From positions 124,001-188,000 of the forward strand of contig NZ_JAFMPW010000008.1 in assembly GCF_026126425.1 (NCBI RefSeq): a stretch of DNA of 64,000 nt, given 5' to 3'. The translations under genes were made by a program, and so were the position numbers. Shown here piece after piece: positions 1 to 64,000 of this stretch (its first letter is position 1; each line of letters starts with the position of its first letter). Source of the DNA: Muriicola sp. Z0-33. GTDB taxonomy: Bacteria; Bacteroidota; Bacteroidia; Flavobacteriales; Flavobacteriaceae. A model generated the notes under the pieces. It was not told where the DNA came from and made no database searches. It saw only the letters and a list, made by a program, of their open reading frames with translations.

Positions 1-369
1 ATAAATTCCGGAGAACATTGGAAAGATAATATTGGTTTTGAAGCACATACCTATGGCAATTACCAGTACCGTACTGGCTTTAAAAAACTTGCCAATTGGG
101 TAGCGGAGAGACCGGCATGGGTGATAGCCATTTCTGTAATTACCATTTTATTTGAATTTACCTGGTTTATCGTGTTTATCAATAGCAAGTATAGGAATAT
201 ATATCTCATAGCTGCTTTTATAACCCACACAATGATTGGGGTACTCATGGGGCTTTATTTTCTGCACTATCGTATTATATGCCTTTGCCTACTAGACTGG
301 AATCTGATGTTGAAAACATTTGGAGGTAAGTATGGTAAGAGGTTGGCTGCGAGGGTACAGTCGTTGTAA
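1..369 (+). CDS. C-terminal end of a membrane protein (possibly HTTM-like), cut by the window edge
   Basis: The reading frame is open from base 1, so this is the last 122 codons of a longer gene and not a small gene starting at the ATG-like codon near 121. The visible part has a soluble stretch rich in Tyr, Asn and Trp, then at least two hydrophobic segments separated by a short Lys/Arg/Asn/Tyr loop, and ends in a basic tail. The pattern of paired helices after a short charged loop resembles the end of HTTM (vitamin K-dependent carboxylase-like) membrane proteins, but that is a weak impression. It converges on the next gene with only about 15 bp between the stop codons. Confidence 0.6.
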   Translation: MNSGEHWKDNIGFEAHTYGNYQYRTGFKKLANWVAERPAWVIAISVITILFEFTWFIVFINSKYRNIYLIAAFITHTMIGVLMGLYFLHYRIICLCLLDWNLMLKTFGGKYGKRLAARVQSL

Positions 370-384
370 AGGCTATTTTTTTTA

Positions 385-1809
385 CTAGATTTTAGCTAAC
401 CCCTTTATTTTAGCCAGTAATTTTTCCATTATTTCTGGAGTTGTAAACGGATTCATTATGGTTACCCTTAGGTAATGAAGCTCCCTGAGCTTTGTTTCCA
501 CAATATAGAATTCACCCTCTTCCAAAATTTGCTGGCGGATCTTTTTATTCCGGAGATTTTGTTCTGAAGCACTATCAATATTACCAATAAATCTGAAACA
601 AACAATATTGGACATTGGTTTTGCAGCGAGTTCAAAATCTGGATCCTTTTGTATCAAACCGGCAAATTTTTCACCCGAATCATAGAGCGTGGTTACAAAT
701 TCATCAAATAGCGCAAATCCATAAGATTTAATTAACGTATACCAATGTAAACTCATCATGTATTTGGTGCACTCAAAAGTTCGTTTCGCCAGGTTGTACC
801 AATCTTGTTCGGCAGACTCTTGCAAAAGATAATCGGCTTTCTGGCTAAAAGTGCTGTGCGAGTTGTTTCCGTCTTTAAATAGCAGGGCAGTAGTTATGCC
901 TGGCATCATCATCATTTTATGGCCATCTATTACAACAGAATCTGCATGTTGAATACCTCTGACTGTTTTGCTGTACTTTTTTGAAAATATGGCGGCTCCT
1001 CCATGAGCACCATCAACATGCAACCAAATATTTTTTTCAGAAGCAAATTTTGCTAGCGCTTTCAGATTGTCGTAGATCCCTGTCGCCGTAGCCGGGGCAC
1101 TGCCTACAATAGCGAATATTTCCAGTCCTTTTTCAGCGGCCTTTTTGTAGCAATTTTCCAGAAGATCTACCCTGATATTGAAATTCTTATCAACCGGGAT
1201 CTTTACAATGCCATCATCACCCAGGCCCATTATTCTGGCCGCCCTGTCTATACAGTAATGGGCTTCTTCTGACACCATTATCGCAAGCTTTCCACTATAT
1301 CCCTCTTGCCAGACATTCTGCTTCACCACTTTTTTCCTGGCACTTAATAGAGCAGTTAAATTTGCTAGTGTTCCACCGGAAGTCAGAAAGCCATTAGCCT
1401 TAGCAGTATAGCCAATTTGAGAACAGATGAGGTCTGTGACAATACGCTCCATGGCCGTACCTGCGGCACCCATTTCATATATTCCCATTCCATTATTGAG
1501 CTGGGCACCTAAAATACTGGTCAATGCCGTTATGGGTACAGCCGGACTAATTTGATGGCCTAAATATTTCGGGTGATGAATATGGATACTCTTTTGGATG
1601 ATTTCATCAAAGAGGGTTGTTTCTTCCCCATTTTCCAGAAAGTTGATCCAGTAATTCCTCTCATCATCCGGGGAGGACCAGTTTATCACTTTCGGCGAGC
1701 GGCCGTTTAAACTGGCATTCAGATGATCTGCCAGTTTATCAATTAGTTGGTGTCCCCGTAATCTGAAATCCTCGGGAGAATAGGCTGCCTTCAGGAGTTT
1801 AGTACTCAT
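385..1809 (-). CDS. PLP-dependent amino acid decarboxylase (group II, aromatic/glutamate/diaminobutyrate type)
   Basis: A 474-residue fold-type I PLP enzyme of the pyridoxal-dependent decarboxylase family. The segment VDGAHGGAA, with its conserved Asp and His, precedes DGHKMMMMP; Lys298 in this second motif is the expected Schiff-base lysine. An N-terminal SGGT-ANL motif binds phosphate. The family removes the alpha-carboxyl group of amino acids such as aromatic residues, glutamate, aspartate or 2,4-diaminobutyrate. The substrate cannot be read from the sequence. It is a single cytoplasmic gene with no pathway partner beside it. Length is normal for the family. The ATG at 1809 is the only early start that keeps the N-terminal helix. 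Confidence 0.9.
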   Translation of the reverse strand: MSTKLLKAAYSPEDFRLRGHQLIDKLADHLNASLNGRSPKVINWSSPDDERNYWINFLENGEETTLFDEIIQKSIHIHHPKYLGHQISPAVPITALTSILGAQLNNGMGIYEMGAAGTAMERIVTDLICSQIGYTAKANGFLTSGGTLANLTALLSARKKVVKQNVWQEGYSGKLAIMVSEEAHYCIDRAARIMGLGDDGIVKIPVDKNFNIRVDLLENCYKKAAEKGLEIFAIVGSAPATATGIYDNLKALAKFASEKNIWLHVDGAHGGAAIFSKKYSKTVRGIQHADSVVIDGHKMMMMPGITTALLFKDGNNSHSTFSQKADYLLQESAEQDWYNLAKRTFECTKYMMSLHWYTLIKSYGFALFDEFVTTLYDSGEKFAGLIQKDPDFELAAKPMSNIVCFRFIGNIDSASEQNLRNKKIRQQILEEGEFYIVETKLRELHYLRVTIMNPFTTPEIMEKLLAKIKGLAKI

Positions 1810-1846
1810 CCTGTAAATTTAAGCGCAATTTGTCAATTCACAAACC

Positions 1847-1879
1847 AAAAAACCGCCCACCAAATGGTGGACGGTTTTT
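1847..1879 (-). terminator. Rho-independent terminator of the beta-oxidation operon
   Basis: A hairpin of CCACC/GGTGG plus CCG/CGG with one C-A mismatch and an AAAT loop is flanked by A and T runs. On the minus strand the hairpin is followed by six U residues, so it would stop transcripts coming from the acyl-CoA dehydrogenase gene at 1911. The T-run on the other side may let it work in both directions. Confidence 0.8.
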
Positions 1880-1910
1880 GCTTCTGTCTCAACAAAAGAT
1901 CTAATCTGAA

Positions 1911-3722
1911 TTAGTCAAAGGTATATCCTTTATCTGTTGCTACTCTATCTGCGATGGTGGTCCGCAGGGCAGCTACATTGGGTTGATTTGTATATTTCGT
2001 AAAACGCTTTAATCCCATGAGCATCATTCGTTGCTCATCACCTTCGGCAAAGGAAACGATAGCTTCTTTACCCTTACTGATAACGGTGTCAACGGCATCG
2101 TATAAATATAACCGGGACATGGCGATTTCAACACTTTGGGTGTCTTCTCCAAATCGTTTTGCATTTTTTTCGGTTCTTAGCAGAGCAGATTCGGCCATAT
2201 ATATCTCTATCAGGATATCCGAAGCTGCCAGTAAAATTTGTTGGTGTTGTTCCAGATCGGGACCAAATTTTTGAACTGCACTTCCAGCAATCATCAGGAA
2301 CACCTTTTTCAGTCTGGCCACCAGGTCTTTTTCTTCGGCAAATAATTCAGAAAAATCAGGTGTTTCAAAAGAAGGTATACCCATTAGTTCTTCTCCTACT
2401 TTGGTTGCAGGTCCAAGCAGGTCTACATGCCCTTTCATCGCTTTCTTAACTAACATGCCTACAGCGAGCATTCTGTTTATTTCATTTGTTCCTTCATAAA
2501 TTCTCGAAATTCTGGCATCTCTCCAGGCTTTTTCCATGGGAGTTTCCGCACTAAATCCCATACCTCCAAAAATCTGGACACCCTCATCGGCAGTGAACTG
2601 AATATCCTCGGATACGGCAACCTTAAGAATAGAACATTCAATTGCATATTCCTCAACACCTTTCAACTCCGCTTCCTGATGAGAATTTCCTTGAGCCACT
2701 CTTATTGCGATTCTGTCTTCTATGTCTTTGGCAGCCCTATAACAAGCAGCTTCGCCAGCATAAGCGTTGGTTGCCATTTGGGCAACTTTAGACTTAATTG
2801 CCCCAAAATTTATAATTGGGGTTTTAAACTGCATTCGCTCATTAGCATACCCAACCGCCTCATTGATTACCCTGCGCTGAGCTTCTAAACACGCTGCCGC
2901 TAATTTTATACGTCCGATATTAAGTGCATTCATGGCTATCTTAAATCCATTACCCCGTTCGGACAACATGTTCTCTACCGGCACTTTTGTGTTACTAAAA
3001 AATACCTGTCGGGTAGAGGAGGAGTGGATACCTAGTTTTTTCTCCTCATCTCCCATACTTATTCCGTTTTCCGGATCGTTTTCTACGATAAAGCCAGTAA
3101 TGTTCTTATCGTCCTCAATTCTTGCGAAGACTATAAAAAGATTACAGAAACCAGCATTTGAGATCCACATCTTCTGTCCGGAGATACTGTAATGCTTACC
3201 GTCTTTGGAAAGTACGGCTTTAGTTTTTCCAGAATTTGCATCCGAACCAGCGCCTGGTTCTGTAAGGCAGTATGCTCCAAACCATTCACCAGATGCTAAC
3301 TTCGGGACATATTTTTGTTTCTGCTCTTCTGTTCCATATAAGGTGATAGGCATGGTGCCAATCCCGGTATGAGCTCCAAAGGCTGTACTAAACGATCCTG
3401 TGGCGCCAGAAATATAATCGCAAACTAACATGGTAGATACAAATCCCATTCCCAATCCGCCGTAGGCTTCAGGAACTGCAACACTTAATAGTCCAAGTTG
3501 TCCGGCTTTGGCCATACATTCCCTGGTATATTCATAGTCTTTATTTTCGAACCGTTCCCAATTTGCCCAAAGTTCGCGGTCTACAAATTCCTTAGTGCTA
3601 TCGCGCATCATCTTTTGCTCCTCAGAGAGATCTTCCAGGGTAAATATATCCTCGCATTTAGTTTCTTTTACAAGGAATTGCCCACCTCTTAACAGGTCTT
3701 TATTAATAGTTTCTGTACTCAT
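1911..3722 (-). CDS. fadE: Acyl-CoA dehydrogenase (FadE/YusJ type)
   Basis: A 603-residue FAD enzyme that catalyses the first, dehydrogenation step of fatty-acid beta-oxidation. The acyl-CoA dehydrogenase core carries WISNAG and the C-terminal YEGTNEINR motif, whose first Glu (residue 410) fits the catalytic base. A C-terminal extension beyond the ~380-residue core matches the longer YusJ-like subfamily. The open frame runs ten codons further upstream, but the start MSTETINKD at 3722 is preferred because the upstream residues have no family counterpart. It is the last gene of the operon behind fadA-like and fadN-like genes, the same order as Bacillus subtilis fadNAE, and is followed by a terminator. 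Confidence 0.93.
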
Positions 3723-3801
3723 TTTTTTTAAGATTAAAGGGTGTGACAACAAGAATCAAGGGCGAATAAAATTCCAGATATCTCGCTGTCTTTATATTTT
3801 A

Positions 3802-4992
3802 TCAGTTTAAAAATTCATAGATGCCCGCGGCACCTTGTCCAGTTCCAACACACATGGTAACCATGCCGTATTTCCCCTGTTGCTTTCTTCTTCTCATCTC
3901 ATCAAACAATTGCACGGATAATTTGGCGCCAGTACAACCCAGGGGATGTCCAAGTGCAATTGCCCCGCCATTTACATTTACCAGATCATTATTCAGGTCT
4001 AGTTCCCTGATTACTGCCAGAGATTGTGAAGCAAAGGCCTCATTCAATTCTATCAGTTCAATATCTTGCTGTTTTAAACCGGCTTGTTTTAGGGCTTTTG
4101 GAACCGCCTTCACTGGGCCTATCCCCATAATTCTGGGTTCCACACCAGCTGCTGCATAGCTAACAAGTCGTGCAATGGGTTCAAGGTTTAGTTCTTTAAC
4201 CATTTCTTCACTCATGACCATCACAAAAGCTGCACCATCACTCATCTGAGAGGAATTCCCGGCAGTAACACTTCCCCCGGCCGCAAAGACGGGGCGCAAT
4301 TTATTCAAAACCGCTATTGAAGTTCCTTTTCGTGGGCCTTCATCTTTGGTTACCGTATACTTTTTGGTAGCTTTTTTTCCGTTATTATCTAAATACGTTT
4401 GCTCTACTTCAATAGGGGCAATCTGGGATTGAAAACGATCTTCAGCCTGTGCTTTTAAGGCTTTCATATGAGAATTGTATGCAAACTCATCCTGATCTTC
4501 CCGCGATACCTTAAACTGATTGGCAACGGCTTCTGCCGTATTTCCCATGCCCCAATAATAGTCCTCATGACCTTCACTTACCAGATCGTAGTTTAGTTCG
4601 GTTTTATAACCTGTCATAGGAACGGCACTCATGCTTTCAGCTCCACCTGCAATTATACAATCTGCCATACCGGATTGTATTTTTGCTGTAGCAATACCAA
4701 TAGTTTCAATTCCTGAAGAACAGAATCTGTTAACTGTTACTCCCGGTACATCCACAATATCCAGACCCATCAGGGAAATTAATCTGGCCATATTAAGGCC
4801 CTGAGATCCTTCAGGCATGGCATTACCGACAATCACATCGTCTATTCTTTTTTTATCGAGTTCTGGCAATTCCTTCATCATGAACTCAATTGTTTCCGCG
4901 GCGAGCTCGTCTGTTCGTTTAAACCGAAATACCCCTTTTGGGGCCTTACCCACAGCAGTTCTATATCCTTTTACTATATAAGCAGTTTTCAT
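3802..4992 (-). CDS. fadA: Acetyl-CoA C-acyltransferase (3-ketoacyl-CoA thiolase)
   Basis: A 396-residue thiolase for the last step of beta-oxidation, cleaving 3-ketoacyl-CoA with CoA to give acetyl-CoA. Cys91 in NRFCSSG is the nucleophile; NEAFASQ, the His in GHPLGCTGA and the second Cys in CVGTGQGA complete the active site. Length is typical. It starts 5 bp after the fadN-like stop codon, which indicates translational coupling, and lies about 80 bp before the dehydrogenase start. It most likely forms the trifunctional-type complex with the fadN-like product. Confidence 0.95.
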
Positions 4993-4997
4993 GTTCT

Positions 4998-7403
4998 TTA
5001 GTTTCTTAATGGTTTGCCTGTTTTAAGCATATGTTGAATTCTCTCCAGCGTTTTTCTTTCTGTACAAAGCGATAAAAATGCTTCCCGTTCCAAATCCAAC
5101 AAATATTGCTCATCTACTAAGGTAGGTTCGGATAAATCGCCCCCGGCCATTACATAGGCCAGTTTGTTGGCTATTTTCTTGTCATGTTCACTAATATAGT
5201 GGCTGGCCTCCATTGCATCGGTACCCACCAGGAACATGCCCAGGGCTTGTTTCCCCAGTACTTTTATATCTTTTCGCTTTGGAGGCTTGGTGTAGCCGGC
5301 TTCGGCCATTAATTTGGCATAAGCCTTGGCTGTGGCAATTTGCCTGTCCTTATTTACTATGACAATGTCTTTTCCTTTTTGTAAGAGTCCCAGATCATAG
5401 GCTTCATAAGCAGAGGTAGAGACTTTAGCCATCCCTATGGTTAAGAAATATTCCTGTAATACGTTAAGCTCAACGTCATTCTTCTTAAAAGTATCCTGGG
5501 CCCGCAATGCCATCTCTTTAGAACCACCTCCACCAGGGATTACGCCCACACCAAATTCTACCAGTCCCATATAAGTTTCTGCAGCTGCCACCACCTTGTC
5601 TGCATGCAGACATATTTCACAACCTCCTCCAAGGCTCATCCCATGTGGAGCCGCAACAGTAGGGATAGATGAATATCGCAATCGCATCACAATGTCCTGA
5701 AACATCTTTATCGCTGCATTTAATTCGTCGTATTCCTGTTCTACAGCCATCATAAAGATCATGCCAATATTGGCTCCGACTGAAAAGTTGGCGGCCTGGT
5801 TGCCCACTACCAGACCCTGATAGTTTTTCTCTGCCAAATCAATGGCTTTGTTTAGTCCGGCCAATACGTCCCCGCCAATGGTGTTCATTTTGGACTGGAA
5901 TTCCAAATTGAGAATTCCGTCTCCGAGGTCCTCAATTACCACCCCATTATTTTTAAACACTTCGTTAGATTGGCGGATATTATCTAAAATGATAAAGGCA
6001 TCCTGACCGGGAACACTTTCCATGCCTTTGGCTGGAATATTATAATACTGTGTTGCACCTTCTTTTACACTATAGAAAGCATTTACGCCTGAAGCTTTCA
6101 TTTCATTTACCCATGCTGCAGGAGTCTGGCCTTCAGCAGCAATTAATTCCAGACCTTTGTCTAGCCCGATGGCATCCCAGATTTGAAAAGGTCCGTGTTC
6201 CCATCCAAAACCTGCTTTCATAGCATCGTCTATCTTGTATAATTCGTCTGTGATTTCGGGGATTCTGTGGGAGACATATGCAAACAAAGCACCAAAACTC
6301 TTGCGATAAAAATCACCGTCCTTGTCTTTGCCATTCACCAGAATCTTAAACCTGTCTATTACATTGTCTATTGGTTTTGTAAGTTCCAGAGTAGCGAAAC
6401 GGGCGCTTTTTTTGGATCGAAAATCCATGGTGTCCAGATCTAATGTGAGAATCTCACTTTTGCCCCCTTCTCCTTTTACTTTCTTGTAGAAACCCTGGCC
6501 GGTTTTACTTCCCAGCCAATTATTATCTACCATGGTTTGAATAAAATCCGGAAGTTCAAACAGCGCATGCCTTTCATCCTCCTTGCAGTTATCATGGATG
6601 CCCCTGGCTACATGAACCAAGGTATCCAAACCGACGACATCTACTGTACGAAATGTTGCAGACTTAGGTCTGCCGATTACAGGTCCGGTAAGTTTATCTA
6701 CCTCTTCCACGGTCATCCCCATTTCCCTGACCATATGAAAGAGGCTTTGGATACTGAAAATACCAATTCTGTTACCGATAAAAGCCGGCGTATCTTTTGC
6801 AACCACAGAGGTTTTTCCCAGAAATTGTTCCCCGTATCCATTAAGAAAATCTAATACTTCCGAGGAGGTCTCAGGCCCCGGAATTATTTCAAATAGTTTC
6901 AGGTACCTCGCCGGGTTAAAGAAGTGTGTACCACAAAAGTGCTTTTGAAAATCTTCACTTCTTCCTTCACTCATGAATTTAATGGGAATTCCGGAAGTAT
7001 TTGAAGTAATCAATGTACCTGGTTTCCGGTATTTTTCCAGCTGATCAAAAACCTGTTTTTTTATGTCAAGGCGTTCTACAACAACTTCAATTATCCAATC
7101 TACATCGGCAACTTTATTAATATCATCCTCAAGATTTCCTGTTCTTATACGGCTAGCAAATTTGGAATGATAAATTGGTGAAGGCTTGGATTTGAGCGCT
7201 GCGGTGAGCGAATTATTTACCAATCGGTTTCTAACTACTTTATCCTCTAAGGAAAGTTTCTTGGCCTTCTCCTGTTCCGTAAGTTCTCTGGGGATAATGT
7301 CTAATAAAAGTACTTCTACCCCGATGTTGGCAAAATGACAGGCTATTCCGCTTCCCATTATTCCGGAACCTATTACGGCAACTTTGTTTATATGCTTGTT
7401 CAT
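4998..7403 (-). CDS. fadN: 3-hydroxyacyl-CoA dehydrogenase / enoyl-CoA hydratase, FadN type
   Basis: An 801-residue bifunctional enzyme for the hydration and oxidation steps of beta-oxidation. The NAD-binding motif VIGSGIMGSGIA is at the N-terminus, followed by 3-hydroxyacyl-CoA dehydrogenase domains, and the crotonase fold is C-terminal (from about residue 480, with SLGGGCEICLHAD). This dehydrogenase-first order is that of B. subtilis FadN (YusL); in E. coli FadB and FadJ the crotonase domain comes first. The gene starts 4 bp after the marR stop codon and ends 5 bp before the thiolase. Confidence 0.94.
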   Translation of the reverse strand: MNKHINKVAVIGSGIMGSGIACHFANIGVEVLLLDIIPRELTEQEKAKKLSLEDKVVRNRLVNNSLTAALKSKPSPIYHSKFASRIRTGNLEDDINKVADVDWIIEVVVERLDIKKQVFDQLEKYRKPGTLITSNTSGIPIKFMSEGRSEDFQKHFCGTHFFNPARYLKLFEIIPGPETSSEVLDFLNGYGEQFLGKTSVVAKDTPAFIGNRIGIFSIQSLFHMVREMGMTVEEVDKLTGPVIGRPKSATFRTVDVVGLDTLVHVARGIHDNCKEDERHALFELPDFIQTMVDNNWLGSKTGQGFYKKVKGEGGKSEILTLDLDTMDFRSKKSARFATLELTKPIDNVIDRFKILVNGKDKDGDFYRKSFGALFAYVSHRIPEITDELYKIDDAMKAGFGWEHGPFQIWDAIGLDKGLELIAAEGQTPAAWVNEMKASGVNAFYSVKEGATQYYNIPAKGMESVPGQDAFIILDNIRQSNEVFKNNGVVIEDLGDGILNLEFQSKMNTIGGDVLAGLNKAIDLAEKNYQGLVVGNQAANFSVGANIGMIFMMAVEQEYDELNAAIKMFQDIVMRLRYSSIPTVAAPHGMSLGGGCEICLHADKVVAAAETYMGLVEFGVGVIPGGGGSKEMALRAQDTFKKNDVELNVLQEYFLTIGMAKVSTSAYEAYDLGLLQKGKDIVIVNKDRQIATAKAYAKLMAEAGYTKPPKRKDIKVLGKQALGMFLVGTDAMEASHYISEHDKKIANKLAYVMAGGDLSEPTLVDEQYLLDLEREAFLSLCTERKTLERIQHMLKTGKPLRN

Positions 7404-7407
7404 GGAT

Positions 7408-7860
7408 TTAGTTCGTTGTGGTGTCTTTTATGAATACTTTTTTTTCTGCAATAAGCTGATCAATGGTTTCCATTACTTCAAAGAAACAATCCAGTTTTTC
7501 AGGGGAAATATTTGCTTTGACGGAATCATTAAATTTTATAACAGCATTTTTAGAGTCCTCCCTCTTTGAAATGCCAAATTCTGTAAGATGAATAAGTACG
7601 CCCCTCCCGTCTTTTGGATTGGGTTTGCGCTGGATGAGTCCCTTTTCCTCCATACTTTTAAGTATTCTGGAGAGGCTGGTGGCCTCCATTCCCATTTTAG
7701 GACCAAGCGCGGTAGACGGAGTTCCTGTTTTGGGATCTATGCTCAACAATGTAAAGCCTACGGCCATGGTGGAACCAAAATTTTTGGCTTCTTCGTTGTA
7801 CATTCTGGCTACCGCCTGCCATGTTGCGCGTAGTGCATAATCTATTGTAATTTCCTTCAT
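7408..7860 (-). CDS. MarR-family transcriptional regulator of the beta-oxidation operon
   Basis: A 150-residue winged-helix regulator. The central part has the MarR pattern: a recognition-helix region around GPKMGMEATSLSRILKSMEEKG, then the basic wing with the DGRGVLI motif in place of the usual DRR..V.LT. It is the first gene of an operon with fadN-, fadA- and fadE-like genes, so it probably senses an acyl-CoA or fatty acid and represses its own operon. A perfect 26-bp palindrome begins 20 bp upstream of its start codon and is the obvious operator candidate. B. subtilis controls the equivalent genes with a TetR-type protein (FadR) instead. Confidence 0.88.
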   Translation of the reverse strand: MKEITIDYALRATWQAVARMYNEEAKNFGSTMAVGFTLLSIDPKTGTPSTALGPKMGMEATSLSRILKSMEEKGLIQRKPNPKDGRGVLIHLTEFGISKREDSKNAVIKFNDSVKANISPEKLDCFFEVMETIDQLIAEKKVFIKDTTTN

Positions 7861-7867
7861 AGGCCAT

Positions 7868-7875
7868 CAAAGATA
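7868..7875 (-). promoter_or_regulatory. -7 element TATCTTTG upstream of marR
   Basis: This matches the Bacteroidota -7 consensus TAnnTTTG on the minus strand. It lies only 7 bp from the marR start codon, which would give an almost leaderless transcript. I see no clear -33 TTG at the right distance; the palindrome occupies that position. The real promoter could instead lie further upstream. Confidence 0.35.
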
Positions 7876-7880
7876 CAAAT

Positions 7881-7906
7881 AATATATTATGCATGCATAA
7901 TATATT
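7881..7906. promoter_or_regulatory. Perfect 26-bp palindrome, probable MarR operator
   Basis: Both 13-bp arms match without an interruption around the centre GCATGC. It ends 20 bp before the marR ATG and sits directly upstream of the only candidate -7 box, where a bound dimer would block the polymerase. No gene ends nearby, so a terminator function is unlikely. Its position and symmetry fit a MarR-family dimer site. Binding by this regulator is inference. Confidence 0.7.
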
Positions 7907-7968
7907 TATGGAATTTTGTTAGATATCAAATCTGGTGTGCGGCAAGAAACGAACAGTAAAAGGGAAGC

Positions 7969-9741
7969 TTAGTTATGCCCGTAAATATCATTATATAAAT
8001 TGATATATTTCTCTTTGATAATTTTTCTTCGCAATTTCATAGTAGGGGTAAGGTGACCATCATCAACGGTCCAAACTTCTGGTGTAAGGCGGAATTGCTT
8101 TACTTTCTCCCATTTGGCAAATTTTTCATTTGCCTTGTCAACCTCTTCCTGAATTCTTTGGAGTACTTTGTCATTTAGGACAATATCCGAATTTGCTCCC
8201 AGGGTAATTTTATGTCTATCTGCCCAGTCAAAAAGAAATTCATAGTTCGGCTGTATCAGTGCGGCCGGCATTTTTTCTCCTTCACCCACCACCATAACTT
8301 GTTCTATAAACCTGGACTGTTTAAAACTGTTTTCTAAAATTTGAGGCGCCACATATTTCCCTCCGGACGTTTTGAACATTTCCTTTTTGCGATCTGTTAT
8401 CCTAAGAAATCCGTCGGAATCAATTTCGCCTATATCTCCTGTATGAAAATATCCATCCTTAATTACCTCATTGGTCTTTTCCGGATCTTTGTAATATCCC
8501 ATCATGACGTTGGGCCCTTTACATAAAATCTCCCCATCTTCGGCAATTTTAACTTCAACATCATCAATAACTCTTCCAACACTACCAATTCGCCATCCGC
8601 CATTGCGCTCGTCATTCACCGAAATTACAGGTGAGGTCTCCGTAAGGCCATAACCTTCCATGACCGGGATTCCGGCGGCACCAAAAACTCTACTGAGACG
8701 TTGCTGTAATGCTGCACTCCCCGAAACCATAGTTGTAAGATTTCCACCAAGACCTTCCTGCCATTTGCTAAAAATTAGTTTTCTGGCGAGTTTAAGATTT
8801 GCCTCATACCACCAACCATTTGCTCCATAGGGTTCATATCTTAACCCCAATTTAACCGCCCAGAAAAACAGGGTTTTTTTAAGCCCGCTAAGGCCCGAGC
8901 CTTTGGCAATAATTTTATCGTAAACTTTCTCTAACAAACGTGGAACAACGGTCATTACATTAGGCTGTATTTCTTTTAGATTTTCACTGATCTTATCCAG
9001 GCCTTCGGCAAAATAAACAGTTATACCACAGTATTGATATAGGTACAATATCATTCGTTCAAAAATGTGGCAAACAGGTAGAAAACTCAATGCGCTTGCC
9101 CCATGTTCAAAAGGGACACGTTTTTGACTGGAAAGTACATTAGAAACAATATTGCTATGGGATAGCATTACCCCTTTTGGCCTTCCGGTAGTTCCCGAGG
9201 TATAAATTAAGGTAGCTAAATCTTCTCCTTTGACACCATCTTTTCGTTGTTCTACTTCCTCCTGATTGCCCGGGTCTTTTCCCAGTTCAAGGACCTCGGA
9301 CCAATTCTTACATTCCTCCAGGGTATCAAAAGAATAAACGTCTTTCAGATGTGGTACCTGGTCCTTAATAGCGTTGATTTTTTCCAGAACTTCTCCGCAG
9401 GAAACAAAACAATAGGATGCCCCGGAATGATTAAGGACATAGGCATAATCTTCCTCTGAAATGGTAGGATAGATAGGCACATTCTGGGCGCCTAATTGTA
9501 AAATCCCAATGTCCATTATATTCCATTCCGTGCGGTTGGTCATAGATATCAGAGCTATCTTATCATTGGGAGCAACTCCTAATCTCAGAAGACCCCGGCT
9601 GATGGCATTGGCTTTATCAAGGTATTCTTTTGTAGAAATGGCGGTCCATTCACCATTGGTTTTTGAAACAAATGCTTTCTCTAAACTGTAAGTTTTCTGT
9701 TGGTGGTACGGAAAGTCAAATAACCTGGTAATATTTTGCAT
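7969..9741 (-). CDS. fadD: Long-chain acyl-CoA synthetase (AMP-forming)
   Basis: A 590-residue adenylate-forming ligase that activates fatty acids to acyl-CoA. The P-loop-like motif TLIYTSGTTGRPKG lies at residues 177-190, GYGLTETSP is the second adenylation motif, and GYFHTGDIGEID with the following DRKKEMFKTSGGKYV marks the hinge and the catalytic-lysine domain. The subfamily is that of bacterial and eukaryotic long-chain ligases. It points towards the marR-fad operon, from which the 108-bp gap with the palindrome separates it, so it may be regulated separately while supplying substrate to the same pathway. Confidence 0.93.
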   Translation of the reverse strand: MQNITRLFDFPYHQQKTYSLEKAFVSKTNGEWTAISTKEYLDKANAISRGLLRLGVAPNDKIALISMTNRTEWNIMDIGILQLGAQNVPIYPTISEEDYAYVLNHSGASYCFVSCGEVLEKINAIKDQVPHLKDVYSFDTLEECKNWSEVLELGKDPGNQEEVEQRKDGVKGEDLATLIYTSGTTGRPKGVMLSHSNIVSNVLSSQKRVPFEHGASALSFLPVCHIFERMILYLYQYCGITVYFAEGLDKISENLKEIQPNVMTVVPRLLEKVYDKIIAKGSGLSGLKKTLFFWAVKLGLRYEPYGANGWWYEANLKLARKLIFSKWQEGLGGNLTTMVSGSAALQQRLSRVFGAAGIPVMEGYGLTETSPVISVNDERNGGWRIGSVGRVIDDVEVKIAEDGEILCKGPNVMMGYYKDPEKTNEVIKDGYFHTGDIGEIDSDGFLRITDRKKEMFKTSGGKYVAPQILENSFKQSRFIEQVMVVGEGEKMPAALIQPNYEFLFDWADRHKITLGANSDIVLNDKVLQRIQEEVDKANEKFAKWEKVKQFRLTPEVWTVDDGHLTPTMKLRRKIIKEKYINLYNDIYGHN

Positions 9742-9889
9742 ACTTGGTATCTAAATGGTAATTGCAAAATAGGAAAACTTAACGGAATTCTAAAATACCT
9801 TGGGGTATTGACATGCTTTTTATCCATTACACAGGCACCTTTTTACAGCAACCTATAATGGCTTAACTAAGGCACAAATTGAAAAGTTT

Positions 9890-11527
9890 TTAATTGTCTG
9901 CGTTGTCCAGGACTTTTGCATAATTAATACCCAATGCATCCCAGTGGTACTGTAATTTCTTAAGGGCCGCCTGAAAGGTATCAAAATCCTTATTTTCGAT
10001 TGTGGTCCAACCTACTTCGGCATAGGCGGCTATTCTGGGAAATGTTTGGTAGGCAACATCTTGGTATGTAGGGGTCCATTCGCTCCACATTTGGCAGCCT
10101 AATCCATAAATATTTTTATGGAATCTTTTGTCTAGGCCTTCAGGAACAGGATCAAAGCTATAGGCTTTTTCGAGACTTATACTCTCATAGGTATAGTCCA
10201 AATACGTTTCACTATGCAAGGAGTTAACTATACCATATCCCTTTTCTGCAGCCTCTGTTGCCAGATCCACATTACCTTTCCAAAAGTGAACAATCACATT
10301 CTTGGCAAGCTGGGTTTCAGCGTCCACATCATTTTTTTTCTCTTCAAAATCCTGATGAACATTTATGCCCATGATTTCGTTCCAGCCCATCATTCTTCTT
10401 CCATTTTCGGCAATAAACTTTGAGATTTTATTTGTAAAACCTACTTGCAGATCTGCAGATGTTTTAATGTTATTTTCTTTCATATACTTTTGAACATGTG
10501 CAGCGTTATCCCAAACCTCATAACCTACTTCGTCCCCGCCAATATGGATCACTTCTGATGGGAATAGTTCGAATAACTCTAACAAAACGTCTTTCACAAA
10601 TTGTTCAACCTCTGGTTTTGTAATGTCATAATTATCATAATGTCTTCCAAATATAACCGGCACCTCAATATCTCTCCCAGCGGTACCTAGCCAGGTGTAG
10701 GCCGCTATGGCGGCACTTGCATGTCCCGGCATCTCAAACTCTGGTACTATTGTAATATTCCTATCGGCGGCATATGCCACTATTTCTTTGATTTGTTCCT
10801 GGGTATAGAAGCCACTATGAGACTTTCCAGATAGTTTGCCGCTTTTCCAGGTTTCTATTTCGGAATTTGCCCTATGCGAACCAATTTCTGTTAGTAACGG
10901 ATATTTCTTTATTTCTATGCGCCATCCAGCGTCATCTGTCAAATGCCAATGAAACACATTCATCTTCATCAAGGCCATTTGATCCAATAGGAGCTTTACA
11001 AAATCTTCACCGTGAAAATACCGCGACTCATCTAACATATAAGCTCTCCATTTAAATCGAGGAGCATCCTCAATTGAAAGACATGGGACTAACCATTTTG
11101 TTTCTTCAGTAGCGGCAATTGTATTTTGTAACAGTAAATATTTCAAGGATTGGACACCGTAAAAGTACCCTCCGGCATCGCTCGCCTTAATTATTATTTT
11201 TTTCGGTTTTATGTGTAATTGATACCCCTCCTTGGGCAGTCCGTCTACCTGGGAAAATACAATGGATGCTTTGTCGTTGTTAACCAATTCTGGTGTGTAT
11301 CCTGTGGTATTTATGAGTAAGTTGACCAAATGGTCTGCCGCCATAATTTGATCATCAGCTCCAGTTGAAATGTCAATAGTTTTATCAAAAACGAAGGATT
11401 GCTTTTCCACTACCAATTTTAACGGTTTTGGCAGCATAGAAACCTCAGAGGGTAAAAATGTTTTGCTGCTATTAGTACAACTACACATTAAGAATAATAG
11501 TACAACTGTGAATATGGGATATCGCAT
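9890..11527 (-). CDS. Beta-N-acetylhexosaminidase, GH20 lipoprotein
   Basis: A 545-residue exported glycosidase that removes terminal GlcNAc or GalNAc. A signal peptide ends in a lipobox near LMCSC, so the protein is probably anchored to an envelope membrane. A GH20b-like N-terminal domain (to about residue 150) precedes the TIM barrel, which carries FHWHLTDDAGWR and the catalytic pair Asp332-Glu333 in HIGGDEVG. Length is usual for family 20. It is a stand-alone gene; likely substrates are chitin fragments or host/algal glycans. A TAACTTTG box at 11609-11616 lies upstream, 82 bp before the start. Confidence 0.94.
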   Translation of the reverse strand: MRYPIFTVVLLFLMCSCTNSSKTFLPSEVSMLPKPLKLVVEKQSFVFDKTIDISTGADDQIMAADHLVNLLINTTGYTPELVNNDKASIVFSQVDGLPKEGYQLHIKPKKIIIKASDAGGYFYGVQSLKYLLLQNTIAATEETKWLVPCLSIEDAPRFKWRAYMLDESRYFHGEDFVKLLLDQMALMKMNVFHWHLTDDAGWRIEIKKYPLLTEIGSHRANSEIETWKSGKLSGKSHSGFYTQEQIKEIVAYAADRNITIVPEFEMPGHASAAIAAYTWLGTAGRDIEVPVIFGRHYDNYDITKPEVEQFVKDVLLELFELFPSEVIHIGGDEVGYEVWDNAAHVQKYMKENNIKTSADLQVGFTNKISKFIAENGRRMMGWNEIMGINVHQDFEEKKNDVDAETQLAKNVIVHFWKGNVDLATEAAEKGYGIVNSLHSETYLDYTYESISLEKAYSFDPVPEGLDKRFHKNIYGLGCQMWSEWTPTYQDVAYQTFPRIAAYAEVGWTTIENKDFDTFQAALKKLQYHWDALGINYAKVLDNADN

Positions 11528-11608
11528 GGCATTATTTCTGATTATAAACTAAATGATTCAATACAGCTAAGTTAAAACTATTAAACTGTAGTTTGGTAAT
11601 CAAAAAAC

Positions 11609-11616
11609 CAAAGTTA
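11609..11616 (-). promoter_or_regulatory. -7 element TAACTTTG before the GH20 gene
   Basis: This matches TAnnTTTG on the minus strand in the gap between purL and the hexosaminidase gene, leaving a leader of roughly 80 bases. No convincing -33 TTG was found at the expected distance, so it rests on the -7 match alone. Confidence 0.4.
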
Positions 11617-11672
11617 CGGCTATCAAAGCTTTTGAGACTTATCCCGGTTAACATCTCATTTGTCAGTAAAGA

Positions 11673-14600
11673 TTAGCTCCTTTGCTCTAACCAGTTTCTT
11701 GCATTGACAAAAGCCTGCAGCCATGGTGATACCTCATCTTCTCTATTACCTGGGTAATATGCCCAATTCCAGGGAAATATAGACCTTTCAATGTGGGGCA
11801 TGGTAACCAAATGCCGGCCCGTTTTATCGGCCATCATCGCGGTATTGAAATCACTGCCATTTGGATTTGCCGGGTAGCCCTCGTAACCGTATTTTGCAAC
11901 AATCTGGTACTTGTCTTCCGAATAGGGGAGGCTGAATTTTCCTTCTCCGTGCGAGATCCAAACGCCCAAAGTTGCCCCGGCCAAATTAGACAGCATTACA
12001 GAATTGTTCTCGGCAATCTTAACTGAAGTGAAATTACTTTCATGTTTTCCAGAATCATTGTAAGTCATTCTACCGTGCTCCCCATGATCAGGATTAATTA
12101 AATCAAGTTCCATAAATAACTGACAACCATTGCAAATTCCAATCGATAAGGTATCTGGTCTGGCAAAGAAATTAAGCAATGCTTTTCTGGCTCTTTCATT
12201 GTATTTAAATGCCCCTGCCCAGCCTTTGGCACTGCCCAACACATCCGAGTTAGAAAAACCACCAACTGCACCTATAAACTGAACATCTTCAAGAGTTTCC
12301 CGCCCTGAAATCAGATCTGTCATATGTACATCTCTTACCTCAAAACCAGCAAGGAACATAGCATTAGCCATTTCACGTTCCGAATTGCTCCCTTTTTCAC
12401 GTAAAATTGCAGCAATGGGCCTTTTTGCTTTATCTGAAACTAACTTGCCATTAAAGTCATCTGGGAATACGTACTTAAGCGGCTGTTTCTTGTAATTGTC
12501 GAACCGGACTTTTGCCAGGCCTTTAGCTGTCTGTTTATCATCTAACAAATAGGACGTATTAAACCAGGTATCTCGTAAGGAGTGTATATTGAGTCCAATT
12601 TGTACGCCTCCATTATTAATTCTTAATATCGGTTCGTTGACAGTTACACCTATTTTCTTTACGTCGATTCCGGCACTCAATAGTTTATTTTCCACGTTGT
12701 CATCCGCAGCCTGGAATACCAATCCCGCATTTTCCGAGAATAATACTTTAAGAGTATCTTCCTCGTTTAAGGGAGTTAGATCAATTTCCGCCCCCAAATT
12801 ATTATCTGCGAAACACATTTCTAATATAGTGGTTACCAATCCTCCTGAAGCCACATCGTGCCCGGCCGTAATTTTATTTTCAGTTATGAGTTCCTGAATG
12901 ACGTTAAATACGTCTTTGACATATTCAGCGTTTGTGACATTTGGCGTCTCAACACCAATTTTATTTACTATTTGGGCAAAGGAAGATCCACCCAGTTTAT
13001 AGTTGTCCTTTGATAGATTAATGTAATATATGGCACCGCCGTCTTGTCTAAGAACAGGTTCAACTACCCTGGTAATATCATTGCAATGGGCTGCTGCGGA
13101 AATGATCACCGTGCCAGGGGCGATAACCTCGGCATCCTTATACTTTTGCTTCATGGAGAGTGAATCTTTTCCCGTAGGGACATTGATTCCCAATGCTATA
13201 GCATATTCGGAGACTGCTTCTACCGCTGCATATAAACGCGCATCTTCTCCCGGGTTTTTACAGGGCCACATCCAATTGGCCGATAAGGAGACAGATTTTA
13301 GTCCGTCTTGTAAAGGGGCCCAGATAATATTGGTCAACGCTTCTGTAATACTATTTCTACTGCCTGCAACCGGATCTATAAGTCCGGATATGGGCGAATG
13401 CCCGATAGAGGTGGCTATTCCCTCTTTCCCTTTGTAGTCTAACGCCATTACCCCACAATTGTTTAATGGTAATTGCAGCGCACCAGCACATTGTTGTTTG
13501 GCCACTCTGCCGCCAACGCAGCGATCAACTTTATTGGTCAGCCAATCTTTACAACCAACTGCTTCGAGCTGCAGCAGCTGCTCCAAATAGTCGTGAAAAT
13601 GCTCCAGGGAGTATGTAATAGAATTATAGTCTCTTGTGATAGTACTGTCTTTCATAACAGTTTTCGGGGAACTTCCGAACATATCTTCAAGGGCCAGATC
13701 CATTGGTTTTTGGCCATTGGCTGCTTCAAAAGTAAAATTATGATCTCCGGTAACGTCGCCAACCTGATACATTGGTGAACGCTCTCTTTCAGCAATTCTT
13801 TGTAGCAGGTCAATGTTTTCCTTACCTATTACCAATCCCATTCTTTCCTGAGACTCATTCCCGATAATTTCTTTGGCAGATAAGGTAGGATCCCCAACTG
13901 GCAAATGGTCTAATGATATCTTTCCACCGGTGTCCTCTACCAGTTCCGAGAGGCAATTAAGATGACCTCCTGCGCCGTGATCGTGAATAGAAACAATAAG
14001 ATTTTCTTTGCTTTCTACCATGCCTCTGATGGCATTGGCTGCCCTTTTCTGCATTTCGGGATTAGATCGCTGTACGGCATTTAGTTCTATGGCCGCACTA
14101 AACTCACCGGTATCAGCGCTGGACACTGCAGCGCCTCCCATTCCAATTCGATAATTATCTCCACCGAGAATAACAATTTTGTCGCCAGTTTTTGGGCTGT
14201 CCTTCAAGGCTTGATCGGCTTTGGCATAACCAATACCACCTGCTTGCATTATTACCTTATCATAGCCCAAGGTCCTGGCATCTTCCTTATGTTCAAAAGT
14301 GAGAACAGAACCGGCAATTAGCGGTTGTCCAAATTTATTGCCAAAATCTGAAGCTCCGTTGGAGGCTTTTATAAGGATGTCCATCGGAGTTTGATACAAC
14401 CAGTTGCGTTCACGGACGCCCTTTTCCCAAGCACGATTTTCTGCTAACCTGGAGTAGGCGGTCATATACACCGCTGTTCCTGCCAGGGGTAAAGATCCCT
14501 TACCGCCGGCTAGCCTGTCGCGTATTTCACCACCCGAACCAGTTGCAGCACCGTTAAATGGTTCAACCGTTGTTGGAAAGTTGTGAGTTTCTGCCTTTAA

Positions 14601-15329
14601 TGAAAGAACCGACTCAAATTCCTCTTCCTTGTAATAATCTGGCTTGTCAGCAGATTCCGGGGCAAACTGTGTAACTACCGGTCCTTTAACAAAAGCAACA
14701 TTATCTTTATAGGCAGAAACGATATTATTTGGATGTTCCTGCGAGGTTTTTTTGATTAGTTTAAAAAGCGATGAGGGCTTTTCTTCGCCGTCTATGACAA
14801 AAGTTCCATTAAATATCTTATGACGGCAATGTTCAGAATTTACCTGGCTGAAACCGAATACCTCGGAATCTGTTAATTTGCGACCCAGTTTATTGGCCAG
14901 TTCCACTAAATAGTCTACCTCGTCATCACTTAGTGCAAGCCCTTCCTGTTTATTATAAGCAGCAATATCACTTACTTCCAAAATAGGTTCCGGCACTATA
15001 TCTATTGCGAAGAGTTCCTGACTCAGATGGGCATATTTCTCTGATAACATGGGATCATAATCCTTATAATCTTTTGCTACAGCAAAATATTGTTCAATTC
15101 TAATGATTCCTGTTATACCCATATTCTGGGTAATTTCCGTGGCATTTGTGCTCCAGGGGGTTATCATGGCAGCTCTGGGCCCAACAAAAAAGGCGTCTAT
15201 AGACGCCGAGTTTATTTTGGGACGGTTGCCAAACAACCATATTAGTTTATCAATATCTTCTTGCGAAAGCTCTGCCGAAGTTTGAACAGCAAAAACTTTA
15301 TTGGATACATCCCCGAAAAAGTGAATCAT
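11673..15329 (-). CDS. purL: Phosphoribosylformylglycinamidine synthase, single-chain type
   Basis: A 1218-residue enzyme of de novo purine synthesis that converts FGAR, glutamine and ATP to FGAM. It is the large single-chain form: an N-terminal PurS-like region, a linker with FSQVNSEHCRHKIFNG, two AIR-synthase-type halves (ETHNFPTTVEPF in the first), and a C-terminal class I glutaminase with the nucleophile Cys in GICNGCQLF. Length agrees with the proteobacterial PurL of about 1300 residues after small deletions. No other purine gene is adjacent; purB lies 41 kb away. A TAAATTTG -7 box lies 33 bp upstream of the ATG. Confidence 0.96.
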   Translation of the reverse strand: MIHFFGDVSNKVFAVQTSAELSQEDIDKLIWLFGNRPKINSASIDAFFVGPRAAMITPWSTNATEITQNMGITGIIRIEQYFAVAKDYKDYDPMLSEKYAHLSQELFAIDIVPEPILEVSDIAAYNKQEGLALSDDEVDYLVELANKLGRKLTDSEVFGFSQVNSEHCRHKIFNGTFVIDGEEKPSSLFKLIKKTSQEHPNNIVSAYKDNVAFVKGPVVTQFAPESADKPDYYKEEEFESVLSLKAETHNFPTTVEPFNGAATGSGGEIRDRLAGGKGSLPLAGTAVYMTAYSRLAENRAWEKGVRERNWLYQTPMDILIKASNGASDFGNKFGQPLIAGSVLTFEHKEDARTLGYDKVIMQAGGIGYAKADQALKDSPKTGDKIVILGGDNYRIGMGGAAVSSADTGEFSAAIELNAVQRSNPEMQKRAANAIRGMVESKENLIVSIHDHGAGGHLNCLSELVEDTGGKISLDHLPVGDPTLSAKEIIGNESQERMGLVIGKENIDLLQRIAERERSPMYQVGDVTGDHNFTFEAANGQKPMDLALEDMFGSSPKTVMKDSTITRDYNSITYSLEHFHDYLEQLLQLEAVGCKDWLTNKVDRCVGGRVAKQQCAGALQLPLNNCGVMALDYKGKEGIATSIGHSPISGLIDPVAGSRNSITEALTNIIWAPLQDGLKSVSLSANWMWPCKNPGEDARLYAAVEAVSEYAIALGINVPTGKDSLSMKQKYKDAEVIAPGTVIISAAAHCNDITRVVEPVLRQDGGAIYYINLSKDNYKLGGSSFAQIVNKIGVETPNVTNAEYVKDVFNVIQELITENKITAGHDVASGGLVTTILEMCFADNNLGAEIDLTPLNEEDTLKVLFSENAGLVFQAADDNVENKLLSAGIDVKKIGVTVNEPILRINNGGVQIGLNIHSLRDTWFNTSYLLDDKQTAKGLAKVRFDNYKKQPLKYVFPDDFNGKLVSDKAKRPIAAILREKGSNSEREMANAMFLAGFEVRDVHMTDLISGRETLEDVQFIGAVGGFSNSDVLGSAKGWAGAFKYNERARKALLNFFARPDTLSIGICNGCQLFMELDLINPDHGEHGRMTYNDSGKHESNFTSVKIAENNSVMLSNLAGATLGVWISHGEGKFSLPYSEDKYQIVAKYGYEGYPANPNGSDFNTAMMADKTGRHLVTMPHIERSIFPWNWAYYPGNREDEVSPWLQAFVNARNWLEQRS

Positions 15330-15361
15330 TTAATTGCCCGTATTTTGCGATTAAGAAAGCA

Positions 15362-15369
15362 CAAATTTA
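15362..15369 (-). promoter_or_regulatory. -7 element TAAATTTG of purL
   Basis: A full match to the Bacteroidota consensus TAnnTTTG on the minus strand, 33 bp upstream of the purL start. A -33 TTTG (CAAA at 15398-15401 on the plus strand) is present but about 28 bp away, which is too far to be confident. Confidence 0.5.
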
Positions 15370-15428
15370 CAGCTTTTTCCAAGAAATATTTGGAGTTCAA
15401 ACGAACAGTTTTCAAGGGGCATTGTTAA

Positions 15429-16640
15429 TTACTTTCTGACCAGTCGTGCCATGAAAAAGCCGTCAAATCCACTTTTTGAGGCATAAATATTCCGGTCCTT
15501 TTCCAACTCAAAGTCCTTACCTTCCTCTGAAGCCAGGAAGATATTTACCTGATCCATATTTTCCTGAGGAAGAATAGAACAGGTAGCATAAACAAGCTTG
15601 CCTCCCGGTTTAACCATTTTACTATAAGTTTTCAGAATTTCTTGTTGAGTTTTGGTTACCCTTTGTAAAAATTCTGGGTTTAATTTCCATTTGGCATCCG
15701 GGTTTCTTCGTAAAACACCTAAGCCCGTGCAAGGTGCATCTATTAATACCCTGTCGGCACTGCCGTAAAGTTTTTTAATGATTTTGTTAGAAGTTATGAC
15801 TCTCGTCTCAATATTGTGTGCGCTATTGCGCCTTGCTCTTCGTTTAAGTTCTTTTAATTTGTTAGCATAGATATCAAGTGCAATGAGTTGTCCTTTATTC
15901 TCCATTAGTGCGGCAAGGTGCAAGGTTTTTCCACCCGCCCCGGCGCAGGCATCAACTACCCTCTGGCCAGGCATTACCTCTAAAAAAGGAGCTACCAACT
16001 GCGAGGAAGCATCCTGAACTTCAAAATGCCCGTTTTTAAATGCATCAGTAATAAAAACATTGGATCTTTCTTTTAACTGCAGCGCATCCGGATATCCTTT
16101 GATAGTGGTTGTCGCAATTTGCTCAGTTTCCAAAAATGCTGATAGCTGTTCTTTGGTTGTTTTTAGTCTGTTAGCTCTCAGAATAACCGGGGCCTGCTGA
16201 TTTAAGGCAGCGATTTCTTTGGTCCATAACTGTTCTCCCAGGGCCTCACTACCCAATTCATCTAGCCAATCGGGAATAGATTCGCGGTATTTCCGGATTT
16301 TAGATAGTTCGTCAAATTTTCCCTTGATTCGCCTGCTGGGGGTAGGTTCAATTTGCTTCCAGTCTGGTAAGGCGATTCCTCTTAAGACCGCCCAAACGGC
16401 GAATATTCTAAATAGATTAGGTCTGGTCAGTGGTGCTTTAACTTCAGCAATTTCCGAATAAAGCCTTTTCCATCTAACTATATCATAGGTGGTTTCCGCG
16501 ATAAACCCCCGGTCCCTGGAACCCCATCGCTTATCTCTTTTCAGTAATTTCTCCACCACCTTATCGGCATATTCATTTTCATTGAAAATAAGATGTAATC
16601 CGTCTATTACCGCAAACACCAGGTTTCTATGTAATCGCAT
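15429..16640 (-). CDS. RsmB/NOP2/Sun-type rRNA cytosine-C5 methyltransferase
   Basis: A 403-residue SAM-dependent RNA m5C methyltransferase. The SAM-binding motif DACAGAGGKT is at about 230-239, DAPCTGLG (Cys304) and YATCS (Cys354) give the two cysteines used for release and attack in this family, and an N-terminal NusB-like helical region precedes them. The likely target is 16S rRNA, but the exact position cannot be told from sequence. A TACCTTTG -7 box lies 18 bp upstream. The gene is divergent from the Ycf48-like gene with under 70 bp between the starts. Confidence 0.9.
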   Translation of the reverse strand: MRLHRNLVFAVIDGLHLIFNENEYADKVVEKLLKRDKRWGSRDRGFIAETTYDIVRWKRLYSEIAEVKAPLTRPNLFRIFAVWAVLRGIALPDWKQIEPTPSRRIKGKFDELSKIRKYRESIPDWLDELGSEALGEQLWTKEIAALNQQAPVILRANRLKTTKEQLSAFLETEQIATTTIKGYPDALQLKERSNVFITDAFKNGHFEVQDASSQLVAPFLEVMPGQRVVDACAGAGGKTLHLAALMENKGQLIALDIYANKLKELKRRARRNSAHNIETRVITSNKIIKKLYGSADRVLIDAPCTGLGVLRRNPDAKWKLNPEFLQRVTKTQQEILKTYSKMVKPGGKLVYATCSILPQENMDQVNIFLASEEGKDFELEKDRNIYASKSGFDGFFMARLVRK

Positions 16641-16657
16641 TGGAAAATTTTAGGAGG

Positions 16658-16665
16658 CAAAGGTA
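16658..16665 (-). promoter_or_regulatory. -7 element TACCTTTG of the rRNA methyltransferase
   Basis: A full TAnnTTTG match on the minus strand, 18 bp from the start codon, in a 68-bp divergent intergenic region. No -33 TTG was identified at the right distance. Confidence 0.45.
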
Positions 16666-16687
16666 TGTTATTCATGAGTAATCCCTT

Positions 16688-16695
16688 TATTTTTG
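16688..16695 (+). promoter_or_regulatory. -7 element TATTTTTG of the Ycf48-like gene
   Basis: A TAnnTTTG match on the plus strand 14 bp before the start codon, implying a very short leader. It lies back to back with the box for the opposite gene. It is AT-rich, so a chance match is possible. Confidence 0.35.
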
Positions 16696-16708
16696 AAAAA
16701 AAATCAAT

Positions 16709-17734
16709 ATGCGTATCCTTTGTTTATTGCTTGTCGTTTTTACTTTCTCTTGTCGTGATATAGAGGTACACCAACCATTTACCAGTGTTGAGATAACTGC
16801 GGTATTGGAAGACTCTTTGAGCATAAGGGCTATTGAGATAATGGATGGCAGTCTGGCTTTTGCAGCGAATAAGGGGGTTTTTGGTTCGATAGACATGAAA
16901 ACCCATACCATTAGGAAAGGGGTTCAGGCCTATGATTCGATTCTTCCGGAATTTAGGGCAGTGGGGCATACCTCAACCGACTTTTTTATGCTTTCGGTTG
17001 CAAACCCCGCCTTATTGTATAAGACCGGTGAAGAAGGGCGAATGGAACTGGTTTATACTGAAAGCGATTCACTGGTTTTCTATGATGCGATGAAGTTTTG
17101 GAATGATCAGGAAGGGCTGGCTGTTGGAGACAGCATGAAGGGTTGCATGTCTGTTATTATCACCAGAGACGGTGGCAATTCCTGGTCCAAATTAGATTGC
17201 CAAAGTTTTCCCGAAAGCGAAGATGGGGAAGGGGCATTTGCAGCAAGTAATACAAACATTGCTATCGTTGGAGAACACTGTTGGGTGGCAAGTACTGCAA
17301 GCAGGGTGTATTATTCTCCGGATAAAGGAAGAAGTTGGGAGGTTTACCAAACACCTATTGTGAAGGAAGCACCCACCCAGGGCATATATTCCATAGATTT
17401 TTATGATGAAAATATTGGGATTGCTATTGGCGGGGATTATACTTCTCCTGATAATAATCTTTCCAATAAAGCAATAACTTCAGATGGTGGTCATAGTTGG
17501 CAATTGGTTGCAGACGGGCAGGATCCGGAGTATAAAAGTTGTGTGCAATTTGTTCCGGGAACCGGGGGTCAGGGGATAGTGGCTATTGGTTTTACAGGAA
17601 TTTCCTATTCGGCCGACGGTGGTAACAATTGGACAGCTCTTTCCGAGGAATCATTTTATACCCTCAGGTTTTTAAACGATTCTATCGCATATGCCGCGGG
17701 TAGAAATCGTATTTCCAGACTGTCCTTTAAATAA
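16709..17734 (+). CDS. Ycf48/BNR-repeat-like beta-propeller lipoprotein
   Basis: A 341-residue exported protein with an N-terminal signal peptide and lipobox (FSC, Cys15). The body is a series of repeats containing the Asp-box-like pattern SxDGGxxW (ITRDGGNSWSK, YYSPDKGRSWE, TSDGGHSWQL, YSADGGNNWTA), typical of Ycf48-type and sialidase-like beta propellers. Bacteroidota annotation pipelines often label such proteins oxidoreductase, without catalytic evidence. No enzyme active site is visible. It may assist assembly or binding at the envelope; its role is unknown. Confidence 0.8.
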   Translation: MRILCLLLVVFTFSCRDIEVHQPFTSVEITAVLEDSLSIRAIEIMDGSLAFAANKGVFGSIDMKTHTIRKGVQAYDSILPEFRAVGHTSTDFFMLSVANPALLYKTGEEGRMELVYTESDSLVFYDAMKFWNDQEGLAVGDSMKGCMSVIITRDGGNSWSKLDCQSFPESEDGEGAFAASNTNIAIVGEHCWVASTASRVYYSPDKGRSWEVYQTPIVKEAPTQGIYSIDFYDENIGIAIGGDYTSPDNNLSNKAITSDGGHSWQLVADGQDPEYKSCVQFVPGTGGQGIVAIGFTGISYSADGGNNWTALSEESFYTLRFLNDSIAYAAGRNRISRLSFK

Positions 17735-17735
17735 G

Positions 17736-17761
17736 AAGGAGGAGCTTAAAGCTCCTCCCTT
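17736..17761. repeat. Inverted repeat downstream of the Ycf48-like gene
   Basis: Nine perfect base pairs GGAGGAGCT/AGCTCCTCC with a TAA loop directly after the stop codon. There is no T-run behind it, so it is a weak terminator or an mRNA 3' end stabiliser. The gap to the next gene (229 bp, two converging genes) otherwise holds only the terminator at 17913-17937. Confidence 0.55.
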
Positions 17762-17912
17762 GCTAACATAACGATTATCTTATCGACAATCTACCCAAAC
17801 CAACCTAAAAACTATCTGTACGATCTTAAAGTTTTTTAATAAGGTTACTAATAGGACACCAGGAAATTAAAAAGGTTTAACTCAATGAGTGTTTTTTGTC
17901 TTTGCGGGTATA

Positions 17913-17937
17913 AAAAAAGGGAGTAAATATTACTCCC
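17913..17937 (-). terminator. Rho-independent terminator of the first ECF operon
   Basis: GGGAGTAA/TTACTCCC forms an 8-bp perfect stem around a 3-base loop. Six or more A residues on the plus-strand left side give a U-run on the minus strand, directly downstream of the Spy-like gene. Confidence 0.8.
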
Positions 17938-17963
17938 CTTATTCTAAATATTAATTTTTGAAA

Positions 17964-18416
17964 TTAACGACCCCCGGCCTTTTTTCTTTGTTGTATTTGA
18001 CGGAGTAATCTCTTTTTAAAATCTTCTTCCGCTTTTATTAACTGAAATGTCTTCTTTGGTGAGATTACTTCACTCATTCTTTCGATAAAAGCAATATGTA
18101 ATTCTTGCTTTTTCTTTTCAATCGCAATCATTTGGTTCAGCAAAGAAGCGGCTTCTGCTTCTGAGAGCGATTCAAAATCCATTAATTTGGCCCTGATCTC
18201 TACCCGTTCCCGGCGTTTCATTTTTTCAATATTTTCTTCATGATCATTGTAGATGGGCCAGAATACTTGCGCTTCCTTACTCGATAAATCTAAACGCTCG
18301 GTAATAAATGCCACTTTGAGCGTCTTTATTTTTTCCCTTCCTGGTCGCTGACCATAGGTTGTAATGCATGTTAACATCAGTAACACCATTACCCCAATTT
18401 TGCTAAAATTATTCAT
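17964..18416 (-). CDS. Periplasmic Spy/CpxP-like protein of an ECF sigma module
   Basis: A 150-residue protein with a signal peptide (cleavage after TYGQ) and an otherwise all-helical, highly charged body. The segment FITERLDLSSKEAQVFWPIYNDHEE resembles LTxxQ-type helical proteins such as Spy and CpxP. Homologues in Flavobacteriia are often named sensor of ECF-type sigma factor because of this gene order; function is not shown. Its start overlaps the end of the anti-sigma-like gene by 8 bp. It is probably periplasmic and could bind misfolded protein or the anti-sigma factor. Confidence 0.75.
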   Translation of the reverse strand: MNNFSKIGVMVLLMLTCITTYGQRPGREKIKTLKVAFITERLDLSSKEAQVFWPIYNDHEENIEKMKRRERVEIRAKLMDFESLSEAEAASLLNQMIAIEKKKQELHIAFIERMSEVISPKKTFQLIKAEEDFKKRLLRQIQQRKKAGGR

Positions 18417-18924
18417 CTAATTCTAAATTTAATTCGTCAAAATCATCAACATTCTCATCCAAATAATCTATGATGCTTTCTTCAATTAGTTCATGTTCTA
18501 AAATATTGTCAATGGCTATATCATCAAGGGCCACCACCTCTGCAATTTCATAAGAACTAAGGCCAAGGTCTGTATTATCCAGATAATTTTCTATATCCGA
18601 ATTTGCCAAACTATCAAAGGTCAACTCCTTGTCTCCGAATTGCTGAATCCCCAATACCAGAATAAATAAAGCGGCAATTGCAGCAGCGGCCAGGTAATAC
18701 TTTCTATGAGGATACAGCTTTACTACCTTGGTTGACGTAGTCTGTTGCAGCTTGTCGGTTATTTGTTCATTTAAGGAATCAAAATACCCTTCAGGCACTT
18801 TTAACCCAGCATTTTCAGGAAGTGTACTTTCATCCTCCTTCAGACGCTCTGAAAGCCTGTCATTGAACCCTTCAAAGTAATTTTCAGGGGTCTTAAAACC
18901 ACTATTTTTATGTTCTTCATTCAT
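18409..18924 (-). CDS. Membrane anti-sigma-factor-like protein
   Basis: A 171-residue protein with one membrane segment (about 79-93, LAAAAIAALFILVLGI). The cytoplasmic N-terminus contains two similar copies of a short motif (FKTPENYFEGFNDRL and LKVPEGYFDSLNEQI), a pattern seen in Bacteroidota sigma-partner proteins, where it may contact the sigma factor. The periplasmic C-terminus is extremely acidic (Asp/Glu-rich). It sits directly downstream of the ECF sigma gene and overlaps the Spy-like gene. A zinc-binding anti-sigma motif is not present. Confidence 0.72.
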   Translation of the reverse strand: MNEEHKNSGFKTPENYFEGFNDRLSERLKEDESTLPENAGLKVPEGYFDSLNEQITDKLQQTTSTKVVKLYPHRKYYLAAAAIAALFILVLGIQQFGDKELTFDSLANSDIENYLDNTDLGLSSYEIAEVVALDDIAIDNILEHELIEESIIDYLDENVDDFDELNLELDE

Positions 18925-19028
18925 GTGTCTTAATTAAGACTAATAAAACCAAAAATGGTTTAAAATACTTTTGTTAAAGAGCTGTTATCCATCATTTTCT
19001 TATCATTTACTCAGTTCTAGGCTTAAAT

Positions 19029-19574
19029 TTATTGCTCTTCTTTTAAAAAATGTTCAATTTTTTTTACTGCCAGGTGATAAGATGCTTTTAATCCACCTAC
19101 CGAAGTTTCCAGTATTTCAGAAATTTCTTCATATTTCAATTCATCAAAATACTTCATATTGAAAACCAATTTTTGTTTTTCCGGCAAGATAGCGATCGCT
19201 TTTTGTAATTTTAATTGAATTTCATCTCCTTCAAAATATACATCAGCCTCCAAATTGTTTACCATTCTCTCTTGCATTTCTTCATTACTAACCCCCAGTT
19301 TTCTTGTTTTTGCCTTTAAAAAGCTAAGGGCTTCATTGGTTCCTATACGGTACATCCAGGAATAGAGTTTGCTATCGCCCTTAAAGCCTTCAATATTTCT
19401 AAAAACCTTGATAAAGGTATTCTGCAGCACATCATCAGCATCATCATGGTTCAGGACGATCCGCCTTATATGCCAATACAGGCGTTCTTTGTAGGTATTA
19501 ATAAGTACCTCAAAGGCCTGAGACTGGCTATCTTTTTCCTTTAATTGTTGAACTAAGGTTTCTTCCGCAATCAA
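19029..19574 (-). CDS. ECF RNA polymerase sigma factor (first module)
   Basis: A 181-residue sigma-70 family factor of the ECF group. Region 2 carries DADDVLQNTFIKVFRNI and YSWMYRIGTNEAL, and region 4 has LPEKQKLVFNMKYFDELKYEEISEILETSVGGLKASYHLAVKKI. The start codon is TTG (no ATG or GTG is available between the upstream in-frame stop and region 2). It leads an operon with a membrane anti-sigma-like protein and a periplasmic helical protein, so envelope stress signalling is the natural guess. Confidence 0.9.
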   Translation of the reverse strand: MIAEETLVQQLKEKDSQSQAFEVLINTYKERLYWHIRRIVLNHDDADDVLQNTFIKVFRNIEGFKGDSKLYSWMYRIGTNEALSFLKAKTRKLGVSNEEMQERMVNNLEADVYFEGDEIQLKLQKAIAILPEKQKLVFNMKYFDELKYEEISEILETSVGGLKASYHLAVKKIEHFLKEEQ

Positions 19575-19598
19575 TGTCAGCTTGTTAGATGATACTTA

Positions 19599-19624
19599 GA
19601 CAACGGTTTTGGACAAAGGTTTAG
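19599..19624. repeat. Adjacent 13-bp direct repeats upstream of the first ECF sigma gene
   Basis: GACAACGGTTTTG is followed immediately by GACAAAGGTTTAG (11 of 13 identical). They lie 25 bp upstream of the TTG start, exactly where a promoter or regulator site would be. They could be a tandem regulator site or duplicated promoter elements. Function is inference. Confidence 0.5.
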
Positions 19625-19651
19625 TCTTGCAAGAATAATTTAATTGGTGTT

Positions 19652-21478
19652 TTAAGTAGCAAGAGATTGCATATTCACCAATTTCTTATAGGTTCCGTCT
19701 TTCATTAAAAGTTCTTCATGAGATCCCTGTTCAACAATTTCCCCCTGTTTTAAGACTACAATGGTATTTGCCTTTTGTATGGTTGAAAGGCGGTGTGCAA
19801 TAACAATAGAGGTGCGATTGAGCATCATTTTCTCCAGGGCATCCTGTACAAGTTGTTCGCTCTCCGTGTCTAATGCCGAGGTAGCTTCGTCCAGTATCAT
19901 GATCGGCGGATTTTTAAGCACTGCTCTTGCAATAGAAAGGCGTTGTTTCTGTCCACCACTCAATTTATTCCCGCTATCACCAATGTTAGTATCATACCCA
20001 TTGGGTAGTTCCATTATAAAATCGTGGGCATTCGCAATTTTTGCTGCGGCTATAATTTCATCATCTGTAGCACTTTCTTTTCCTAAACTGATATTGTTTT
20101 TTACCGATTCGTTAAACAAAATAGAGTCTTGTGTAACCAGGCCCATGAGGTTCCTAAGTGATTTTTTACTGATATCTTTAATATCGATGCCATCAATATT
20201 GATTTTACCTTTATCCACATCATAAAACCTGGTAACCAGATTGGCAATAGTACTTTTACCACTACCGGATTGGCCTACTAAAGCAACGGTATGTCCTTTA
20301 GGAACATGCAGATTGAATTTTTTTAAGACATATTCGTCTTCGTATTTGAAGGAAATATTCTCAAGGCTTACCCCCTTGTCAAAAGACAACTTCTCAATAG
20401 CATCTGGTTTATCTTTGATAGGATTTTCTGTTTCAAGTATTTCCAGTACCCGTTCAGCAGCTGCATTACCTTTTTTTAAGCCATATGAAGCCTTACTAAT
20501 TGCTTTGGCCGGCGTTAAAATATTATATGCAAGGCCCATGTATGCAATAAAAGAGGGGGCATCCAGGGTGCCATCAACCAATACCATTTTACCACCAAAC
20601 CAGAGTAGTACCCCTATTACCAGGATTCCCAGAAATTCACCAGTAGGTGAAGCAAGGTTTTGTCTGTTTAGAAGTTTATTGGAAAATCTGAAAAATCGGG
20701 TGGTAGAATGTTTAAAGGTCCTGAAAAACCTGCCTTCCGAATTGAAAGCCTTAATAACTCGAAGACCGCCCAGTGTTTCTTCTACAATGGAGAGCAATTC
20801 TCCCTGTTCTTTTTGTACGCGATCCGATTTCTTTTTTAAGGATTTTCCAATACGCGAAATGATCATCCCGGCCAGGGGAATAAACAGGAAGACAAATATC
20901 GTGAGTTTCACGCTTATTAAAAACATGATGATAATAGTGAATAGGATCGTCAGTGGTTCTCTAACAACAAGTTCGAGCACGGAAAGGAAAGAATGTTGAA
21001 TTTCCAATACGTCTGAAGTGATCCTGGCAATTACATCCCCTTTTCTTTTTTCTGAATAATAGGAAACGGGCAGAGCTGTTATTTTTTGATACATTTTGTT
21101 TCTAATGTCCTTTAGTACTCCATTCCTAAGGAAGGTTATAAAGTACATGGCGAGGTAATTAAAAATGTTCTTTAACAAAAAGAGTATCAATACCAGTCCA
21201 ATAACCAGTACTAGTCCGTTCATAGGGTCGTCCCCGGAATATTGGGTAACCTTGTAATTCATATAATCCAGATAATAGTCTTTTAGCTTTCCAAGACCCT
21301 GGTAGCTTGGGAGGGCCGTTACTTGTTTGTTCTTATCAAAGAGCACCTCCAGCATCGGAATTAAAGCTGCAAATGAGAGGGCGCTAAACAGCGCATAGAG
21401 AATGTTGAATAGTATATTGAGAAAACCAAATTTCTTATAAGGCTTCGCAAAGCGAAGTATTTTTCTGAAATATTCCAT
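19652..21478 (-). CDS. ABC exporter, MsbA/lipid type (permease-ATPase fusion)
   Basis: A 608-residue half-transporter. The N-terminal ABC transmembrane type-1 domain has about six helices (residues ~15-330). The ATPase carries Walker A GQSGSGKST, signature LSGGQKQR, Walker B IMILDEATSAL and the H-loop AHRLST. Such homodimers flip lipid A core, glycolipids or drugs out of the inner leaflet. The ATG overlaps the stop codon of the phosphohexomutase gene by one base, so the two are co-translated. The substrate is not readable; MsbA-like lipid export is likely given the sugar genes upstream. Confidence 0.88.
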   Translation of the reverse strand: MEYFRKILRFAKPYKKFGFLNILFNILYALFSALSFAALIPMLEVLFDKNKQVTALPSYQGLGKLKDYYLDYMNYKVTQYSGDDPMNGLVLVIGLVLILFLLKNIFNYLAMYFITFLRNGVLKDIRNKMYQKITALPVSYYSEKRKGDVIARITSDVLEIQHSFLSVLELVVREPLTILFTIIIMFLISVKLTIFVFLFIPLAGMIISRIGKSLKKKSDRVQKEQGELLSIVEETLGGLRVIKAFNSEGRFFRTFKHSTTRFFRFSNKLLNRQNLASPTGEFLGILVIGVLLWFGGKMVLVDGTLDAPSFIAYMGLAYNILTPAKAISKASYGLKKGNAAAERVLEILETENPIKDKPDAIEKLSFDKGVSLENISFKYEDEYVLKKFNLHVPKGHTVALVGQSGSGKSTIANLVTRFYDVDKGKINIDGIDIKDISKKSLRNLMGLVTQDSILFNESVKNNISLGKESATDDEIIAAAKIANAHDFIMELPNGYDTNIGDSGNKLSGGQKQRLSIARAVLKNPPIMILDEATSALDTESEQLVQDALEKMMLNRTSIVIAHRLSTIQKANTIVVLKQGEIVEQGSHEELLMKDGTYKKLVNMQSLAT

Positions 21479-23187
21479 TAATCCAAATTGAGTTCAACGA
21501 GGATTCTTTCTATCTTTTTTTCCAACTCCTGACCTACCTTTTGGAAATCTTCGGGTTTTTCAAGGGCGGCATTGATACTGAAATAAAATTTAATTTTTGG
21601 TTCGGTTCCACTGGGTCTGGCGGCCATTCTGGTTCCGTCTTCGGTGGTATAAATCAGTACGTTAGATGTCGGGATAGCTATTGGGGTAACTGCCCCTGTG
21701 ATCATATTTTTAGAAGTTGCAGTGTTGTAGTCATCTACAATGATCACCTTAGACCCGTCTAATGATGCTATGGGATTTTCCTTGTAATTGATCATCATTT
21801 GCTTAATTTCTTCTGCCCCGCTCATCCCTTTTTTGGTAAGAGAAATAAGCTTTTCCTTATAAAAGCCATAATCTACATAACACTGGATAAGGTCTTTGTA
21901 GAACGAACTGCCCCTGGCCTTGGCACTGGCAGCAATTTCGCAGGCAAGTAAAGTAGCGGTAACAGCATCTTTGTCTCTGACAAAATCACCTACCATAAAT
22001 CCAAAACTCTCTTCGCCGCCTCCAACAAAATGTTGATCGGGATAATCCTTGATCATTTTTGCAATCCATTTAAAGCCGGTAAGAGACGTTTTGCATTCCA
22101 CCCCATAGGCTTCGGCAAGTTGGTTCATCATTGGGGTAGATACGATGGTTGAGGCTATAAATTCGTTCCCTGTGAATCCTTTTTTCTTGCGCTGCTCCAG
22201 AAGAAATTTGGTCATTAATAGCATGGTCTGGTTCCCATTTAATAATTCCAAATCTCCGTTGAGGTTTTTTACTGCAATCCCAAGCCGGTCGCTGTCAGGG
22301 TCTGTACCAACTACCATATCGGCATTTATTTCTTTTGCTTTTTCCATGGCCATGGCCAATGCCTCCGGCTCTTCCGGGTTTGGAGATTTTACTGTGGGGA
22401 AATTGCCATCGGGTTTGGCTTGCTCCTCTATAATGGTTACGTTATTATAACCTGCCCGTTTAAGGACTTCAGGGATGGCTGTAATAGAAGTACCGTGCAG
22501 GGAGGTAAAAACAATCTTAAAATCGTCTTTGCCATCAGCGTTAAAATTGCCATTTTCAACAGATGCAGATATAAAAGCTTCGTCTACTGCTTCATCAATA
22601 AGTGCTATAAGATCCTCCTTGGCTTTGAAGTTAATCTCATCAAATCCTATACTGTTTATTTCCGCAATAATTTCCGCATCCTGGGGGGGCACTATCTGCC
22701 CGCCATCTGTCCAATACACTTTATAGCCATTATATTCCGGGGGATTGTGAGAAGCGGTTAAGACAATTCCTGCATGACAATTCAGATGCCTTACTGCAAA
22801 TGATAATTCAGGAGTTGTTCTCAATTCTGAAAACAAAAATACCTTAATATTGTTCGCTGATAGCACTTCCGCCACGGTTCTGGCCAGCGTATCGCTATTA
22901 TGTCTGCAATCGTAGGCAATGACTACTTTCAGTGCATCATCCGGGTATGTTTTTATCAGGTAATTACTTAATCCCTGTGTACTTTTGCCAAGGGTGTATT
23001 TATTAATCCTATTGGTGCCCACCCCCATGATACCGCGCATACCTCCGGTGCCAAACTCCATATCCTTGTAAAAGCGATCCTGAAGTTCTTCAGTATCATT
23101 TTCGATAAGAAATTCAATTTCCTTTCTTACCTCATCATCAAAATTATCTGAAAGCCAGGATTTGGCAGTGGTTAAAATATCATTCAT
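21478..23187 (-). CDS. Phosphohexomutase (phosphoglucomutase/phosphomannomutase family)
   Basis: A 569-residue alpha-D-phosphohexomutase interconverting hexose 1- and 6-phosphates. Ser146 in TASHNPPEYNGY is the phosphorylated serine, the metal loop is TDPDSDRLG (295-303), sugar binding is GGGEESFGFM, and the C-terminal phosphate site is RPSGTEPKIKFY. The length and motif variants fit the PGM2-like subfamily (phospho-sugar mutase). It precedes the ABC exporter with a one-base stop/start overlap. A TAATTTTG box at 23210-23217 sits at the end of the upstream GT2 gene and may be its promoter. Confidence 0.92.
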   Translation of the reverse strand: MNDILTTAKSWLSDNFDDEVRKEIEFLIENDTEELQDRFYKDMEFGTGGMRGIMGVGTNRINKYTLGKSTQGLSNYLIKTYPDDALKVVIAYDCRHNSDTLARTVAEVLSANNIKVFLFSELRTTPELSFAVRHLNCHAGIVLTASHNPPEYNGYKVYWTDGGQIVPPQDAEIIAEINSIGFDEINFKAKEDLIALIDEAVDEAFISASVENGNFNADGKDDFKIVFTSLHGTSITAIPEVLKRAGYNNVTIIEEQAKPDGNFPTVKSPNPEEPEALAMAMEKAKEINADMVVGTDPDSDRLGIAVKNLNGDLELLNGNQTMLLMTKFLLEQRKKKGFTGNEFIASTIVSTPMMNQLAEAYGVECKTSLTGFKWIAKMIKDYPDQHFVGGGEESFGFMVGDFVRDKDAVTATLLACEIAASAKARGSSFYKDLIQCYVDYGFYKEKLISLTKKGMSGAEEIKQMMINYKENPIASLDGSKVIIVDDYNTATSKNMITGAVTPIAIPTSNVLIYTTEDGTRMAARPSGTEPKIKFYFSINAALEKPEDFQKVGQELEKKIERILVELNLD

Positions 23188-23214
23188 AAGTTAACTTAAA
23201 ATTATACCCCAAAA

Positions 23215-24204
23215 TTACGAAGAATATTGGTCGCTGTGACTTTTGGATAAGGTCCTGGAAAGATTTAGTTCCTCCGACACTTTATACCGCTTTTCTTTTT
23301 TTCTGGAACGCACCATGATCTCTCCCAGGAACCCTGCCAGGAACAATTGTGTTCCTATAACCATGGCAATAAGTGAGACAAAGAATTGTGGACGGTCTGT
23401 TAGAAGTCTCCCGGCCGGGTTTATGAATAGTTTGTCTATTCCAAGGTAAAGTGCAAAACCAAAGCCAATAAGAAACATTACTACCCCAAGGGCCCCAAAC
23501 AGGTGCATGGGCCTTTTCCCAAATTTTGAAACGAACCAAATAGTGATTAGGTCTAAAAAGCCGTTTATAAATCGTTCCATTCCAAATTTCGTCTTCCCGT
23601 ATTTTCTGGCCTGATGTTTTACAACTTTTTCACCTATCCTGGAAAATCCGGCACTTTTAGCGAGTACGGGAATATATCGGTGCATTTCTCCGTGCACTTC
23701 AATAGATTTAACTACTTCCTTGCGAAAGGCTTTCAGGCCGCAATTAAAATCGTGTAACTTAACCCCAGAAGTTTTGCGGGCCGCCCAGTTAAAGAGTTTG
23801 GAGGGAATGTTTTTTGTAATTAAGGAATCGTAGCGTTTCTTTTTCCAACCGGAAATCAGGTCGTACTTTTCCTCGGTAATCAGCTGATACAATTCTGGAA
23901 TTTCTTCAGGATTGTCCTGAAGGTCGGCATCCATTGTTATGATCACATCACCTTTAGCTGCTTTAAAACCAGCATGCAGCGCCTGGGATTTCCCAAAATT
24001 CTTTTGGAAACGTATTCCCCCTACATTATTATTTTCTTCTGCAAGTTGGGAGATAACGCTCCAGGATCTGTCATTACTGCCATCGTCAATAAAGAGGATT
24101 TCATACAAAAAATGATTGGATTGCATAACATTTACAATCCAATCATGGAGTTCTCTTAAAGATTCTTCTTCGTTGAGTAAAGGAATTATGATAGAGATAT
24201 TCAT
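23215..24204 (-). CDS. Family 2 glycosyltransferase, membrane-anchored
   Basis: A 329-residue GT-A enzyme of the polyprenyl-phosphate glycosyltransferase type. The N-terminal SIIIPLLNEEES start, FIDDGSND and the metal-binding MDADLQDNPEE (Asp92, Asp94) are all present, followed by two predicted membrane helices near residues 235-290 and a basic tail. Family members move glucose, mannose or related sugars to lipid carriers at the cytoplasmic membrane. It is followed by the phosphohexomutase and lies behind the DUF4199 gene; all four point the same way. Confidence 0.9.
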   Translation of the reverse strand: MNISIIIPLLNEEESLRELHDWIVNVMQSNHFLYEILFIDDGSNDRSWSVISQLAEENNNVGGIRFQKNFGKSQALHAGFKAAKGDVIITMDADLQDNPEEIPELYQLITEEKYDLISGWKKKRYDSLITKNIPSKLFNWAARKTSGVKLHDFNCGLKAFRKEVVKSIEVHGEMHRYIPVLAKSAGFSRIGEKVVKHQARKYGKTKFGMERFINGFLDLITIWFVSKFGKRPMHLFGALGVVMFLIGFGFALYLGIDKLFINPAGRLLTDRPQFFVSLIAMVIGTQLFLAGFLGEIMVRSRKKEKRYKVSEELNLSRTLSKSHSDQYSS

Positions 24205-24244
24205 ATAGCGCTATGGACAATTCCTTTCAAAAGTACAAATAATA

Positions 24245-24766
24245 CTATTCGGGCTGAGATTTTTTAAGAACCAATGCCGGAATTAAAGTGAGTACGAAGC
24301 CAAAAAACAAACTAAACAACAGTCCAAAAGCTATTTGCATTACCGGTGTTGAGAATTTTTGCTGCATTTCTAACTGTGCATCAATCTGATCAGAACTCAG
24401 ATTCGTAGTCTCCTGCATAGTGGCCCTGGCATAATCCATTGCCTTGGTCATAGTGTCCGGATCTATTACATTTACCAGTATTTGATTAAACAGGATACTT
24501 ACTATACCTCCAATAAGACATATCCCAACCCCAATTTTCAGGGCTTGTCCAAAAGTCATAAACCCATTATTGGCCTTTTTAAATTGGGTTAATCCTAGGA
24601 TAATTGCAGCAAGGCTTAATATTAAACTTACTACCAGCACAGGTATTCCGCCCTGATAATGCATATCCATAGTATAAAGAATAAAGGTAAAGATGACGCT
24701 AATACCCCCAAGTAATAGACCAAAGTTTAAAGCGAACTTTCCTGTTTTCGGTTGATTTTCTTCCAT
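24245..24766 (-). CDS. DUF4199 membrane protein
   Basis: A 173-residue integral membrane protein with four predicted helices (about 12-32, 39-58, 72-97, 140-165) and a charged loop with TMKAMDYARATMQETTNLSS between the third and fourth. This layout matches DUF4199, a Bacteroidota family of unknown function commonly found next to GT2 genes, as here (40-bp gap). It shares its upstream region with divergent rpmE2. Confidence 0.85.
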   Translation of the reverse strand: MEENQPKTGKFALNFGLLLGGISVIFTFILYTMDMHYQGGIPVLVVSLILSLAAIILGLTQFKKANNGFMTFGQALKIGVGICLIGGIVSILFNQILVNVIDPDTMTKAMDYARATMQETTNLSSDQIDAQLEMQQKFSTPVMQIAFGLLFSLFFGFVLTLIPALVLKKSQPE

Positions 24767-24869
24767 TTTATTTAAATTTTTAGTTGAATAATTGATTAGT
24801 TAGTGGAAATTAAGTTTTGTTACATTTACAAGGTACAATTTTTACAATCTTTTTTGGAGATTAAAATTG

Positions 24870-24897
24870 TTGTTTCTTGAAAAAAAACCTAAATTTG
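24870..24897 (+). promoter_or_regulatory. Promoter of rpmE2 (-33 TTG, -7 TAAATTTG)
   Basis: TTG at 24870-24872, a 17-bp spacer and the box TAAATTTG at 24890-24897 match the Bacteroidota housekeeping sigma consensus. The start codon follows about 38 bp downstream. Confidence 0.75.
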
Positions 24898-24935
24898 CAG
24901 CCTGAAAAAATCAGAAGGTATCTAAGCATTAAACG

Positions 24936-25283
24936 ATGAGAAAAGACATACACCCGGAAAATTATAGACTTGTAGCCTTTAAGGACATGTCTAATGACGA
25001 AGTGTTCATTACAAAGTCAACAGCAGAAACTAAGGAGACTTTAGAAGTAGAGGGCGTGGAGTATCCCTTAATAAAATTGGAGATTTCAAGGACTTCTCAT
25101 CCTTTCTACACAGGAAAAGCTAAATTGGTAGATACGGCAGGACGTATTGATAAGTTCAAGAGCAAGTACGATAAATTTAAGAAACCTGCGGCAGCTAAAT
25201 CGGCTCCTGAAGCTGAAGCTCCGGTTAAGGAAGCTCCAAAAGCTAAAGTTGAAGAAACTAAGGCGAGCGCTGAAGAAGAATAG
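24936..25283 (+). CDS. rpmE2: 50S ribosomal protein L31 type B, with a C-terminal tail
   Basis: The first ~80 residues are type B bL31 (start MRKDIHPENYRLVAFKDMSN, then RTSHPFYTGKAKLVDTAGRIDKF). The zinc-binding cysteines of type A L31 are absent, as in all type B forms. The protein is 115 residues, about 30 more than usual; the extra part is a low-complexity Ala/Lys/Glu/Pro tail, probably disordered. Such tails are common on ribosomal proteins in this phylum. It has a good promoter and terminator of its own. Confidence 0.95.
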   Translation: MRKDIHPENYRLVAFKDMSNDEVFITKSTAETKETLEVEGVEYPLIKLEISRTSHPFYTGKAKLVDTAGRIDKFKSKYDKFKKPAAAKSAPEAEAPVKEAPKAKVEETKASAEEE

Positions 25284-25309
25284 GCACTTTCCTAGATATA
25301 ATAGAATTA

Positions 25310-25345
25310 AAAGTCACGCCAATGCGTGACTTTTTTTATTTTTAC
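25310..25345 (+). terminator. Rho-independent terminator of rpmE2
   Basis: AAAGTCACGC/GCGTGACTTT forms a 10-bp perfect stem with a CAAT loop and is followed by a T-rich run. Confidence 0.9.
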
Positions 25346-25359
25346 TCAAAATTCCATTC

Positions 25360-26535
25360 ATGAATTATATTCTTTTTGACGGGGAGGTAAGAAACTCATT
25401 ATTACCATTTACATTCACAAGGCCGGTAGCTGATATTCGAATCGGAATTTTAACGATAAGGGAAAAATGGGAAAAATTTCTGGCTACATCTACTTCGACC
25501 AAAACGGAAGAATATTTGTCTGAAAAATACCCCCTTGTAAAAAGTGCTGAAAATATTATGATTAATGGGGCTGTAGTACCCAACAAGGCGCTTGTTGAAA
25601 TCATCGGGTCATTAAAAGAAAATGAGGTAGTTTATTATGAAGATGAAGTTGTGGCTTATTATACAACCGATCCGTTTGAGGCTGAAAACCTTGACGGCTT
25701 CAGGAAGATCCAATTTAATGAAGCCCTTCTGATAGTAAAAAATACCTGGGATATTTTTTCAAAGAACGGCGAGGCACTTCAGGCAGATTTTGATTTAATC
25801 ACGGAAGGGAGAGAAAGCGCCCCTTTGTCTAACACAAATAGCCTTATTAACCCTGGGAATATATTTGCAGAGCAAGGCGCTAAGGTAGAGTATAGCATAC
25901 TGAATGCCACCGAGGGGCCTATTTATCTCGGGAAAGATTCAGAAATATTAGAAGGGAATCTTATTCGGGGTGGTTTTGCACTCTGTGAAAAAGCAGTGGT
26001 TAAGATGGGGGCTAAAATCTATGGCCCAACCACCGTTGGCCCATGGGCAAAAGTGTGTGGAGAGATCAATAATTCTGTTATTTTCGGATATTCCAGTAAG
26101 GGACATGATGGTTATCTCGGGAATTCGGTCTTAGGGGAATGGTGTAATATTGGTGCGGATTCTAACAACTCTAATCTAAAGAACAACTATGCCCAGGTAC
26201 GTCTTTGGAACTATGCCACCGAAAAATTTGAACATACAGGATTACAGTTTTGTGGACTGATGATGGGTGATCATAGTAAAACAGCTATTAATACCATGTT
26301 CAATACCGGGACGATTATTGGGGTAAATTGTAATATTTATGTCCCTGGTTTTCCAAGAAATTTTGTTCCTAGTTTCAGCTGGGGAGGGGCCTCAGGTTTC
26401 AGTACATACTTGCCCAGAAAGGCTTTTGAAGCTGCTAAGGTTATGATGGCCCGAAGGCATGTTGACTTTGACCAGAAGGAAGCCGATATTCTTAACCATG
26501 TATTTGAACTTACCAAGAAGTGGAGGAACTATTAG
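25360..26535 (+). CDS. GlmU-like sugar nucleotidyltransferase / acyltransferase-fold protein
   Basis: A 391-residue protein in the Bacteroidota group often annotated GlmU family protein. The N-terminal part is a reduced nucleotidyltransferase-like domain (starts MNYILFDGEVRNSLLPFTFTRPVADIR); the C-terminal part has hexapeptide-like repeats of a left-handed beta helix (for example the region GAKIYGPTTVGPWAKVCGEI). The canonical GlmU uridylyltransferase motif LxxGxGTRM is not present, so UDP-GlcNAc synthesis is uncertain. It follows the L31 terminator and precedes mtaB, separated from it by a repeat-filled gap. Confidence 0.78.
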   Translation: MNYILFDGEVRNSLLPFTFTRPVADIRIGILTIREKWEKFLATSTSTKTEEYLSEKYPLVKSAENIMINGAVVPNKALVEIIGSLKENEVVYYEDEVVAYYTTDPFEAENLDGFRKIQFNEALLIVKNTWDIFSKNGEALQADFDLITEGRESAPLSNTNSLINPGNIFAEQGAKVEYSILNATEGPIYLGKDSEILEGNLIRGGFALCEKAVVKMGAKIYGPTTVGPWAKVCGEINNSVIFGYSSKGHDGYLGNSVLGEWCNIGADSNNSNLKNNYAQVRLWNYATEKFEHTGLQFCGLMMGDHSKTAINTMFNTGTIIGVNCNIYVPGFPRNFVPSFSWGGASGFSTYLPRKAFEAAKVMMARRHVDFDQKEADILNHVFELTKKWRNY

Positions 26536-26554
26536 TTCACTGTGCAGTTAACTG

Positions 26555-26610
26555 TAAACAATTAGCAATAAACAATTAGCAATAAACAATTAGCAATAAA
26601 CAATTAGCAA
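26555..26610 (+). repeat. Four perfect tandem copies of a 14-bp unit
   Basis: The unit TAAACAATTAGCAA is repeated four times without a mismatch, and a fifth partial copy (TAAGAATTG) is diverged. It lies in the 207-bp gap between the GlmU-like gene and mtaB. Such perfect short tandem arrays usually vary in copy number between strains. No coding function is visible. Confidence 0.9.
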
Positions 26611-26665
26611 TAAGAATTGAGCTGTGGCCGGGAGGTTCTTATCTGTAATATGTTCTTCTTACTTC

Positions 26666-26712
26666 CTCCTTCGTATTTCATACCCCGTATTTCGTACCTC
26701 GTAATTCCTCCC
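26666..26712 (+). repeat. Degenerate CGTATTTC/CGTAATTC repeats
   Basis: Near-copies such as TTCGTATTTC, CCCGTATTTC and CTCGTAATTC follow one another in a T/C-rich stretch immediately before the mtaB -7 box. They look like the degenerate TTCGTAATTCGTA-type low-complexity spacers common between flavobacterial genes. Confidence 0.6.
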
Positions 26713-26720
26713 TATCTTTG
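26713..26720 (+). promoter_or_regulatory. -7 element TATCTTTG of mtaB
   Basis: A TAnnTTTG match 22 bp upstream of the proposed mtaB start. It supports the ATG at 26743 rather than the much earlier in-frame start. No clear -33 box was found because the region in front is the degenerate repeat. Confidence 0.55.
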
Positions 26721-26742
26721 CCGTCCGTTTATTAATATTGGG

Positions 26743-28089
26743 ATGAAGAAAAAAGTTGCGTTTTATACACTTGGCTGCAAGCTTAACTTTTCTGAGACCT
26801 CTACTATTGCCAGAGGTTTTGTAGATGAAGGTTTTGAGCGGGTAGATTTTTCTCAGCAGGCAGATATGTACGTAATTAATACTTGTTCTGTAACAGAAAA
26901 TGCAGACAAGCGCTTTAAAACTGTGGTCAGACAAGCACATAAGGCGAATCCGGATGCTTTTGTTGCTGCAATTGGTTGTTATGCCCAATTAAAACCTGAA
27001 GAATTAGCTGCTGTTGACGGTGTAGACCTGGTATTGGGGGCGACAGAAAAATTCAAGATCACCGATTATGTCAATGATTTATTTGGCCGTCCTAAAACTG
27101 CACTCAGGATGACCGAGATTCATTCATGTGAAATTAAGGAGGCCGATTTCTATGTCGGTTCCTATGCAATCGGGGATAGGACCAGGGCATTTTTGAAAGT
27201 ACAGGATGGTTGTGATTACAAATGCACTTATTGTACTATTCCACTGGCCAGAGGAATATCGCGCAGTGATACTCTGGAGAACGTGCTGAACAATGCCAAA
27301 GAAATTTCGGCTAAAGGCATTAAGGAGATTGTCTTGACTGGAGTTAATATTGGTGACTATGGAAAGGGAGAGTTTGGGAATAAAAAGCACGAGCATACCT
27401 TTTTAGATCTGGTAGAAGCACTGGATAGGGTAGAAGGGATCAGCAGGTTGAGAATTTCATCAATAGAACCCAACCTCCTAAAAAATGAAACTATAGATTT
27501 TGTAGCTCATAGTAAACGTTTTGTGCCACATTTCCATATTCCCCTGCAAAGTGGTTCGGATGAATTATTAAAGTTGATGCGGCGCAGATATATGAGTAAT
27601 TTGTATACGGACCGCGTTAAGAAAATTAAAGAGGTAATGCCTAATGCCTGTATTGGAGTAGACGTAATTGTTGGCTTTCCTGGTGAGACAGAGGAACATT
27701 TCTTAACCACCTACAACTTTCTGAGCCAGTTAGATATATCCTATCTGCATGTATTTACCTATTCTGAACGAGACAATACCCCTGCGGCCACTATGGAAGG
27801 GGTAGTTCCTAAAGCGGTTAGAAATAAGCGCAGTAAAATGCTTCGAGGTTTATCTGTGAAGAAACGAAGGGCCTTCTACGAAAGTCAGCTTGGTTCTGAA
27901 AGGACCGTCTTATTTGAAGGGGAAAATAAAGAGGGCTACATTCATGGATTTACAGAAAACTATATAAAGGTTAAGGCGCCATGGGATCCTGCCCTGGTCA
28001 ACACAGTTCATGAAATACAACTAAGAGAGATTGATGCAGATGGTCTTGTACGCTTTGATTTTAGTTCAAAAGATGTATTTGTACAGTAA
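26743..28089 (+). CDS. mtaB: tRNA t6A37 methylthiotransferase, MtaB type
   Basis: A 448-residue radical-SAM methylthiotransferase that makes ms2t6A at position 37 of tRNA. The N-terminal UPF0004 domain has the three cluster cysteines (Cys12, Cys48, Cys79), the radical-SAM motif is CDYKCTYC (Cys157, 161, 164), and a TRAM domain ends the protein. The start TLGCKLN favours MtaB over MiaB and RimO. The open frame extends 42 codons upstream, but those codons translate the repeat spacer and have no family counterpart; the ATG at 26743 with a -7 box in front is the better start. Confidence 0.92.
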   Translation: MKKKVAFYTLGCKLNFSETSTIARGFVDEGFERVDFSQQADMYVINTCSVTENADKRFKTVVRQAHKANPDAFVAAIGCYAQLKPEELAAVDGVDLVLGATEKFKITDYVNDLFGRPKTALRMTEIHSCEIKEADFYVGSYAIGDRTRAFLKVQDGCDYKCTYCTIPLARGISRSDTLENVLNNAKEISAKGIKEIVLTGVNIGDYGKGEFGNKKHEHTFLDLVEALDRVEGISRLRISSIEPNLLKNETIDFVAHSKRFVPHFHIPLQSGSDELLKLMRRRYMSNLYTDRVKKIKEVMPNACIGVDVIVGFPGETEEHFLTTYNFLSQLDISYLHVFTYSERDNTPAATMEGVVPKAVRNKRSKMLRGLSVKKRRAFYESQLGSERTVLFEGENKEGYIHGFTENYIKVKAPWDPALVNTVHEIQLREIDADGLVRFDFSSKDVFVQ

Positions 28090-28115
28090 ATAATTTCGCG
28101 TATATCCATAAAAAA

Positions 28116-28141
28116 ACCCGCTTCAACGAGCGGGTATATTT
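28116..28141. terminator. Bidirectional Rho-independent terminator between converging genes
   Basis: ACCCGCT/AGCGGGT forms a 7-bp stem with a 6-base loop, with an A-run on its left and a T-rich stretch on its right. It serves mtaB on the plus strand and probably the acetyltransferase gene on the minus strand. Confidence 0.85.
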
Positions 28142-28158
28142 TTAGTATTAAGCGAAAA

Positions 28159-28452
28159 TCATATTCTTATCCCAACGGGAAGCATTTCCTTATACTGTCT
28201 GTTCTTTCTAAGAAAACCTGCTATTTGAGGGCTTGTAGGAACAACTCTGAGATTTTGTTCCTGTATATGATGCAAAACAGACTTTATAAAATCCTCTTTG
28301 AAACCGCCGTTCGATATTTCTTCTGGAATTACCAGTTTTGTTAAAAAAACTTTCCTTTCCTGGGAGGAGTACTCAATTTTGGCTAAATGTCCGTCAACTC
28401 TTGTTTCAAATTGACGTAGAAAACTATTGTCCTTAATTGCTACTTCATTCAT
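28159..28452 (-). CDS. Small GNAT-like N-acetyltransferase (NATD1/YjdJ type)
   Basis: A 97-residue minimal GCN5-fold protein. RVDGHLAKIEY and the region NLRVVPTSPQIAGFLRKNRQYKEM follow the pattern of the short YjdJ/NATD1 family, with the acetyl-CoA loop region VIPEEISNGGF standing in for the usual G-x-G motif. The open frame could start 24 codons earlier, but the internal ATG at 28452 gives the normal family length. Substrate unknown. It converges on mtaB. Confidence 0.75.
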   Translation of the reverse strand: MNEVAIKDNSFLRQFETRVDGHLAKIEYSSQERKVFLTKLVIPEEISNGGFKEDFIKSVLHHIQEQNLRVVPTSPQIAGFLRKNRQYKEMLPVGIRI

Positions 28453-28628
28453 ATAGTTTGATTTAATTTTGGTTTCAGATAAAAAAATTACGATGTTCTC
28501 GAGATCGTAATTTACTGGATTCAAATCGCCTAATTTTTGTAATCTAAAGTTGGGGCAAAATTATAGCGCGATGACAAAAGTAACTAAAATAATGCTAATT
28601 TCCTAGTTAAATTAAGAGTTAAGGACCT

Positions 28629-29291
28629 ATGACTGTATCAAAAATACATGTTTACCTGATGCCGGGAATGGCTGCAAATTCTAGTATATTTAAAAACATA
28701 ATTCTCCCCGAAGACCGGTTTGAACAACATTTATTAGATTGGTTTGTTCCGGAGACCGGAATGACACTTTCGGAATATGCACAGCAGATGTGTAAAAAGG
28801 TGCTTCATAAGAATGCAGTGATCATCGGAGTGTCTTTTGGTGGCATGTTGGCCCAGGAGATGGCAAAGTGGATGTTATTTAGACGGGTCATCATTATTTC
28901 CAGTGTTAAAACAAAAGAGGAATTACCCAGGAGATTAATTTTTGCCAGATATACCAAAATTCACAAACTCTTACCTACCGGGATGGTAAACAATATAGAA
29001 TTAGTTTCTAAATATGCTTTTGGTGAAATTGTAACCAAAAGGTTGGCGCTGTATGAACAATACCTATCTATTCGAGATAAGTATTACCTGGATTGGTCCA
29101 TAGATCAGATTGTCAACTGGTCTCAATCTGCCTATCATCCTGATATTGTGCATATTCACGGTGAAAAAGACGCTGTATTTCCCATTCAGAACATAAAAAA
29201 TTGTATTACTGTGGAAAATGGCACTCACACTATGATCATTCATAGATATAAATGGTTTAATGAACGATTGCCTACAATTATTTTGGATTAA
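28629..29291 (+). CDS. Alpha/beta hydrolase
   Basis: A 220-residue alpha/beta-hydrolase-fold protein. The nucleophile elbow GVSFGGM (Ser69), Asp in HGEKDAVFP and His in GTHTMII fit the catalytic triad. The N-terminal YLMPGMAANSSIF is the oxyanion-hole region. There is no signal peptide, so it is cytoplasmic. It lies directly upstream of the lytic transglycosylase gene, which has a promoter of its own. The substrate is unknown; the family includes esterases and thioesterases. Confidence 0.8.
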   Translation: MTVSKIHVYLMPGMAANSSIFKNIILPEDRFEQHLLDWFVPETGMTLSEYAQQMCKKVLHKNAVIIGVSFGGMLAQEMAKWMLFRRVIIISSVKTKEELPRRLIFARYTKIHKLLPTGMVNNIELVSKYAFGEIVTKRLALYEQYLSIRDKYYLDWSIDQIVNWSQSAYHPDIVHIHGEKDAVFPIQNIKNCITVENGTHTMIIHRYKWFNERLPTIILD

Positions 29292-29314
29292 GGGAGTTCT
29301 ATTTAATACCTTTG
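29282..29314 (+). promoter_or_regulatory. Promoter of the lytic transglycosylase gene (-33 TTTG, -7 TACCTTTG)
   Basis: TTTG at 29282-29285 is followed after 21 bp by TACCTTTG at 29307-29314, 21 bp before the chosen ATG. The -33 box overlaps the end of the hydrolase gene. The spacing is slightly long. Confidence 0.6.
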
Positions 29315-29335
29315 ATAGACAAACAAACTATTATT

Positions 29336-30295
29336 ATGAAGTTTTTAAAGAACATTCTGATGCTTTTGGGAGTAATGGTGGTAATCAGTACCCTGATTTT
29401 TGCTGCCCAACAGAGCAATCCATTTACCAAGGTAGAACTTCCATCTGTTAATGAAACAGAGAGCGATAAAAATGTCGCCAATGAGTATAGAATATCTGCG
29501 ATTGATATTCCCGAAGACTTGAACTTTGCCGGTGAAAGTGTTCCCCAGAATGACCCTGAAATTATGGAAAGGGTAGATAGGGAATTTCTGGTCAATACCT
29601 ATTGGCAATCCAACGCCTTGCTTTTAATGAAAAGGGCACATAAGTATTTCCCGATTATTGAACCCATCCTTGCAAAAAATGGTATCCCAGACGATTTTAA
29701 ATATCTGGCCGTTGCAGAGAGCGGGCTTCAAAATGTAGTGTCCCATGCCGGGGCAACAGGGTTCTGGCAAATTATGAAAGGAACTGGACGGGAATACGGA
29801 TTAGAGATAAATGCTAATGTTGATGAGCGTTATCATCTTGAAAAGTCTACACAGGTCGCGTGCAATTACCTTAATAAATGGAAAGATAAGTATGGCAGCT
29901 GGACACTCACGGCAGCTGCATATAATGCTGGCCCTGGAGCAATTAATAAATATATGGGAATTCAGCAGGTAGAGGATTATTACGACCTCTTACTCGGACA
30001 GGAGACAGGGCGTTATGTGTTCAGGATTATGGCAATAAAGGAGATATTATCCAATCCAGACAAATATGGCTTTGAGATTCATAAGGAAGACATGTACTCC
30101 TCTGTTCCTACTTTTCAGGTTGAGGTTGATGAACCAGTATCTAGCTTTGCAAACTTTGCTCAGGAATACGAAATAAATTATAAGATCCTTAAAAGACATA
30201 ATCCATGGCTTAGGGAACCACATCTTAATAATGCTTCCAAAAAGAAGTATACTATAGAAATACCTAATAAAGGGTACTACAAAGTAGGGAAGTAG
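29336..30295 (+). CDS. Membrane-bound lytic murein transglycosylase, SLT domain (MltD-like)
   Basis: A 319-residue peptidoglycan lyase. An N-terminal hydrophobic signal/anchor (residues 1-25) is followed by a spacer and an SLT domain with Glu128 in LAVAESGLQ as catalytic acid, ATGFWQIM and AAAYNAGPGAINKY as the other hallmarks. The C-terminal ~70 residues (FAQEYEINYKILKRHNPWLR) resemble a degenerate LysM unit. The start at 29336 was chosen because it directly precedes the signal sequence and sits 21 bp behind a -7 box. Confidence 0.9.
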   Translation: MKFLKNILMLLGVMVVISTLIFAAQQSNPFTKVELPSVNETESDKNVANEYRISAIDIPEDLNFAGESVPQNDPEIMERVDREFLVNTYWQSNALLLMKRAHKYFPIIEPILAKNGIPDDFKYLAVAESGLQNVVSHAGATGFWQIMKGTGREYGLEINANVDERYHLEKSTQVACNYLNKWKDKYGSWTLTAAAYNAGPGAINKYMGIQQVEDYYDLLLGQETGRYVFRIMAIKEILSNPDKYGFEIHKEDMYSSVPTFQVEVDEPVSSFANFAQEYEINYKILKRHNPWLREPHLNNASKKKYTIEIPNKGYYKVGK

Positions 30296-30348
30296 TCCAT
30301 AGCCGTTTTATACAGCTCTTTTAAATAATTGGCATCAAATGATCAACA

Positions 30349-30864
30349 CTAGATTTTTTTCATCTGTTGTTGCATCATTTTGATCTGCTCTGTAAGCATG
30401 TTGTTCTTGTCCAGTTTTTTGGCCTCCTGAAGCAACATGGTAGCTTCTCTTTTCCGCCTTTTCTGCATGGCAATTCCGGCCAGGCTCAATTTGGCCATAG
30501 CAACGTCATAATCCATATTCAGGCCAAATTTCAATGCTTTCTTAAAGTATTTTTCCGCCTGGGTAAGGTTTCTTTGAGAAAATATTATCCCGTACAAATA
30601 ATTGTAATACCCCTGTTGTTTCTTTGTGAGGGCGGCAGCCGGGTTTTTTATTTTGGAAAGCCATTTCTCTGTGCCGACCATGTCTTGCTTCCTCATTCTA
30701 AGGAACGACAAAAGAATTAACTCGTTTCGGAAATAAAGAAAAACGAATATCAACGACAAAAAGATCAGCGCAATTCCGTTTCCTATATACCCCTCGATAA
30801 ATTGATATACGGCCAGGCCCATGACAATTCCGGCCAGTACCATTTTAATATTTTTGTTAAACAT
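30349..30864 (-). CDS. Membrane protein with TPR-like helical C-terminus
   Basis: A 171-residue protein with two N-terminal membrane helices (about 5-22 and 26-46) and a cytoplasmic helical part. NYLYGIIFSQRNLTQAEKYFKKALKFGL and the following DVAMAKLSLAGIAMQKRRKREATMLLQEAKKL look like two TPR-type repeats. I do not recognise a named family. It is 2 bp downstream of the DUF6263-like gene and therefore in its operon. Confidence 0.7.
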   Translation of the reverse strand: MFNKNIKMVLAGIVMGLAVYQFIEGYIGNGIALIFLSLIFVFLYFRNELILLSFLRMRKQDMVGTEKWLSKIKNPAAALTKKQQGYYNYLYGIIFSQRNLTQAEKYFKKALKFGLNMDYDVAMAKLSLAGIAMQKRRKREATMLLQEAKKLDKNNMLTEQIKMMQQQMKKI

Positions 30865-30866
30865 AA

Positions 30867-31775
30867 TTAATACTTTATTGGTTCGGTTACCTGGTTTGAA
30901 ATTAGCTCGTACAATACTGTCGACTTTATTGAAGTCGGAATTTCCTGATCCCCCAGCTGTGCCATGGTAGATGCCCCTTCAAAATTACCTTCTACACTCA
31001 TCTGTTGTATAAAGCCAGTATTTATATCTGTTGAAATTGTCGTTTTCTGTGAGCCTGATAATCTCATAGTTGTTGCTGGTTCTGCGATATCCATTTCTAC
31101 CAGAGCATTACCAATGATATCAGCGGAATCTGCTGTTAGTTCCTCCAATGTCCATATGTTCTTAGCGGTCAGTTTTCCAAAATACTCGTTCTCCCACTCA
31201 TCACCTACTGCAACTTTCTTATCAGGATAAATAAAAGTCATTTGCTTGTAGCTATTGGAAAGTGCTTCTGAACCAAATTCCTTTTCCAAAGATTTTTTCA
31301 TCATATTTAAGGAAAATTCATCTTGTAAGCCCGAAGAATTTGCCATTTTAGTTACCAAACTATCCCCGCCAGTAACCTCCAGAATATCCCCGTTTCTGGC
31401 CAGGACAATATAAATGGGTTCGTTTAGCAGACTGTTAAAAATCTTTGATTGAATATCTTCCTCGTTTACGACACTGGCGTTTACATTTAGCAACTCGCCC
31501 TGAATGCTGGAAGACATATTTAAATTTAAGTCGGTAAAAGTGACTTTAATTTGATAGTTGTCCGCATTTTCGGTCATTACCAGAAACTGCATTACCCCAT
31601 CCAGATTGTTGGTTATTTCGTGTGCAGCACCGTCCAACTCTTGTGTAATCACCTGTACCGCCTTTTGTTTAATGGTGAAGGTATCTCCTTCGGATAATCT
31701 ATATTGCAGGCTGGTCTGCCCAAATAATATGGAACAGCAGCATGTGAGAACCAGAAAAGAAAGGACTTTTTTCAT
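30867..31775 (-). CDS. Exported protein, DUF6263-like
   Basis: A 302-residue protein with a cleavable signal peptide (residues 1-19, ending LFGQ) and a beta-rich body. The pattern YRLSEGDTFTIKQKAVQVITQ and the later KKVAVGDEWENE fit a Bacteroidota family of unknown function that I associate with DUF6263. It is probably periplasmic or outer-membrane associated. A TACTTTTG box lies at 31805-31812 upstream, but no -33 match. Divergent from rpmH. Confidence 0.7.
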   Translation of the reverse strand: MKKVLSFLVLTCCCSILFGQTSLQYRLSEGDTFTIKQKAVQVITQELDGAAHEITNNLDGVMQFLVMTENADNYQIKVTFTDLNLNMSSSIQGELLNVNASVVNEEDIQSKIFNSLLNEPIYIVLARNGDILEVTGGDSLVTKMANSSGLQDEFSLNMMKKSLEKEFGSEALSNSYKQMTFIYPDKKVAVGDEWENEYFGKLTAKNIWTLEELTADSADIIGNALVEMDIAEPATTMRLSGSQKTTISTDINTGFIQQMSVEGNFEGASTMAQLGDQEIPTSIKSTVLYELISNQVTEPIKY

Positions 31776-31844
31776 GTCTGAAGGGGAATGTTTTTTTGTT
31801 GCGGCAAAAGTAGTAAAAACAATTCGAAATATTTTATAAATCCA

Positions 31845-31875
31845 TTTGGCAAAGCAAAAACTCTTCGTATATTTG
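31845..31875 (+). promoter_or_regulatory. Promoter of rpmH (-33 TTTG, -7 TATATTTG)
   Basis: TTTG at 31845-31848, a 19-bp spacer and TATATTTG at 31868-31875 are an excellent Bacteroidota housekeeping promoter, leaving a leader of about 45 bases before rpmH. Confidence 0.85.
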
Positions 31876-31928
31876 CGCCCAGATTTTGCAGAGGTAATAG
31901 CAGAATATTAAAGACAAATTTTTTTCTA

Positions 31929-32087
31929 ATGAAAAGAACATATCAGCCATCCAAAAGGAAGAGAAGAAACAAACATGGTTTTAGAGAGCGCATGGCATCT
32001 GCCAATGGCAGAAAAGTTCTTGCCAGAAGAAGAGCCAAGGGAAGAAAGAAATTAAGTGTATCCTCAGAGCCGAGACACAAAAAATAA
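31929..32087 (+). CDS. rpmH: 50S ribosomal protein L34
   Basis: A 52-residue, very basic protein with the full bL34 signature [22 protein letters not shown] and [18 protein letters not shown]. The open frame runs 47 codons upstream through the promoter; the true start is the ATG at 31929. The C-terminal extension [10 protein letters not shown] is typical of Bacteroidota. It is not beside dnaA/rnpA, its neighbours in many other bacteria; carB follows instead. Confidence 0.98.
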
Positions 32088-32111
32088 TGATAATATTAAA
32101 TTATATAAACT

Positions 32112-32144
32112 GGTGTTACTTTCTTTAAGTAGCACCTTTTTTTT
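32112..32144 (+). terminator. Rho-independent terminator of rpmH
   Basis: GGTGTTACTT/AAGTAGCACC form a stem of 8-9 pairs with a central mismatch and a short loop, followed by eight T residues. Confidence 0.85.
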
Positions 32145-32203
32145 GTCCTGTAAATACGAAAACCGAATTATTAACATAGATAGAAGATTAAAATCACCTT
32201 AAT

Positions 32204-35056
32204 ATGCCCAAAAGAAAAGATATCAAATCCATTTTAATTATCGGATCCGGACCAATTGTTATAGGTCAGGCTTGTGAGTTTGACTATTCAGGGTCGCAGG
32301 CGCTGAGGTCCTTAACTGAAGATGGTATTAAAACGGTACTCATCAATAGCAACCCGGCCACGATAATGACAGATCCAACCATGGCCGATCATGTATATCT
32401 TTTACCACTTACCACCAAATCTATTATTAAGATACTAAAAGAACATCCGGAGATAGATGCAGTATTACCAACAATGGGTGGGCAAACAGCACTGAATTTG
32501 TGTATTGAAGCAGATGAAAAAGGCATTTGGCAAGATTTTGGAATTGAGATAATTGGTGTTGACATCAATGCCATTAATATAACTGAGGATCGGGAGAAGT
32601 TTCGTGAACTTATGCTAAAGATTGGTATTGGTATGGCGCCTCAATCTACCGCGACATCCTTCTTAAAAGGAAAGGAAATTGCCCAGGAATTTGGATTTCC
32701 TCTTGTAATCAGGGCTTCTTATACCCTGGGTGGAGCAGGTGCATCTATAGTTTACAAACCGGAGGATTTTGATGAATTATTGAGTAGGGGGCTGGAAGTG
32801 TCTCCCATACATGAAGTGATGATAGACAAGGCCCTGATGGGTTGGAAGGAATATGAATTAGAATTGCTTCGTGATAAAAATGACAACGTGGTCATCATTT
32901 GTACCATTGAAAATATGGATCCCATGGGGATACATACAGGAGATTCTATTACAGTTGCCCCTGCTATGACCCTATCCGATGCTACTTTTCAACGCATGCG
33001 TGATATGGCCATAAAAATGATGCGAAGTATTGGTGACTTTGCAGGGGGTTGCAATGTGCAATTTGCAGTGAGTCCGGACGAGAAGGAAGACATCATTGCA
33101 ATTGAGATAAACCCAAGGGTGTCCAGATCTTCTGCTCTGGCATCTAAGGCAACAGGGTATCCTATTGCTAAAATCGCAGCTAAACTGGCCATTGGCTATC
33201 ACCTTGATGAATTGGATAACCAGATCACTAAATCTACCTCGGCCTTATTTGAACCTACACTCGATTATGTGATTGTTAAAATTCCACGATGGAATTTTGA
33301 TAAGTTCGAAGGATCTGATAGGACACTTGGCCTGCAAATGAAAGCCGTGGGTGAGGTGATGGGCATTGGAAGGTCTTTTCAGGAAGCACTTCACAAAGCC
33401 ACACAATCTTTGGAGATTAAGAGAAACGGACTTGGGGCAGATGGCAAAGGCTACAAAAATTATGACCAGATCATTAGTAAATTAACCATTCCCAGCTGGG
33501 ACAGGGTTTTTGTAATCTATGACGCCATCCAACTTGGAATTCCTTTAAGCAGGATACATGAGATAACCAAGATAGATATGTGGTTCTTAAAAGAATATGA
33601 AGAATTGCATTTTCTTGAAAAGGAAATTTCAAAATATACTATTGCCAGCCTTCCCAGAGAGCTATTGTTAGAAGCAAAACAAAAAGGTTTCGCCGACAGG
33701 CAAATTGCACATATGCTGGATTGTTATGAAAGTGAAGTGCATAAGAAAAGAATGGCAGAAGATATCAATAGAGTATTTAAATTAGTTGATACCTGTGCGG
33801 CAGAATTTAAGGCAATGACGCCATATTATTATTCCACTTTTGAAGAGGAGATCCAACCGCCTGACGGGGATAAATATGTTGCGAATGACAGTGAGGTAAC
33901 GGCCCGTAAAAAAATTGTGGTACTGGGATCTGGTCCTAACAGGATTGGCCAGGGGATAGAGTTTGATTATTGTTGTGTTCATGGGGTATTGGCTGCGGCT
34001 GAGTGCGATTATGAGACCATAATGATCAATTGTAATCCGGAAACAGTTTCAACAGATTTTGACACAGCAGACAAACTGTATTTTGAACCTGTATTCTGGG
34101 AGCATATATACGATATCATTCTTCATGAAAAACCGGAAGGGGTTATTGTACAGCTGGGAGGGCAGACGGCCCTGAAGCTTGCAGAAAAATTGGATAAATA
34201 CGGAATAAAAATAATGGGGACAAGTTTCCAATCTCTGGATCTGGCTGAGGACAGAGGTAGTTTTTCCAAACTTCTGAAAGAGAATAACATCCCTTATCCA
34301 GAATTTGGTGTAGCCGAAAGTGCTGATGAAGCTCTGGAACTTGCAGATAAATTAAATTTTCCACTACTGGTAAGGCCTTCATACGTTTTAGGAGGACAAG
34401 GAATGAAAATTGTTATTAACAAGGAAGAATTAGAAGAGCATGTGGTAGATCTTCTTAGGAAAATACCCAATAACAAATTGTTATTAGACCATTATTTGGA
34501 TGGGGCCATTGAGGCAGAAGCAGATGCCATTTGTGATGGAGAAGAAGTCTACATTATTGGAATAATGGAACATATTGAACCCTGTGGAATTCATTCAGGG
34601 GACTCTAATGCTACGCTTCCGCCATTTAATCTGGGAGAATTTGTGATGCAGCAAATTAAGGATCATACCAAAAAAATAGCCCTGGCATTAAATACAGTCG
34701 GACTCATAAATATCCAATTTGCCATCAAAGACGATATGGTTTATATCATTGAAGCCAACCCGAGAGCTTCACGTACTGTGCCTTTTATTGCAAAGGCCTA
34801 TGGTGAGCCCTATGTTAATTATGCTACTAAAGTGATGATAGGTGATAAAAAGGTGAAGGACTTTGAATTTAATCCTGAACTGGAAGGATTTGCCATAAAA
34901 CAGCCAGTATTCTCTTTCAATAAGTTTCCAAATGTCAACAAGAATTTAGGGCCGGAAATGAAAAGTACAGGGGAAAGTATCTTGTTTATAGACAGCCTGA
35001 AAGATGATGAGTTCTATGAATTGTACACAAGGCGAAAAATGTACCTTTCCAAATAA
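32204..35056 (+). CDS. carB: Carbamoyl-phosphate synthase large subunit
   Basis: A 950-residue synthase that makes carbamoyl phosphate for pyrimidines and arginine. It has two homologous ATP-grasp halves, each beginning with the same type of motif (SGPIVIGQACEFDYSG near residue 14 and SGPNRIGQGIEFDYCC near 575) and containing EINPRVSRSSALASKATGY and EANPRASRTVPFIAKAYG. It ends soon after the second grasp domain, so the C-terminal allosteric (MGS-like) domain of the ~1070-residue E. coli protein is missing; 950-residue forms are normal in Bacteroidota. carA is not in the window. Confidence 0.95.
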   Translation: MPKRKDIKSILIIGSGPIVIGQACEFDYSGSQALRSLTEDGIKTVLINSNPATIMTDPTMADHVYLLPLTTKSIIKILKEHPEIDAVLPTMGGQTALNLCIEADEKGIWQDFGIEIIGVDINAINITEDREKFRELMLKIGIGMAPQSTATSFLKGKEIAQEFGFPLVIRASYTLGGAGASIVYKPEDFDELLSRGLEVSPIHEVMIDKALMGWKEYELELLRDKNDNVVIICTIENMDPMGIHTGDSITVAPAMTLSDATFQRMRDMAIKMMRSIGDFAGGCNVQFAVSPDEKEDIIAIEINPRVSRSSALASKATGYPIAKIAAKLAIGYHLDELDNQITKSTSALFEPTLDYVIVKIPRWNFDKFEGSDRTLGLQMKAVGEVMGIGRSFQEALHKATQSLEIKRNGLGADGKGYKNYDQIISKLTIPSWDRVFVIYDAIQLGIPLSRIHEITKIDMWFLKEYEELHFLEKEISKYTIASLPRELLLEAKQKGFADRQIAHMLDCYESEVHKKRMAEDINRVFKLVDTCAAEFKAMTPYYYSTFEEEIQPPDGDKYVANDSEVTARKKIVVLGSGPNRIGQGIEFDYCCVHGVLAAAECDYETIMINCNPETVSTDFDTADKLYFEPVFWEHIYDIILHEKPEGVIVQLGGQTALKLAEKLDKYGIKIMGTSFQSLDLAEDRGSFSKLLKENNIPYPEFGVAESADEALELADKLNFPLLVRPSYVLGGQGMKIVINKEELEEHVVDLLRKIPNNKLLLDHYLDGAIEAEADAICDGEEVYIIGIMEHIEPCGIHSGDSNATLPPFNLGEFVMQQIKDHTKKIALALNTVGLINIQFAIKDDMVYIIEANPRASRTVPFIAKAYGEPYVNYATKVMIGDKKVKDFEFNPELEGFAIKQPVFSFNKFPNVNKNLGPEMKSTGESILFIDSLKDDEFYELYTRRKMYLSK

Positions 35057-35101
35057 GGCGTTTTTTAAGTCTTATTAGCGGACATCCATACCTGCTTTTA
35101 C

Positions 35102-35653
35102 TTACTGGGTATTCAATAAAAAATGGACTTCGACCAGAACCTCCTGCGCTATTTTTTTGAATAACAGCTTTGGTACTTTAATATTGAATTCTTCTGGTTT
35201 GATCATAAAAACAGATTTCATTTCAATACCATCGGTATGCTTCTTTAAAGTGTTTTTAGTCGTTAAACTTCTGGTCAAACCATGAATGGTTAATTTACCT
35301 TCTATTGTAAATTCCTTTTCAGAGTAAGGGACTTCTTCTATATTGAAATCTATAATTCTACCCGTAAAATAGGCTTTTGGATAGCGTTCAGATTCTACAT
35401 AGTTTTCATTAAAGTGCTCCTGCATTAACGCCCGCTTAAACCTAAAATCTTTCATTAGCAAGACAGCAGCAAATTGGCCATTTTCCAATTGGAGTATGGC
35501 GTTCACCTCATTATTTACAGCGTAAATATCCTCAAGAGGAGTTGAGGCATTAAATGTAATAGCCCCTTCGGATGTTTTCAGATTGGTCTGTCCGATTATC
35601 AGATTGCCAAATAGAAGTAAAATAGCGGCTGATATTGAATTTTTCAATTCCAT
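35102..35653 (-). CDS. YceI-family periplasmic protein
   Basis: A 183-residue exported protein with a signal peptide (first ~21 residues, ending LIIGQ) and the lipocalin-like YceI fold: RTSEG-type start, FKRALMQEHFNENYVESERYPKAYFTG and FTIEGKLTIHGLTRSL are recognisable. YceI proteins bind isoprenoid lipids or quinones in a beta barrel. Its ATG directly follows the TAA of the haem lipoprotein gene (zero-base gap), so both are one transcript and likely one process. Confidence 0.85.
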   Translation of the reverse strand: MELKNSISAAILLLFGNLIIGQTNLKTSEGAITFNASTPLEDIYAVNNEVNAILQLENGQFAAVLLMKDFRFKRALMQEHFNENYVESERYPKAYFTGRIIDFNIEEVPYSEKEFTIEGKLTIHGLTRSLTTKNTLKKHTDGIEMKSVFMIKPEEFNIKVPKLLFKKIAQEVLVEVHFLLNTQ

Positions 35654-36031
35654 TTAGTTTTCCGGGAGCCCCTGGTCTATCCAGTCTTCAATAATCTGTC
35701 TGGTGTTAGCTGGTAGTCGTCCCTGTGGAGGCATTGGGTTTGATGAACTGTTGATTCTGGCCAACAGCGATCTGGTTTCCACTGCGTTTTTTACATCGTC
35801 ATAGGTCTCCAGGGACATTGGAGCATTGTTGACGGGTGGATTAGAATGACAAGACAAACAATTACTTTCAATTATGGCTTTAATATCTGCCTCGTAGTTC
35901 CGTGGCATGGGCATAGCCATAGGATCGTCATCAGACACAGGGTCTGGCATCTCTTCGGGATCGCTGCTTTTAGAACAACTACTTAAGATCAACATTAAGG
36001 TGAGCATAGCACCTGAGAGTAACTTTTTCAT
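35654..36031 (-). CDS. Monohaem c-type cytochrome lipoprotein (first copy)
   Basis: A 125-residue exported lipoprotein: signal peptide with lipobox LSSC (Cys19), a Pro/Asp/Met-rich linker to about residue 45, then a small cytochrome domain with CLSCH (Cys58, Cys61, His62) and a likely distal Met100 in NPMPP. The C-terminus PANTRQIIEDWIDQGLPEN is a typical cytochrome helix. It is clearly paralogous to the protein encoded at 37797-38159. It leads the yceI operon and is divergent from an ECF sigma gene across a 148-bp region with a 30-bp palindrome. Confidence 0.87.
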   Translation of the reverse strand: MKKLLSGAMLTLMLILSSCSKSSDPEEMPDPVSDDDPMAMPMPRNYEADIKAIIESNCLSCHSNPPVNNAPMSLETYDDVKNAVETRSLLARINSSSNPMPPQGRLPANTRQIIEDWIDQGLPEN

Positions 36032-36117
36032 AGCGATTAATAGATTTATACCTGGCTAAATACAATTATATAATAACCAGGCAGTTAAAGTTTTTATTAT
36101 TTAGATGTAGCAAACTA

Positions 36118-36147
36118 AAAAAGGTTACAAAATTTTGTAACCTTTTT
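36118..36147. promoter_or_regulatory. Perfect 30-bp palindrome in a divergent promoter region
   Basis: The centre GGTTACAAAATTTTGTAACC is extended by five A and five T on the two sides, giving 15 perfect pairs. It lies between the divergent cytochrome/yceI operon (start 36031) and the ECF sigma gene (start 36180). No gene ends here, so a terminator has no obvious use. The spaced GTTAC/GTAAC halves are compatible with a Crp/Fnr-type dimer site. As RNA it would also form a strong hairpin with a U-run. Confidence 0.7.
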
Positions 36148-36179
36148 ACAATTCAAGCATCTAAGGTAAAAGCACACTT

Positions 36180-36848
36180 ATGAATTCTCTGCCTTTTCGC
36201 GAACACCAAAGATGGAAAATTTCGGATGAGGAAGTCATAAGAAAAGTGCTTGCTGGTGAAAAAGCCTTCTTCGAATTACTGATGCGCCGGTATAATCAAA
36301 AACTTTTCAGGGTAGTTGCAGGGTACCTAAGCAATAAGGAAGATGTTGCAGATGTAATGCAGGAAACTTATTTAAAGGCATATCAAAAATTAGATCAGTA
36401 TAAATTCAAGGCAACTTTTTCTACCTGGTTAATAAGAATTGCGATAAATGAGGCCCTTGGGAAGAACAGAAAGGACAGTAAATATGTTAAGTTTAATAGT
36501 GATACGGATGAATTTCAATCAAAAATTATTGAATTGCCCACGGCGGTAAATCAAAATCCGGAACACCAGCTTATCCATGCAGAAACCAAAATCATGCTCG
36601 AAAAAGCCATTTTAAACCTATCTGCCAAGTATAGGATTGTTTATATGCTGAGGGAAGTTGAAGGGATGTCTATCACCGAGATAGGTGAATGCCTGAATTT
36701 GTCTTCCGTAAATGTCAAAGTTAGATTATTCAGGTCGAGGAAAATGATCAGGGAAGAATTGTATCGGCTCTCGGCCACTTCGGACCCATTTGAATTTGGA
36801 TTTAAACATTGCGATGCACTGGTAAACAAGGTGCTCAAAGCTATTTGA
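36180..36848 (+). CDS. ECF RNA polymerase sigma factor (orphan, second module)
   Basis: A 222-residue ECF sigma factor: region 2 with NKEDVADVMQETYLKAYQKL and FSTWLIRIAINEAL, region 4 with LSAKYRIVYMLREVEGMSITEIGECLNLSSVNVKVRLFRSRKMIREEL. Unlike the other two ECF factors in the window it has no membrane anti-sigma-like gene beside it. A tail of about 30 residues follows region 4 (FEFGFKHCDALVNKVLKAI, with one Cys after a His), which could sense a ligand. Next to it is a DUF5777 gene in the same direction. Confidence 0.9.
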   Translation: MNSLPFREHQRWKISDEEVIRKVLAGEKAFFELLMRRYNQKLFRVVAGYLSNKEDVADVMQETYLKAYQKLDQYKFKATFSTWLIRIAINEALGKNRKDSKYVKFNSDTDEFQSKIIELPTAVNQNPEHQLIHAETKIMLEKAILNLSAKYRIVYMLREVEGMSITEIGECLNLSSVNVKVRLFRSRKMIREELYRLSATSDPFEFGFKHCDALVNKVLKAI

Positions 36849-36936
36849 CACTTATGAGATAATTCAAAATTATAAAAACATAGTGCTTATTTCTGATGAT
36901 AAGCTTATTCTATAATCATTTTAAAAATCTCCTGCT

Positions 36937-37800
36937 ATGAAAAAGATTTTTTTGATCTACATCCTGTTTTTTCTTCCCTTGAATGTCATTTCCCAGGATG
37001 ATTTAATTTTAGAAATTGATAAACAGGACAGTATTCCATATGCCAGCGCTGTATTTAAAGGCTTGAAAATTATCAATCTGGAATCAACTAAACTGGCACC
37101 AAGACGAAGTTTGTATTTTGTAGTATCGCACCGTTTTGGTTCCGTAAAAGATGGGCTACGAGAGTTTTTTGGCTTGGACCAGGCAGTAACGCGCCTGCAT
37201 CTTATTTATGGCCTAAGCGATGCATGGAACGTTGGTTTTTCCAGGAGTTCCTATCAAAAAACGTATGACCTCAATACCAAATACCGTATTATTCGACAGA
37301 GAAAAGGAGGTTTCCCGATGACCCTGGTTGGATTTAACGGCATAATTCTCAATGGAAATCTGGATGAAGCATTACTGCCGGGCCTTGAATTTAAAGACCG
37401 CCTGGGATTTATTTCCCAATTGTTGATTTCAAGAAAATTCACTGAAAGCTTATCGTTAGAGTTAGCTCCTTCTTTTTTCTATGACAACTATCTGCCAGAA
37501 ACTTCTGGAGATCAGGACGAGATGAAAGCACAGTTTTCAATAGGAGTAGGGGGGCGTTATAAAATTTCCAAAAGACTATCTCTGAATATTGATTATGCCG
37601 CCCATTTGAATCGTGCCGACAATAACCCTTTTAATGATCCTTTGTCTATTGGTGTTGATATAGAAACCGGAGGTCATGTTTTTCAACTCCATTTCACTAA
37701 TGCACAGCCCTCTTTCGAAAATGGATTCCTGGGCCAGGCTAATGGTAGCTGGAAAGACGGAGTAATCTTTTTTGGCTTTAACCTGAGCAGGACTTTTTAG
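36937..37800 (+). CDS. DUF5777 outer-membrane beta-barrel protein
   Basis: A 287-residue protein with a signal peptide (residues 1-20, ending NVISQ), amphipathic beta strands and a C-terminal aromatic residue (LSRTF), as expected for an outer-membrane barrel. VVSHRFGSVKDGLREFFGLDQA and LGFISQLLISRKF fit what I know of DUF5777. Function unknown. Its stop codon overlaps that of the second haem lipoprotein on the other strand by three bases. Confidence 0.82.
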   Translation: MKKIFLIYILFFLPLNVISQDDLILEIDKQDSIPYASAVFKGLKIINLESTKLAPRRSLYFVVSHRFGSVKDGLREFFGLDQAVTRLHLIYGLSDAWNVGFSRSSYQKTYDLNTKYRIIRQRKGGFPMTLVGFNGIILNGNLDEALLPGLEFKDRLGFISQLLISRKFTESLSLELAPSFFYDNYLPETSGDQDEMKAQFSIGVGGRYKISKRLSLNIDYAAHLNRADNNPFNDPLSIGVDIETGGHVFQLHFTNAQPSFENGFLGQANGSWKDGVIFFGFNLSRTF

Positions 37801-38159
37801 TTTTCCTTTAAGCCTTGTGTTACCCAGGCATCGAAGATACGCCTGGTCTCCTTTGGCATTAAGCCGTCTGGCGGCATGGGATTGGTAGCACTATTGATCT
37901 TTTGGATCAAATCCCTGCTCTCAACGGCATTTTTAACGGCCTCATAGGTCGTAAGTGGGATAGAAGCACCATTGTTTGGCGGGTCTGTGTGGCAGGCGAT
38001 ACAATTGGTTTGTACAATTGGTTTGATATTACCTTCATAACTGATATCGGTAAAGAGCAATTCGTCTTCTTCAGCAGAAGGTTCATCCTGGCTAGTTGTA
38101 TCATCAGAACAGCCTAGCATCAAAATAGAGAGAAAAATAATATAAATCCTCAATTGCAC
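37797..38159 (-). CDS. Monohaem c-type cytochrome lipoprotein (second copy)
   Basis: A 120-residue lipoprotein with a GTG start, lipobox LMLGC (Cys17), an acidic linker, CIACH (Cys53, Cys56, His57) and distal Met95 in NPMPP. From the CxxCH on it is over half identical by eye to the first copy, including VKNAVE and the spacing to the C-terminus. It is oriented like the S9 peptidase gene behind it, 82 bp away. It converges on the DUF5777 gene with nested stop codons. Confidence 0.85.
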   Translation of the reverse strand: MQLRIYIIFLSILMLGCSDDTTSQDEPSAEEDELLFTDISYEGNIKPIVQTNCIACHTDPPNNGASIPLTTYEAVKNAVESRDLIQKINSATNPMPPDGLMPKETRRIFDAWVTQGLKEN

Positions 38160-38241
38160 TTTTCAAATCTTTAGCAACCCGTTTTTTTCACAGGAATTGA
38201 CAATGAAGTGATCTTGTATTAAAATTGGGTCAGCGAGCAAT

Positions 38242-40284
38242 TTACTCCTTTTCCGGGATGGCTATTTCCTCTTCCCAGATATACCTGCCAAACCATTGCC
38301 AGTTATGCCAGGTTGCTGCAAGTCGCTCTTTCGGTTTGTTAATTCCATGACCGAAACCCTTATAAATAATCAATTTGGTCGGCGCCCCTATATCCTGCAA
38401 GCCTTGAAATAATTCGTAGGCATTAGCTGTCGGTACTCGCTTATCAAATTCCCCATGCTGGATAAGTGTAGGGGTGACGGCCTTATTGATATTGGTCATA
38501 GGAGACGTCTTTTCGTAAATCTCTTTATCCGACCAGGGAGTGGCTTTTAAGTACTGCCGCGTAAACGGATGGATATCGGTATTCACGTAATAAGTCATCC
38601 AATTAGAAATTCCGGCACCGACGGATATTGCACTAAATTTATCCGAATTGGTTGTGAGAAAGGCCGAGATATAGCCCCCCTGACTCCAACCCATGGCACC
38701 AATTTTTTCGCTATCAATCATCCCGCGATCTTCCAGATATTTAACCCCAGAAAGCACATCCCAGGCATCCCCAACTCCGAGATTTTTAACATTCAGGGAT
38801 CTGAATTTTTCTCCATAACCTGCCGAACCGCGATAATTGGGCCTTAAAACCAGCGCCCCTTTATTTACCCATTGCGTGACAGGGTACACATAAGAGGGGA
38901 CAGCCGAAGGCGTAGAAATCCCAGTGGGTCCTCCATGAATTATAACCAGTAAGGGATATTTTTTTGCGGGACTGTAATCCCTGGGTTTGTGCAAAACGCC
39001 TTCAATTTCGGCCCCGTCTTCGCTTTTCCAGGAAATCACTTCGCTTTTAGCATACTTCCAATTTTTTATTTGACTGCTGGCATTGGTCAAGGCCTTAAGC
39101 TGTTTCATCCGAACATCAGTGCTATAAACCTCTGTTAAGTCTTCATTATTTGCCGCTGTAAAAGCCAGTTGCTCGCCATCAGCAGAAAAGGAAAAGCCCC
39201 AAATACGTTCCGGAATTTCGGATATTATTGTGGCTTTCCCACTTTTGGGATCTATTTTGACTAGCGGGCGAATCGTTTTTTGCCAGGCCACTCCAAATAT
39301 TCCCTTCGAATTCCATTCCAGACCGTAAATATTCTCGTCAAAATCCTGGGCTAATTGTCGGTCATTTGTGCCGTCAATATCTATTCTGAAGAGCTTGTTA
39401 TTCTTGTAATAGTTAGAGGTGCTGTCTGCAAGACTACTGCCGTAAAGAATACTCTTACTATCTGGTGACCAAGCCCTTAAGCCATCAAAACTGGGATTGT
39501 TGATCAAGGTTTTAATCGCTCCGGACTCAAGGGTAAGCAGTGAAATATCGGCTTTAAAAAAGCTATTTCTCAACGGGTCTGGTTGATGTTCAATGGCCAT
39601 TTTATGACCATCAGGAGACCATAGAAAATTGTTTATTGAAAATGTAAGAGAATCTATTACTTTCTCTGGTTTCAAAGTAGCTTTATAGAGAGAATCGTTC
39701 AATTGGTTGGGTAGTGGCATCGCATTTAACTTGGCCGGATTAAAATTGATCAGCCAAAGTTCATTGAGCCCGTACTCCTGGTCTTCCACGGCAAAACCGC
39801 CGTAAAGAGCTTCGCGTTGCTTTTCCTTTTCCGACCTGTCTTCTGCTTGTAAATAAGCAATTTTCTTACTATCGGGGCTCCAATGGTAAGCCGATACGCT
39901 TCCCTCTGCATTACTAATCTGGAAGGCTTCCCCGCCTGCTAATCTCAGAGCGTATAACTGCGTTTTGTTCCCTCTATCGGACCTAAAGGCGATCCATTGG
40001 CCATCAGGAGACCATTTTGGATTATTACTGCTACCTTTTTTGTTGTTCGTAATTTGAAAAGGTGGCGCACCATCTTTACTCAACCAAAGTTCGGTATCGT
40101 ATCTGTTTTCTTCCCAATCCACCACAGAAGATTGATATACCACATGCTTGCCGTTTGGAGAAATCACTGCACCCGAAACTGAACGCAAGGAAATTATTTC
40201 TTCAAACGATGGCTCGTGTAAACTTTGGGCGTGGCTATAATTCATAACAACCAACAATACCAGTAACCGAAATATTTTTTTCAT
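38242..40284 (-). CDS. S9 prolyl-oligopeptidase-family serine peptidase
   Basis: A 680-residue exported peptidase: signal peptide (MKKIFRLLVLLVVMNYSHAQ), an N-terminal WD-like beta propeller with repeated WSPDG motifs, and a C-terminal alpha/beta-hydrolase domain. GWSQGGY holds the catalytic Ser, GEFDKRVP the Asp and FGHG the His. The 16 extra codons upstream in the open frame were rejected because they precede the signal peptide. It probably cleaves peptides in the periplasm. Same direction as the VOC and gnd genes upstream (gaps of 40 and 25 bp). Confidence 0.92.
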   Translation of the reverse strand: MKKIFRLLVLLVVMNYSHAQSLHEPSFEEIISLRSVSGAVISPNGKHVVYQSSVVDWEENRYDTELWLSKDGAPPFQITNNKKGSSNNPKWSPDGQWIAFRSDRGNKTQLYALRLAGGEAFQISNAEGSVSAYHWSPDSKKIAYLQAEDRSEKEKQREALYGGFAVEDQEYGLNELWLINFNPAKLNAMPLPNQLNDSLYKATLKPEKVIDSLTFSINNFLWSPDGHKMAIEHQPDPLRNSFFKADISLLTLESGAIKTLINNPSFDGLRAWSPDSKSILYGSSLADSTSNYYKNNKLFRIDIDGTNDRQLAQDFDENIYGLEWNSKGIFGVAWQKTIRPLVKIDPKSGKATIISEIPERIWGFSFSADGEQLAFTAANNEDLTEVYSTDVRMKQLKALTNASSQIKNWKYAKSEVISWKSEDGAEIEGVLHKPRDYSPAKKYPLLVIIHGGPTGISTPSAVPSYVYPVTQWVNKGALVLRPNYRGSAGYGEKFRSLNVKNLGVGDAWDVLSGVKYLEDRGMIDSEKIGAMGWSQGGYISAFLTTNSDKFSAISVGAGISNWMTYYVNTDIHPFTRQYLKATPWSDKEIYEKTSPMTNINKAVTPTLIQHGEFDKRVPTANAYELFQGLQDIGAPTKLIIYKGFGHGINKPKERLAATWHNWQWFGRYIWEEEIAIPEKE

Positions 40285-40324
40285 AGCAATTTTTAGTGTT
40301 AAAAGGGCGATGAGATTCTTCGTT

Positions 40325-40696
40325 TTATACATGCTGATCTATAAGCAAAGGGTTTCCATCGGGGTCTGTAATCATGAAACTTGCCGGGCCAGATCCGCTT
40401 TCATCCGCTTCGCTCATCAAAGAAACCCCTTCTTTTTTCAGATGTTTCTGTATTTCTCTAACATCGTCAAAAGAGCTTAGTTTTGAAGCATTTTCGTCCC
40501 AACCGGGGTTAAATGTTAGGATGTTTTGTTCAAACATGCCCTGGAACAAACCAATAAGGGCGTTTTCATTTTTCATAATAAGATAATTCCGCTCTAGCTC
40601 CCCGGCAAATACAGTGAAACCAAGGGTTTCGTAAAACTGTTTCGAGACCACTAAATCTTTTACTGCCAAACTGATTGAAAAAGCTCCTAGTTTCAT
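40325..40696 (-). CDS. VOC-family (glyoxalase/dioxygenase fold) protein
   Basis: A 123-residue single-domain VOC protein: the beta-alpha-beta-beta-beta start FSISLAVKDLVVSKQFYETLGF and the end FMITDPDGNPLLIDQHV are the family hallmarks. Family members bind a metal and act in isomerisation, epoxide opening or antibiotic binding. Substrate not readable. It sits between gnd and the S9 peptidase gene in one direction. Confidence 0.82.
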   Translation of the reverse strand: MKLGAFSISLAVKDLVVSKQFYETLGFTVFAGELERNYLIMKNENALIGLFQGMFEQNILTFNPGWDENASKLSSFDDVREIQKHLKKEGVSLMSEADESGSGPASFMITDPDGNPLLIDQHV

Positions 40697-40721
40697 TTTA
40701 AATAGATATTGGTTTTTTATT

Positions 40722-42134
40722 CTAATCTTCCCACTCGGTATGAAAGATACCGTCCCGGTCTAACCTTTCGTATGTATGCGAACCAAAGTGATCTCTTTGT
40801 GCCTGTATCAGGTTTAGGGGTAATCGTCCGGAGGTATAGGCGTCAAAATAAGTCAGGGAATTAGAAAGTCCTGGTAGAGGAACTCCATTTTTGGCCCCGT
40901 AAGCCACTAATTCTCTTGCCGAAGCTACAGTAGCATTCACTTTTTCAACAAATGCGGGTGCCAATAGTAAATTAGACAATGCATTATTTGCTTCAAACGC
41001 TTTTGATATATCATCTAAAAGGGCCGCTCTGATAATGCAACCAGCTCTCCATATTCTGGCAATTGTGGTAATGTTCAGTTCATACCCATATTCTTTAGAG
41101 GCATCTGCCAATTGATGAAGTCCTTGTGCATAGCTCATTATAAATGAAAAATAAAGCGCTTCTTCCGCCATTCTTACCAAATCTCCTTTCTCCAGCGGTT
41201 CTGGCTCTGGTCTGCCGTAGATGTCATCGGCCATAATTCTTTCATCTTTGAGCGCCGAAAGCTCTCTCATGCTCACAGCAATATCTATAGATGGAATTGG
41301 AATCCCCAGGTCCATGGCATTTTGGGAGGTCCATTTTCCGGTCCCTTTTTGCTTAGCCTTGTCAAGGATCTGGTCTACCAGCCTTCCGTCGCCAAACTCA
41401 TCTTCCTGTTTAAATATTTGTGAGGTGATCTCAACCAGGAAGGATTGTAACCTGCCCTCATTCCACTCCGCATAGGTTTGGTGCAATTCATCATTACTTA
41501 GACCTCCGGCCTTTTTCAATAAATCGTATATCTCAGAGGTAAGTTGCATAAGGCCATACTCTATGCCGTTATGAACCATTTTCACATAATTTCCGGCAGA
41601 TTTAGGCCCTAAATAAGCCACACAGGGTTCTCCCTTGAACTTAGCGGATACGGCCTCGAAAATAGGTTGGACATAACTATACGCTTCTTTGGAACCTCCC
41701 GGCATAATACTTGGCCCTTTTCTTGCACCCTTTGCGCCACCGGAAACCCCTGCTCCAAAGAAATGAATTCCTTTATTCGCTAAATAGGCTTCGCGCCTGT
41801 CCGTATCTGTGAAAAATGAATTTCCGCCATCAATTATAATATCATCCTTATCTAAAAGGGGTATTAAACCCTCTATTACACTGTCAACAATTTTACCGGC
41901 AGGAACTAGTAACATGATTTTTCTCGGTTTGGAAAGAGCATTGACAAATGTTTCCACATCTCTTGAAGCTGTTACCTTATTTTCATCACCGCCCTCCTGG
42001 ATCAATGCGTTCACTTTTTCATCATCAAGGTCGTGTCCGAATGCAGAAAAACCATTATCTGCAACATTCAAAATAAAATTACGGCCCATTACTCCAAGGC
42101 CTATCAATCCAAAATCGTAATTGTTTTGTTCCAT
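40722..42134 (-). CDS. gnd: 6-phosphogluconate dehydrogenase, decarboxylating
   Basis: A 470-residue enzyme of the oxidative pentose phosphate pathway, converting 6-phosphogluconate to ribulose 5-phosphate. The NADP motif GLIGLGVMGRN lies at the N-terminus, GAGVSGGAKGARKGPSIMPGG is the substrate loop, and the helical C-terminal part includes WRAGCIIRA. Length is usual for the homodimer. Divergent from zwf-pgl across 236 bp, so the three genes of the pathway are grouped. The proteins in front are unrelated. Confidence 0.96.
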   Translation of the reverse strand: MEQNNYDFGLIGLGVMGRNFILNVADNGFSAFGHDLDDEKVNALIQEGGDENKVTASRDVETFVNALSKPRKIMLLVPAGKIVDSVIEGLIPLLDKDDIIIDGGNSFFTDTDRREAYLANKGIHFFGAGVSGGAKGARKGPSIMPGGSKEAYSYVQPIFEAVSAKFKGEPCVAYLGPKSAGNYVKMVHNGIEYGLMQLTSEIYDLLKKAGGLSNDELHQTYAEWNEGRLQSFLVEITSQIFKQEDEFGDGRLVDQILDKAKQKGTGKWTSQNAMDLGIPIPSIDIAVSMRELSALKDERIMADDIYGRPEPEPLEKGDLVRMAEEALYFSFIMSYAQGLHQLADASKEYGYELNITTIARIWRAGCIIRAALLDDISKAFEANNALSNLLLAPAFVEKVNATVASARELVAYGAKNGVPLPGLSNSLTYFDAYTSGRLPLNLIQAQRDHFGSHTYERLDRDGIFHTEWED

Positions 42135-42370
42135 ATGTTTTGTGTTGTAGCTTTTTCTAAGGTAAGAAGTCTGTAGTTATTTGTTTTGTTAACAGAGGAT
42201 AAAATCAAAAATAAATTAAAATAACCACTTTTGTTCTCAATATCCTTGCAAACTCAAAGGGGATAACTATATTTAAAAACAGAACCGTCTAATAGGCCTA
42301 TGGTACAGACAATGGCGGGCTATAAAAGGGACTGTGAATATTTAGACTAATTAACCACACTTTTAATATT

Positions 42371-43903
42371 ATGAAGCATACAGCTGATCAAATGCTGATA
42401 ATTTTTGGTGCATCGGGCGACCTTACTGCAAGAAAATTGGTTCCTGCGCTGTTTAATCTTTTTAAAGGACGGCATGCCCCTAAGAATTTCGTTGTTTTAG
42501 GTGCCAGCAGGAGTAATTTGACAGATGAGGACTTTAGAAAGAAAGTTATTTTTGAAAGCGGTTATCTGGAAAATGAGCGTAATGACAATGGGGTAGAATT
42601 CATGAAAGAATTCGCGGACAAGATATTTTATGAAGATCTGGGTAGCAACTATGATACAGATTATGCCGGGTTAAAATCCAGGATAGAAGATCTTAATACT
42701 GCGCATAACACCAAGCATAATTTTATCTTTTACCTCTCAACGCCACCTAACCTATATGAAATCATTTCAAAAAATCTGAGCGATCAGGGATTGACCATAG
42801 AAAAGAAAGGTTGGAAAAGACTTATCGTTGAAAAGCCGTTTGGATATAATCTTGAAACGGCAAAGAAGTTGAATAATGCATTACATGAATATTTCCGGGA
42901 GTCTCAAATCTATCGTATAGACCATTATCTGGGAAAAGAAACTGTACAGAATCTGCTGGTTACCAGGTTTGCCAACAGCATTTTTGAACCGCTTTGGAAC
43001 CGCAACTACATTCATCATGTTGAAATAACGAATGCGGAGCGTGTGGGTGTAGAAAAACGGGGTGGCTATTATGATAAATCCGGAGCCTTGCGCGACATGT
43101 TCCAGAATCATTTACTCCAGATTATTTCATTAGTGGTCATGGAACCACCTATTGGTGACAATGCAGAGGAGATCAGAAATGAAAAAGTTAAAGCCCTGAA
43201 ATCACTTCGCATTATGCGCGATGAAGAAACCCTTTTTTCTCACACGATAAGAGGGCAGTATCTTGCAGCAGAAATAGATGGAGAAGAAGTTAAAGGTTAC
43301 CGGGAAGAGGAGGGTGTGGATCCGGAATCCACAACTGAAACCTATGCCGCGATCAAGTTTTTTGTGGATAACTGGCGCTGGGCAGATGTCCCTTTTTATG
43401 TAAGAACGGCCAAAAGGATGCCAACAAAAGTAACCGAGGTGGTGATCCACTTCAAGTCTTCACATCATCATATATTTAAAGACTCAGGAATAAATAACAA
43501 AGACAATAAACTCATTATACGTATCCAGCCTGATGAAGGTGTACTTATTAAGTTTGGAGTGAAGGTACCCGGACAAGGATTTAAGGTAGAGCGGGCCAAT
43601 CTGGATTTTTACTATTCCAGTCTTGCAGAAACCCGTTTAATGACGGCATATGAGCGCTTATTATTAGACGCAATGCAGGGTGATGCTACACTATATGCCA
43701 GGGCAGATGAGGTAGAGGCGGCATGGGAATTTGTAGACCCAATTCTGGAGTATTGGAAAAATGGCAGTAATGTCATCACTTATGGATATTCCGCCGGGAT
43801 GTGGGGCCCTAGCAATGCCGATGATCTGATTGGGGGGTATTATATGTGGAGGAATCCCGGTGAGCAACTGGCCGATGATCCTGGATTCTGCGTTTTAAGT
43901 TAA
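42371..43903 (+). CDS. zwf: Glucose-6-phosphate 1-dehydrogenase
   Basis: A 510-residue NADP-dependent enzyme of the oxidative pentose phosphate pathway. The N-terminal nucleotide motif is IFGASGDLTARKL, the substrate motif is RIDHYLGKE near residue 180, and EKPFGYNLETAKKLN precedes it. Length is usual. It is followed 23 bp later by pgl and diverges from gnd. The 236-bp upstream region holds an AT-rich stretch with no full TAnnTTTG match. Confidence 0.96.
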   Translation: MKHTADQMLIIFGASGDLTARKLVPALFNLFKGRHAPKNFVVLGASRSNLTDEDFRKKVIFESGYLENERNDNGVEFMKEFADKIFYEDLGSNYDTDYAGLKSRIEDLNTAHNTKHNFIFYLSTPPNLYEIISKNLSDQGLTIEKKGWKRLIVEKPFGYNLETAKKLNNALHEYFRESQIYRIDHYLGKETVQNLLVTRFANSIFEPLWNRNYIHHVEITNAERVGVEKRGGYYDKSGALRDMFQNHLLQIISLVVMEPPIGDNAEEIRNEKVKALKSLRIMRDEETLFSHTIRGQYLAAEIDGEEVKGYREEEGVDPESTTETYAAIKFFVDNWRWADVPFYVRTAKRMPTKVTEVVIHFKSSHHHIFKDSGINNKDNKLIIRIQPDEGVLIKFGVKVPGQGFKVERANLDFYYSSLAETRLMTAYERLLLDAMQGDATLYARADEVEAAWEFVDPILEYWKNGSNVITYGYSAGMWGPSNADDLIGGYYMWRNPGEQLADDPGFCVLS

Positions 43904-43926
43904 TTTTTTATCATTATTCTACTAGC

Positions 43927-44640
43927 ATGACAACTAAGGTGTATACATCCAAAATGGATTTAGCGAGAGAATTTGCCAAATGGATGTCCAAATTTATCGA
44001 TGATTCCCAGAATGAGGTCAACATTGCACTTTCCGGGGGAAGTACCCCTAAATTAATTTTTGAGGAGCTGGCTTCAGAATATAAGGATAAGATAGATTGG
44101 TCCAGAGTACATTTCTATTGGGGTGACGAGAGGTGTGTACCTCCTACAGATATGGATAGTAATTTTGGTATGACCGCCGAATTGCTGCTTTCCAAGATCA
44201 GTATTCCATCTGAAAATGTACATCGAATTAAAGGAGAGAATACCCCAGGAGAAGAAGCAGTTAACTACAGTAAGTTGCTGCAGCATAGATTAACCGTAAA
44301 AGACAACATACCCTGTTTTGACCTTGTGATTCTTGGAATGGGAGATGATGGGCATACCGCCTCGATATTTCCACACCAAATTGAGTTGTGGGATGCTGAT
44401 AACAACTGCGAAGTGGCCACACATCCCGAAACCGGGCAGAACCGAATTACTCTTACTGGTAAACTGATCAATAATGCCAAAATGGTGACTTTCCTTGTTA
44501 CCGGGGCCAATAAGGCCGATAAAGTAAGAGAAATTATAAAGAGAGAAGGGCATTTTGAAGACTATCCTGCTTCTTTGGTTGCGCCAATTTCAGGAGACTT
44601 GAACTGGTTTCTGGACAGTGAAGCGGCGGCAGAATTATAG
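43927..44640 (+). CDS. pgl: 6-phosphogluconolactonase
   Basis: A 237-residue DevB-type lactonase that links zwf to gnd. NIALSGGSTPKLIFEEL, WGDERCVP and GMGDDGHTASIFP are the family motifs. It is in one operon with zwf. It converges on rmuC with an 18-bp gap. Confidence 0.95.
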   Translation: MTTKVYTSKMDLAREFAKWMSKFIDDSQNEVNIALSGGSTPKLIFEELASEYKDKIDWSRVHFYWGDERCVPPTDMDSNFGMTAELLLSKISIPSENVHRIKGENTPGEEAVNYSKLLQHRLTVKDNIPCFDLVILGMGDDGHTASIFPHQIELWDADNNCEVATHPETGQNRITLTGKLINNAKMVTFLVTGANKADKVREIIKREGHFEDYPASLVAPISGDLNWFLDSEAAAEL

Positions 44641-44658
44641 TCTATTCTCAGCGCATGG

Positions 44659-46002
44659 TTACAGCTCAAGTTTTGGTTCTTCAAAATCATCTTCCTCTGC
44701 CCTTTTTAAAATAGGTTCCGGAATAGACTTTTTAGCTTTTGCTCCCATTTTTTTCAATTTTTCGATACGTGTGATGATATTACCTTTACCTTCCACCAAT
44801 TTATTCATCGCTCCTTTATATTCCGTTTTGGCTTCATCCATCTTTTTCCCTACCCGGGTTAAGTCGGACACAAATCCTTCAAACTTATCATACAACGCCC
44901 CGGCCTGACGTGCAATTTCTATGGCATTTTTCTGTTGCTTCTCATTGTTCCACATCGTATCAATAGTTCTGAGCGTTGCCAGAAGGGTAGAGGGGGTTAC
45001 AATTACAATATTTTGTTCAAAAGCTTTATTGTATAGGGTACTCTCGTTGTTGACTGCTATAGAAAATGCAGTTTCTATGGGTACGAACATCAGTACAAAA
45101 TCCGGGCTTTCCATTTCATAAAGATCCTCATACTTTTTGGCGGATAACTGGTCAACATGTTTCTTAAGGGAGTTGATATGGTCTTTTAGAAACCGCTCTT
45201 TCATATCTTCCTCCGAATTTATATAGCGCTCATAGTCTGTCAGGGAAACTTTGGAATCCACTATCATTTTCTTGCCGTCAGGTAGGTTTATTATAACATC
45301 GGGGAGTACCCGGGTACCATCTTCCCTGGTAAAACTTTGTTGCACACTGTATTCCCTGTCTTTTTCGAGACCAGATTTTTCTAACACCCTTTCCAAGACC
45401 AACTCTCCCCAGTTCCCCTGCATTTTGCTATCTCCTTTCAGGGCCTTGGTAAGATTTTCTGCTTCCTGGGTAATTTTTAGATTTTGATTCTGCAAATTCA
45501 TCAGTTGCTCCTTTAGCGCCTGATGAATACCATAGTTCTCCTTTCTACTTTCCTCGACCTTCTTTTCGAACAATTGAATCTTTTCCTGCAAAGGATGAAG
45601 GATGTTTTTTATGTTCTTTTGATTTTGTTCCGTAAACTTTATACTTTTTTCATCCAGGATCTTATTTGCCAGATTTTCAAATTCCTTAGTGAATTTTTCC
45701 TGCAATTTTTCTACTTCATCTTTTTGTTCCTTGTTCTTGTTTTGAAGATTTTGTATTTCGGCTTCATGCCTGATTAACTGACTGTTTAATTGCTCTTTAT
45801 GCAACCTCAATTCATTTTTTTCTTCTACAGAATTTGCCAGTTGATCATTTAAATGAGTAAGGTTATTTTTTAATTGTTGCTCTCTTTCCAGGAGGGTGCT
45901 CTGGCTAGATTTGGTCTTAAGTTGCTGAATGTAGATACCAATGAAATAGCCAGCGACTATAAAAACAATTGCGAGGATAATGTAGATAAGAAATTCGTTC
46001 AT
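44659..46002 (-). CDS. rmuC: DNA recombination protein RmuC
   Basis: A 447-residue protein with one N-terminal membrane helix (about 4-24), a long coiled-coil region to about residue 180 (many Gln, Glu, Lys) and the RmuC domain, in which GNWGELVLERVLEKSGLE and DVIINLPDGKKMIVDSKVSL are recognisable. RmuC-family proteins limit rearrangements and are presumed nucleases. Single gene, ends 18 bp from pgl. Confidence 0.92.
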   Translation of the reverse strand: MNEFLIYIILAIVFIVAGYFIGIYIQQLKTKSSQSTLLEREQQLKNNLTHLNDQLANSVEEKNELRLHKEQLNSQLIRHEAEIQNLQNKNKEQKDEVEKLQEKFTKEFENLANKILDEKSIKFTEQNQKNIKNILHPLQEKIQLFEKKVEESRKENYGIHQALKEQLMNLQNQNLKITQEAENLTKALKGDSKMQGNWGELVLERVLEKSGLEKDREYSVQQSFTREDGTRVLPDVIINLPDGKKMIVDSKVSLTDYERYINSEEDMKERFLKDHINSLKKHVDQLSAKKYEDLYEMESPDFVLMFVPIETAFSIAVNNESTLYNKAFEQNIVIVTPSTLLATLRTIDTMWNNEKQQKNAIEIARQAGALYDKFEGFVSDLTRVGKKMDEAKTEYKGAMNKLVEGKGNIITRIEKLKKMGAKAKKSIPEPILKRAEEDDFEEPKLEL

Positions 46003-46063
46003 TGGGTAATTATTTCTTTAGAGTAAAGATAGGGGTTTGCTATTAAATTTGGCACCAAATAAT

Positions 46064-46870
46064 TTAGTTCTGAATCCGGAAAGAACCGGTATTGGGATCA
46101 AACAAAATAGTTTCGGCCGGGAAGAGCGCTTCAAAACTTTTTTGTTCAATCAGATCACAGGGAGCTCCAAAAGTACTTTTTCCCTGTTCCATTATAAGCA
46201 TTTTATCACATAGCTGTATGGCCAGCTCTATTTCATGGGTGGTGTAAAGAATTGTTTTCCCGGTTTCATGTGCGATACTTCGCAACAATTTGATGATCTG
46301 AACTTTATGAAACAGGTCCAGATGGGTGGTGGGTTCATCCAGAAACATCACTGCCGTATCTTGTGCAAGTGCCCTGGCTACCATAACTTTTTGTAATTGT
46401 CCATCGCTTAGTTCATAGCATTTTTTTGAGGCAATATTTTCCAGGCCTACCCTTTGGATGGCATTTGTAATGATTTTTTGATCCTTAGTTGACAGCGTGC
46501 CAATCCAGTTGGTATAAGGTTGTCTTCCAAGACCAATCAGTTCTCTTACCGTAAGATTTTTAGAGGCTACTGATTCTGTCAGGACCAAACTAAGTTCTTC
46601 AGCCAGTTGGGTGGAAGAATAAGATTCTAGGGCCTTGTCATGAATACGGATATCCCCCGATATTCTTGGCTGCACCGCTCCCAGGGTGCGCAATAGCGTA
46701 CTTTTTCCAATACCATTTATTCCTACAATGGCTGCCAATTGCCCCCTGGCCAGATCAAAATGAATATCCTCTGCTATAAGCGTATTTTTGTTTTTAGCTT
46801 GATACCCAATATTCAGGTTCCTTACCTTTAGTGTAATATGTTCTTCAGTAGCACTAATACCTATATAATT
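46064..46870 (-). CDS. btuD: B12 ABC transporter ATP-binding protein, start codon missing or broken
   Basis: An ABC ATPase of the BtuD/FecE type: Walker A GINGIGKST, signature LSDGQ, Walker B AVMFLDEPTTHLDL, switch His in TTHEIEL. The frame is open from the in-frame stop at 46871-46873, and family-typical sequence begins around 46835 (ITLKVRNLNIGYQAK). Between that stop and Walker A there is no ATG, GTG or TTG until the TTG at 46738, only seven codons before Walker A. An ATG at 46876-46878, 4 bp behind the permease stop, is in another frame and ends after five codons; loss of one TA from the following TATATA would join it to this frame. The gene is thus either started from a rare codon, or carries a 2-bp insertion (real or a sequence error). 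Confidence 0.85.
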   Translation of the reverse strand, partial: NYIGISATEEHITLKVRNLNIGYQAKNKNTLIAEDIHFDLARGQLAAIVGINGIGKSTLLRTLGAVQPRISGDIRIHDKALESYSSTQLAEELSLVLTESVASKNLTVRELIGLGRQPYTNWIGTLSTKDQKIITNAIQRVGLENIASKKCYELSDGQLQKVMVARALAQDTAVMFLDEPTTHLDLFHKVQIIKLLRSIAHETGKTILYTTHEIELAIQLCDKMLIMEQGKSTFGAPCDLIEQKSFEALFPAETILFDPNTGSFRIQN

Positions 46871-46882
46871 TTATTCATAATA

Positions 46883-47914
46883 TTAAAAAATCATCTTTTT
46901 CTTTCTCAACAATAACCAAATCACTATTGGGGCTCCAATAATTGAAGTTACGGCATTAATAGGCAAAATATAAGCCGAGCCAGGAAGCTGCGCCAGGGTA
47001 TCGCAAAGCAACAACAATATAGCCCCATATACCAGAACTGCAGGTACTAAAGTTTTGTGATTGGTGGTGTCAAAAATTTGCCTGCTAAGATGGGGTACTG
47101 CCAGGCCGATAAAAGCAATAGGTCCGGCGAAGGCTGTAACACTCCCTGCTAACAATGCTGTGGATAAAATAATAAGAAACCTTGCTTTTTTTAGAGGAAC
47201 TCCCATACTCCTGGCGTAATTTTCTCCCAATAGCAGAGCGTTTAAGGATTTAATAGAAAAAATGCTCAATACAATTCCCAATAATATTATTGCCAAAAGC
47301 AGCCCCAGTTGCTGCCATGATAAGTTGCCTACACTACCAAAGGACCAATATATAAATAACTGCAATTTTTCTGCGCTGGTGAAATAAGACAATACGGTTA
47401 CCACAGCTGCCGTGATGCTTCCAAACATCAGGCCGATAATCAACAAGGCCATAGTGTCTTTAATTCTTGTGGCTACAGCCATTACTGCGAACAAGACCAG
47501 TAAGCCTCCAAGGCTTGCAGCCACAGCTAAAGAAAAATCATTAACAAAAGAAATAGAGAACCAACCGGCAATAAGTGAGGCGCCCATAATGAGTATTGCG
47601 GCTCCCAGACTGGCACCCGAACTAATCCCCAGCACAAAGGGGCCTGCCAAAGGATTTCTAAATAGCGTTTGCATCAAAAGTCCGCTGAGAGAAAGTGCAC
47701 TTCCTACTAAAATGGCCGTTAAGGCCTTAGGTATCCGATAATTTCTGATGATGTAAGCGTAACTTTCATCTGTAAGGTCTCCACCCAGCAGCGCAATAAA
47801 GGTATCTTTTAGCGGGATATTTATGGACCCCAGACTTATGTTCAATACAAAACAAAACATCAGTATTAGCAGCAAGGCTAAGAAGGCAATCCGATTTTTG
47901 TTTGATGTTGGCAC
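46883..47914 (-). CDS. btuC: B12/iron-siderophore ABC transporter permease, FecCD family
   Basis: A 343-residue permease with about nine or ten membrane helices. The N-terminal LRNPLAGPFVLGISSGASLGAA loop and GPIAFIGLAVPHLSRQI are the family hallmarks. It starts with GTG, whose G is the last base of the substrate-binding protein's TAG (TAGTG overlap). The context (btuB with a cobalamin riboswitch on the other strand) points to vitamin B12 as substrate. Confidence 0.9.
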   Translation of the reverse strand: MPTSNKNRIAFLALLLILMFCFVLNISLGSINIPLKDTFIALLGGDLTDESYAYIIRNYRIPKALTAILVGSALSLSGLLMQTLFRNPLAGPFVLGISSGASLGAAILIMGASLIAGWFSISFVNDFSLAVAASLGGLLVLFAVMAVATRIKDTMALLIIGLMFGSITAAVVTVLSYFTSAEKLQLFIYWSFGSVGNLSWQQLGLLLAIILLGIVLSIFSIKSLNALLLGENYARSMGVPLKKARFLIILSTALLAGSVTAFAGPIAFIGLAVPHLSRQIFDTTNHKTLVPAVLVYGAILLLLCDTLAQLPGSAYILPINAVTSIIGAPIVIWLLLRKKKMIF

Positions 47915-49059
47915 TATTTCAAAGGTTTAAAGAAAAAAGGATTATGTTCCGGTAATAATTCCGGATGAAAAATATGTATCAGGTCTTTTAGAATAAGATC
48001 AGGTCTGTGTGGCCCTAACTCATAATATAGCAATCCGCCTGTTTCTCCTTGCGTAGCAGCAAAGGTAAATACCTTCTGTTCCCTATATGCCTTAAATTGC
48101 GAATAATGTCTGTTGGCCAGCTCAAGCTGATCATAGGTAGTGAATTGTGAAGGTGAAATCCAGAAATCTGCATCCCTGGCTTGTTGCAGTACACTTTCCA
48201 GACTTAGAGATACACTTCCGGTGTCAGGATTATTTTGCCAGAGATAGCGAGTATTTGCATCTTTTAAAAACTGGGCTGCCCAGCTTTTACCACCTGGTAG
48301 GTACCAAACATCTTTATAAAGAGCGCCACTTAGAATAGTGGGTTGTTTTTTGGCTTTAGCAGCTATATTTTTTGCGACTTTGTAAGAGGAGGAAATATCA
48401 TTGAAGATGCTATCTGCTTGATCCTCTAGTTCAAAAAAGGGGGCAAAAAATTTGATCCACTCCGCCCTTCCCAGAGGGGTTTCTTCTGTCCATTCACCGT
48501 TATATACCACAGGAATTCCGGCACGCTCCAGAGTATTATACGCCTTGTTTTGGTTATTTATACTAAATCCGATCACCACATCAGGCCGCAGTGCAATAAC
48601 CATTTCACCGTTCATAGATTCGTTATTCCCCAATTCTAAAATTTCCCCCTTCGCTATCCTTTTTCTTGCGGCCTTCGATGATATGTATTTTGAATCAGGA
48701 AACCCGACGAGTTTGTCTATCACTCCAAGCGCCTCCAAAGCGGGAATATGGGTGGTTGAAGTAGCAACAAGACTTTCTACAGGAGTAAATACGATAGCAT
48801 CGTAGTCGTTTTTATTCACGGTGATATTTGCGGCATTTTTTTTGGGTACCAATGCGTAGGTAAAATCAGCCGTGGCATTTGGCCAGGGAGAACTGACCGA
48901 TATGGTAGTAATCCCCGATACTGATTTAGAAATTGAAAAGCCTTTGGCATAATCTACTTTTATCACATTGCCCTGGATCTCGTCCGATATTGCCCCCTTT
49001 TTATTCTCTACACATCCAAGGATTAATACGACAAATAAAAGTAGAAAGGTATTTTTCAA
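47914..49059 (-). CDS. btuF: B12 ABC transporter substrate-binding lipoprotein, BtuF-like
   Basis: A 381-residue periplasmic binding protein with lipobox LILGC (Cys16), a first lobe with VESLVATSTTHIPALEALG and a second with GALYKDVWYLPGGKSWAAQFL. The fold is of the class III helical-backbone type used for B12, haem and siderophores. The start is TTG; the only nearby ATG (about 11 bp upstream) is out of frame. No riboswitch is visible on this strand. It is divergent from btuB, so the two operons together span outer and inner membrane uptake. Confidence 0.88.
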   Translation of the reverse strand: MKNTFLLLFVVLILGCVENKKGAISDEIQGNVIKVDYAKGFSISKSVSGITTISVSSPWPNATADFTYALVPKKNAANITVNKNDYDAIVFTPVESLVATSTTHIPALEALGVIDKLVGFPDSKYISSKAARKRIAKGEILELGNNESMNGEMVIALRPDVVIGFSINNQNKAYNTLERAGIPVVYNGEWTEETPLGRAEWIKFFAPFFELEDQADSIFNDISSSYKVAKNIAAKAKKQPTILSGALYKDVWYLPGGKSWAAQFLKDANTRYLWQNNPDTGSVSLSLESVLQQARDADFWISPSQFTTYDQLELANRHYSQFKAYREQKVFTFAATQGETGGLLYYELGPHRPDLILKDLIHIFHPELLPEHNPFFFKPLK

Positions 49060-49144
49060 ATTGATGACATTGAAGTGATATCAAAAATAGTATTATTTAA
49101 TCTTTTGCCCGAAATATTAAACAGAATGTTTACCTTCGATCAGA

Positions 49145-49356
49145 ATTTTGGTTTTCACTCCCATCATATGAGTGAAATTAAAAGGGAATCCGGTGATCTT
49201 ACTGATACGGGTTAAGAAATTCCGGAACTGTTCCCGCAACTGTAAGCTTAGTTACACCTTGGTGTGATGGCTAACATTTCTTCTATTACCACTGTGAGCT
49301 ATTTGTTCACGGGAAGGTTAATGTTAGTACGCAAGTCAGGAGACCTGCCAAATTCG
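49145..49356 (+). ncRNA. Cobalamin riboswitch in front of btuB
   Basis: The conserved elements are in order: GGTTTTCAC with an imperfect P2 arm, TTAAAAGGGAATCCGGTG, CCGGAACTGTTCCCGCAACTGTAAG, then ACCACTG, a hairpin, GGGAAGG, and the B12 box AGTCAGGAGACCTGCC at 49334-49349. This is the classical B12-element core that binds adenosylcobalamin or a related corrinoid. It ends about 80 bp before the btuB ATG and should switch btuB off when B12 is present. Confidence 0.95.
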
Positions 49357-49369
49357 AACAACGATGTTA

Positions 49370-49425
49370 AACTTTCGGGATAAAAGTTTACGTATGGGTA
49401 CAGACATACTATTTCCCGTTTTCAA
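49370..49425 (+). promoter_or_regulatory. Candidate riboswitch expression platform
   Basis: Two competing hairpins can be drawn: AAACTTT with AAAGTTT (49369-49390), and CGGGA (49376-49380) with TCCCG (49414-49418) enclosing GTATG/CATAC. The second is followed by a short T-run (CGTTTTC), so it could act as a weak terminator, or it may simply sit in front of the btuB start. This is drawn by eye only. Confidence 0.4.
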
Positions 49426-49434
49426 TTCATTTAA

Positions 49435-51303
49435 ATGACCAAAAAATTTATTAGTAATGGCATAGCCGCATGGTGCTGCTTTGCCCTGGCTGCACAACAG
49501 CAGCAAGATACTACACGACTTCAAATTCTGGATGAAGTAGTAGTGAGCGATTCACGTTTCGAATTGAAGCGAGAAAATTCAGGAAAGACCGTAATTAAAA
49601 TTGGTGTTGAAGAACTTCAGCGCAACCAGGGAAGATCTGTTGCGGAAATTATAAACACTAAAAGCGGTATTGAAATTGCAGGTAGCAGGGGAAGAGATGG
49701 GGCTGTCCTGGGTGTTTTTGCCCGTGGGGGCAGAGGGAGGCAGGTTTTGATCATAGTAGACGGGGTCAGGGTTTCAGATCCTTCATCTTTTTCCCTGGAA
49801 TATGACCTGCGTCTTTTAGCCACAGCAAATGTTGCTTCAATTGAAATCATCAAAGGGGCTGCAAGTACTTTGTACGGAACAAATGCTGCTACGGCAGTAA
49901 TAAATATTACTACCAAGGGTGCTGCCAAAGAAAAAATGAGAGGTGAATTTCAATCGGTTTTCGGGACCAATCAGACTGCGGTGGACCAGAATTACAACCT
50001 GTCTAATTTCTCTAATAGTGCCAGGGTTTCCGGAACACTGAACAAATTCTCATATTCAACTAGTTTTTCAAACAGGTATTCTGAAGGTCTTTCTGCAATT
50101 GTTACACCTGAGAATGAGGAAGACAATTTTTCTAACAGCAGTAATGATATCCGTTTGGGATATCAGTTTTCAGAGAAATTTAATCTAGTAGTTTATGGGA
50201 ATCAGACCAGGCTCCGCAGCGCTTTTGATGAATCCTTTGGCCTGATGGATGCTCCTTACCAGTTTATAAGTGATCAGGACAGGATTGGGGCTTCATTACG
50301 TTTGAAATTCGCAAATGGTGGAATTTACTTTAACGGTGCATATACCAACTATGAATCCGAAAGTAAAAGTGCCTTTCCGGGGGTGTTCAAAGCCAGGAAC
50401 TATGTTGGGGATCTTTACGGTAAATACACTTTTAACGATAAGTTATATACCATATTGGGTGTAAATTATTTGGAAGATACTGCCGAATTCATATCAGATG
50501 AGAAATTTACAATCCTTGACCCCTATGCCAACCTGGTTTTTGTGTCAGATTTTGGACTTAATATTAACTCTGGAATACGAATTAACAATCACTCGGAGTA
50601 TGGCAGTAATTTAGTTTATAATATAAATCCATCCTATACTTTTAAATTTAATGACCGGTATATAAAGCTTTTAAGTTCTTTCGCTTCTTCCTATATCACG
50701 CCTTCACTTACCCAATTATTTGGAACTTTTGGCGCAAATCCGAATCTAGATCCGGAAGATAACAGCACCTTGGAAGGTGGTGTAGAATATGCGGGTAACC
50801 AATTTAGAGTCAGCGGTATTTATTTTAATCGTAAGGAAGAAAATTTTGTTTTTTTCGACGGAGCCAGCAGTACATATCTCAATGCAGCAAATACTATAGA
50901 TGCGCAGGGTGTGGAGCTAGAAATGAACTGGAAACCTGTTAATAACCTTAATTTACACTTCAACTATACCTTTACAGAGCGCAAAGGAGATTCAGCGATA
51001 AGAATACCCAAACACAAGTTTAATTTTTTAGGGAGTTACTCTTTCTCGGAACGAACTAGCGGAACTATAAGCTATACCATGACAGGAGAAAGATCGGACA
51101 CAGACTTCAATGTCTTCCCTTTTGAAGAGGTACCACTAGATGCATTCTCTGTGGTTAATATCTACCTTCAACATCAAATCATTCCCAATAAACTGAGATG
51201 CTTTTTAAATCTTGACAATATTTTAAATAAAGAATTTACTGAAGTTATTGGTTTTACAACCCGGGGAAGAAACATAGCTTTAGGGATGAACATCAGCCTT
51301 TAA
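49435..51303 (+). CDS. btuB: TonB-dependent vitamin B12 receptor BtuB
   Basis: A 622-residue outer-membrane receptor. A signal-like start (LAAQ), a TonB-box-like stretch near residues 30-35 (ILDEVVVSD), a plug domain with VEELQRNQGRSVAEIINTKSG and RGGRGRQVLIIVDGVRVSDP, and a 22-strand-type barrel ending in aromatic and hydrophobic residues (IALGMNISL). The size matches E. coli BtuB. The riboswitch immediately upstream makes the substrate call firm for this class. Its periplasmic and inner-membrane partners are on the opposite strand. Confidence 0.93.
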   Translation: MTKKFISNGIAAWCCFALAAQQQQDTTRLQILDEVVVSDSRFELKRENSGKTVIKIGVEELQRNQGRSVAEIINTKSGIEIAGSRGRDGAVLGVFARGGRGRQVLIIVDGVRVSDPSSFSLEYDLRLLATANVASIEIIKGAASTLYGTNAATAVINITTKGAAKEKMRGEFQSVFGTNQTAVDQNYNLSNFSNSARVSGTLNKFSYSTSFSNRYSEGLSAIVTPENEEDNFSNSSNDIRLGYQFSEKFNLVVYGNQTRLRSAFDESFGLMDAPYQFISDQDRIGASLRLKFANGGIYFNGAYTNYESESKSAFPGVFKARNYVGDLYGKYTFNDKLYTILGVNYLEDTAEFISDEKFTILDPYANLVFVSDFGLNINSGIRINNHSEYGSNLVYNINPSYTFKFNDRYIKLLSSFASSYITPSLTQLFGTFGANPNLDPEDNSTLEGGVEYAGNQFRVSGIYFNRKEENFVFFDGASSTYLNAANTIDAQGVELEMNWKPVNNLNLHFNYTFTERKGDSAIRIPKHKFNFLGSYSFSERTSGTISYTMTGERSDTDFNVFPFEEVPLDAFSVVNIYLQHQIIPNKLRCFLNLDNILNKEFTEVIGFTTRGRNIALGMNISL

Positions 51304-51321
51304 TAAAAGCGACGAAAAAAA

Positions 51322-51365
51322 AAGTCCCTGACGCTGTACATTAAACAGACGTCAGGGCTTTAATT
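51322..51365. terminator. Rho-independent terminator of btuB
   Basis: CCCTGACG/CGTCAGGG with an inner CTGT/ACAG and a single bulge forms a strong stem with a long A-run before and T-rich bases after. It lies between the btuB stop and the converging S41 gene and probably serves both. Confidence 0.85.
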
Positions 51366-51382
51366 ATATTTTTTAAAATGAT

Positions 51383-52873
51383 TTAGTCTAAAAGCGGGAG
51401 GTAGAACTCCTTATCCAGAATCATATTATCCTTAATTGGTCTGAACATTTTTGAACTGGTGATCAGCTCTACCGGGTGTTTAACGGTAAAGTCGCGCTTA
51501 GAGGAAACTCCAAGAATCTCGTCAATAGCTCTTGCCAGCAGCGGTTCATTAAGATCTCCCAGAATCCCGAGGTTGGCCAAATCCTCCTCTAATTCAATAT
51601 CGGCTGAAAAACCTGCGGTGTAATCCGAGAAACCAACAGAATTTTCATTTCTGCCCACCAGGGGCTGTATCGCCCATAAATTGTTTGGATTTATTTGATT
51701 TTCTCTGGATGGGGTATAAATAAAAGGTGCCCCGTCTCTGGAAGGGTCATCTACCATAGTAAGTGAAAATTCGTTCTTCCCCGTGGTAGTGGTACCTACT
51801 TTAATTACGTCTAAATAAGGATCCAGGCCGTTTATTACCAATTCACTGGCTGAAGCTGTGCTCCCAGTCGTTAATACATATACTCTGGTGAGGTTTAGTG
51901 TATTGATAGGACTGCCATCTCCTGTTGAACTTGCGAAATAATCATTTAAGGCATTGGGGTCATCCGCAGTGAATGCCTCCTGAATTTTATCGTTCCATCG
52001 TTGTTTTATGTATAGTTCATCGGTATTTGTTCCATAAATCATACTAGAGAGCAGTCTGGATGAGTTGACAGACCCCCCGGAATTATAGCGCATATCTAAT
52101 ACAAGTTCTGTTACCCCTGCCGATTTTAATTGCCCGAAAGCGTCGTTTAAGTCCTCATCAAACTCATTGGTAAAGCCGTTATACATTAAATAGCCAATCT
52201 TAACTCCGCTAATTTCGAATGAAGTCGTAATAAAAACAGGATTTTCAACAAGAGCTTCCTCTTTCGTCAATGTCACTTCTTTACCATTAGGAGTTATCAC
52301 ATCGTTCTCGATATCGGCCATATTAAGGGTGTAGGTGGCATTCTCGCCAAAGAGAAGGTCTCTGTAATTGTCCCTATTTAAAGTCTGCCCGTCTACTCCG
52401 GTAAACAGCTCACCTCTGGAAATATCCTTTGTAGAGGCATCGGAGTTTGCTATTATATAGCGGACATAGCCAAAGATATCATCACTCCCCTGAAAAACAA
52501 TTAAACCAAATTCCAGGCCATTGCTCCTTGAAACTCCGGACAGATTATCGGTGAGTTCCTTATAGTCCATATTATAAAAGCTAAAACGGTCTTCACTAAA
52601 CCGGAGTTTGTTATCGAAGAAATCCGCAGGATCGGACTCTGTTTGCAAAAATTCTGTATACTCCTGATCGTTAGAAAATCTATTATCAGCCAGGTCCGGG
52701 ACATCTGCCTGCCAGAAATACCATATATTCATGGCCTTCCACATAAAATCTTGTACAGTAACATCTGCAGTCGTAGGATCAGGCCCATTGGGCCCTCCTA
52801 TCCCGTCATCATTTTTTTTGCACCCGACATAGAAAAATCCTATTGTCAGGAATAACAGCACATACTTTTTCAT
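51383..52873 (-). CDS. S41-family (C-terminal processing) peptidase lipoprotein
   Basis: A 496-residue exported peptidase: lipobox YVGC (Cys18), an N-terminal helical domain with FMWKAMNIWYFWQADVPDL, a central PDZ-like part, and an S41 catalytic domain in which GSTASASELVINGL holds the nucleophile Ser. The downstream Lys in TTTGKNEF is the general base candidate. This arrangement is typical of Bacteroidota S41 lipoproteins. It probably degrades or trims proteins in the periplasm. It is divergent from an ECF sigma gene with a 9-bp inverted repeat between them. Confidence 0.9.
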   Translation of the reverse strand: MKKYVLLFLTIGFFYVGCKKNDDGIGGPNGPDPTTADVTVQDFMWKAMNIWYFWQADVPDLADNRFSNDQEYTEFLQTESDPADFFDNKLRFSEDRFSFYNMDYKELTDNLSGVSRSNGLEFGLIVFQGSDDIFGYVRYIIANSDASTKDISRGELFTGVDGQTLNRDNYRDLLFGENATYTLNMADIENDVITPNGKEVTLTKEEALVENPVFITTSFEISGVKIGYLMYNGFTNEFDEDLNDAFGQLKSAGVTELVLDMRYNSGGSVNSSRLLSSMIYGTNTDELYIKQRWNDKIQEAFTADDPNALNDYFASSTGDGSPINTLNLTRVYVLTTGSTASASELVINGLDPYLDVIKVGTTTTGKNEFSLTMVDDPSRDGAPFIYTPSRENQINPNNLWAIQPLVGRNENSVGFSDYTAGFSADIELEEDLANLGILGDLNEPLLARAIDEILGVSSKRDFTVKHPVELITSSKMFRPIKDNMILDKEFYLPLLD

Positions 52874-52947
52874 ATTTTCTTTTTTAAACTCACTTCAATT
52901 ATCGTTCCATAGCAAAGAACAATTGGACAACTTTTAGCAATTTTAAG

Positions 52948-52970
52948 CGTATAGTTGTAAAAACTATACG
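52948..52970. promoter_or_regulatory. Perfect 9-bp inverted repeat in the S41/ECF divergent region
   Basis: CGTATAGTT, a 5-bp spacer GTAAA and AACTATACG are a perfect inverted repeat, 78 bp from the S41 start and about 100 bp from the sigma start. The 200-bp region contains no other clear signal, and no gene ends in it. The symmetry suggests a dimeric regulator site, but which protein binds is unknown. Confidence 0.55.
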
Positions 52971-53073
52971 ATATTTAGTTTGTAATGCCCTAAAATACTT
53001 ACATATAAAGGAAAAAAAAATTATTTGTAACAAAATTCGTTGTACTTCGTCTTCCTTATGTAAAACACCATGA

Positions 53074-53610
53074 ATGGTCACTACAATTGAACAACCAACA
53101 ATGACACAATCAGAATTTTTAAATGTTGTCATGCCTTTTAAGGATAAACTATATCGCCTTGCAAAACGGCTATTAGTATCCTCAGAGGAGGCGGAAGATG
53201 CCACACAGGAGATTTTGATGAAATTGTGGGCCAAAAAGAAGATGATAGAGAATTACAAGAATGTGGAGGCTTTTGCGATGACAATGACAAAGAATTTTTG
53301 TCTAGATCGTTTAAAATCAAAACAATCTAACAATCTCAAATTAGTTCACAGTAATTACGCGGATGGAGCATCATCCCTACAAAAACAAGTAGAATCTAAA
53401 GATAGTGTAAGCTGGGTAGAAAGAATTATGGAGGAGCTGCCGGAACAACAAAAAATGGTGCTTCAATTAAGAGATATTGAAGAGTACGATTTTGACGAAA
53501 TATCAGAACTCCTTGAAATGAAACCCACAGCAGTGCGTGTGACATTGTCAAGAGCAAGAAAAACAGTAAGAGAAAAATTATTACAAAAACATAGTTATGG
53601 AATTGGATAA
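53074..53610 (+). CDS. ECF RNA polymerase sigma factor (third module)
   Basis: A 178-residue ECF sigma factor with region 2 (SSEEAEDATQEILMKLWAK and FAMTMTKNFCLDRL) and region 4 (LPEQQKMVLQLRDIEEYDFDEISELLEMKPTAVRVTLSRARKTVREKL). The start may be the ATG at 53074 or the next one at 53101; the latter gives the shorter, more usual N-terminus. The stop codon region overlaps the following gene by 14 bp. It leads an operon of a membrane anti-sigma-like protein and three DUF4252 proteins. Confidence 0.9.
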   Translation: MVTTIEQPTMTQSEFLNVVMPFKDKLYRLAKRLLVSSEEAEDATQEILMKLWAKKKMIENYKNVEAFAMTMTKNFCLDRLKSKQSNNLKLVHSNYADGASSLQKQVESKDSVSWVERIMEELPEQQKMVLQLRDIEEYDFDEISELLEMKPTAVRVTLSRARKTVREKLLQKHSYGIG

Positions 53611-54028
53611 CATTGAAAAATTATTGGAAAAGTATTTTGAGGCCACCACTACGGAAGCCGAAGAAAAGAACTTACGGGAGTATTTTTCACAAGAAAAGGT
53701 TGCTCCGCAGTTAGAGCAATACAGACCGATATTCGCCTACTTTTCCCAAGCCAAGGAAGAACGGTTTACCAAGCAGGTTCCACTAAAACCTAGAAAAAAC
53801 TATTATAAGTGGCTTTCCATTGCAGCGGTAGCAGTAATTGCTTTTGGTATTTATTTTGGTAATGCTTATCAGGAACGGCAAATTGAGAAAGAACAAGCGC
53901 TTTATGCTTACAACGAAACTAAAAAAGCGTTGAACCTTTTGGCCGAGAATTTTGGTAAGGGAACTGAAAAAGTAGCCTATTTAAATGAATTTGAAGAAAC
54001 AAAACAAAAAATTTACAAGCACAATTAA
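53597..54028 (+). CDS. Membrane anti-sigma-factor-like protein (third module)
   Basis: A 143-residue protein with an N-terminal cytoplasmic part (MELDNIEKLLEKYFEATTTEAEEKNLREYFS), a single membrane helix near residues 74-90 (WLSIAAVAVIAFGIYFG) and a short helical periplasmic part. The N-terminal pattern is common to Bacteroidota sigma-partner proteins. The 14-bp overlap with the sigma gene supports a stoichiometric pair. No zinc anti-sigma motif is present. Confidence 0.75.
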   Translation: MELDNIEKLLEKYFEATTTEAEEKNLREYFSQEKVAPQLEQYRPIFAYFSQAKEERFTKQVPLKPRKNYYKWLSIAAVAVIAFGIYFGNAYQERQIEKEQALYAYNETKKALNLLAENFGKGTEKVAYLNEFEETKQKIYKHN

Positions 54029-54039
54029 AATTTGAAACG

Positions 54040-54588
54040 ATGAAAAGAAGTATCACAATATTACTAATAGCCTTATTACCATTATCTGGCTTTTCACAGT
54101 CCTTGTTTGACAAATATGAGGACCTGGATGAAGTAACCTCTGTGGTGGTTAATAAGAGCATGTTTAATCTACTTAGTAAAATAGAAGTAGATGTAGACGA
54201 CCCTGAGGCAAAGGACTTTATGGATATTGCCAAGAGCGTAAATAGTCTAAAGGTATTTACCACGGAAGACAAGAAAATAGGAGCAGATATGAAAGCTTCT
54301 GTTGAAAAGTATCTTAAATCCGCTTCCCTGGAGGAGTTAATGCGCATTAAAGATAAAGACGCCAATATTAAGTTCTATATCAAGAATGGAAAAGATGACG
54401 ATCATGTAAGTGAGTTACTGATGTTCGTAAATGGAATGAAGAATATTGATGTAGAAATTAATGACAGAAAGTTTGAAACAGTATTGCTTTCGCTTACCGG
54501 AGATATTGATTTAAATAAGATCAATTCCCTTACAAATAAAATGAATCTTCCCAAAGAGCTCAATAAGGCTGGGGAAAAGAACAATTAA
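54040..54588 (+). CDS. DUF4252 exported protein (copy 1 of 3)
   Basis: A 182-residue protein with a cleavable signal peptide (ending GFSQ) and a DUF4252 body: YEDLDEVTSVVVNKSMFNLL, then SLEELMRIKDKDANIKFYIKNGKDDDHVSELLMFVNG, then LLSLTGDIDLNKINSLTNKM. The family is of unknown function and is periplasmic or envelope-associated. It is the third gene of the sigma operon, 11 bp downstream of the anti-sigma-like gene, and roughly half identical by eye to the next gene. Confidence 0.85.
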   Translation: MKRSITILLIALLPLSGFSQSLFDKYEDLDEVTSVVVNKSMFNLLSKIEVDVDDPEAKDFMDIAKSVNSLKVFTTEDKKIGADMKASVEKYLKSASLEELMRIKDKDANIKFYIKNGKDDDHVSELLMFVNGMKNIDVEINDRKFETVLLSLTGDIDLNKINSLTNKMNLPKELNKAGEKNN

Positions 54589-54668
54589 TATATTTTTAAT
54601 CTTAATCAATCAATCAGATTCCTATAATATGGCCAATGCCATCGAGACAGGAAATTAAAACGAAACTC

Positions 54669-55217
54669 ATGAAAAAAACAATTTTAGTATTAGCAGCATT
54701 CCTTATCACAGTTAGCGGATTTTCACAATCTCAATTCGATAAGTTTGAAGATATGGAGAACGTAGGTTCTGTCATAGTAAATAAAAAAATGATAGATCTG
54801 GTCGCCAGTATTGGAGAACATTCTGACGACGCCGAGGCAAAAGAATTTATGAGCCTTGCCAAAGGATTAAAACAATTGAGAGTATTTATGACAGAGGATG
54901 ATAATGCTTCTGCTAAAATGCAATCTTCAGTAGACAAATATTTGGGATCATCTTCCATGGAAGAATTAATGAGAGTGAAAGATGAGGATACCAATGTTAA
55001 ATTCTATATCAGAAGCGGAAAAGATGAGAACCATGTAAAGGAGCTATTGATGTTTGTAACTGGTATAGAGAATGTTAAGGTAGGTCACAATGACCGTAAC
55101 ATTGAAACAGTATTAGTATCTTTAACGGGCGATATTGACCTTCGCAAGATTGGTACACTAACCAAGAAGATGGACCTTCCCAAAGAGCTGAATAAGGCCG
55201 AAAAAAAGGGGAAGTAG
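54669..55217 (+). CDS. DUF4252 exported protein (copy 2 of 3)
   Basis: A 182-residue paralogue of the preceding gene with the same signal peptide type (GFSQ) and the same landmarks (DKFEDMENVGSVIVNKKM, EELMRVKDEDTNVKFYI, LVSLTGDIDLRKI, and the C-terminal DLPKELNKA). The open frame could begin 11 codons earlier, but the ATG at 54669 immediately precedes the signal sequence. A tandem duplication in place is the simplest origin. Confidence 0.85.
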   Translation: MKKTILVLAAFLITVSGFSQSQFDKFEDMENVGSVIVNKKMIDLVASIGEHSDDAEAKEFMSLAKGLKQLRVFMTEDDNASAKMQSSVDKYLGSSSMEELMRVKDEDTNVKFYIRSGKDENHVKELLMFVTGIENVKVGHNDRNIETVLVSLTGDIDLRKIGTLTKKMDLPKELNKAEKKGK

Positions 55218-55276
55218 AGTAAGGCTAATGGGGAGTAATTGATATCCTCTGGCAAATAAACACTAAAGCATAAAAA

Positions 55277-55816
55277 ATGAAATCGATTTTAAAATATTTG
55301 GCACTGGCAGCTGTCCTTGTATTAGGAGCCTGTTCCTCTAATCAAAGTTTGCAAGAGTACTATGTGGATAGCTCAGAGAATCCCAATTTTATTTCTCTTG
55401 ATGTCCCTACGAGCATTCTGAACCTTGAAGAGACAGATCTCACGGAGGCACAGAATGAGGCACTGCAATCTCTTAGAAAATTAAACATTCTTGCTTTCAA
55501 GAAAACTACTAAGAACGCAGCAGAATACAAAGTAGAAAGAGCTAAGGTAAATTCTATCTTGAAAGATGGCGAGTTTGTTGAGCTGATGAAGCTGAATTCA
55601 AAGTACGGAAAAGGAGTTATCAAATACCTTGGAGATGAAGATGCTATAGATGAGGTAATTATCTACGGTAACAGCAATGATAAAGGTTTTGCTCTTATCA
55701 GGGTTCTTGGAGATGATATGAATCCGGCACATATTGTACAGCTACTTCAGGCCATTCAGAAATCGGATTATAAAGGAGAAGGCCTTGGTGAAATAGGCAA
55801 ATTCTTAAAAGGGTAA
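55277..55816 (+). CDS. DUF4252 lipoprotein (copy 3 of 3, diverged)
   Basis: A 179-residue lipoprotein (lipobox LGAC, Cys19), more distantly related to copies 1 and 2 but with the same kind of body (VPTSILNLEETDLTEAQNEALQSL, FVELMKLNSKYGKGVIKYLGD, GFALIRVLGDDMNPAHIVQLLQAI). Unlike the other two it is membrane-anchored. It ends the operon, followed by a strong terminator. Confidence 0.78.
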   Translation: MKSILKYLALAAVLVLGACSSNQSLQEYYVDSSENPNFISLDVPTSILNLEETDLTEAQNEALQSLRKLNILAFKKTTKNAAEYKVERAKVNSILKDGEFVELMKLNSKYGKGVIKYLGDEDAIDEVIIYGNSNDKGFALIRVLGDDMNPAHIVQLLQAIQKSDYKGEGLGEIGKFLKG

Positions 55817-55838
55817 ATACTACCATCCTAACATATAT

Positions 55839-55874
55839 AACCTGCTTCAAAATTTTTTTGAAGCAGGTTTTTTT
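55839..55874 (+). terminator. Rho-independent terminator of the third ECF operon
   Basis: AACCTGCTTCAAA/TTTGAAGCAGGTT is a 13-bp perfect stem with a T loop and is followed by a T-run. Confidence 0.93.
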
Positions 55875-55957
55875 GTTTCCATCAGATCAAAAAAGTTATT
55901 CAATTTAAAGGTCTAATCATTATCTTGCTTACTTCATTAACACTAACTAAAATTACA

Positions 55958-56773
55958 ATGGAAAAAGCAGAAGTATGGTTCAATTATGCTATTGAACTGG
56001 CCAAAGAATTTGGCCCAAAATTAATTACGGCCATCATTATTTACCTGATTGGCTCATGGGTAATAAAGAAACTGGTAGGCGCAGCCAGGAAAATGATGTC
56101 TAAAAGTAGTTATGATGAATCGCTACAGCGGTTCTTACTTAATCTGATCTCCTGGGCATTAAAGGTATTCCTGATTTTAGTGGTTATTTCCCAACTTGGG
56201 GTAGATGTCACCACTTTTGCCGCCGTTATTGCCGCTGCTGGTCTTGCAGTAGGTCTTGCACTTCAGGGTTCCTTATCCAACTTTGCCGGAGGGGTACTGA
56301 TTATGATTTTTAAACCCTATAGAATAGGAGATCTCATTGAGGCGCAAGGCGTGTTGGGTGGGGTTAAAGAAATAGAGATCTTTACTACAAAATTAATAAC
56401 CCCGGCAAATAAGCTGGCGATTGTTCCCAATGGTGCAATGGCCAATGGAAATATAATAAATTATACCGCTGAAGGAAAGATCAGGGTAGATACCACGGTA
56501 GGTGTTGGTTATGACGAGGACATAAAGAAAACCAAAGAGGTATTGATGGAGGTTTTAACTTCTAACCCTCTGGTATTAGCAGAACCCGCTCCTTCTGTCA
56601 ACGTGTCGGAATTGGCAGACAGTTCGGTTAATTTCGCCGTAAGGCCATTTTGTAAACCAGAACATTATTGGGATGTTTATTTTGCAACTGTTGAAGGTTC
56701 AAAACTGGCATTGGATAAAGCAGGAATTGAGATACCTTATCCTCATCATGTGGAAATCCGCAGAAATGAATAA
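55958..56773 (+). CDS. MscS-family small-conductance mechanosensitive channel
   Basis: A 271-residue channel with three N-terminal membrane helices (about 14-30, 58-78 and the pore helix near 85-110). The pore helix AAGLAVGLALQGSLSNFAGGVLI shows the Gly/Ala packing of MscS, and the following FKPYRIGDLIEAQG begins the cytoplasmic beta domain. Start at 55958 chosen over the earlier in-frame codon because it gives the normal N-terminus. It protects against hypo-osmotic shock. Confidence 0.92.
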   Translation: MEKAEVWFNYAIELAKEFGPKLITAIIIYLIGSWVIKKLVGAARKMMSKSSYDESLQRFLLNLISWALKVFLILVVISQLGVDVTTFAAVIAAAGLAVGLALQGSLSNFAGGVLIMIFKPYRIGDLIEAQGVLGGVKEIEIFTTKLITPANKLAIVPNGAMANGNIINYTAEGKIRVDTTVGVGYDEDIKKTKEVLMEVLTSNPLVLAEPAPSVNVSELADSSVNFAVRPFCKPEHYWDVYFATVEGSKLALDKAGIEIPYPHHVEIRRNE

Positions 56774-56825
56774 GCTGAAATATTGATCTCAATATTGGGA
56801 TATCCTCAGCTGGTTTACCCTGAAT

Positions 56826-58169
56826 TTATATTCCGGTATAATTAGCTGGGGATATTGCCTTTAGTTCAGTTTTAATAGCTTCGGAAACCTTCAGGGTGTC
56901 TATAAAGTCAGCGATTGATCCCTGATTTATTTTTTCATTGGTTCTGGTAAGTCCTTTAAGAGCCTCGTAAGGATTAGGATAACCTTCTCTTCTCAGGATG
57001 GTTTGGATGGCTTCGGCAACCACCGCCCAGTTGTTTTCCAGATCGAGCCTGAATTTTTCCTCATTCAGCAATAATTTATTCAGCCCCTTTAAAGTAGAAG
57101 TAAATCCAATAATTGTATGTGCCAGAGGTACACCAATATTTCTGAGTACTGTACTATCTGTAAGATCTCTCTGCAATCTGGAAATCGGTAACTTGGAAGC
57201 TAAATGTTCAAAAATGGCATTAGCCATACCCAGATTTCCTTCTGAGTTCTCGAAATCTATTGGGTTCACCTTATGAGGCATTGCAGAAGAACCTACTTCT
57301 CCTTTTTTAATTTTTTGTTTAAAATAATCCATCGATACATAGGACCAGAAATCTCTGTCTAGATCAATAATTACAGTATTGATCCTCTTCAGATTGTCGA
57401 ACAAAGCGGCCATATGGTCATAATGCTCTATTTGAGTGGTGGGAAATGAATGATGCAAGCCTAAGCTTTCCTGAACAAATTTTTGACCAAATGCTTTCCA
57501 GTCGAGCTGGGGATAGGCCACTTTATGGGCATTGAAATTACCAGTTGCTCCACCAAATTTAGCCGCGCTGGGAATATCATTCAAGAGATTAAACTGTTCC
57601 TTTAAACGCTCCGTGAATACTGCAATTTCCTTACCCAGGCGGGTAGGGGAGGCCGGTTGGCCATGGGTTCGGGCCAGCATAGGGATATGCTCCCATTCCG
57701 CGCTTAAGGCCTTTAGTTTTTCAACAACTTCTAAATAATGGGGAACGTAAACTTCATTAATTGCGTCTTTTAATGATAGTGGTATTGCGGTATTATTTAT
57801 GTCCTGTGAGGTAAGGCCAAAATGGATGAATTCCTTATAACTTTCAAGCCCCAGTGTATCAAACTTTTCCTTAATGAAATACTCTACAGCCTTAACATCA
57901 TGGTTAGTAGTTTTTTCTATTTCTTTTATAGCCTCTGCATCCTCAGTTTTGAAATTGAGATAAATTGCGCGTAAATCGTCGTATTTGGTATTTTGTAATT
58001 CGCTTAATTGAGGTAAAGGAATTTCACAAAGTGCTATGAAATACTCAATTTCTACTTTCACCCGATACTTTATGAGTGCTGCTTCAGAAAAATACCCTGC
58101 CAGGGCATTCACTTTATTCTTGTAGCGACCATCGATAGGCGAAATTGCGTTTAGTGCGGTTAGAGACAT
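56826..58169 (-). CDS. purB: Adenylosuccinate lyase
   Basis: A 447-residue fumarase-superfamily lyase acting at two steps of purine synthesis. The signature GSSAMPHKVNPIDFENSEGN contains the catalytic Ser; the N-terminus LNAISPIDGRYKNKV and the TTNHDVKAVEYF region are conserved. The start at 58169 is the usual family start; three extra codons upstream are possible. A TATCTTTG -7 box lies at 58202-58209, 33 bp upstream. The helical-repeat gene comes before it in the same direction. Confidence 0.95.
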   Translation of the reverse strand: MSLTALNAISPIDGRYKNKVNALAGYFSEAALIKYRVKVEIEYFIALCEIPLPQLSELQNTKYDDLRAIYLNFKTEDAEAIKEIEKTTNHDVKAVEYFIKEKFDTLGLESYKEFIHFGLTSQDINNTAIPLSLKDAINEVYVPHYLEVVEKLKALSAEWEHIPMLARTHGQPASPTRLGKEIAVFTERLKEQFNLLNDIPSAAKFGGATGNFNAHKVAYPQLDWKAFGQKFVQESLGLHHSFPTTQIEHYDHMAALFDNLKRINTVIIDLDRDFWSYVSMDYFKQKIKKGEVGSSAMPHKVNPIDFENSEGNLGMANAIFEHLASKLPISRLQRDLTDSTVLRNIGVPLAHTIIGFTSTLKGLNKLLLNEEKFRLDLENNWAVVAEAIQTILRREGYPNPYEALKGLTRTNEKINQGSIADFIDTLKVSEAIKTELKAISPANYTGI

Positions 58170-58201
58170 CTTTATCAAATTGATTTATTCCTGCAAAACC
58201 G

Positions 58202-58209
58202 CAAAGATA
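58202..58209 (-). promoter_or_regulatory. -7 element TATCTTTG of purB
   Basis: A full TAnnTTTG match on the minus strand, 33 bp upstream of the preferred purB start. No -33 TTG was found at the expected distance. Confidence 0.5.
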
Positions 58210-58275
58210 CTTAAAAGGCGGTAATCGGTAATCGAATTATAGATATGAAATTTATGTATAACTCCCGCGATCCGA

Positions 58276-58914
58276 TTATCTGGCGGCATTCAATTTTCTC
58301 AGTTGTTCCAGGGTATGTCTGGCCCTGGCCTTATAGGCAGCACTGCCGCTGGCATAGTTTTGTTCTAAAATCAGGACAAGTTCCGGGTGTACCCAGGAAA
58401 ATTTTTTGCCCAAATGCATCAGACTGGTCATAGAATAAGCCTTTGTTGCCACTTTGTGTTCCCCAATAAGCCAATCAAAACATGCGGTTGTGACTTTTTC
58501 CAGCCGCCTCTCGTCGAGAATAAATTGACAGTCATGTTGCTTTTTTGAAAAATAGCAGATCATCAATAGTTCGCAAATTTTTGCAGCGGGCCTTATGGAC
58601 GATTCAAATTTTAATTTGCCCAAATTGTCAATAAAGGTATCTATATAAGGAAACAGGTAGTTTAGGTTGTTCTTAGTAGTAAATTCCAAAACCCAAAAGG
58701 CTTTGCTGGATACAGGATTTATCGTGTCAAAGGCAATTTCCAGAAGCGGCTCTATAAGATGTGGCTTGCTACTTAGGAGCTGGGCCATTTTCAGGCGTTT
58801 TTCCCTTGAATGGTCTACGTAGTCCAGGGAGGCATAAAGTTCTTTGACAGTCAAAATATTTTTAATGGTTTTTCTATCCTTGGCTTCGAAATTAATAATA
58901 ATCCCCAGATTCAT
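58276..58914 (-). CDS. Alpha-helical repeat (HEAT-like) protein upstream of purB
   Basis: A 212-residue all-helical protein without signal peptide. Helical pairs such as KRLKMAQLLSSKPHLIEPLLEIAFD and SSKAFWVLEFTTKNNLNYLFPYID look like HEAT/ARM-type repeats. Related proteins in Flavobacteriia sit next to purB and are sometimes mislabelled adenylosuccinate lyase, but no lyase signature is present. Function unknown; it may be a scaffold or RNA/protein-binding factor. Confidence 0.7.
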   Translation of the reverse strand: MNLGIIINFEAKDRKTIKNILTVKELYASLDYVDHSREKRLKMAQLLSSKPHLIEPLLEIAFDTINPVSSKAFWVLEFTTKNNLNYLFPYIDTFIDNLGKLKFESSIRPAAKICELLMICYFSKKQHDCQFILDERRLEKVTTACFDWLIGEHKVATKAYSMTSLMHLGKKFSWVHPELVLILEQNYASGSAAYKARARHTLEQLRKLNAAR

Positions 58915-59000
58915 ACGCCCTCAATACCATGTAAATCTGTCCTGATTTAGCACAAAATAAAGGGGATGGGTGATGGTCATAAGATCATTGTCATTGGTCG

Positions 59001-59693
59001 CTAAACGTTCTTATTCAATATATCCGAAACTAACATGGGTACACCAATTGCTGCTCTCTCGGCGATAATACTCAAATCCCGAAAATCATTTTCGCCAATA
59101 CTTGGTCGTGGATCAATAAAGTGGATACTACTGTTGTACGGGGCATAATTCACCAGCCCTGCGGCCGGATATACCTGCATAGAGGTGCCAATGATGATTA
59201 GAATATCAGCTGATTGAGTAATTTGGGCTGCTTTTGGTAGCAAGGGAACTTCCTCCCCAAACCATACAATATGTGGTCGCAGCTGATGTCCGTCATCATC
59301 CGTATCTCCTATATGAAGATCGTTGGTCCAATTAAGTACGAGCGATGCATTTTTTGTGCTTCTGACTTTCAATAACTCCCCGTGAAGGTGAAGCACATTA
59401 GAACTTCCTGCACGTTCGTGCAGATCGTCTACGTTTTGTGTAATGATGCTAACCTTGTGGTGCTTCTCTAGTTCAACCAGGGCATAATGACCCTTATTTG
59501 GTTGCACCTCCAGAAGCTGTCTTCTGCGCTGGTTATAAAAATCCAGGACAAGTTCCGGATTCCTGGCAAACCCTAATGGCGAAGCCACTTCCATTACATC
59601 ATGCCCCTCCCAAAGTCCATCAGCATCTCTGAATGTGCTGATACCGCTGTCTGCACTGGCACCAGCGCCGGTAAGTACCACTATATTTTTCAT
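59001..59693 (-). CDS. cobB: NAD-dependent protein deacylase, Sir2/CobB class III
   Basis: A 230-residue sirtuin. TGAGASADSGISTFRDADGLW binds NAD, TQNVDDLHERAG follows, and His104 in LHLHGEL is the catalytic base. Tyr53 and Arg56 in FYNQRRR match the YxxR motif of the SIRT5-like class, which prefers succinyl- and malonyl-lysine. There is not one cysteine in the whole protein, so the usual four-Cys zinc site is absent. Divergent from trmH. Confidence 0.9.
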   Translation of the reverse strand: MKNIVVLTGAGASADSGISTFRDADGLWEGHDVMEVASPLGFARNPELVLDFYNQRRRQLLEVQPNKGHYALVELEKHHKVSIITQNVDDLHERAGSSNVLHLHGELLKVRSTKNASLVLNWTNDLHIGDTDDDGHQLRPHIVWFGEEVPLLPKAAQITQSADILIIIGTSMQVYPAAGLVNYAPYNSSIHFIDPRPSIGENDFRDLSIIAERAAIGVPMLVSDILNKNV

Positions 59694-59729
59694 CTTATAT
59701 AAAAATAGACTTTTTATTATATTCGGTTA

Positions 59730-60386
59730 ATGGTAGATGTTCAACTTTTAGACTATTTGGAGGGTTTCATTTCAGAAGAAAGGAAAGAGCGGTTTTTGAA
59801 TGTCCTGAAGATGAGGACCAAATATATCACCGTGGCGGCGGAAGATGTTTTTCAAATGCACAATACAAGTGCCTTGATTAGAAGTTGTGAGGTGTTTGGT
59901 ATACAGGAAGCTCATGTTATTGAAGGTAGGTTTGGAAATAGATTAGACAAAAATATTGCGATGGGAGCTCAGCAATGGGTAGATGTATACAGGTATAAAG
60001 ACACTACCGATTGCCTTACAGCCCTGAGGCAAGAGGGATATAAAATTATCGCCACCACTCCTCATGAGGATTCCTGTATGCTGCAGGATTTTAAATTAGA
60101 AGGCAAGACGGCATTGTTTTTTGGAACAGAAAAGGAAGGCCTTAGTTCATCAGTACTCAATGCGGCCGATGGGTATTTAAAAATACCAATGGTGGGGTTT
60201 ACGGAGAGTCTTAACGTCTCTGTTTCGGTTGCCATTATTTTGCAGCAACTCTCCCGGCAACTTAGGGCGTCTGATCTGCCCTGGCCGCTGCTGGAGCCTG
60301 AAATTCTTGAGAAACGACTGGATTGGACAAGGAAATCCATTAAAAGTATCGATAAAATAATGGACAGATATAAGAAAGAATTATGA
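59730..60386 (+). CDS. trmH: tRNA (guanosine-2'-O-)-methyltransferase TrmH (SpoU family)
   Basis: A 218-residue SpoU (SPOUT) methyltransferase. Motif 1 HNTSALIRSCEVFG, motif 2 LFFGTEKEGLSS and motif 3 IPMVGFTESLNVSVSVAIIL form the knotted cofactor site; the Arg in motif 1 is catalytic in TrmH. Target is probably G18 of tRNA. A TATATTCG near-match to the -7 box lies just upstream. The following gene is 45 bp away. Confidence 0.9.
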   Translation: MVDVQLLDYLEGFISEERKERFLNVLKMRTKYITVAAEDVFQMHNTSALIRSCEVFGIQEAHVIEGRFGNRLDKNIAMGAQQWVDVYRYKDTTDCLTALRQEGYKIIATTPHEDSCMLQDFKLEGKTALFFGTEKEGLSSSVLNAADGYLKIPMVGFTESLNVSVSVAIILQQLSRQLRASDLPWPLLEPEILEKRLDWTRKSIKSIDKIMDRYKKEL

Positions 60387-60430
60387 TTTTTTACTACATT
60401 GTGTAATGCAACTAACTTATTGATAAACAA

Positions 60431-60979
60431 ATGGATATACTACTTTATATTATTGGGGGCTTAGTTTTATTAGTTTTACTCTTTATTTTAATAGTGCTGA
60501 TCCTGGCGCTTATTGCGCCAAAGACCTACGACGTATTCAGAACTGTCGAAATTAAACGAAATAAGGCCGAGGTGTTTGAACATCTTAAATACCTTAAAAA
60601 ACAAGATGAATGGTCGCCCTGGATGAAAAAAGACCCAAATATGAAGAAAACGTTTACTGGAACCGACGGGGAAGTTGGCTGTGTTAGTCACTGGATCGGT
60701 AACAAAGATGTAGGCGAGGGCGAGCAAGAGATTACCAAGATCATTCCGGGAGAACGAATTGAAGGGGAACTTCGCTTTCTAAAGCCCTGGAAATCTACCT
60801 CCCAATGCTATCTTAATGTCGATGATGGCAGTAATGGGCAGACCAAAGTCACCTGGGGGTTTTCCGGGAAGAGCAAATTTCTTATGCGTATTATGACGGT
60901 ATTTAAAAGTATGGATAAGATGGTGGGAAAAGACTTTGAAGAAGGTTTGGCAACCCTAAAATCACAAATGGAAAGCTAG
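60431..60979 (+). CDS. SRPBCC/START-like protein with a membrane anchor
   Basis: A 182-residue protein with a strong N-terminal membrane helix (residues 4-28) and a polyketide-cyclase/START-type domain (FRTVEIKRNKAEVFEHLKYLKKQDEWSPWMKKDPNMKKTF and TSQCYLNVDDGSNGQTKVTWGFSGKSKFL). Such domains bind hydrophobic ligands. It is 4 bp upstream of the VOC gene, so they form a pair. Confidence 0.8.
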   Translation: MDILLYIIGGLVLLVLLFILIVLILALIAPKTYDVFRTVEIKRNKAEVFEHLKYLKKQDEWSPWMKKDPNMKKTFTGTDGEVGCVSHWIGNKDVGEGEQEITKIIPGERIEGELRFLKPWKSTSQCYLNVDDGSNGQTKVTWGFSGKSKFLMRIMTVFKSMDKMVGKDFEEGLATLKSQMES

Positions 60980-60982
60980 GAA

Positions 60983-61360
60983 ATGGTAAAGAATCCTATA
61001 GGTTGGTTTGAATTGCCCGTATCTGAAATGGGCAGGGCAAAAGATTTTTATGAAACTGTATTGGATATATCCATAACAGTACATGACCTTGACGGACTGA
61101 TAATGGGCTGGTTTCCAGGGAACCATACAAATCCTGGAAGCAGTGGCTCTCTGGTACAACATGAGATGTATACACCCAGCGCTGAGCAAGGTGTATTGAT
61201 ATACTTTTCATGTGAAGATCTATCTAATGAATTGGGCAGGGTAGCTGCCGCAGGCGGCACGGTCTTAAGACCAAAGACGGCAATAGGGGAGGGCCACGGC
61301 TTTATGGCTCTTATGCTAGATACGGAAGGCAACAGGGTTGCCTTGCACTCACCAATTTGA
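60983..61360 (+). CDS. VOC-family (glyoxalase-like) protein
   Basis: A 125-residue single VOC domain: GWFELPVSEMGRAKDFYETVL at the start and GHGFMALMLDTEGNRVALHSP at the end, with metal-ligand candidates Glu and His at the expected places. Substrate unknown. Translationally linked to the SRPBCC gene by a 3-bp gap; converges on the amylase gene. Confidence 0.82.
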   Translation: MVKNPIGWFELPVSEMGRAKDFYETVLDISITVHDLDGLIMGWFPGNHTNPGSSGSLVQHEMYTPSAEQGVLIYFSCEDLSNELGRVAAAGGTVLRPKTAIGEGHGFMALMLDTEGNRVALHSPI

Positions 61361-61389
61361 GATCTGCTAATCTCGCATTGGGCCGGGGT

Positions 61390-63081
61390 TTACTCAACCA
61401 GTTCTAGTAAGGCAATATCGTATTCATTATCCAGCACAACTTTACCGTTTTTCACCTCCACTTCAGTATCGGAATAGGTGTCTAATAACCTGGTGCCATT
61501 TCCAAAAAATCCTTTAACCCAGAGCGACTTTTTTCCCTTCGGAAGATCTAGGCCCACTACTACCTTATCCTTAAATTCACCACTTGTATAGGTTCTGCTA
61601 AAGACATAGGGTTTTTTGGCAAGGCGTTTGTGTTTCCCGGCACCAACTGCAGGGTGCTTGCTTCTGAATTTACCAAGTTTTTGCCAATGTTCATGTATCT
61701 TTTTTGTTTCCGGAAGGCTGTCCAGATCTTCCCAATTCATAAAAGACCTCAGTGTAGCATCGCCAACAGTACCATCTATCAGAAGACTTCGGGCTGTTTC
61801 ATCTCCATAGTATACCTGAGAGGCCCCTGGCGTAAGCATCAGCACTGTAGCGGTCCTGTAAGGTTGTTTCCGTTGTTTATCAAAAGGACTGTTATCATCG
61901 TGTGAAGTAAGGTAATTGACAACACTTTTTTCTTTCAATTTGGTGTGCAGCAGTTTACTGTACTTCTTAAAGATGGTTTCATAATTTTTGTGTGCGTCGA
62001 CTTTTAATTCAAAATTGATCAAACTTTTGAACCCATGGTCGTAGTAATCTACTTTTTTGTCCCCGAAATCATATTCCCTACCCGATGAAATTCCATAATT
62101 GTAGACTTCACCTACCATATAGAAGGGATTATTGTCTAGTACCTTATCCGGATTTTTCTTCTTCCAGGTTTCGAAAGCATGAGAAGCCTCCTGGTAAAGT
62201 TCTGCCCAGGCATTTTCGTTTACATGCTTTACGGTATCCACCCTGAAACCGTCGATACCAAGGTCATTGATATAATCTGTCAACCATTTAATAATATAGA
62301 ACCTTGGTGCTCTTGGGTATCCTGTTCTCTCAAAAAATAATTGTAATTCATCAAGTTCATTGCTAAGTCGGCCTTCTTCTTTCCATTTCGCCAGCAAGGC
62401 ATCTGGCAGTTCTACCGCTTCGTCAGATTCTGTATTAATATCCGGAAGGTTTTCTACCAATGTACAGGCGGTGGTAGTCTCATAGGTCTCAAAGTCGCAG
62501 ACGGGATCGGTTCGCACCCATTCCTCCGGCCAAACAGGATCTTTATCGGTAACAGGGCCGGTATGATTCAGTACCACATCCATAAGGATTCTTATTCCAT
62601 TGGCATGGGCCGTTTTAACAAGTTGTTCTAAATCTTTTTTAGTGCCAAAATTTGGATCAAGTACCGTCCAGTCTTTGGCCCAATATCCATGGTAGCCATA
62701 TGTGCTTCCGGTACTTTCATCCGTATCGCCATGTATCTGTTCCACCACAGGGGTAAACCATATAGCATTGATCCCTAGTTCCTGAAAATACCCATCTTCA
62801 ATTTTCTTAGTGATACCCAGGATATCTCCTCCCATAAAACCTCTTAGAGGTCCGGTAGGGTTGGTTCTGCCAAAATTAATGTCCTTTTCCGGGTTCCCGT
62901 TGTTAAACCTATCGGTAAGTAAAAAATAGATATTGGCACCCTCCCAAACAAAGGGTGTTTCTTTTTTTGTTTCCGGCTTTATTTCGAGTTCGGCCGAAGC
63001 TTCCATAACAGATTCTTTATTTGCTTCTTTGCAGGCGAAAAATAGTGCAGAGATTGCGAGTGCAATCAGCATTTTTTGCAT
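61390..63081 (-). CDS. GH13 alpha-amylase-family lipoprotein
   Basis: A 563-residue exported glycosidase: lipobox FFAC (Cys17), TIM barrel with DVVLNHTG, nucleophile Asp282 in GFRVDTVKH, acid/base Glu325 in VGEVYNYG and transition-state Asp395 in LTSHDDN, and a C-terminal beta domain. It hydrolyses alpha-1,4-glucans such as starch or glycogen. Three codons down there is a second ATG, so the start is not certain. No SusCD genes are beside it in the window. Confidence 0.93.
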   Translation of the reverse strand: MQKMLIALAISALFFACKEANKESVMEASAELEIKPETKKETPFVWEGANIYFLLTDRFNNGNPEKDINFGRTNPTGPLRGFMGGDILGITKKIEDGYFQELGINAIWFTPVVEQIHGDTDESTGSTYGYHGYWAKDWTVLDPNFGTKKDLEQLVKTAHANGIRILMDVVLNHTGPVTDKDPVWPEEWVRTDPVCDFETYETTTACTLVENLPDINTESDEAVELPDALLAKWKEEGRLSNELDELQLFFERTGYPRAPRFYIIKWLTDYINDLGIDGFRVDTVKHVNENAWAELYQEASHAFETWKKKNPDKVLDNNPFYMVGEVYNYGISSGREYDFGDKKVDYYDHGFKSLINFELKVDAHKNYETIFKKYSKLLHTKLKEKSVVNYLTSHDDNSPFDKQRKQPYRTATVLMLTPGASQVYYGDETARSLLIDGTVGDATLRSFMNWEDLDSLPETKKIHEHWQKLGKFRSKHPAVGAGKHKRLAKKPYVFSRTYTSGEFKDKVVVGLDLPKGKKSLWVKGFFGNGTRLLDTYSDTEVEVKNGKVVLDNEYDIALLELVE

Positions 63082-63130
63082 GGTACAGGATTTTGGTTAA
63101 AGCTATAAAATGCCTGGGGAAATTGAAAAT

Positions 63131-63907
63131 TTATTTTTGCCTGTTTAAAACTTTGTATTCTTCGTAGCAAGCACTGATGGCATCCAGAATCTGTAAGTCG
63201 TTCGCAGTTCTTATAAAAGACTTGGAATAGTTGCAATTAGAAAGAATGTCATCTATATCCACTTTTTCTATCTGTAATAATTCGGTCAGCGTTTCCCTGT
63301 CAAATTTAGAAGCGAGCAGATCGCGGATAGCATCATCTTCTTTTACTTGTCTGAGTTTCCGCATTTGCTGCGGTTTTTTACCAAAGAGATTACGCAGAAG
63401 ATCGGCAGGGTTCAGAATAGCGCCAAGGACTTTAGTGACGGCACTTGGGCTCTTATTGCCGGCTTCGTAGCTCTTAGACAGGCCAGAAATACTGTATTGG
63501 TACGCTGTATTTATCGGTAAATTCTTTACGTCTATTTCAAGATAGCCTGTTAACTGATAAGGTTTTAAAATTACTTCTTCCAAAGCATAGGCCAACTCTG
63601 TCAATGCAATTTTGGTATCCTTGAATTTAAACATGTCATTAGTGATCCTGATTTTCTGTGACTTGAAACCCAGGTATGAAAAATACAAAGTGTCATTTAC
63701 GGCAGCGGTGATAGAGAATTCTCCTTTCTTGTTGGTTATAGTGCCAATTACCTGATTGAGATTTACAATATGCACACTTTCCAATGGCCGATCAGATTGG
63801 GCATTAACAACCACAGCTTTAATGGTCCCTTCCTGTACTTCGCCAGATTCCTGAGAAAATCCATTGAGGCCAATTAATGCGATAAGTAGGATGTAGTAGT
63901 TTTTCAT
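63131..63907 (-). CDS. Carboxypeptidase-regulatory-like domain exported protein
   Basis: A 258-residue protein: signal peptide (MKNYYILLIALIGLNGFSQ), a CarboxypepD-regulatory-like beta sandwich (about 28-110, with AVVVNAQSDRPLESVHIVNLNQVIGTITNKKGEFSI and YFSYLGFKSQKI) of the type found at the start of SusC-like receptors, then a helical C-terminal part rich in Leu and Arg. It has no TonB plug or barrel. Start at 63907 is preferred over 63916 because it directly precedes the signal peptide. Function unknown. Confidence 0.82.
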   Translation of the reverse strand: MKNYYILLIALIGLNGFSQESGEVQEGTIKAVVVNAQSDRPLESVHIVNLNQVIGTITNKKGEFSITAAVNDTLYFSYLGFKSQKIRITNDMFKFKDTKIALTELAYALEEVILKPYQLTGYLEIDVKNLPINTAYQYSISGLSKSYEAGNKSPSAVTKVLGAILNPADLLRNLFGKKPQQMRKLRQVKEDDAIRDLLASKFDRETLTELLQIEKVDIDDILSNCNYSKSFIRTANDLQILDAISACYEEYKVLNRQK

Positions 63908-63943
63908 TAATCTCAATCGGGATTAAAGGTACTAATAAAACGA

Positions 63944-63969
63944 AAAAAATACGCCGAAGCGTATTTTTT
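63944..63969. terminator. Rho-independent terminator at the right end
   Basis: ATACGC/GCGTAT with a CGAA loop, flanked by an A-run and a T-run, works in both directions. It lies upstream of the regulatory-domain gene, so it probably ends a plus- or minus-strand gene beyond the window edge; which one cannot be told. Confidence 0.7.
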
Positions 63970-64000
63970 AATACAGAATTAACTAATAAAAGCCATCTCT

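Follow-up and report, generated by a model that had tools for sequence, protein, structure and literature searches.

A barrel, haem lipoprotein and YceI gene cluster in Muriicola: a possible undescribed system for handling electrons in the envelope

In porin-cytochrome conduits such as MtrCAB and Pcc, multihaem cytochromes are paired with a large barrel, and in Cyc2 a haem motif and a barrel are combined in one chain. Burkholderia cenocepacia has a lipocalin, BcnA, that we take to be a member of the YceI family. Passages of PMC9113575 describe how BcnA and the neighbouring cytochrome b561 LcoA limit lipid peroxidation, and there the regeneration of a bound quinone is put forward by the authors as a proposal. 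Here, we analyzed a 64,000-nucleotide stretch of the genome of Muriicola sp. Z0-33 (the window), in which five neighbouring genes encode a YceI-family protein, two haem lipoproteins, an ECF sigma factor and a DUF5777 barrel (Table 1). As in BcnA-LcoA, to the extent covered by those passages, a YceI-type secreted protein is genetically tied to a cytochrome, and the idea of a quinone-based antioxidant would carry over; the differences are a monohaem c-type lipoprotein instead of a cytochrome b561 and the addition of an outer-membrane barrel and an ECF sigma factor. The locus shares with MtrCAB, Pcc and Cyc2 that a barrel and a c-type cytochrome are encoded together, but its cytochromes are monohaem and unfused and its barrel is small, with 12 predicted strands. 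A conduit of the MtrCAB/Pcc type was rejected because each lipoprotein has one CxxCH and only 12 strands are predicted, and a Cyc2-like fused cytochrome-porin because the genes are separate and on opposite strands. We found no prior description of the cluster in the literature searched, and no paper in the open-access literature searched names DUF5777. From its appearance the cluster may handle electrons in the envelope as a system not yet described, a function that we infer.

Table 1. Genes and predicted regulatory features of the locus, in window coordinates
Feature	Positions	Strand	Basis
YceI-family (PF04264) secreted lipocalin-like lipid/quinone-binding protein, 183 aa	35102..35653	-	Pfam
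Monohaem lipoprotein 1 (cyt1), 125 aa; CxxCH, candidate distal Met in NPMPP	35654..36031	-	conservation and AF2
Predicted ECF promoter towards lipoprotein 1-YceI, TGTAACC-N15-CATCTAA	36101..36129	-	sequence
Perfect 20-base palindrome GGTTACAAAATTTTGTAACC; its halves are both predicted -35 boxes	36123..36142		sequence
Predicted ECF promoter towards sigma-DUF5777, TGTAACC-N15-CATCTAA	36136..36164	+	sequence
ECF sigma factor, NF008888/PRK11922 type, conserved C-terminal tail	36180..36848	+	profile matches
DUF5777 (PF19089), predicted 12-stranded outer-membrane barrel, 287 aa	36937..37800	+	Pfam and AF2
Monohaem lipoprotein 2 (cyt2), 120 aa, GTG start, convergent with DUF5777	37797..38159	-	ORFs and conservation

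All five genes named in the original prediction were recovered as ORFs at the positions it gave, and its descriptions of them held; gene calls are mechanical, namely the longest ORFs. The YceI gene had been said to be translationally joined to that of lipoprotein 1, and its ATG follows immediately on the lipoprotein 1 stop codon. The convergent stop codons of the DUF5777 and lipoprotein 2 genes overlap, as the proposed nesting implied, and DUF5777 lies 88 bp downstream of the sigma gene on the same strand. In four syntenic relatives that we examined, no counterpart of lipoprotein 2 turned up.

The YceI protein matched PF04264 with 51.4 bits (cut-off 23.7, E 1.9e-13), and a sequence comparison with solved structures gave weak matches only, including two YceI entries (E 0.32 and 0.81). 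The lipoproteins had been described as more than half identical in the haem domain, where 43 of 80 residues (54%) are indeed the same. Curated cytochrome c models matched both only below cut-off, with Cytochrome_CBB3 of Pfam scoring 25.0 and 22.1 bits (cut-off 27). Across 32 aligned relatives the lipobox residue C19, C58, C61 and H62 of CxxCH and one tryptophan are invariant, and M100-P101 is at least 90% conserved, M100 being the candidate distal ligand. By these sequence features both are predicted to be monohaem c-type cytochrome lipoproteins. Some relatives have CX3-4CH as haem motif. The AF2 model of lipoprotein 1 (pLDDT 84.4, pTM 0.65) predicts a helical haem domain; Foldseek gave no match to it at E ≤ 0.001, and it aligned with PccH of Geobacter sulfurreducens (PDB 4rlr) at Z 8.7 (rmsd 2.5, 82 aligned), in the range where the comparison tool warns for helical models. 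PccH likewise has a single CxxCH haem, but the proteins here are lipoproteins, identity over the aligned part is 20%, and the two score 14.1 and 13.8 bits against the PccH model PF22297 (cut-off 24.4); the likeness of the modelled fold to PccH is only moderate. In the tree, lipoprotein 1 grouped with lipoproteins of Zeaxanthinibacter and Muriicola (local supports 0.57 and 0.72, both weak) and lipoprotein 2 was placed elsewhere (0.62-0.78, weak). A recent duplication of lipoprotein 1 as the origin of lipoprotein 2 was rejected on this separate grouping, all supports being weak. The LES surface-export signal, in the portion of PMC5080379 that defines it, is a polar residue with acidic ones following it at about +2 to +6. 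Among 141 lipoproteins, enrichment of acidic residues was seen at +4 (0.38) and at +6 to +8 (0.40-0.67), off the published LES position.

DUF5777 matched PF19089 with 286.7 bits (cut-off 23.1), and its AlphaFold (AF2) model is a 12-strand barrel (pLDDT 89.3, pTM 0.82). Of 296 genomes sampled from the phylum, 115 carry the domain. We analyzed its neighbours in a family set of 42 DUF5777 matches, of which 40 loci were used and two partial genes left out, and in a phylum set of 40 loci hand-chosen for diversity among DUF5777-bearing genomes, reduced to 38 by leaving out L196 and L201, which have no labelled DUF5777 ORF. Labels (OB, CYT, YCEI, SIG, T9SS and DOXX) came from models built in this analysis. 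DUF5777, the NPMPP lipoprotein and YceI co-occur strongly throughout the phylum and in many genera, as had been proposed. Within 2 kb of DUF5777, a CxxCH...MPP lipoprotein is encoded at 35, YceI at 33 and an OB-fold protein at 32 of the 40 family loci, against 1/37, 0/37 and 0/37 in a distance control at 3.5-5.5 kb; the phylum loci gave 31/38 for the lipoprotein and 30/38 for YceI, against 0/38 for both in the same control. Cytochrome, YceI or both are missing within 2 kb at 12/40 family and 13/38 phylum loci. From these neighbourhoods, the common module is DUF5777, lipoprotein and YceI, accompanied in the family mostly by the OB-fold gene. No OB-fold (PF12869) gene was found in this genome, although a family with such weak conservation may escape a search. 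The five genes of the original prediction stand, while their delimitation as a self-contained unit was too narrow; overall, its observation was confirmed and its interpretation supported in part.

A gene for a T9SS-secreted protein is present at 14 of the 40 family loci. T9SS-tailed cupredoxin, DOMON (below the Pfam cut-off) and Reeler proteins are encoded near DUF5777 in relatives, and Rieske, dihaem c and Temptin_C/CxxCH proteins are also neighbours there; we assigned the redox cargoes by eye on the basis of sequence clusters, with Pfam confirming single examples. Some other cargoes have no evident redox role, namely CBM96, Spondin_N and a lamin-tail-like domain that was likewise identified by eye. 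A second DUF5777 type lies beside NrfD and Fer4 genes at 3/40 family loci and 1/38 phylum loci, and one locus of this type (L043) also encodes MtrC/MtrF-like multihaem cytochromes.

The sigma factor matched NF008888 with 216.2 bits (cut-off 204) and both the Sigma70_r2 and r4_2 regions of Pfam. It had been proposed to lack an anti-sigma neighbour and to carry a Cys-containing tail. Pfam and NCBIfam gave no match to an anti-sigma family for any of the five genes, and 29 of 29 sigma proteins, a set that includes a distant paralogue at 32% identity (L272), retain a Cys-Asp pair in the tail (consensus FEFGxxxCD). ECF sigma factors without an anti-sigma factor but with a C-terminal extension exist, according to excerpts of PMC8999054; the sigma factor here is similarly an orphan with a conserved extension, but it has a short tail with one conserved Cys and those described in the excerpts have Cys-rich or SnoaL-like domains. 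The 29 copies of this subtype occur in only 24 of 249 family genomes. At least 7 of them, the window's included, lie within 7 kb of DUF5777 among these 249 genomes, and thus in at least six other genomes, which we judge to be more than one would expect by chance. Within 2 kb, such a sigma gene is found at 2/40 family loci, 0/38 phylum loci and 2 of 80 named loci, which are the best 80 of at least 589 DUF5777 matches to the query and for this reason biased to close relatives; at L086 and L096 it lies directly upstream of an OB-DUF5777 operon. By these counts the subtype is optional for the module but linked to DUF5777. The few family genomes that have it, the minority of copies that are linked and the missing lipoprotein 2 of the four syntenic relatives likewise make a self-contained five-gene unit too narrow.

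The gap between the lipoprotein 1 and sigma genes contains a feature absent from the original prediction, a palindromic two-way promoter-like region (36101-36164) with two divergent sites identical in boxes and spacing. The pattern TGTAACC-N15-CATCTAA occurs at two sites in the window against 0.02 expected, a figure obtained after the fact because the pattern was read off these very sites. Genome-wide there are two exact matches (both here), none with one mismatch and 25 with two. These 27 compare with 38 in a reversed control, and a relaxed promoter pattern, with 13 matches against 25 in its reversed control, revealed no wider regulon; because looser patterns are rarer than in reversed controls, nothing but the pair of exact matches is conspicuous. 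The palindrome recurs with up to four mismatches upstream of 16/29 sigma copies (shuffle mean 0.08), the other 13/29 upstream regions having more than four, and the strict promoter pattern is found on both sides in only 5/29 and on at least one side in 14/29. The L272 sigma gene has neither the palindrome nor a strict promoter upstream. Nor is the motif confined to this sigma factor, since in L033 a TGTAAC-type site lies ahead of an unrelated ECF gene. Four syntenic relatives without the sigma gene lack the promoter pair as well, which shows that the module can do without the regulator. Since the divergent pair is unique in the genome and the palindrome recurs at other sigma copies, the cluster is probably under a private regulator. 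The dedicated regulator that had been proposed is supported by this promoter pair and by the linkage to DUF5777, but the rarity of the sigma subtype near DUF5777 weighs against it.

To us the cluster looks like a module for electron transfer or antioxidant protection in the envelope, whose direction and partners we infer. The reading that we prefer, at about even odds, is a redox module of the envelope controlled by a private ECF sigma factor. The two divergent sites would be sigma-dependent promoters, in which case active sigma would turn on its own gene and DUF5777 in one direction, forming a positive feedback loop, and lipoprotein 1 and YceI in the other. Since the sigma factor has no anti-sigma gene next to it, it may be switched through its conserved Cys tail by a redox or metal signal. 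YceI would carry quinone or another isoprenoid between the membranes, the membrane-anchored monohaem lipoproteins would swap electrons with the carried quinone, and the DUF5777 barrel would be the outer-membrane partner, with electrons or a small redox compound passing through or beside it. The end points would be outer-membrane or surface targets; in some relatives this part could be played by T9SS-secreted proteins of the cupredoxin, DOMON or haem type whose genes lie within the operon or next to it. For conducting electrons the barrel, with 12 strands in the model, is narrow, which counts against the module. A bolder version, rather unlikely in our estimation, is an undescribed Bacteroidota-wide outer-membrane electron port of monohaem lipoprotein and separate 12-strand DUF5777 barrel, fed by YceI as a quinone shuttle, with an exchangeable T9SS-secreted redox terminal differing by genus and an optional ECF sigma factor amplifying itself via a symmetrical two-way promoter.

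Other readings fit part of the evidence. The cluster might serve in defence against lipid peroxides, with reduced quinone on YceI quenching the peroxyl radicals of lipids in the envelope. The haem lipoprotein would then take the place of cytochrome b561 in regenerating the quinone, and the sigma factor would act as an oxidative-stress switch. BcnA-LcoA in Burkholderia, as presented in the passages of PMC9113575, is a precedent, and 20 of the 29 sigma copies face a DoxX gene and one faces DUF4142, cupredoxin and cytochrome c assembly genes; in this genome a search for a DoxX partner, run without a positive control, found none. However, none of the five genes belongs to the b561 family, fused or adjacent to YceI as in BcnA-LcoA, and the outer-membrane barrel and the T9SS surface cargoes of relatives are left unexplained, so we consider such a defence possible though doubtful. 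DUF5777 could also be an ordinary small-solute porin of the KdgM/NanC kind, with haem lipoprotein and YceI needed only for porin insertion or sensing and no electron flow at the outer membrane. Its model resembles the small barrels of KdgM, NanC and FapF (Z 16.7-17.7; KdgM/NanC 16.7-17.5), which makes sugar-acid porins and a polypeptide channel its top structural neighbours, but this fold match says little because barrels of this size look alike; a sequence search gave no relation to the three. With the CxxCH residues invariant and redox proteins recurring as neighbours, a simple porin seems unlikely.

A further reading is that the sigma factor is a hitch-hiker at a shared chromosomal slot, carB-gnd, and controls only itself and, elsewhere, DoxX. 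This slot holds DoxX-sigma without DUF5777 in G018, and, without sigma, YceI-cyt-DUF5777 in Zeaxanthinibacter and Muriicola and YceI-DUF5777 in Eudoraea and Poritiphilus. Against mere hitch-hiking stand the leftward promoter half toward lipoprotein 1-YceI, with its identical boxes and spacing, the proximity to DUF5777 in the other genomes and the OB-DUF5777 operons directly downstream at L086 and L096, and we regard it as improbable. That the genes are chance neighbours without shared function is scarcely credible in view of the phylum-wide clustering and the clean distance control.

Should the proposed envelope redox module carry electrons along the outer membrane or across it, a common redox system, possibly with an exchangeable surface end, would have been overlooked. 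The carB-gnd slot suggests how a sigma factor and its two-way promoter could be re-wired from DoxX to another operon.

The five neighbouring genes at 35102-38159, proposed from the sequence alone to form a redox-looking module, match their original description. The YceI and DUF5777 products are clear members of PF04264 and PF19089, respectively, the sigma factor is a clear ECF factor of the NF008888/PRK11922 type, and both small lipoproteins score slightly below the cytochrome c cut-offs. Across 32 aligned relatives, the lipobox Cys, the CxxCH motif and one Trp never vary, and the conservation of a Met-Pro pair is 90% or higher. The haem domains of lipoproteins 1 and 2 share 54% identity (43/80), the YceI gene starts immediately after the stop codon of lipoprotein 1, and the convergent DUF5777 and lipoprotein 2 genes have overlapping stop codons.

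Features of the module in the window, and of related loci (L) and contigs of the same genome (C)
Feature	Position	Strand	Basis
YceI	35102-35653	-	
Lipoprotein 1	35654-36031	-	
Promoter site TGTAACC-N15-CATCTAA	36129-36101	-	predicted, pattern match
Palindrome GGTTACAAAATTTTGTAACC	36123-36142		perfect
Promoter site TGTAACC-N15-CATCTAA	36136-36164	+	predicted, pattern match
Sigma factor	36180-36848	+	
DUF5777	36937-37800	+	
Lipoprotein 2	37797-38159	-	
Prolyl-oligopeptidase-like and VOC-fold genes	38242-40696		named by eye
Second DUF5777 copy	L002:1030-2744 (C49, ~136 kb)		
Different ECF sigma gene	L033:2059-2628		
Multihaem locus with second DUF5777 subtype	L043:4008-14967		
Site TGTAACAAAA-TGTTAA-TCCTCGTCTA	C22:74129-74156	-	near-identical to C33
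Site TGTAACAAAA-TGTTAA-TCCTCGTCTA	C33:72183-72210	+	near-identical to C22

We analyzed the occurrence of DUF5777 and found it in 31 of 60 and at least 123 of 249 sampled genomes of Flavobacteriaceae, and in 115 of 296 sampled genomes of Bacteroidota, the genome under study being counted each time. Within 2 kb of DUF5777, 35 of 40 loci from the family encode a haem lipoprotein, 33 a YceI protein and 32 a small OB-fold protein (PF12869); the corresponding numbers at a control distance of 3.5-5.5 kb are 1, 0 and 0 of 37. Among 38 usable loci chosen for diversity across the phylum, the lipoprotein is present in 31 and YceI in 30 (0/38 each at the control distance), and the OB-fold gene in only 6. 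A set of 80 named loci, the best 80 of at least 589 matches and biased to close relatives, gave 77 with the lipoprotein, 74 with YceI and 72 with the OB-fold protein, versus 0, 1 and 1 of 78 at the control distance; it includes Xanthomarina, Aquimarina, Flavobacterium, Winogradskyella, Muriicola, Zeaxanthinibacter, Eudoraea and Poritiphilus. Both the lipoprotein and YceI are present in 28/40 family, 71/80 named and 25/38 phylum loci, and the lipoprotein gene was not found in the DUF5777 loci of Eudoraea (L103) and Poritiphilus (L105). In all three sets, DUF5777, the lipoprotein and YceI co-occur when compared with the distance control, a positive answer, for these three genes, to the neighbourhood check originally proposed. 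The observation is confirmed and is stronger than a reading of the sequence alone could reveal.

The sigma subtype is present in 24 of 249 family genomes, with 29 copies including that of the window, and the Cys-Asp of its tail is found in all of them. In 20 copies the divergent neighbour is a DoxX-type gene 90-156 bp away, and one sigma gene of genome G027 faces consecutive genes for DUF4142, cupredoxin, cytochrome and cytochrome c assembly proteins. For at least 7 of the 29 copies, a DUF5777 gene is no more than 7 kb away (0.2 kb in the window; 0.6 kb in G523 and G019, 1.1 kb in G494, 1.2 kb in G442, 5.5 kb in G038 and 6.3 kb in G027), where about 0.1 would be expected by chance, as estimated from one or two DUF5777 loci per ~4 Mb. 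Of the 23 further genomes with this sigma subtype, at least 15 have DUF5777.

The gap between the lipoprotein 1 and sigma genes contains a perfect palindrome, GGTTACAAAATTTTGTAACC. Each half of it supplies the TGTAACC box of one of two divergent sites, which have the same spacing and the same −10-like box. The pattern is expected 0.02 times in the window, albeit derived from these very sites. The 4.15-Mb genome contains two exact matches, none with one mismatch and 25 with two, and this total of 27 is below the 38 of a reversed control, so the predicted regulon is this single site pair. The 20-base palindrome recurs upstream of 8, 16 and 22 of the 29 sigma copies with up to two, four and six mismatches, respectively, versus 0, a mean of 0.08 and 1.3 in shuffled sequences; in some of the remaining copies it is one base shorter. 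The strict promoter pattern occurs on both sides in 5/29 copies and on at least one side in 14/29, and the −10 part is therefore less conserved. On this promoter evidence, the predicted dedication of the sigma factor to the module is well supported for this genome but not proven. A different ECF sigma gene, in locus L033, has a TGTAAC-N15-RTCTAA site directly upstream, and the two near-identical sites on contigs C22 and C33 are possible promoters for a further ECF sigma factor.

The module occupies a chromosomal slot between genes that we take to be carB and gnd, which were matched by tblastn with 91-93% and 71-80% identity, respectively. Zeaxanthinibacter and Muriicola have YceI–cytochrome–DUF5777 in this slot, Eudoraea and Poritiphilus have YceI–DUF5777, and sigma, lipoprotein 2 and the promoter pair are absent from the slots of all four. 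In genome G018 the slot contains DoxX–sigma without DUF5777. The window locus combines both contents, with lipoprotein 1–YceI in the place of DoxX, from which we infer that the two-way promoter was apparently re-wired in the history of this locus. A DoxX of the sigma-partner type was not detected in this genome in a search without positive control, nor was the weakly conserved OB-fold protein, both weak negatives. In the window, genes for a prolyl-oligopeptidase-like and a VOC-fold protein separate the module from gnd; neither was found in the loci of these four genera.

The DUF5777 product was modelled with good confidence as a 12-strand barrel (pLDDT 89.3, pTM 0.82). Among solved structures, FapF and the KdgM/NanC porins resemble it most (Z 16.7-17.7), a match of the predicted structure that shows a barrel, not a function; a profile search against solved structures found no relative by sequence. 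The lipoprotein haem domain is helical in the model. Foldseek found nothing at E ≤ 0.001, and the best solved neighbour after realignment was Geobacter PccH (Z 8.7, rmsd 2.5, 82 aligned residues, 20% identity), although such Z values in helical proteins may reflect only a common arrangement. PccH is described as a low-potential periplasmic cytochrome that is proposed to take part in G. sulfurreducens electron transfer at a step other than the first (PMC4717640).

The main reason for calling the module redox is that redox proteins recur as neighbours. DUF5777 has a T9SS-tailed gene no more than 2 kb away in 14/40 family, 38/80 named and 8/38 phylum loci, versus 1/37, 3/78 and 3/38 at 3.5-5.5 kb. 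In single examples, Pfam assigned the front parts of these proteins to plastocyanin-like cupredoxin, DOMON (27.5 bits, under the cut-off of 32.7), Reeler or CBM96; by eye, 5/40 family loci have the cupredoxin and 3/40 the DOMON type. In further proteins the front part corresponds to no named domain (one looks lamin-tail-like by eye), and one DUF5777 operon is bordered by a Spondin_N protein on which no T9SS tail was detected. The CBM96, lamin-tail-like and Spondin_N cargoes fit a redox reading less neatly. Elsewhere in the phylum, neighbours include dihaem cytochrome c, Rieske and a CxxCH-bearing T9SS protein, and the second DUF5777 copy of this genome lies between a CxxCH lipoprotein and a 135-aa cytochrome c. 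A second DUF5777 subtype adjoins NrfD and Fer4 genes in 3/40 family loci and 1/38 phylum loci. Six loci (L034, L035, L039, L052, L061 and L068) have a secreted protein of varying domain type, mostly T9SS-tailed, in or beside the DUF5777 operon. Locus L043 contains the second subtype, NrfD, a Fer4 protein, NHL repeats, a 6-haem lipoprotein and, on the opposite strand a few kb off, an 11-haem protein; both multihaem proteins match MtrC/MtrF-like domains, and the locus looks like one for extracellular electron transfer.

No paper in the open-access library searched names DUF5777, and the matches listed there contain no description of a DUF5777–lipoprotein–YceI–sigma system; excerpts of open-access work on YceI, cytochrome c and Bacteroidetes operons mention no such cluster. 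Within the literature searched, the DUF5777–lipoprotein–YceI part thus stands as an undescribed conserved module.

Gene order, conservation, the palindrome and the near-uniqueness of both sites in the genome are seen directly. The divergent sites would be sigma-dependent promoters, through which the sigma factor would autoregulate and both arms be co-expressed. As a reasoned guess at the biochemical role, YceI could carry a quinone or isoprenoid with which the haem lipoproteins would exchange electrons, DUF5777 would be the outer-membrane partner and, in relatives, surface proteins might be the terminals. The cluster would be akin to the envelope cytochrome–lipocalin systems. The best-studied parallel found is BcnA–LcoA, a lipocalin that acts with a cytochrome b561 to restrict the peroxidation of lipids (PMC9113575). 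Its parts are similar, but as described in that paper it lacks a barrel, a c-type lipoprotein and such a sigma factor, all of which the cluster has. By analogy, the cluster may work like BcnA–LcoA without being a member of that system.
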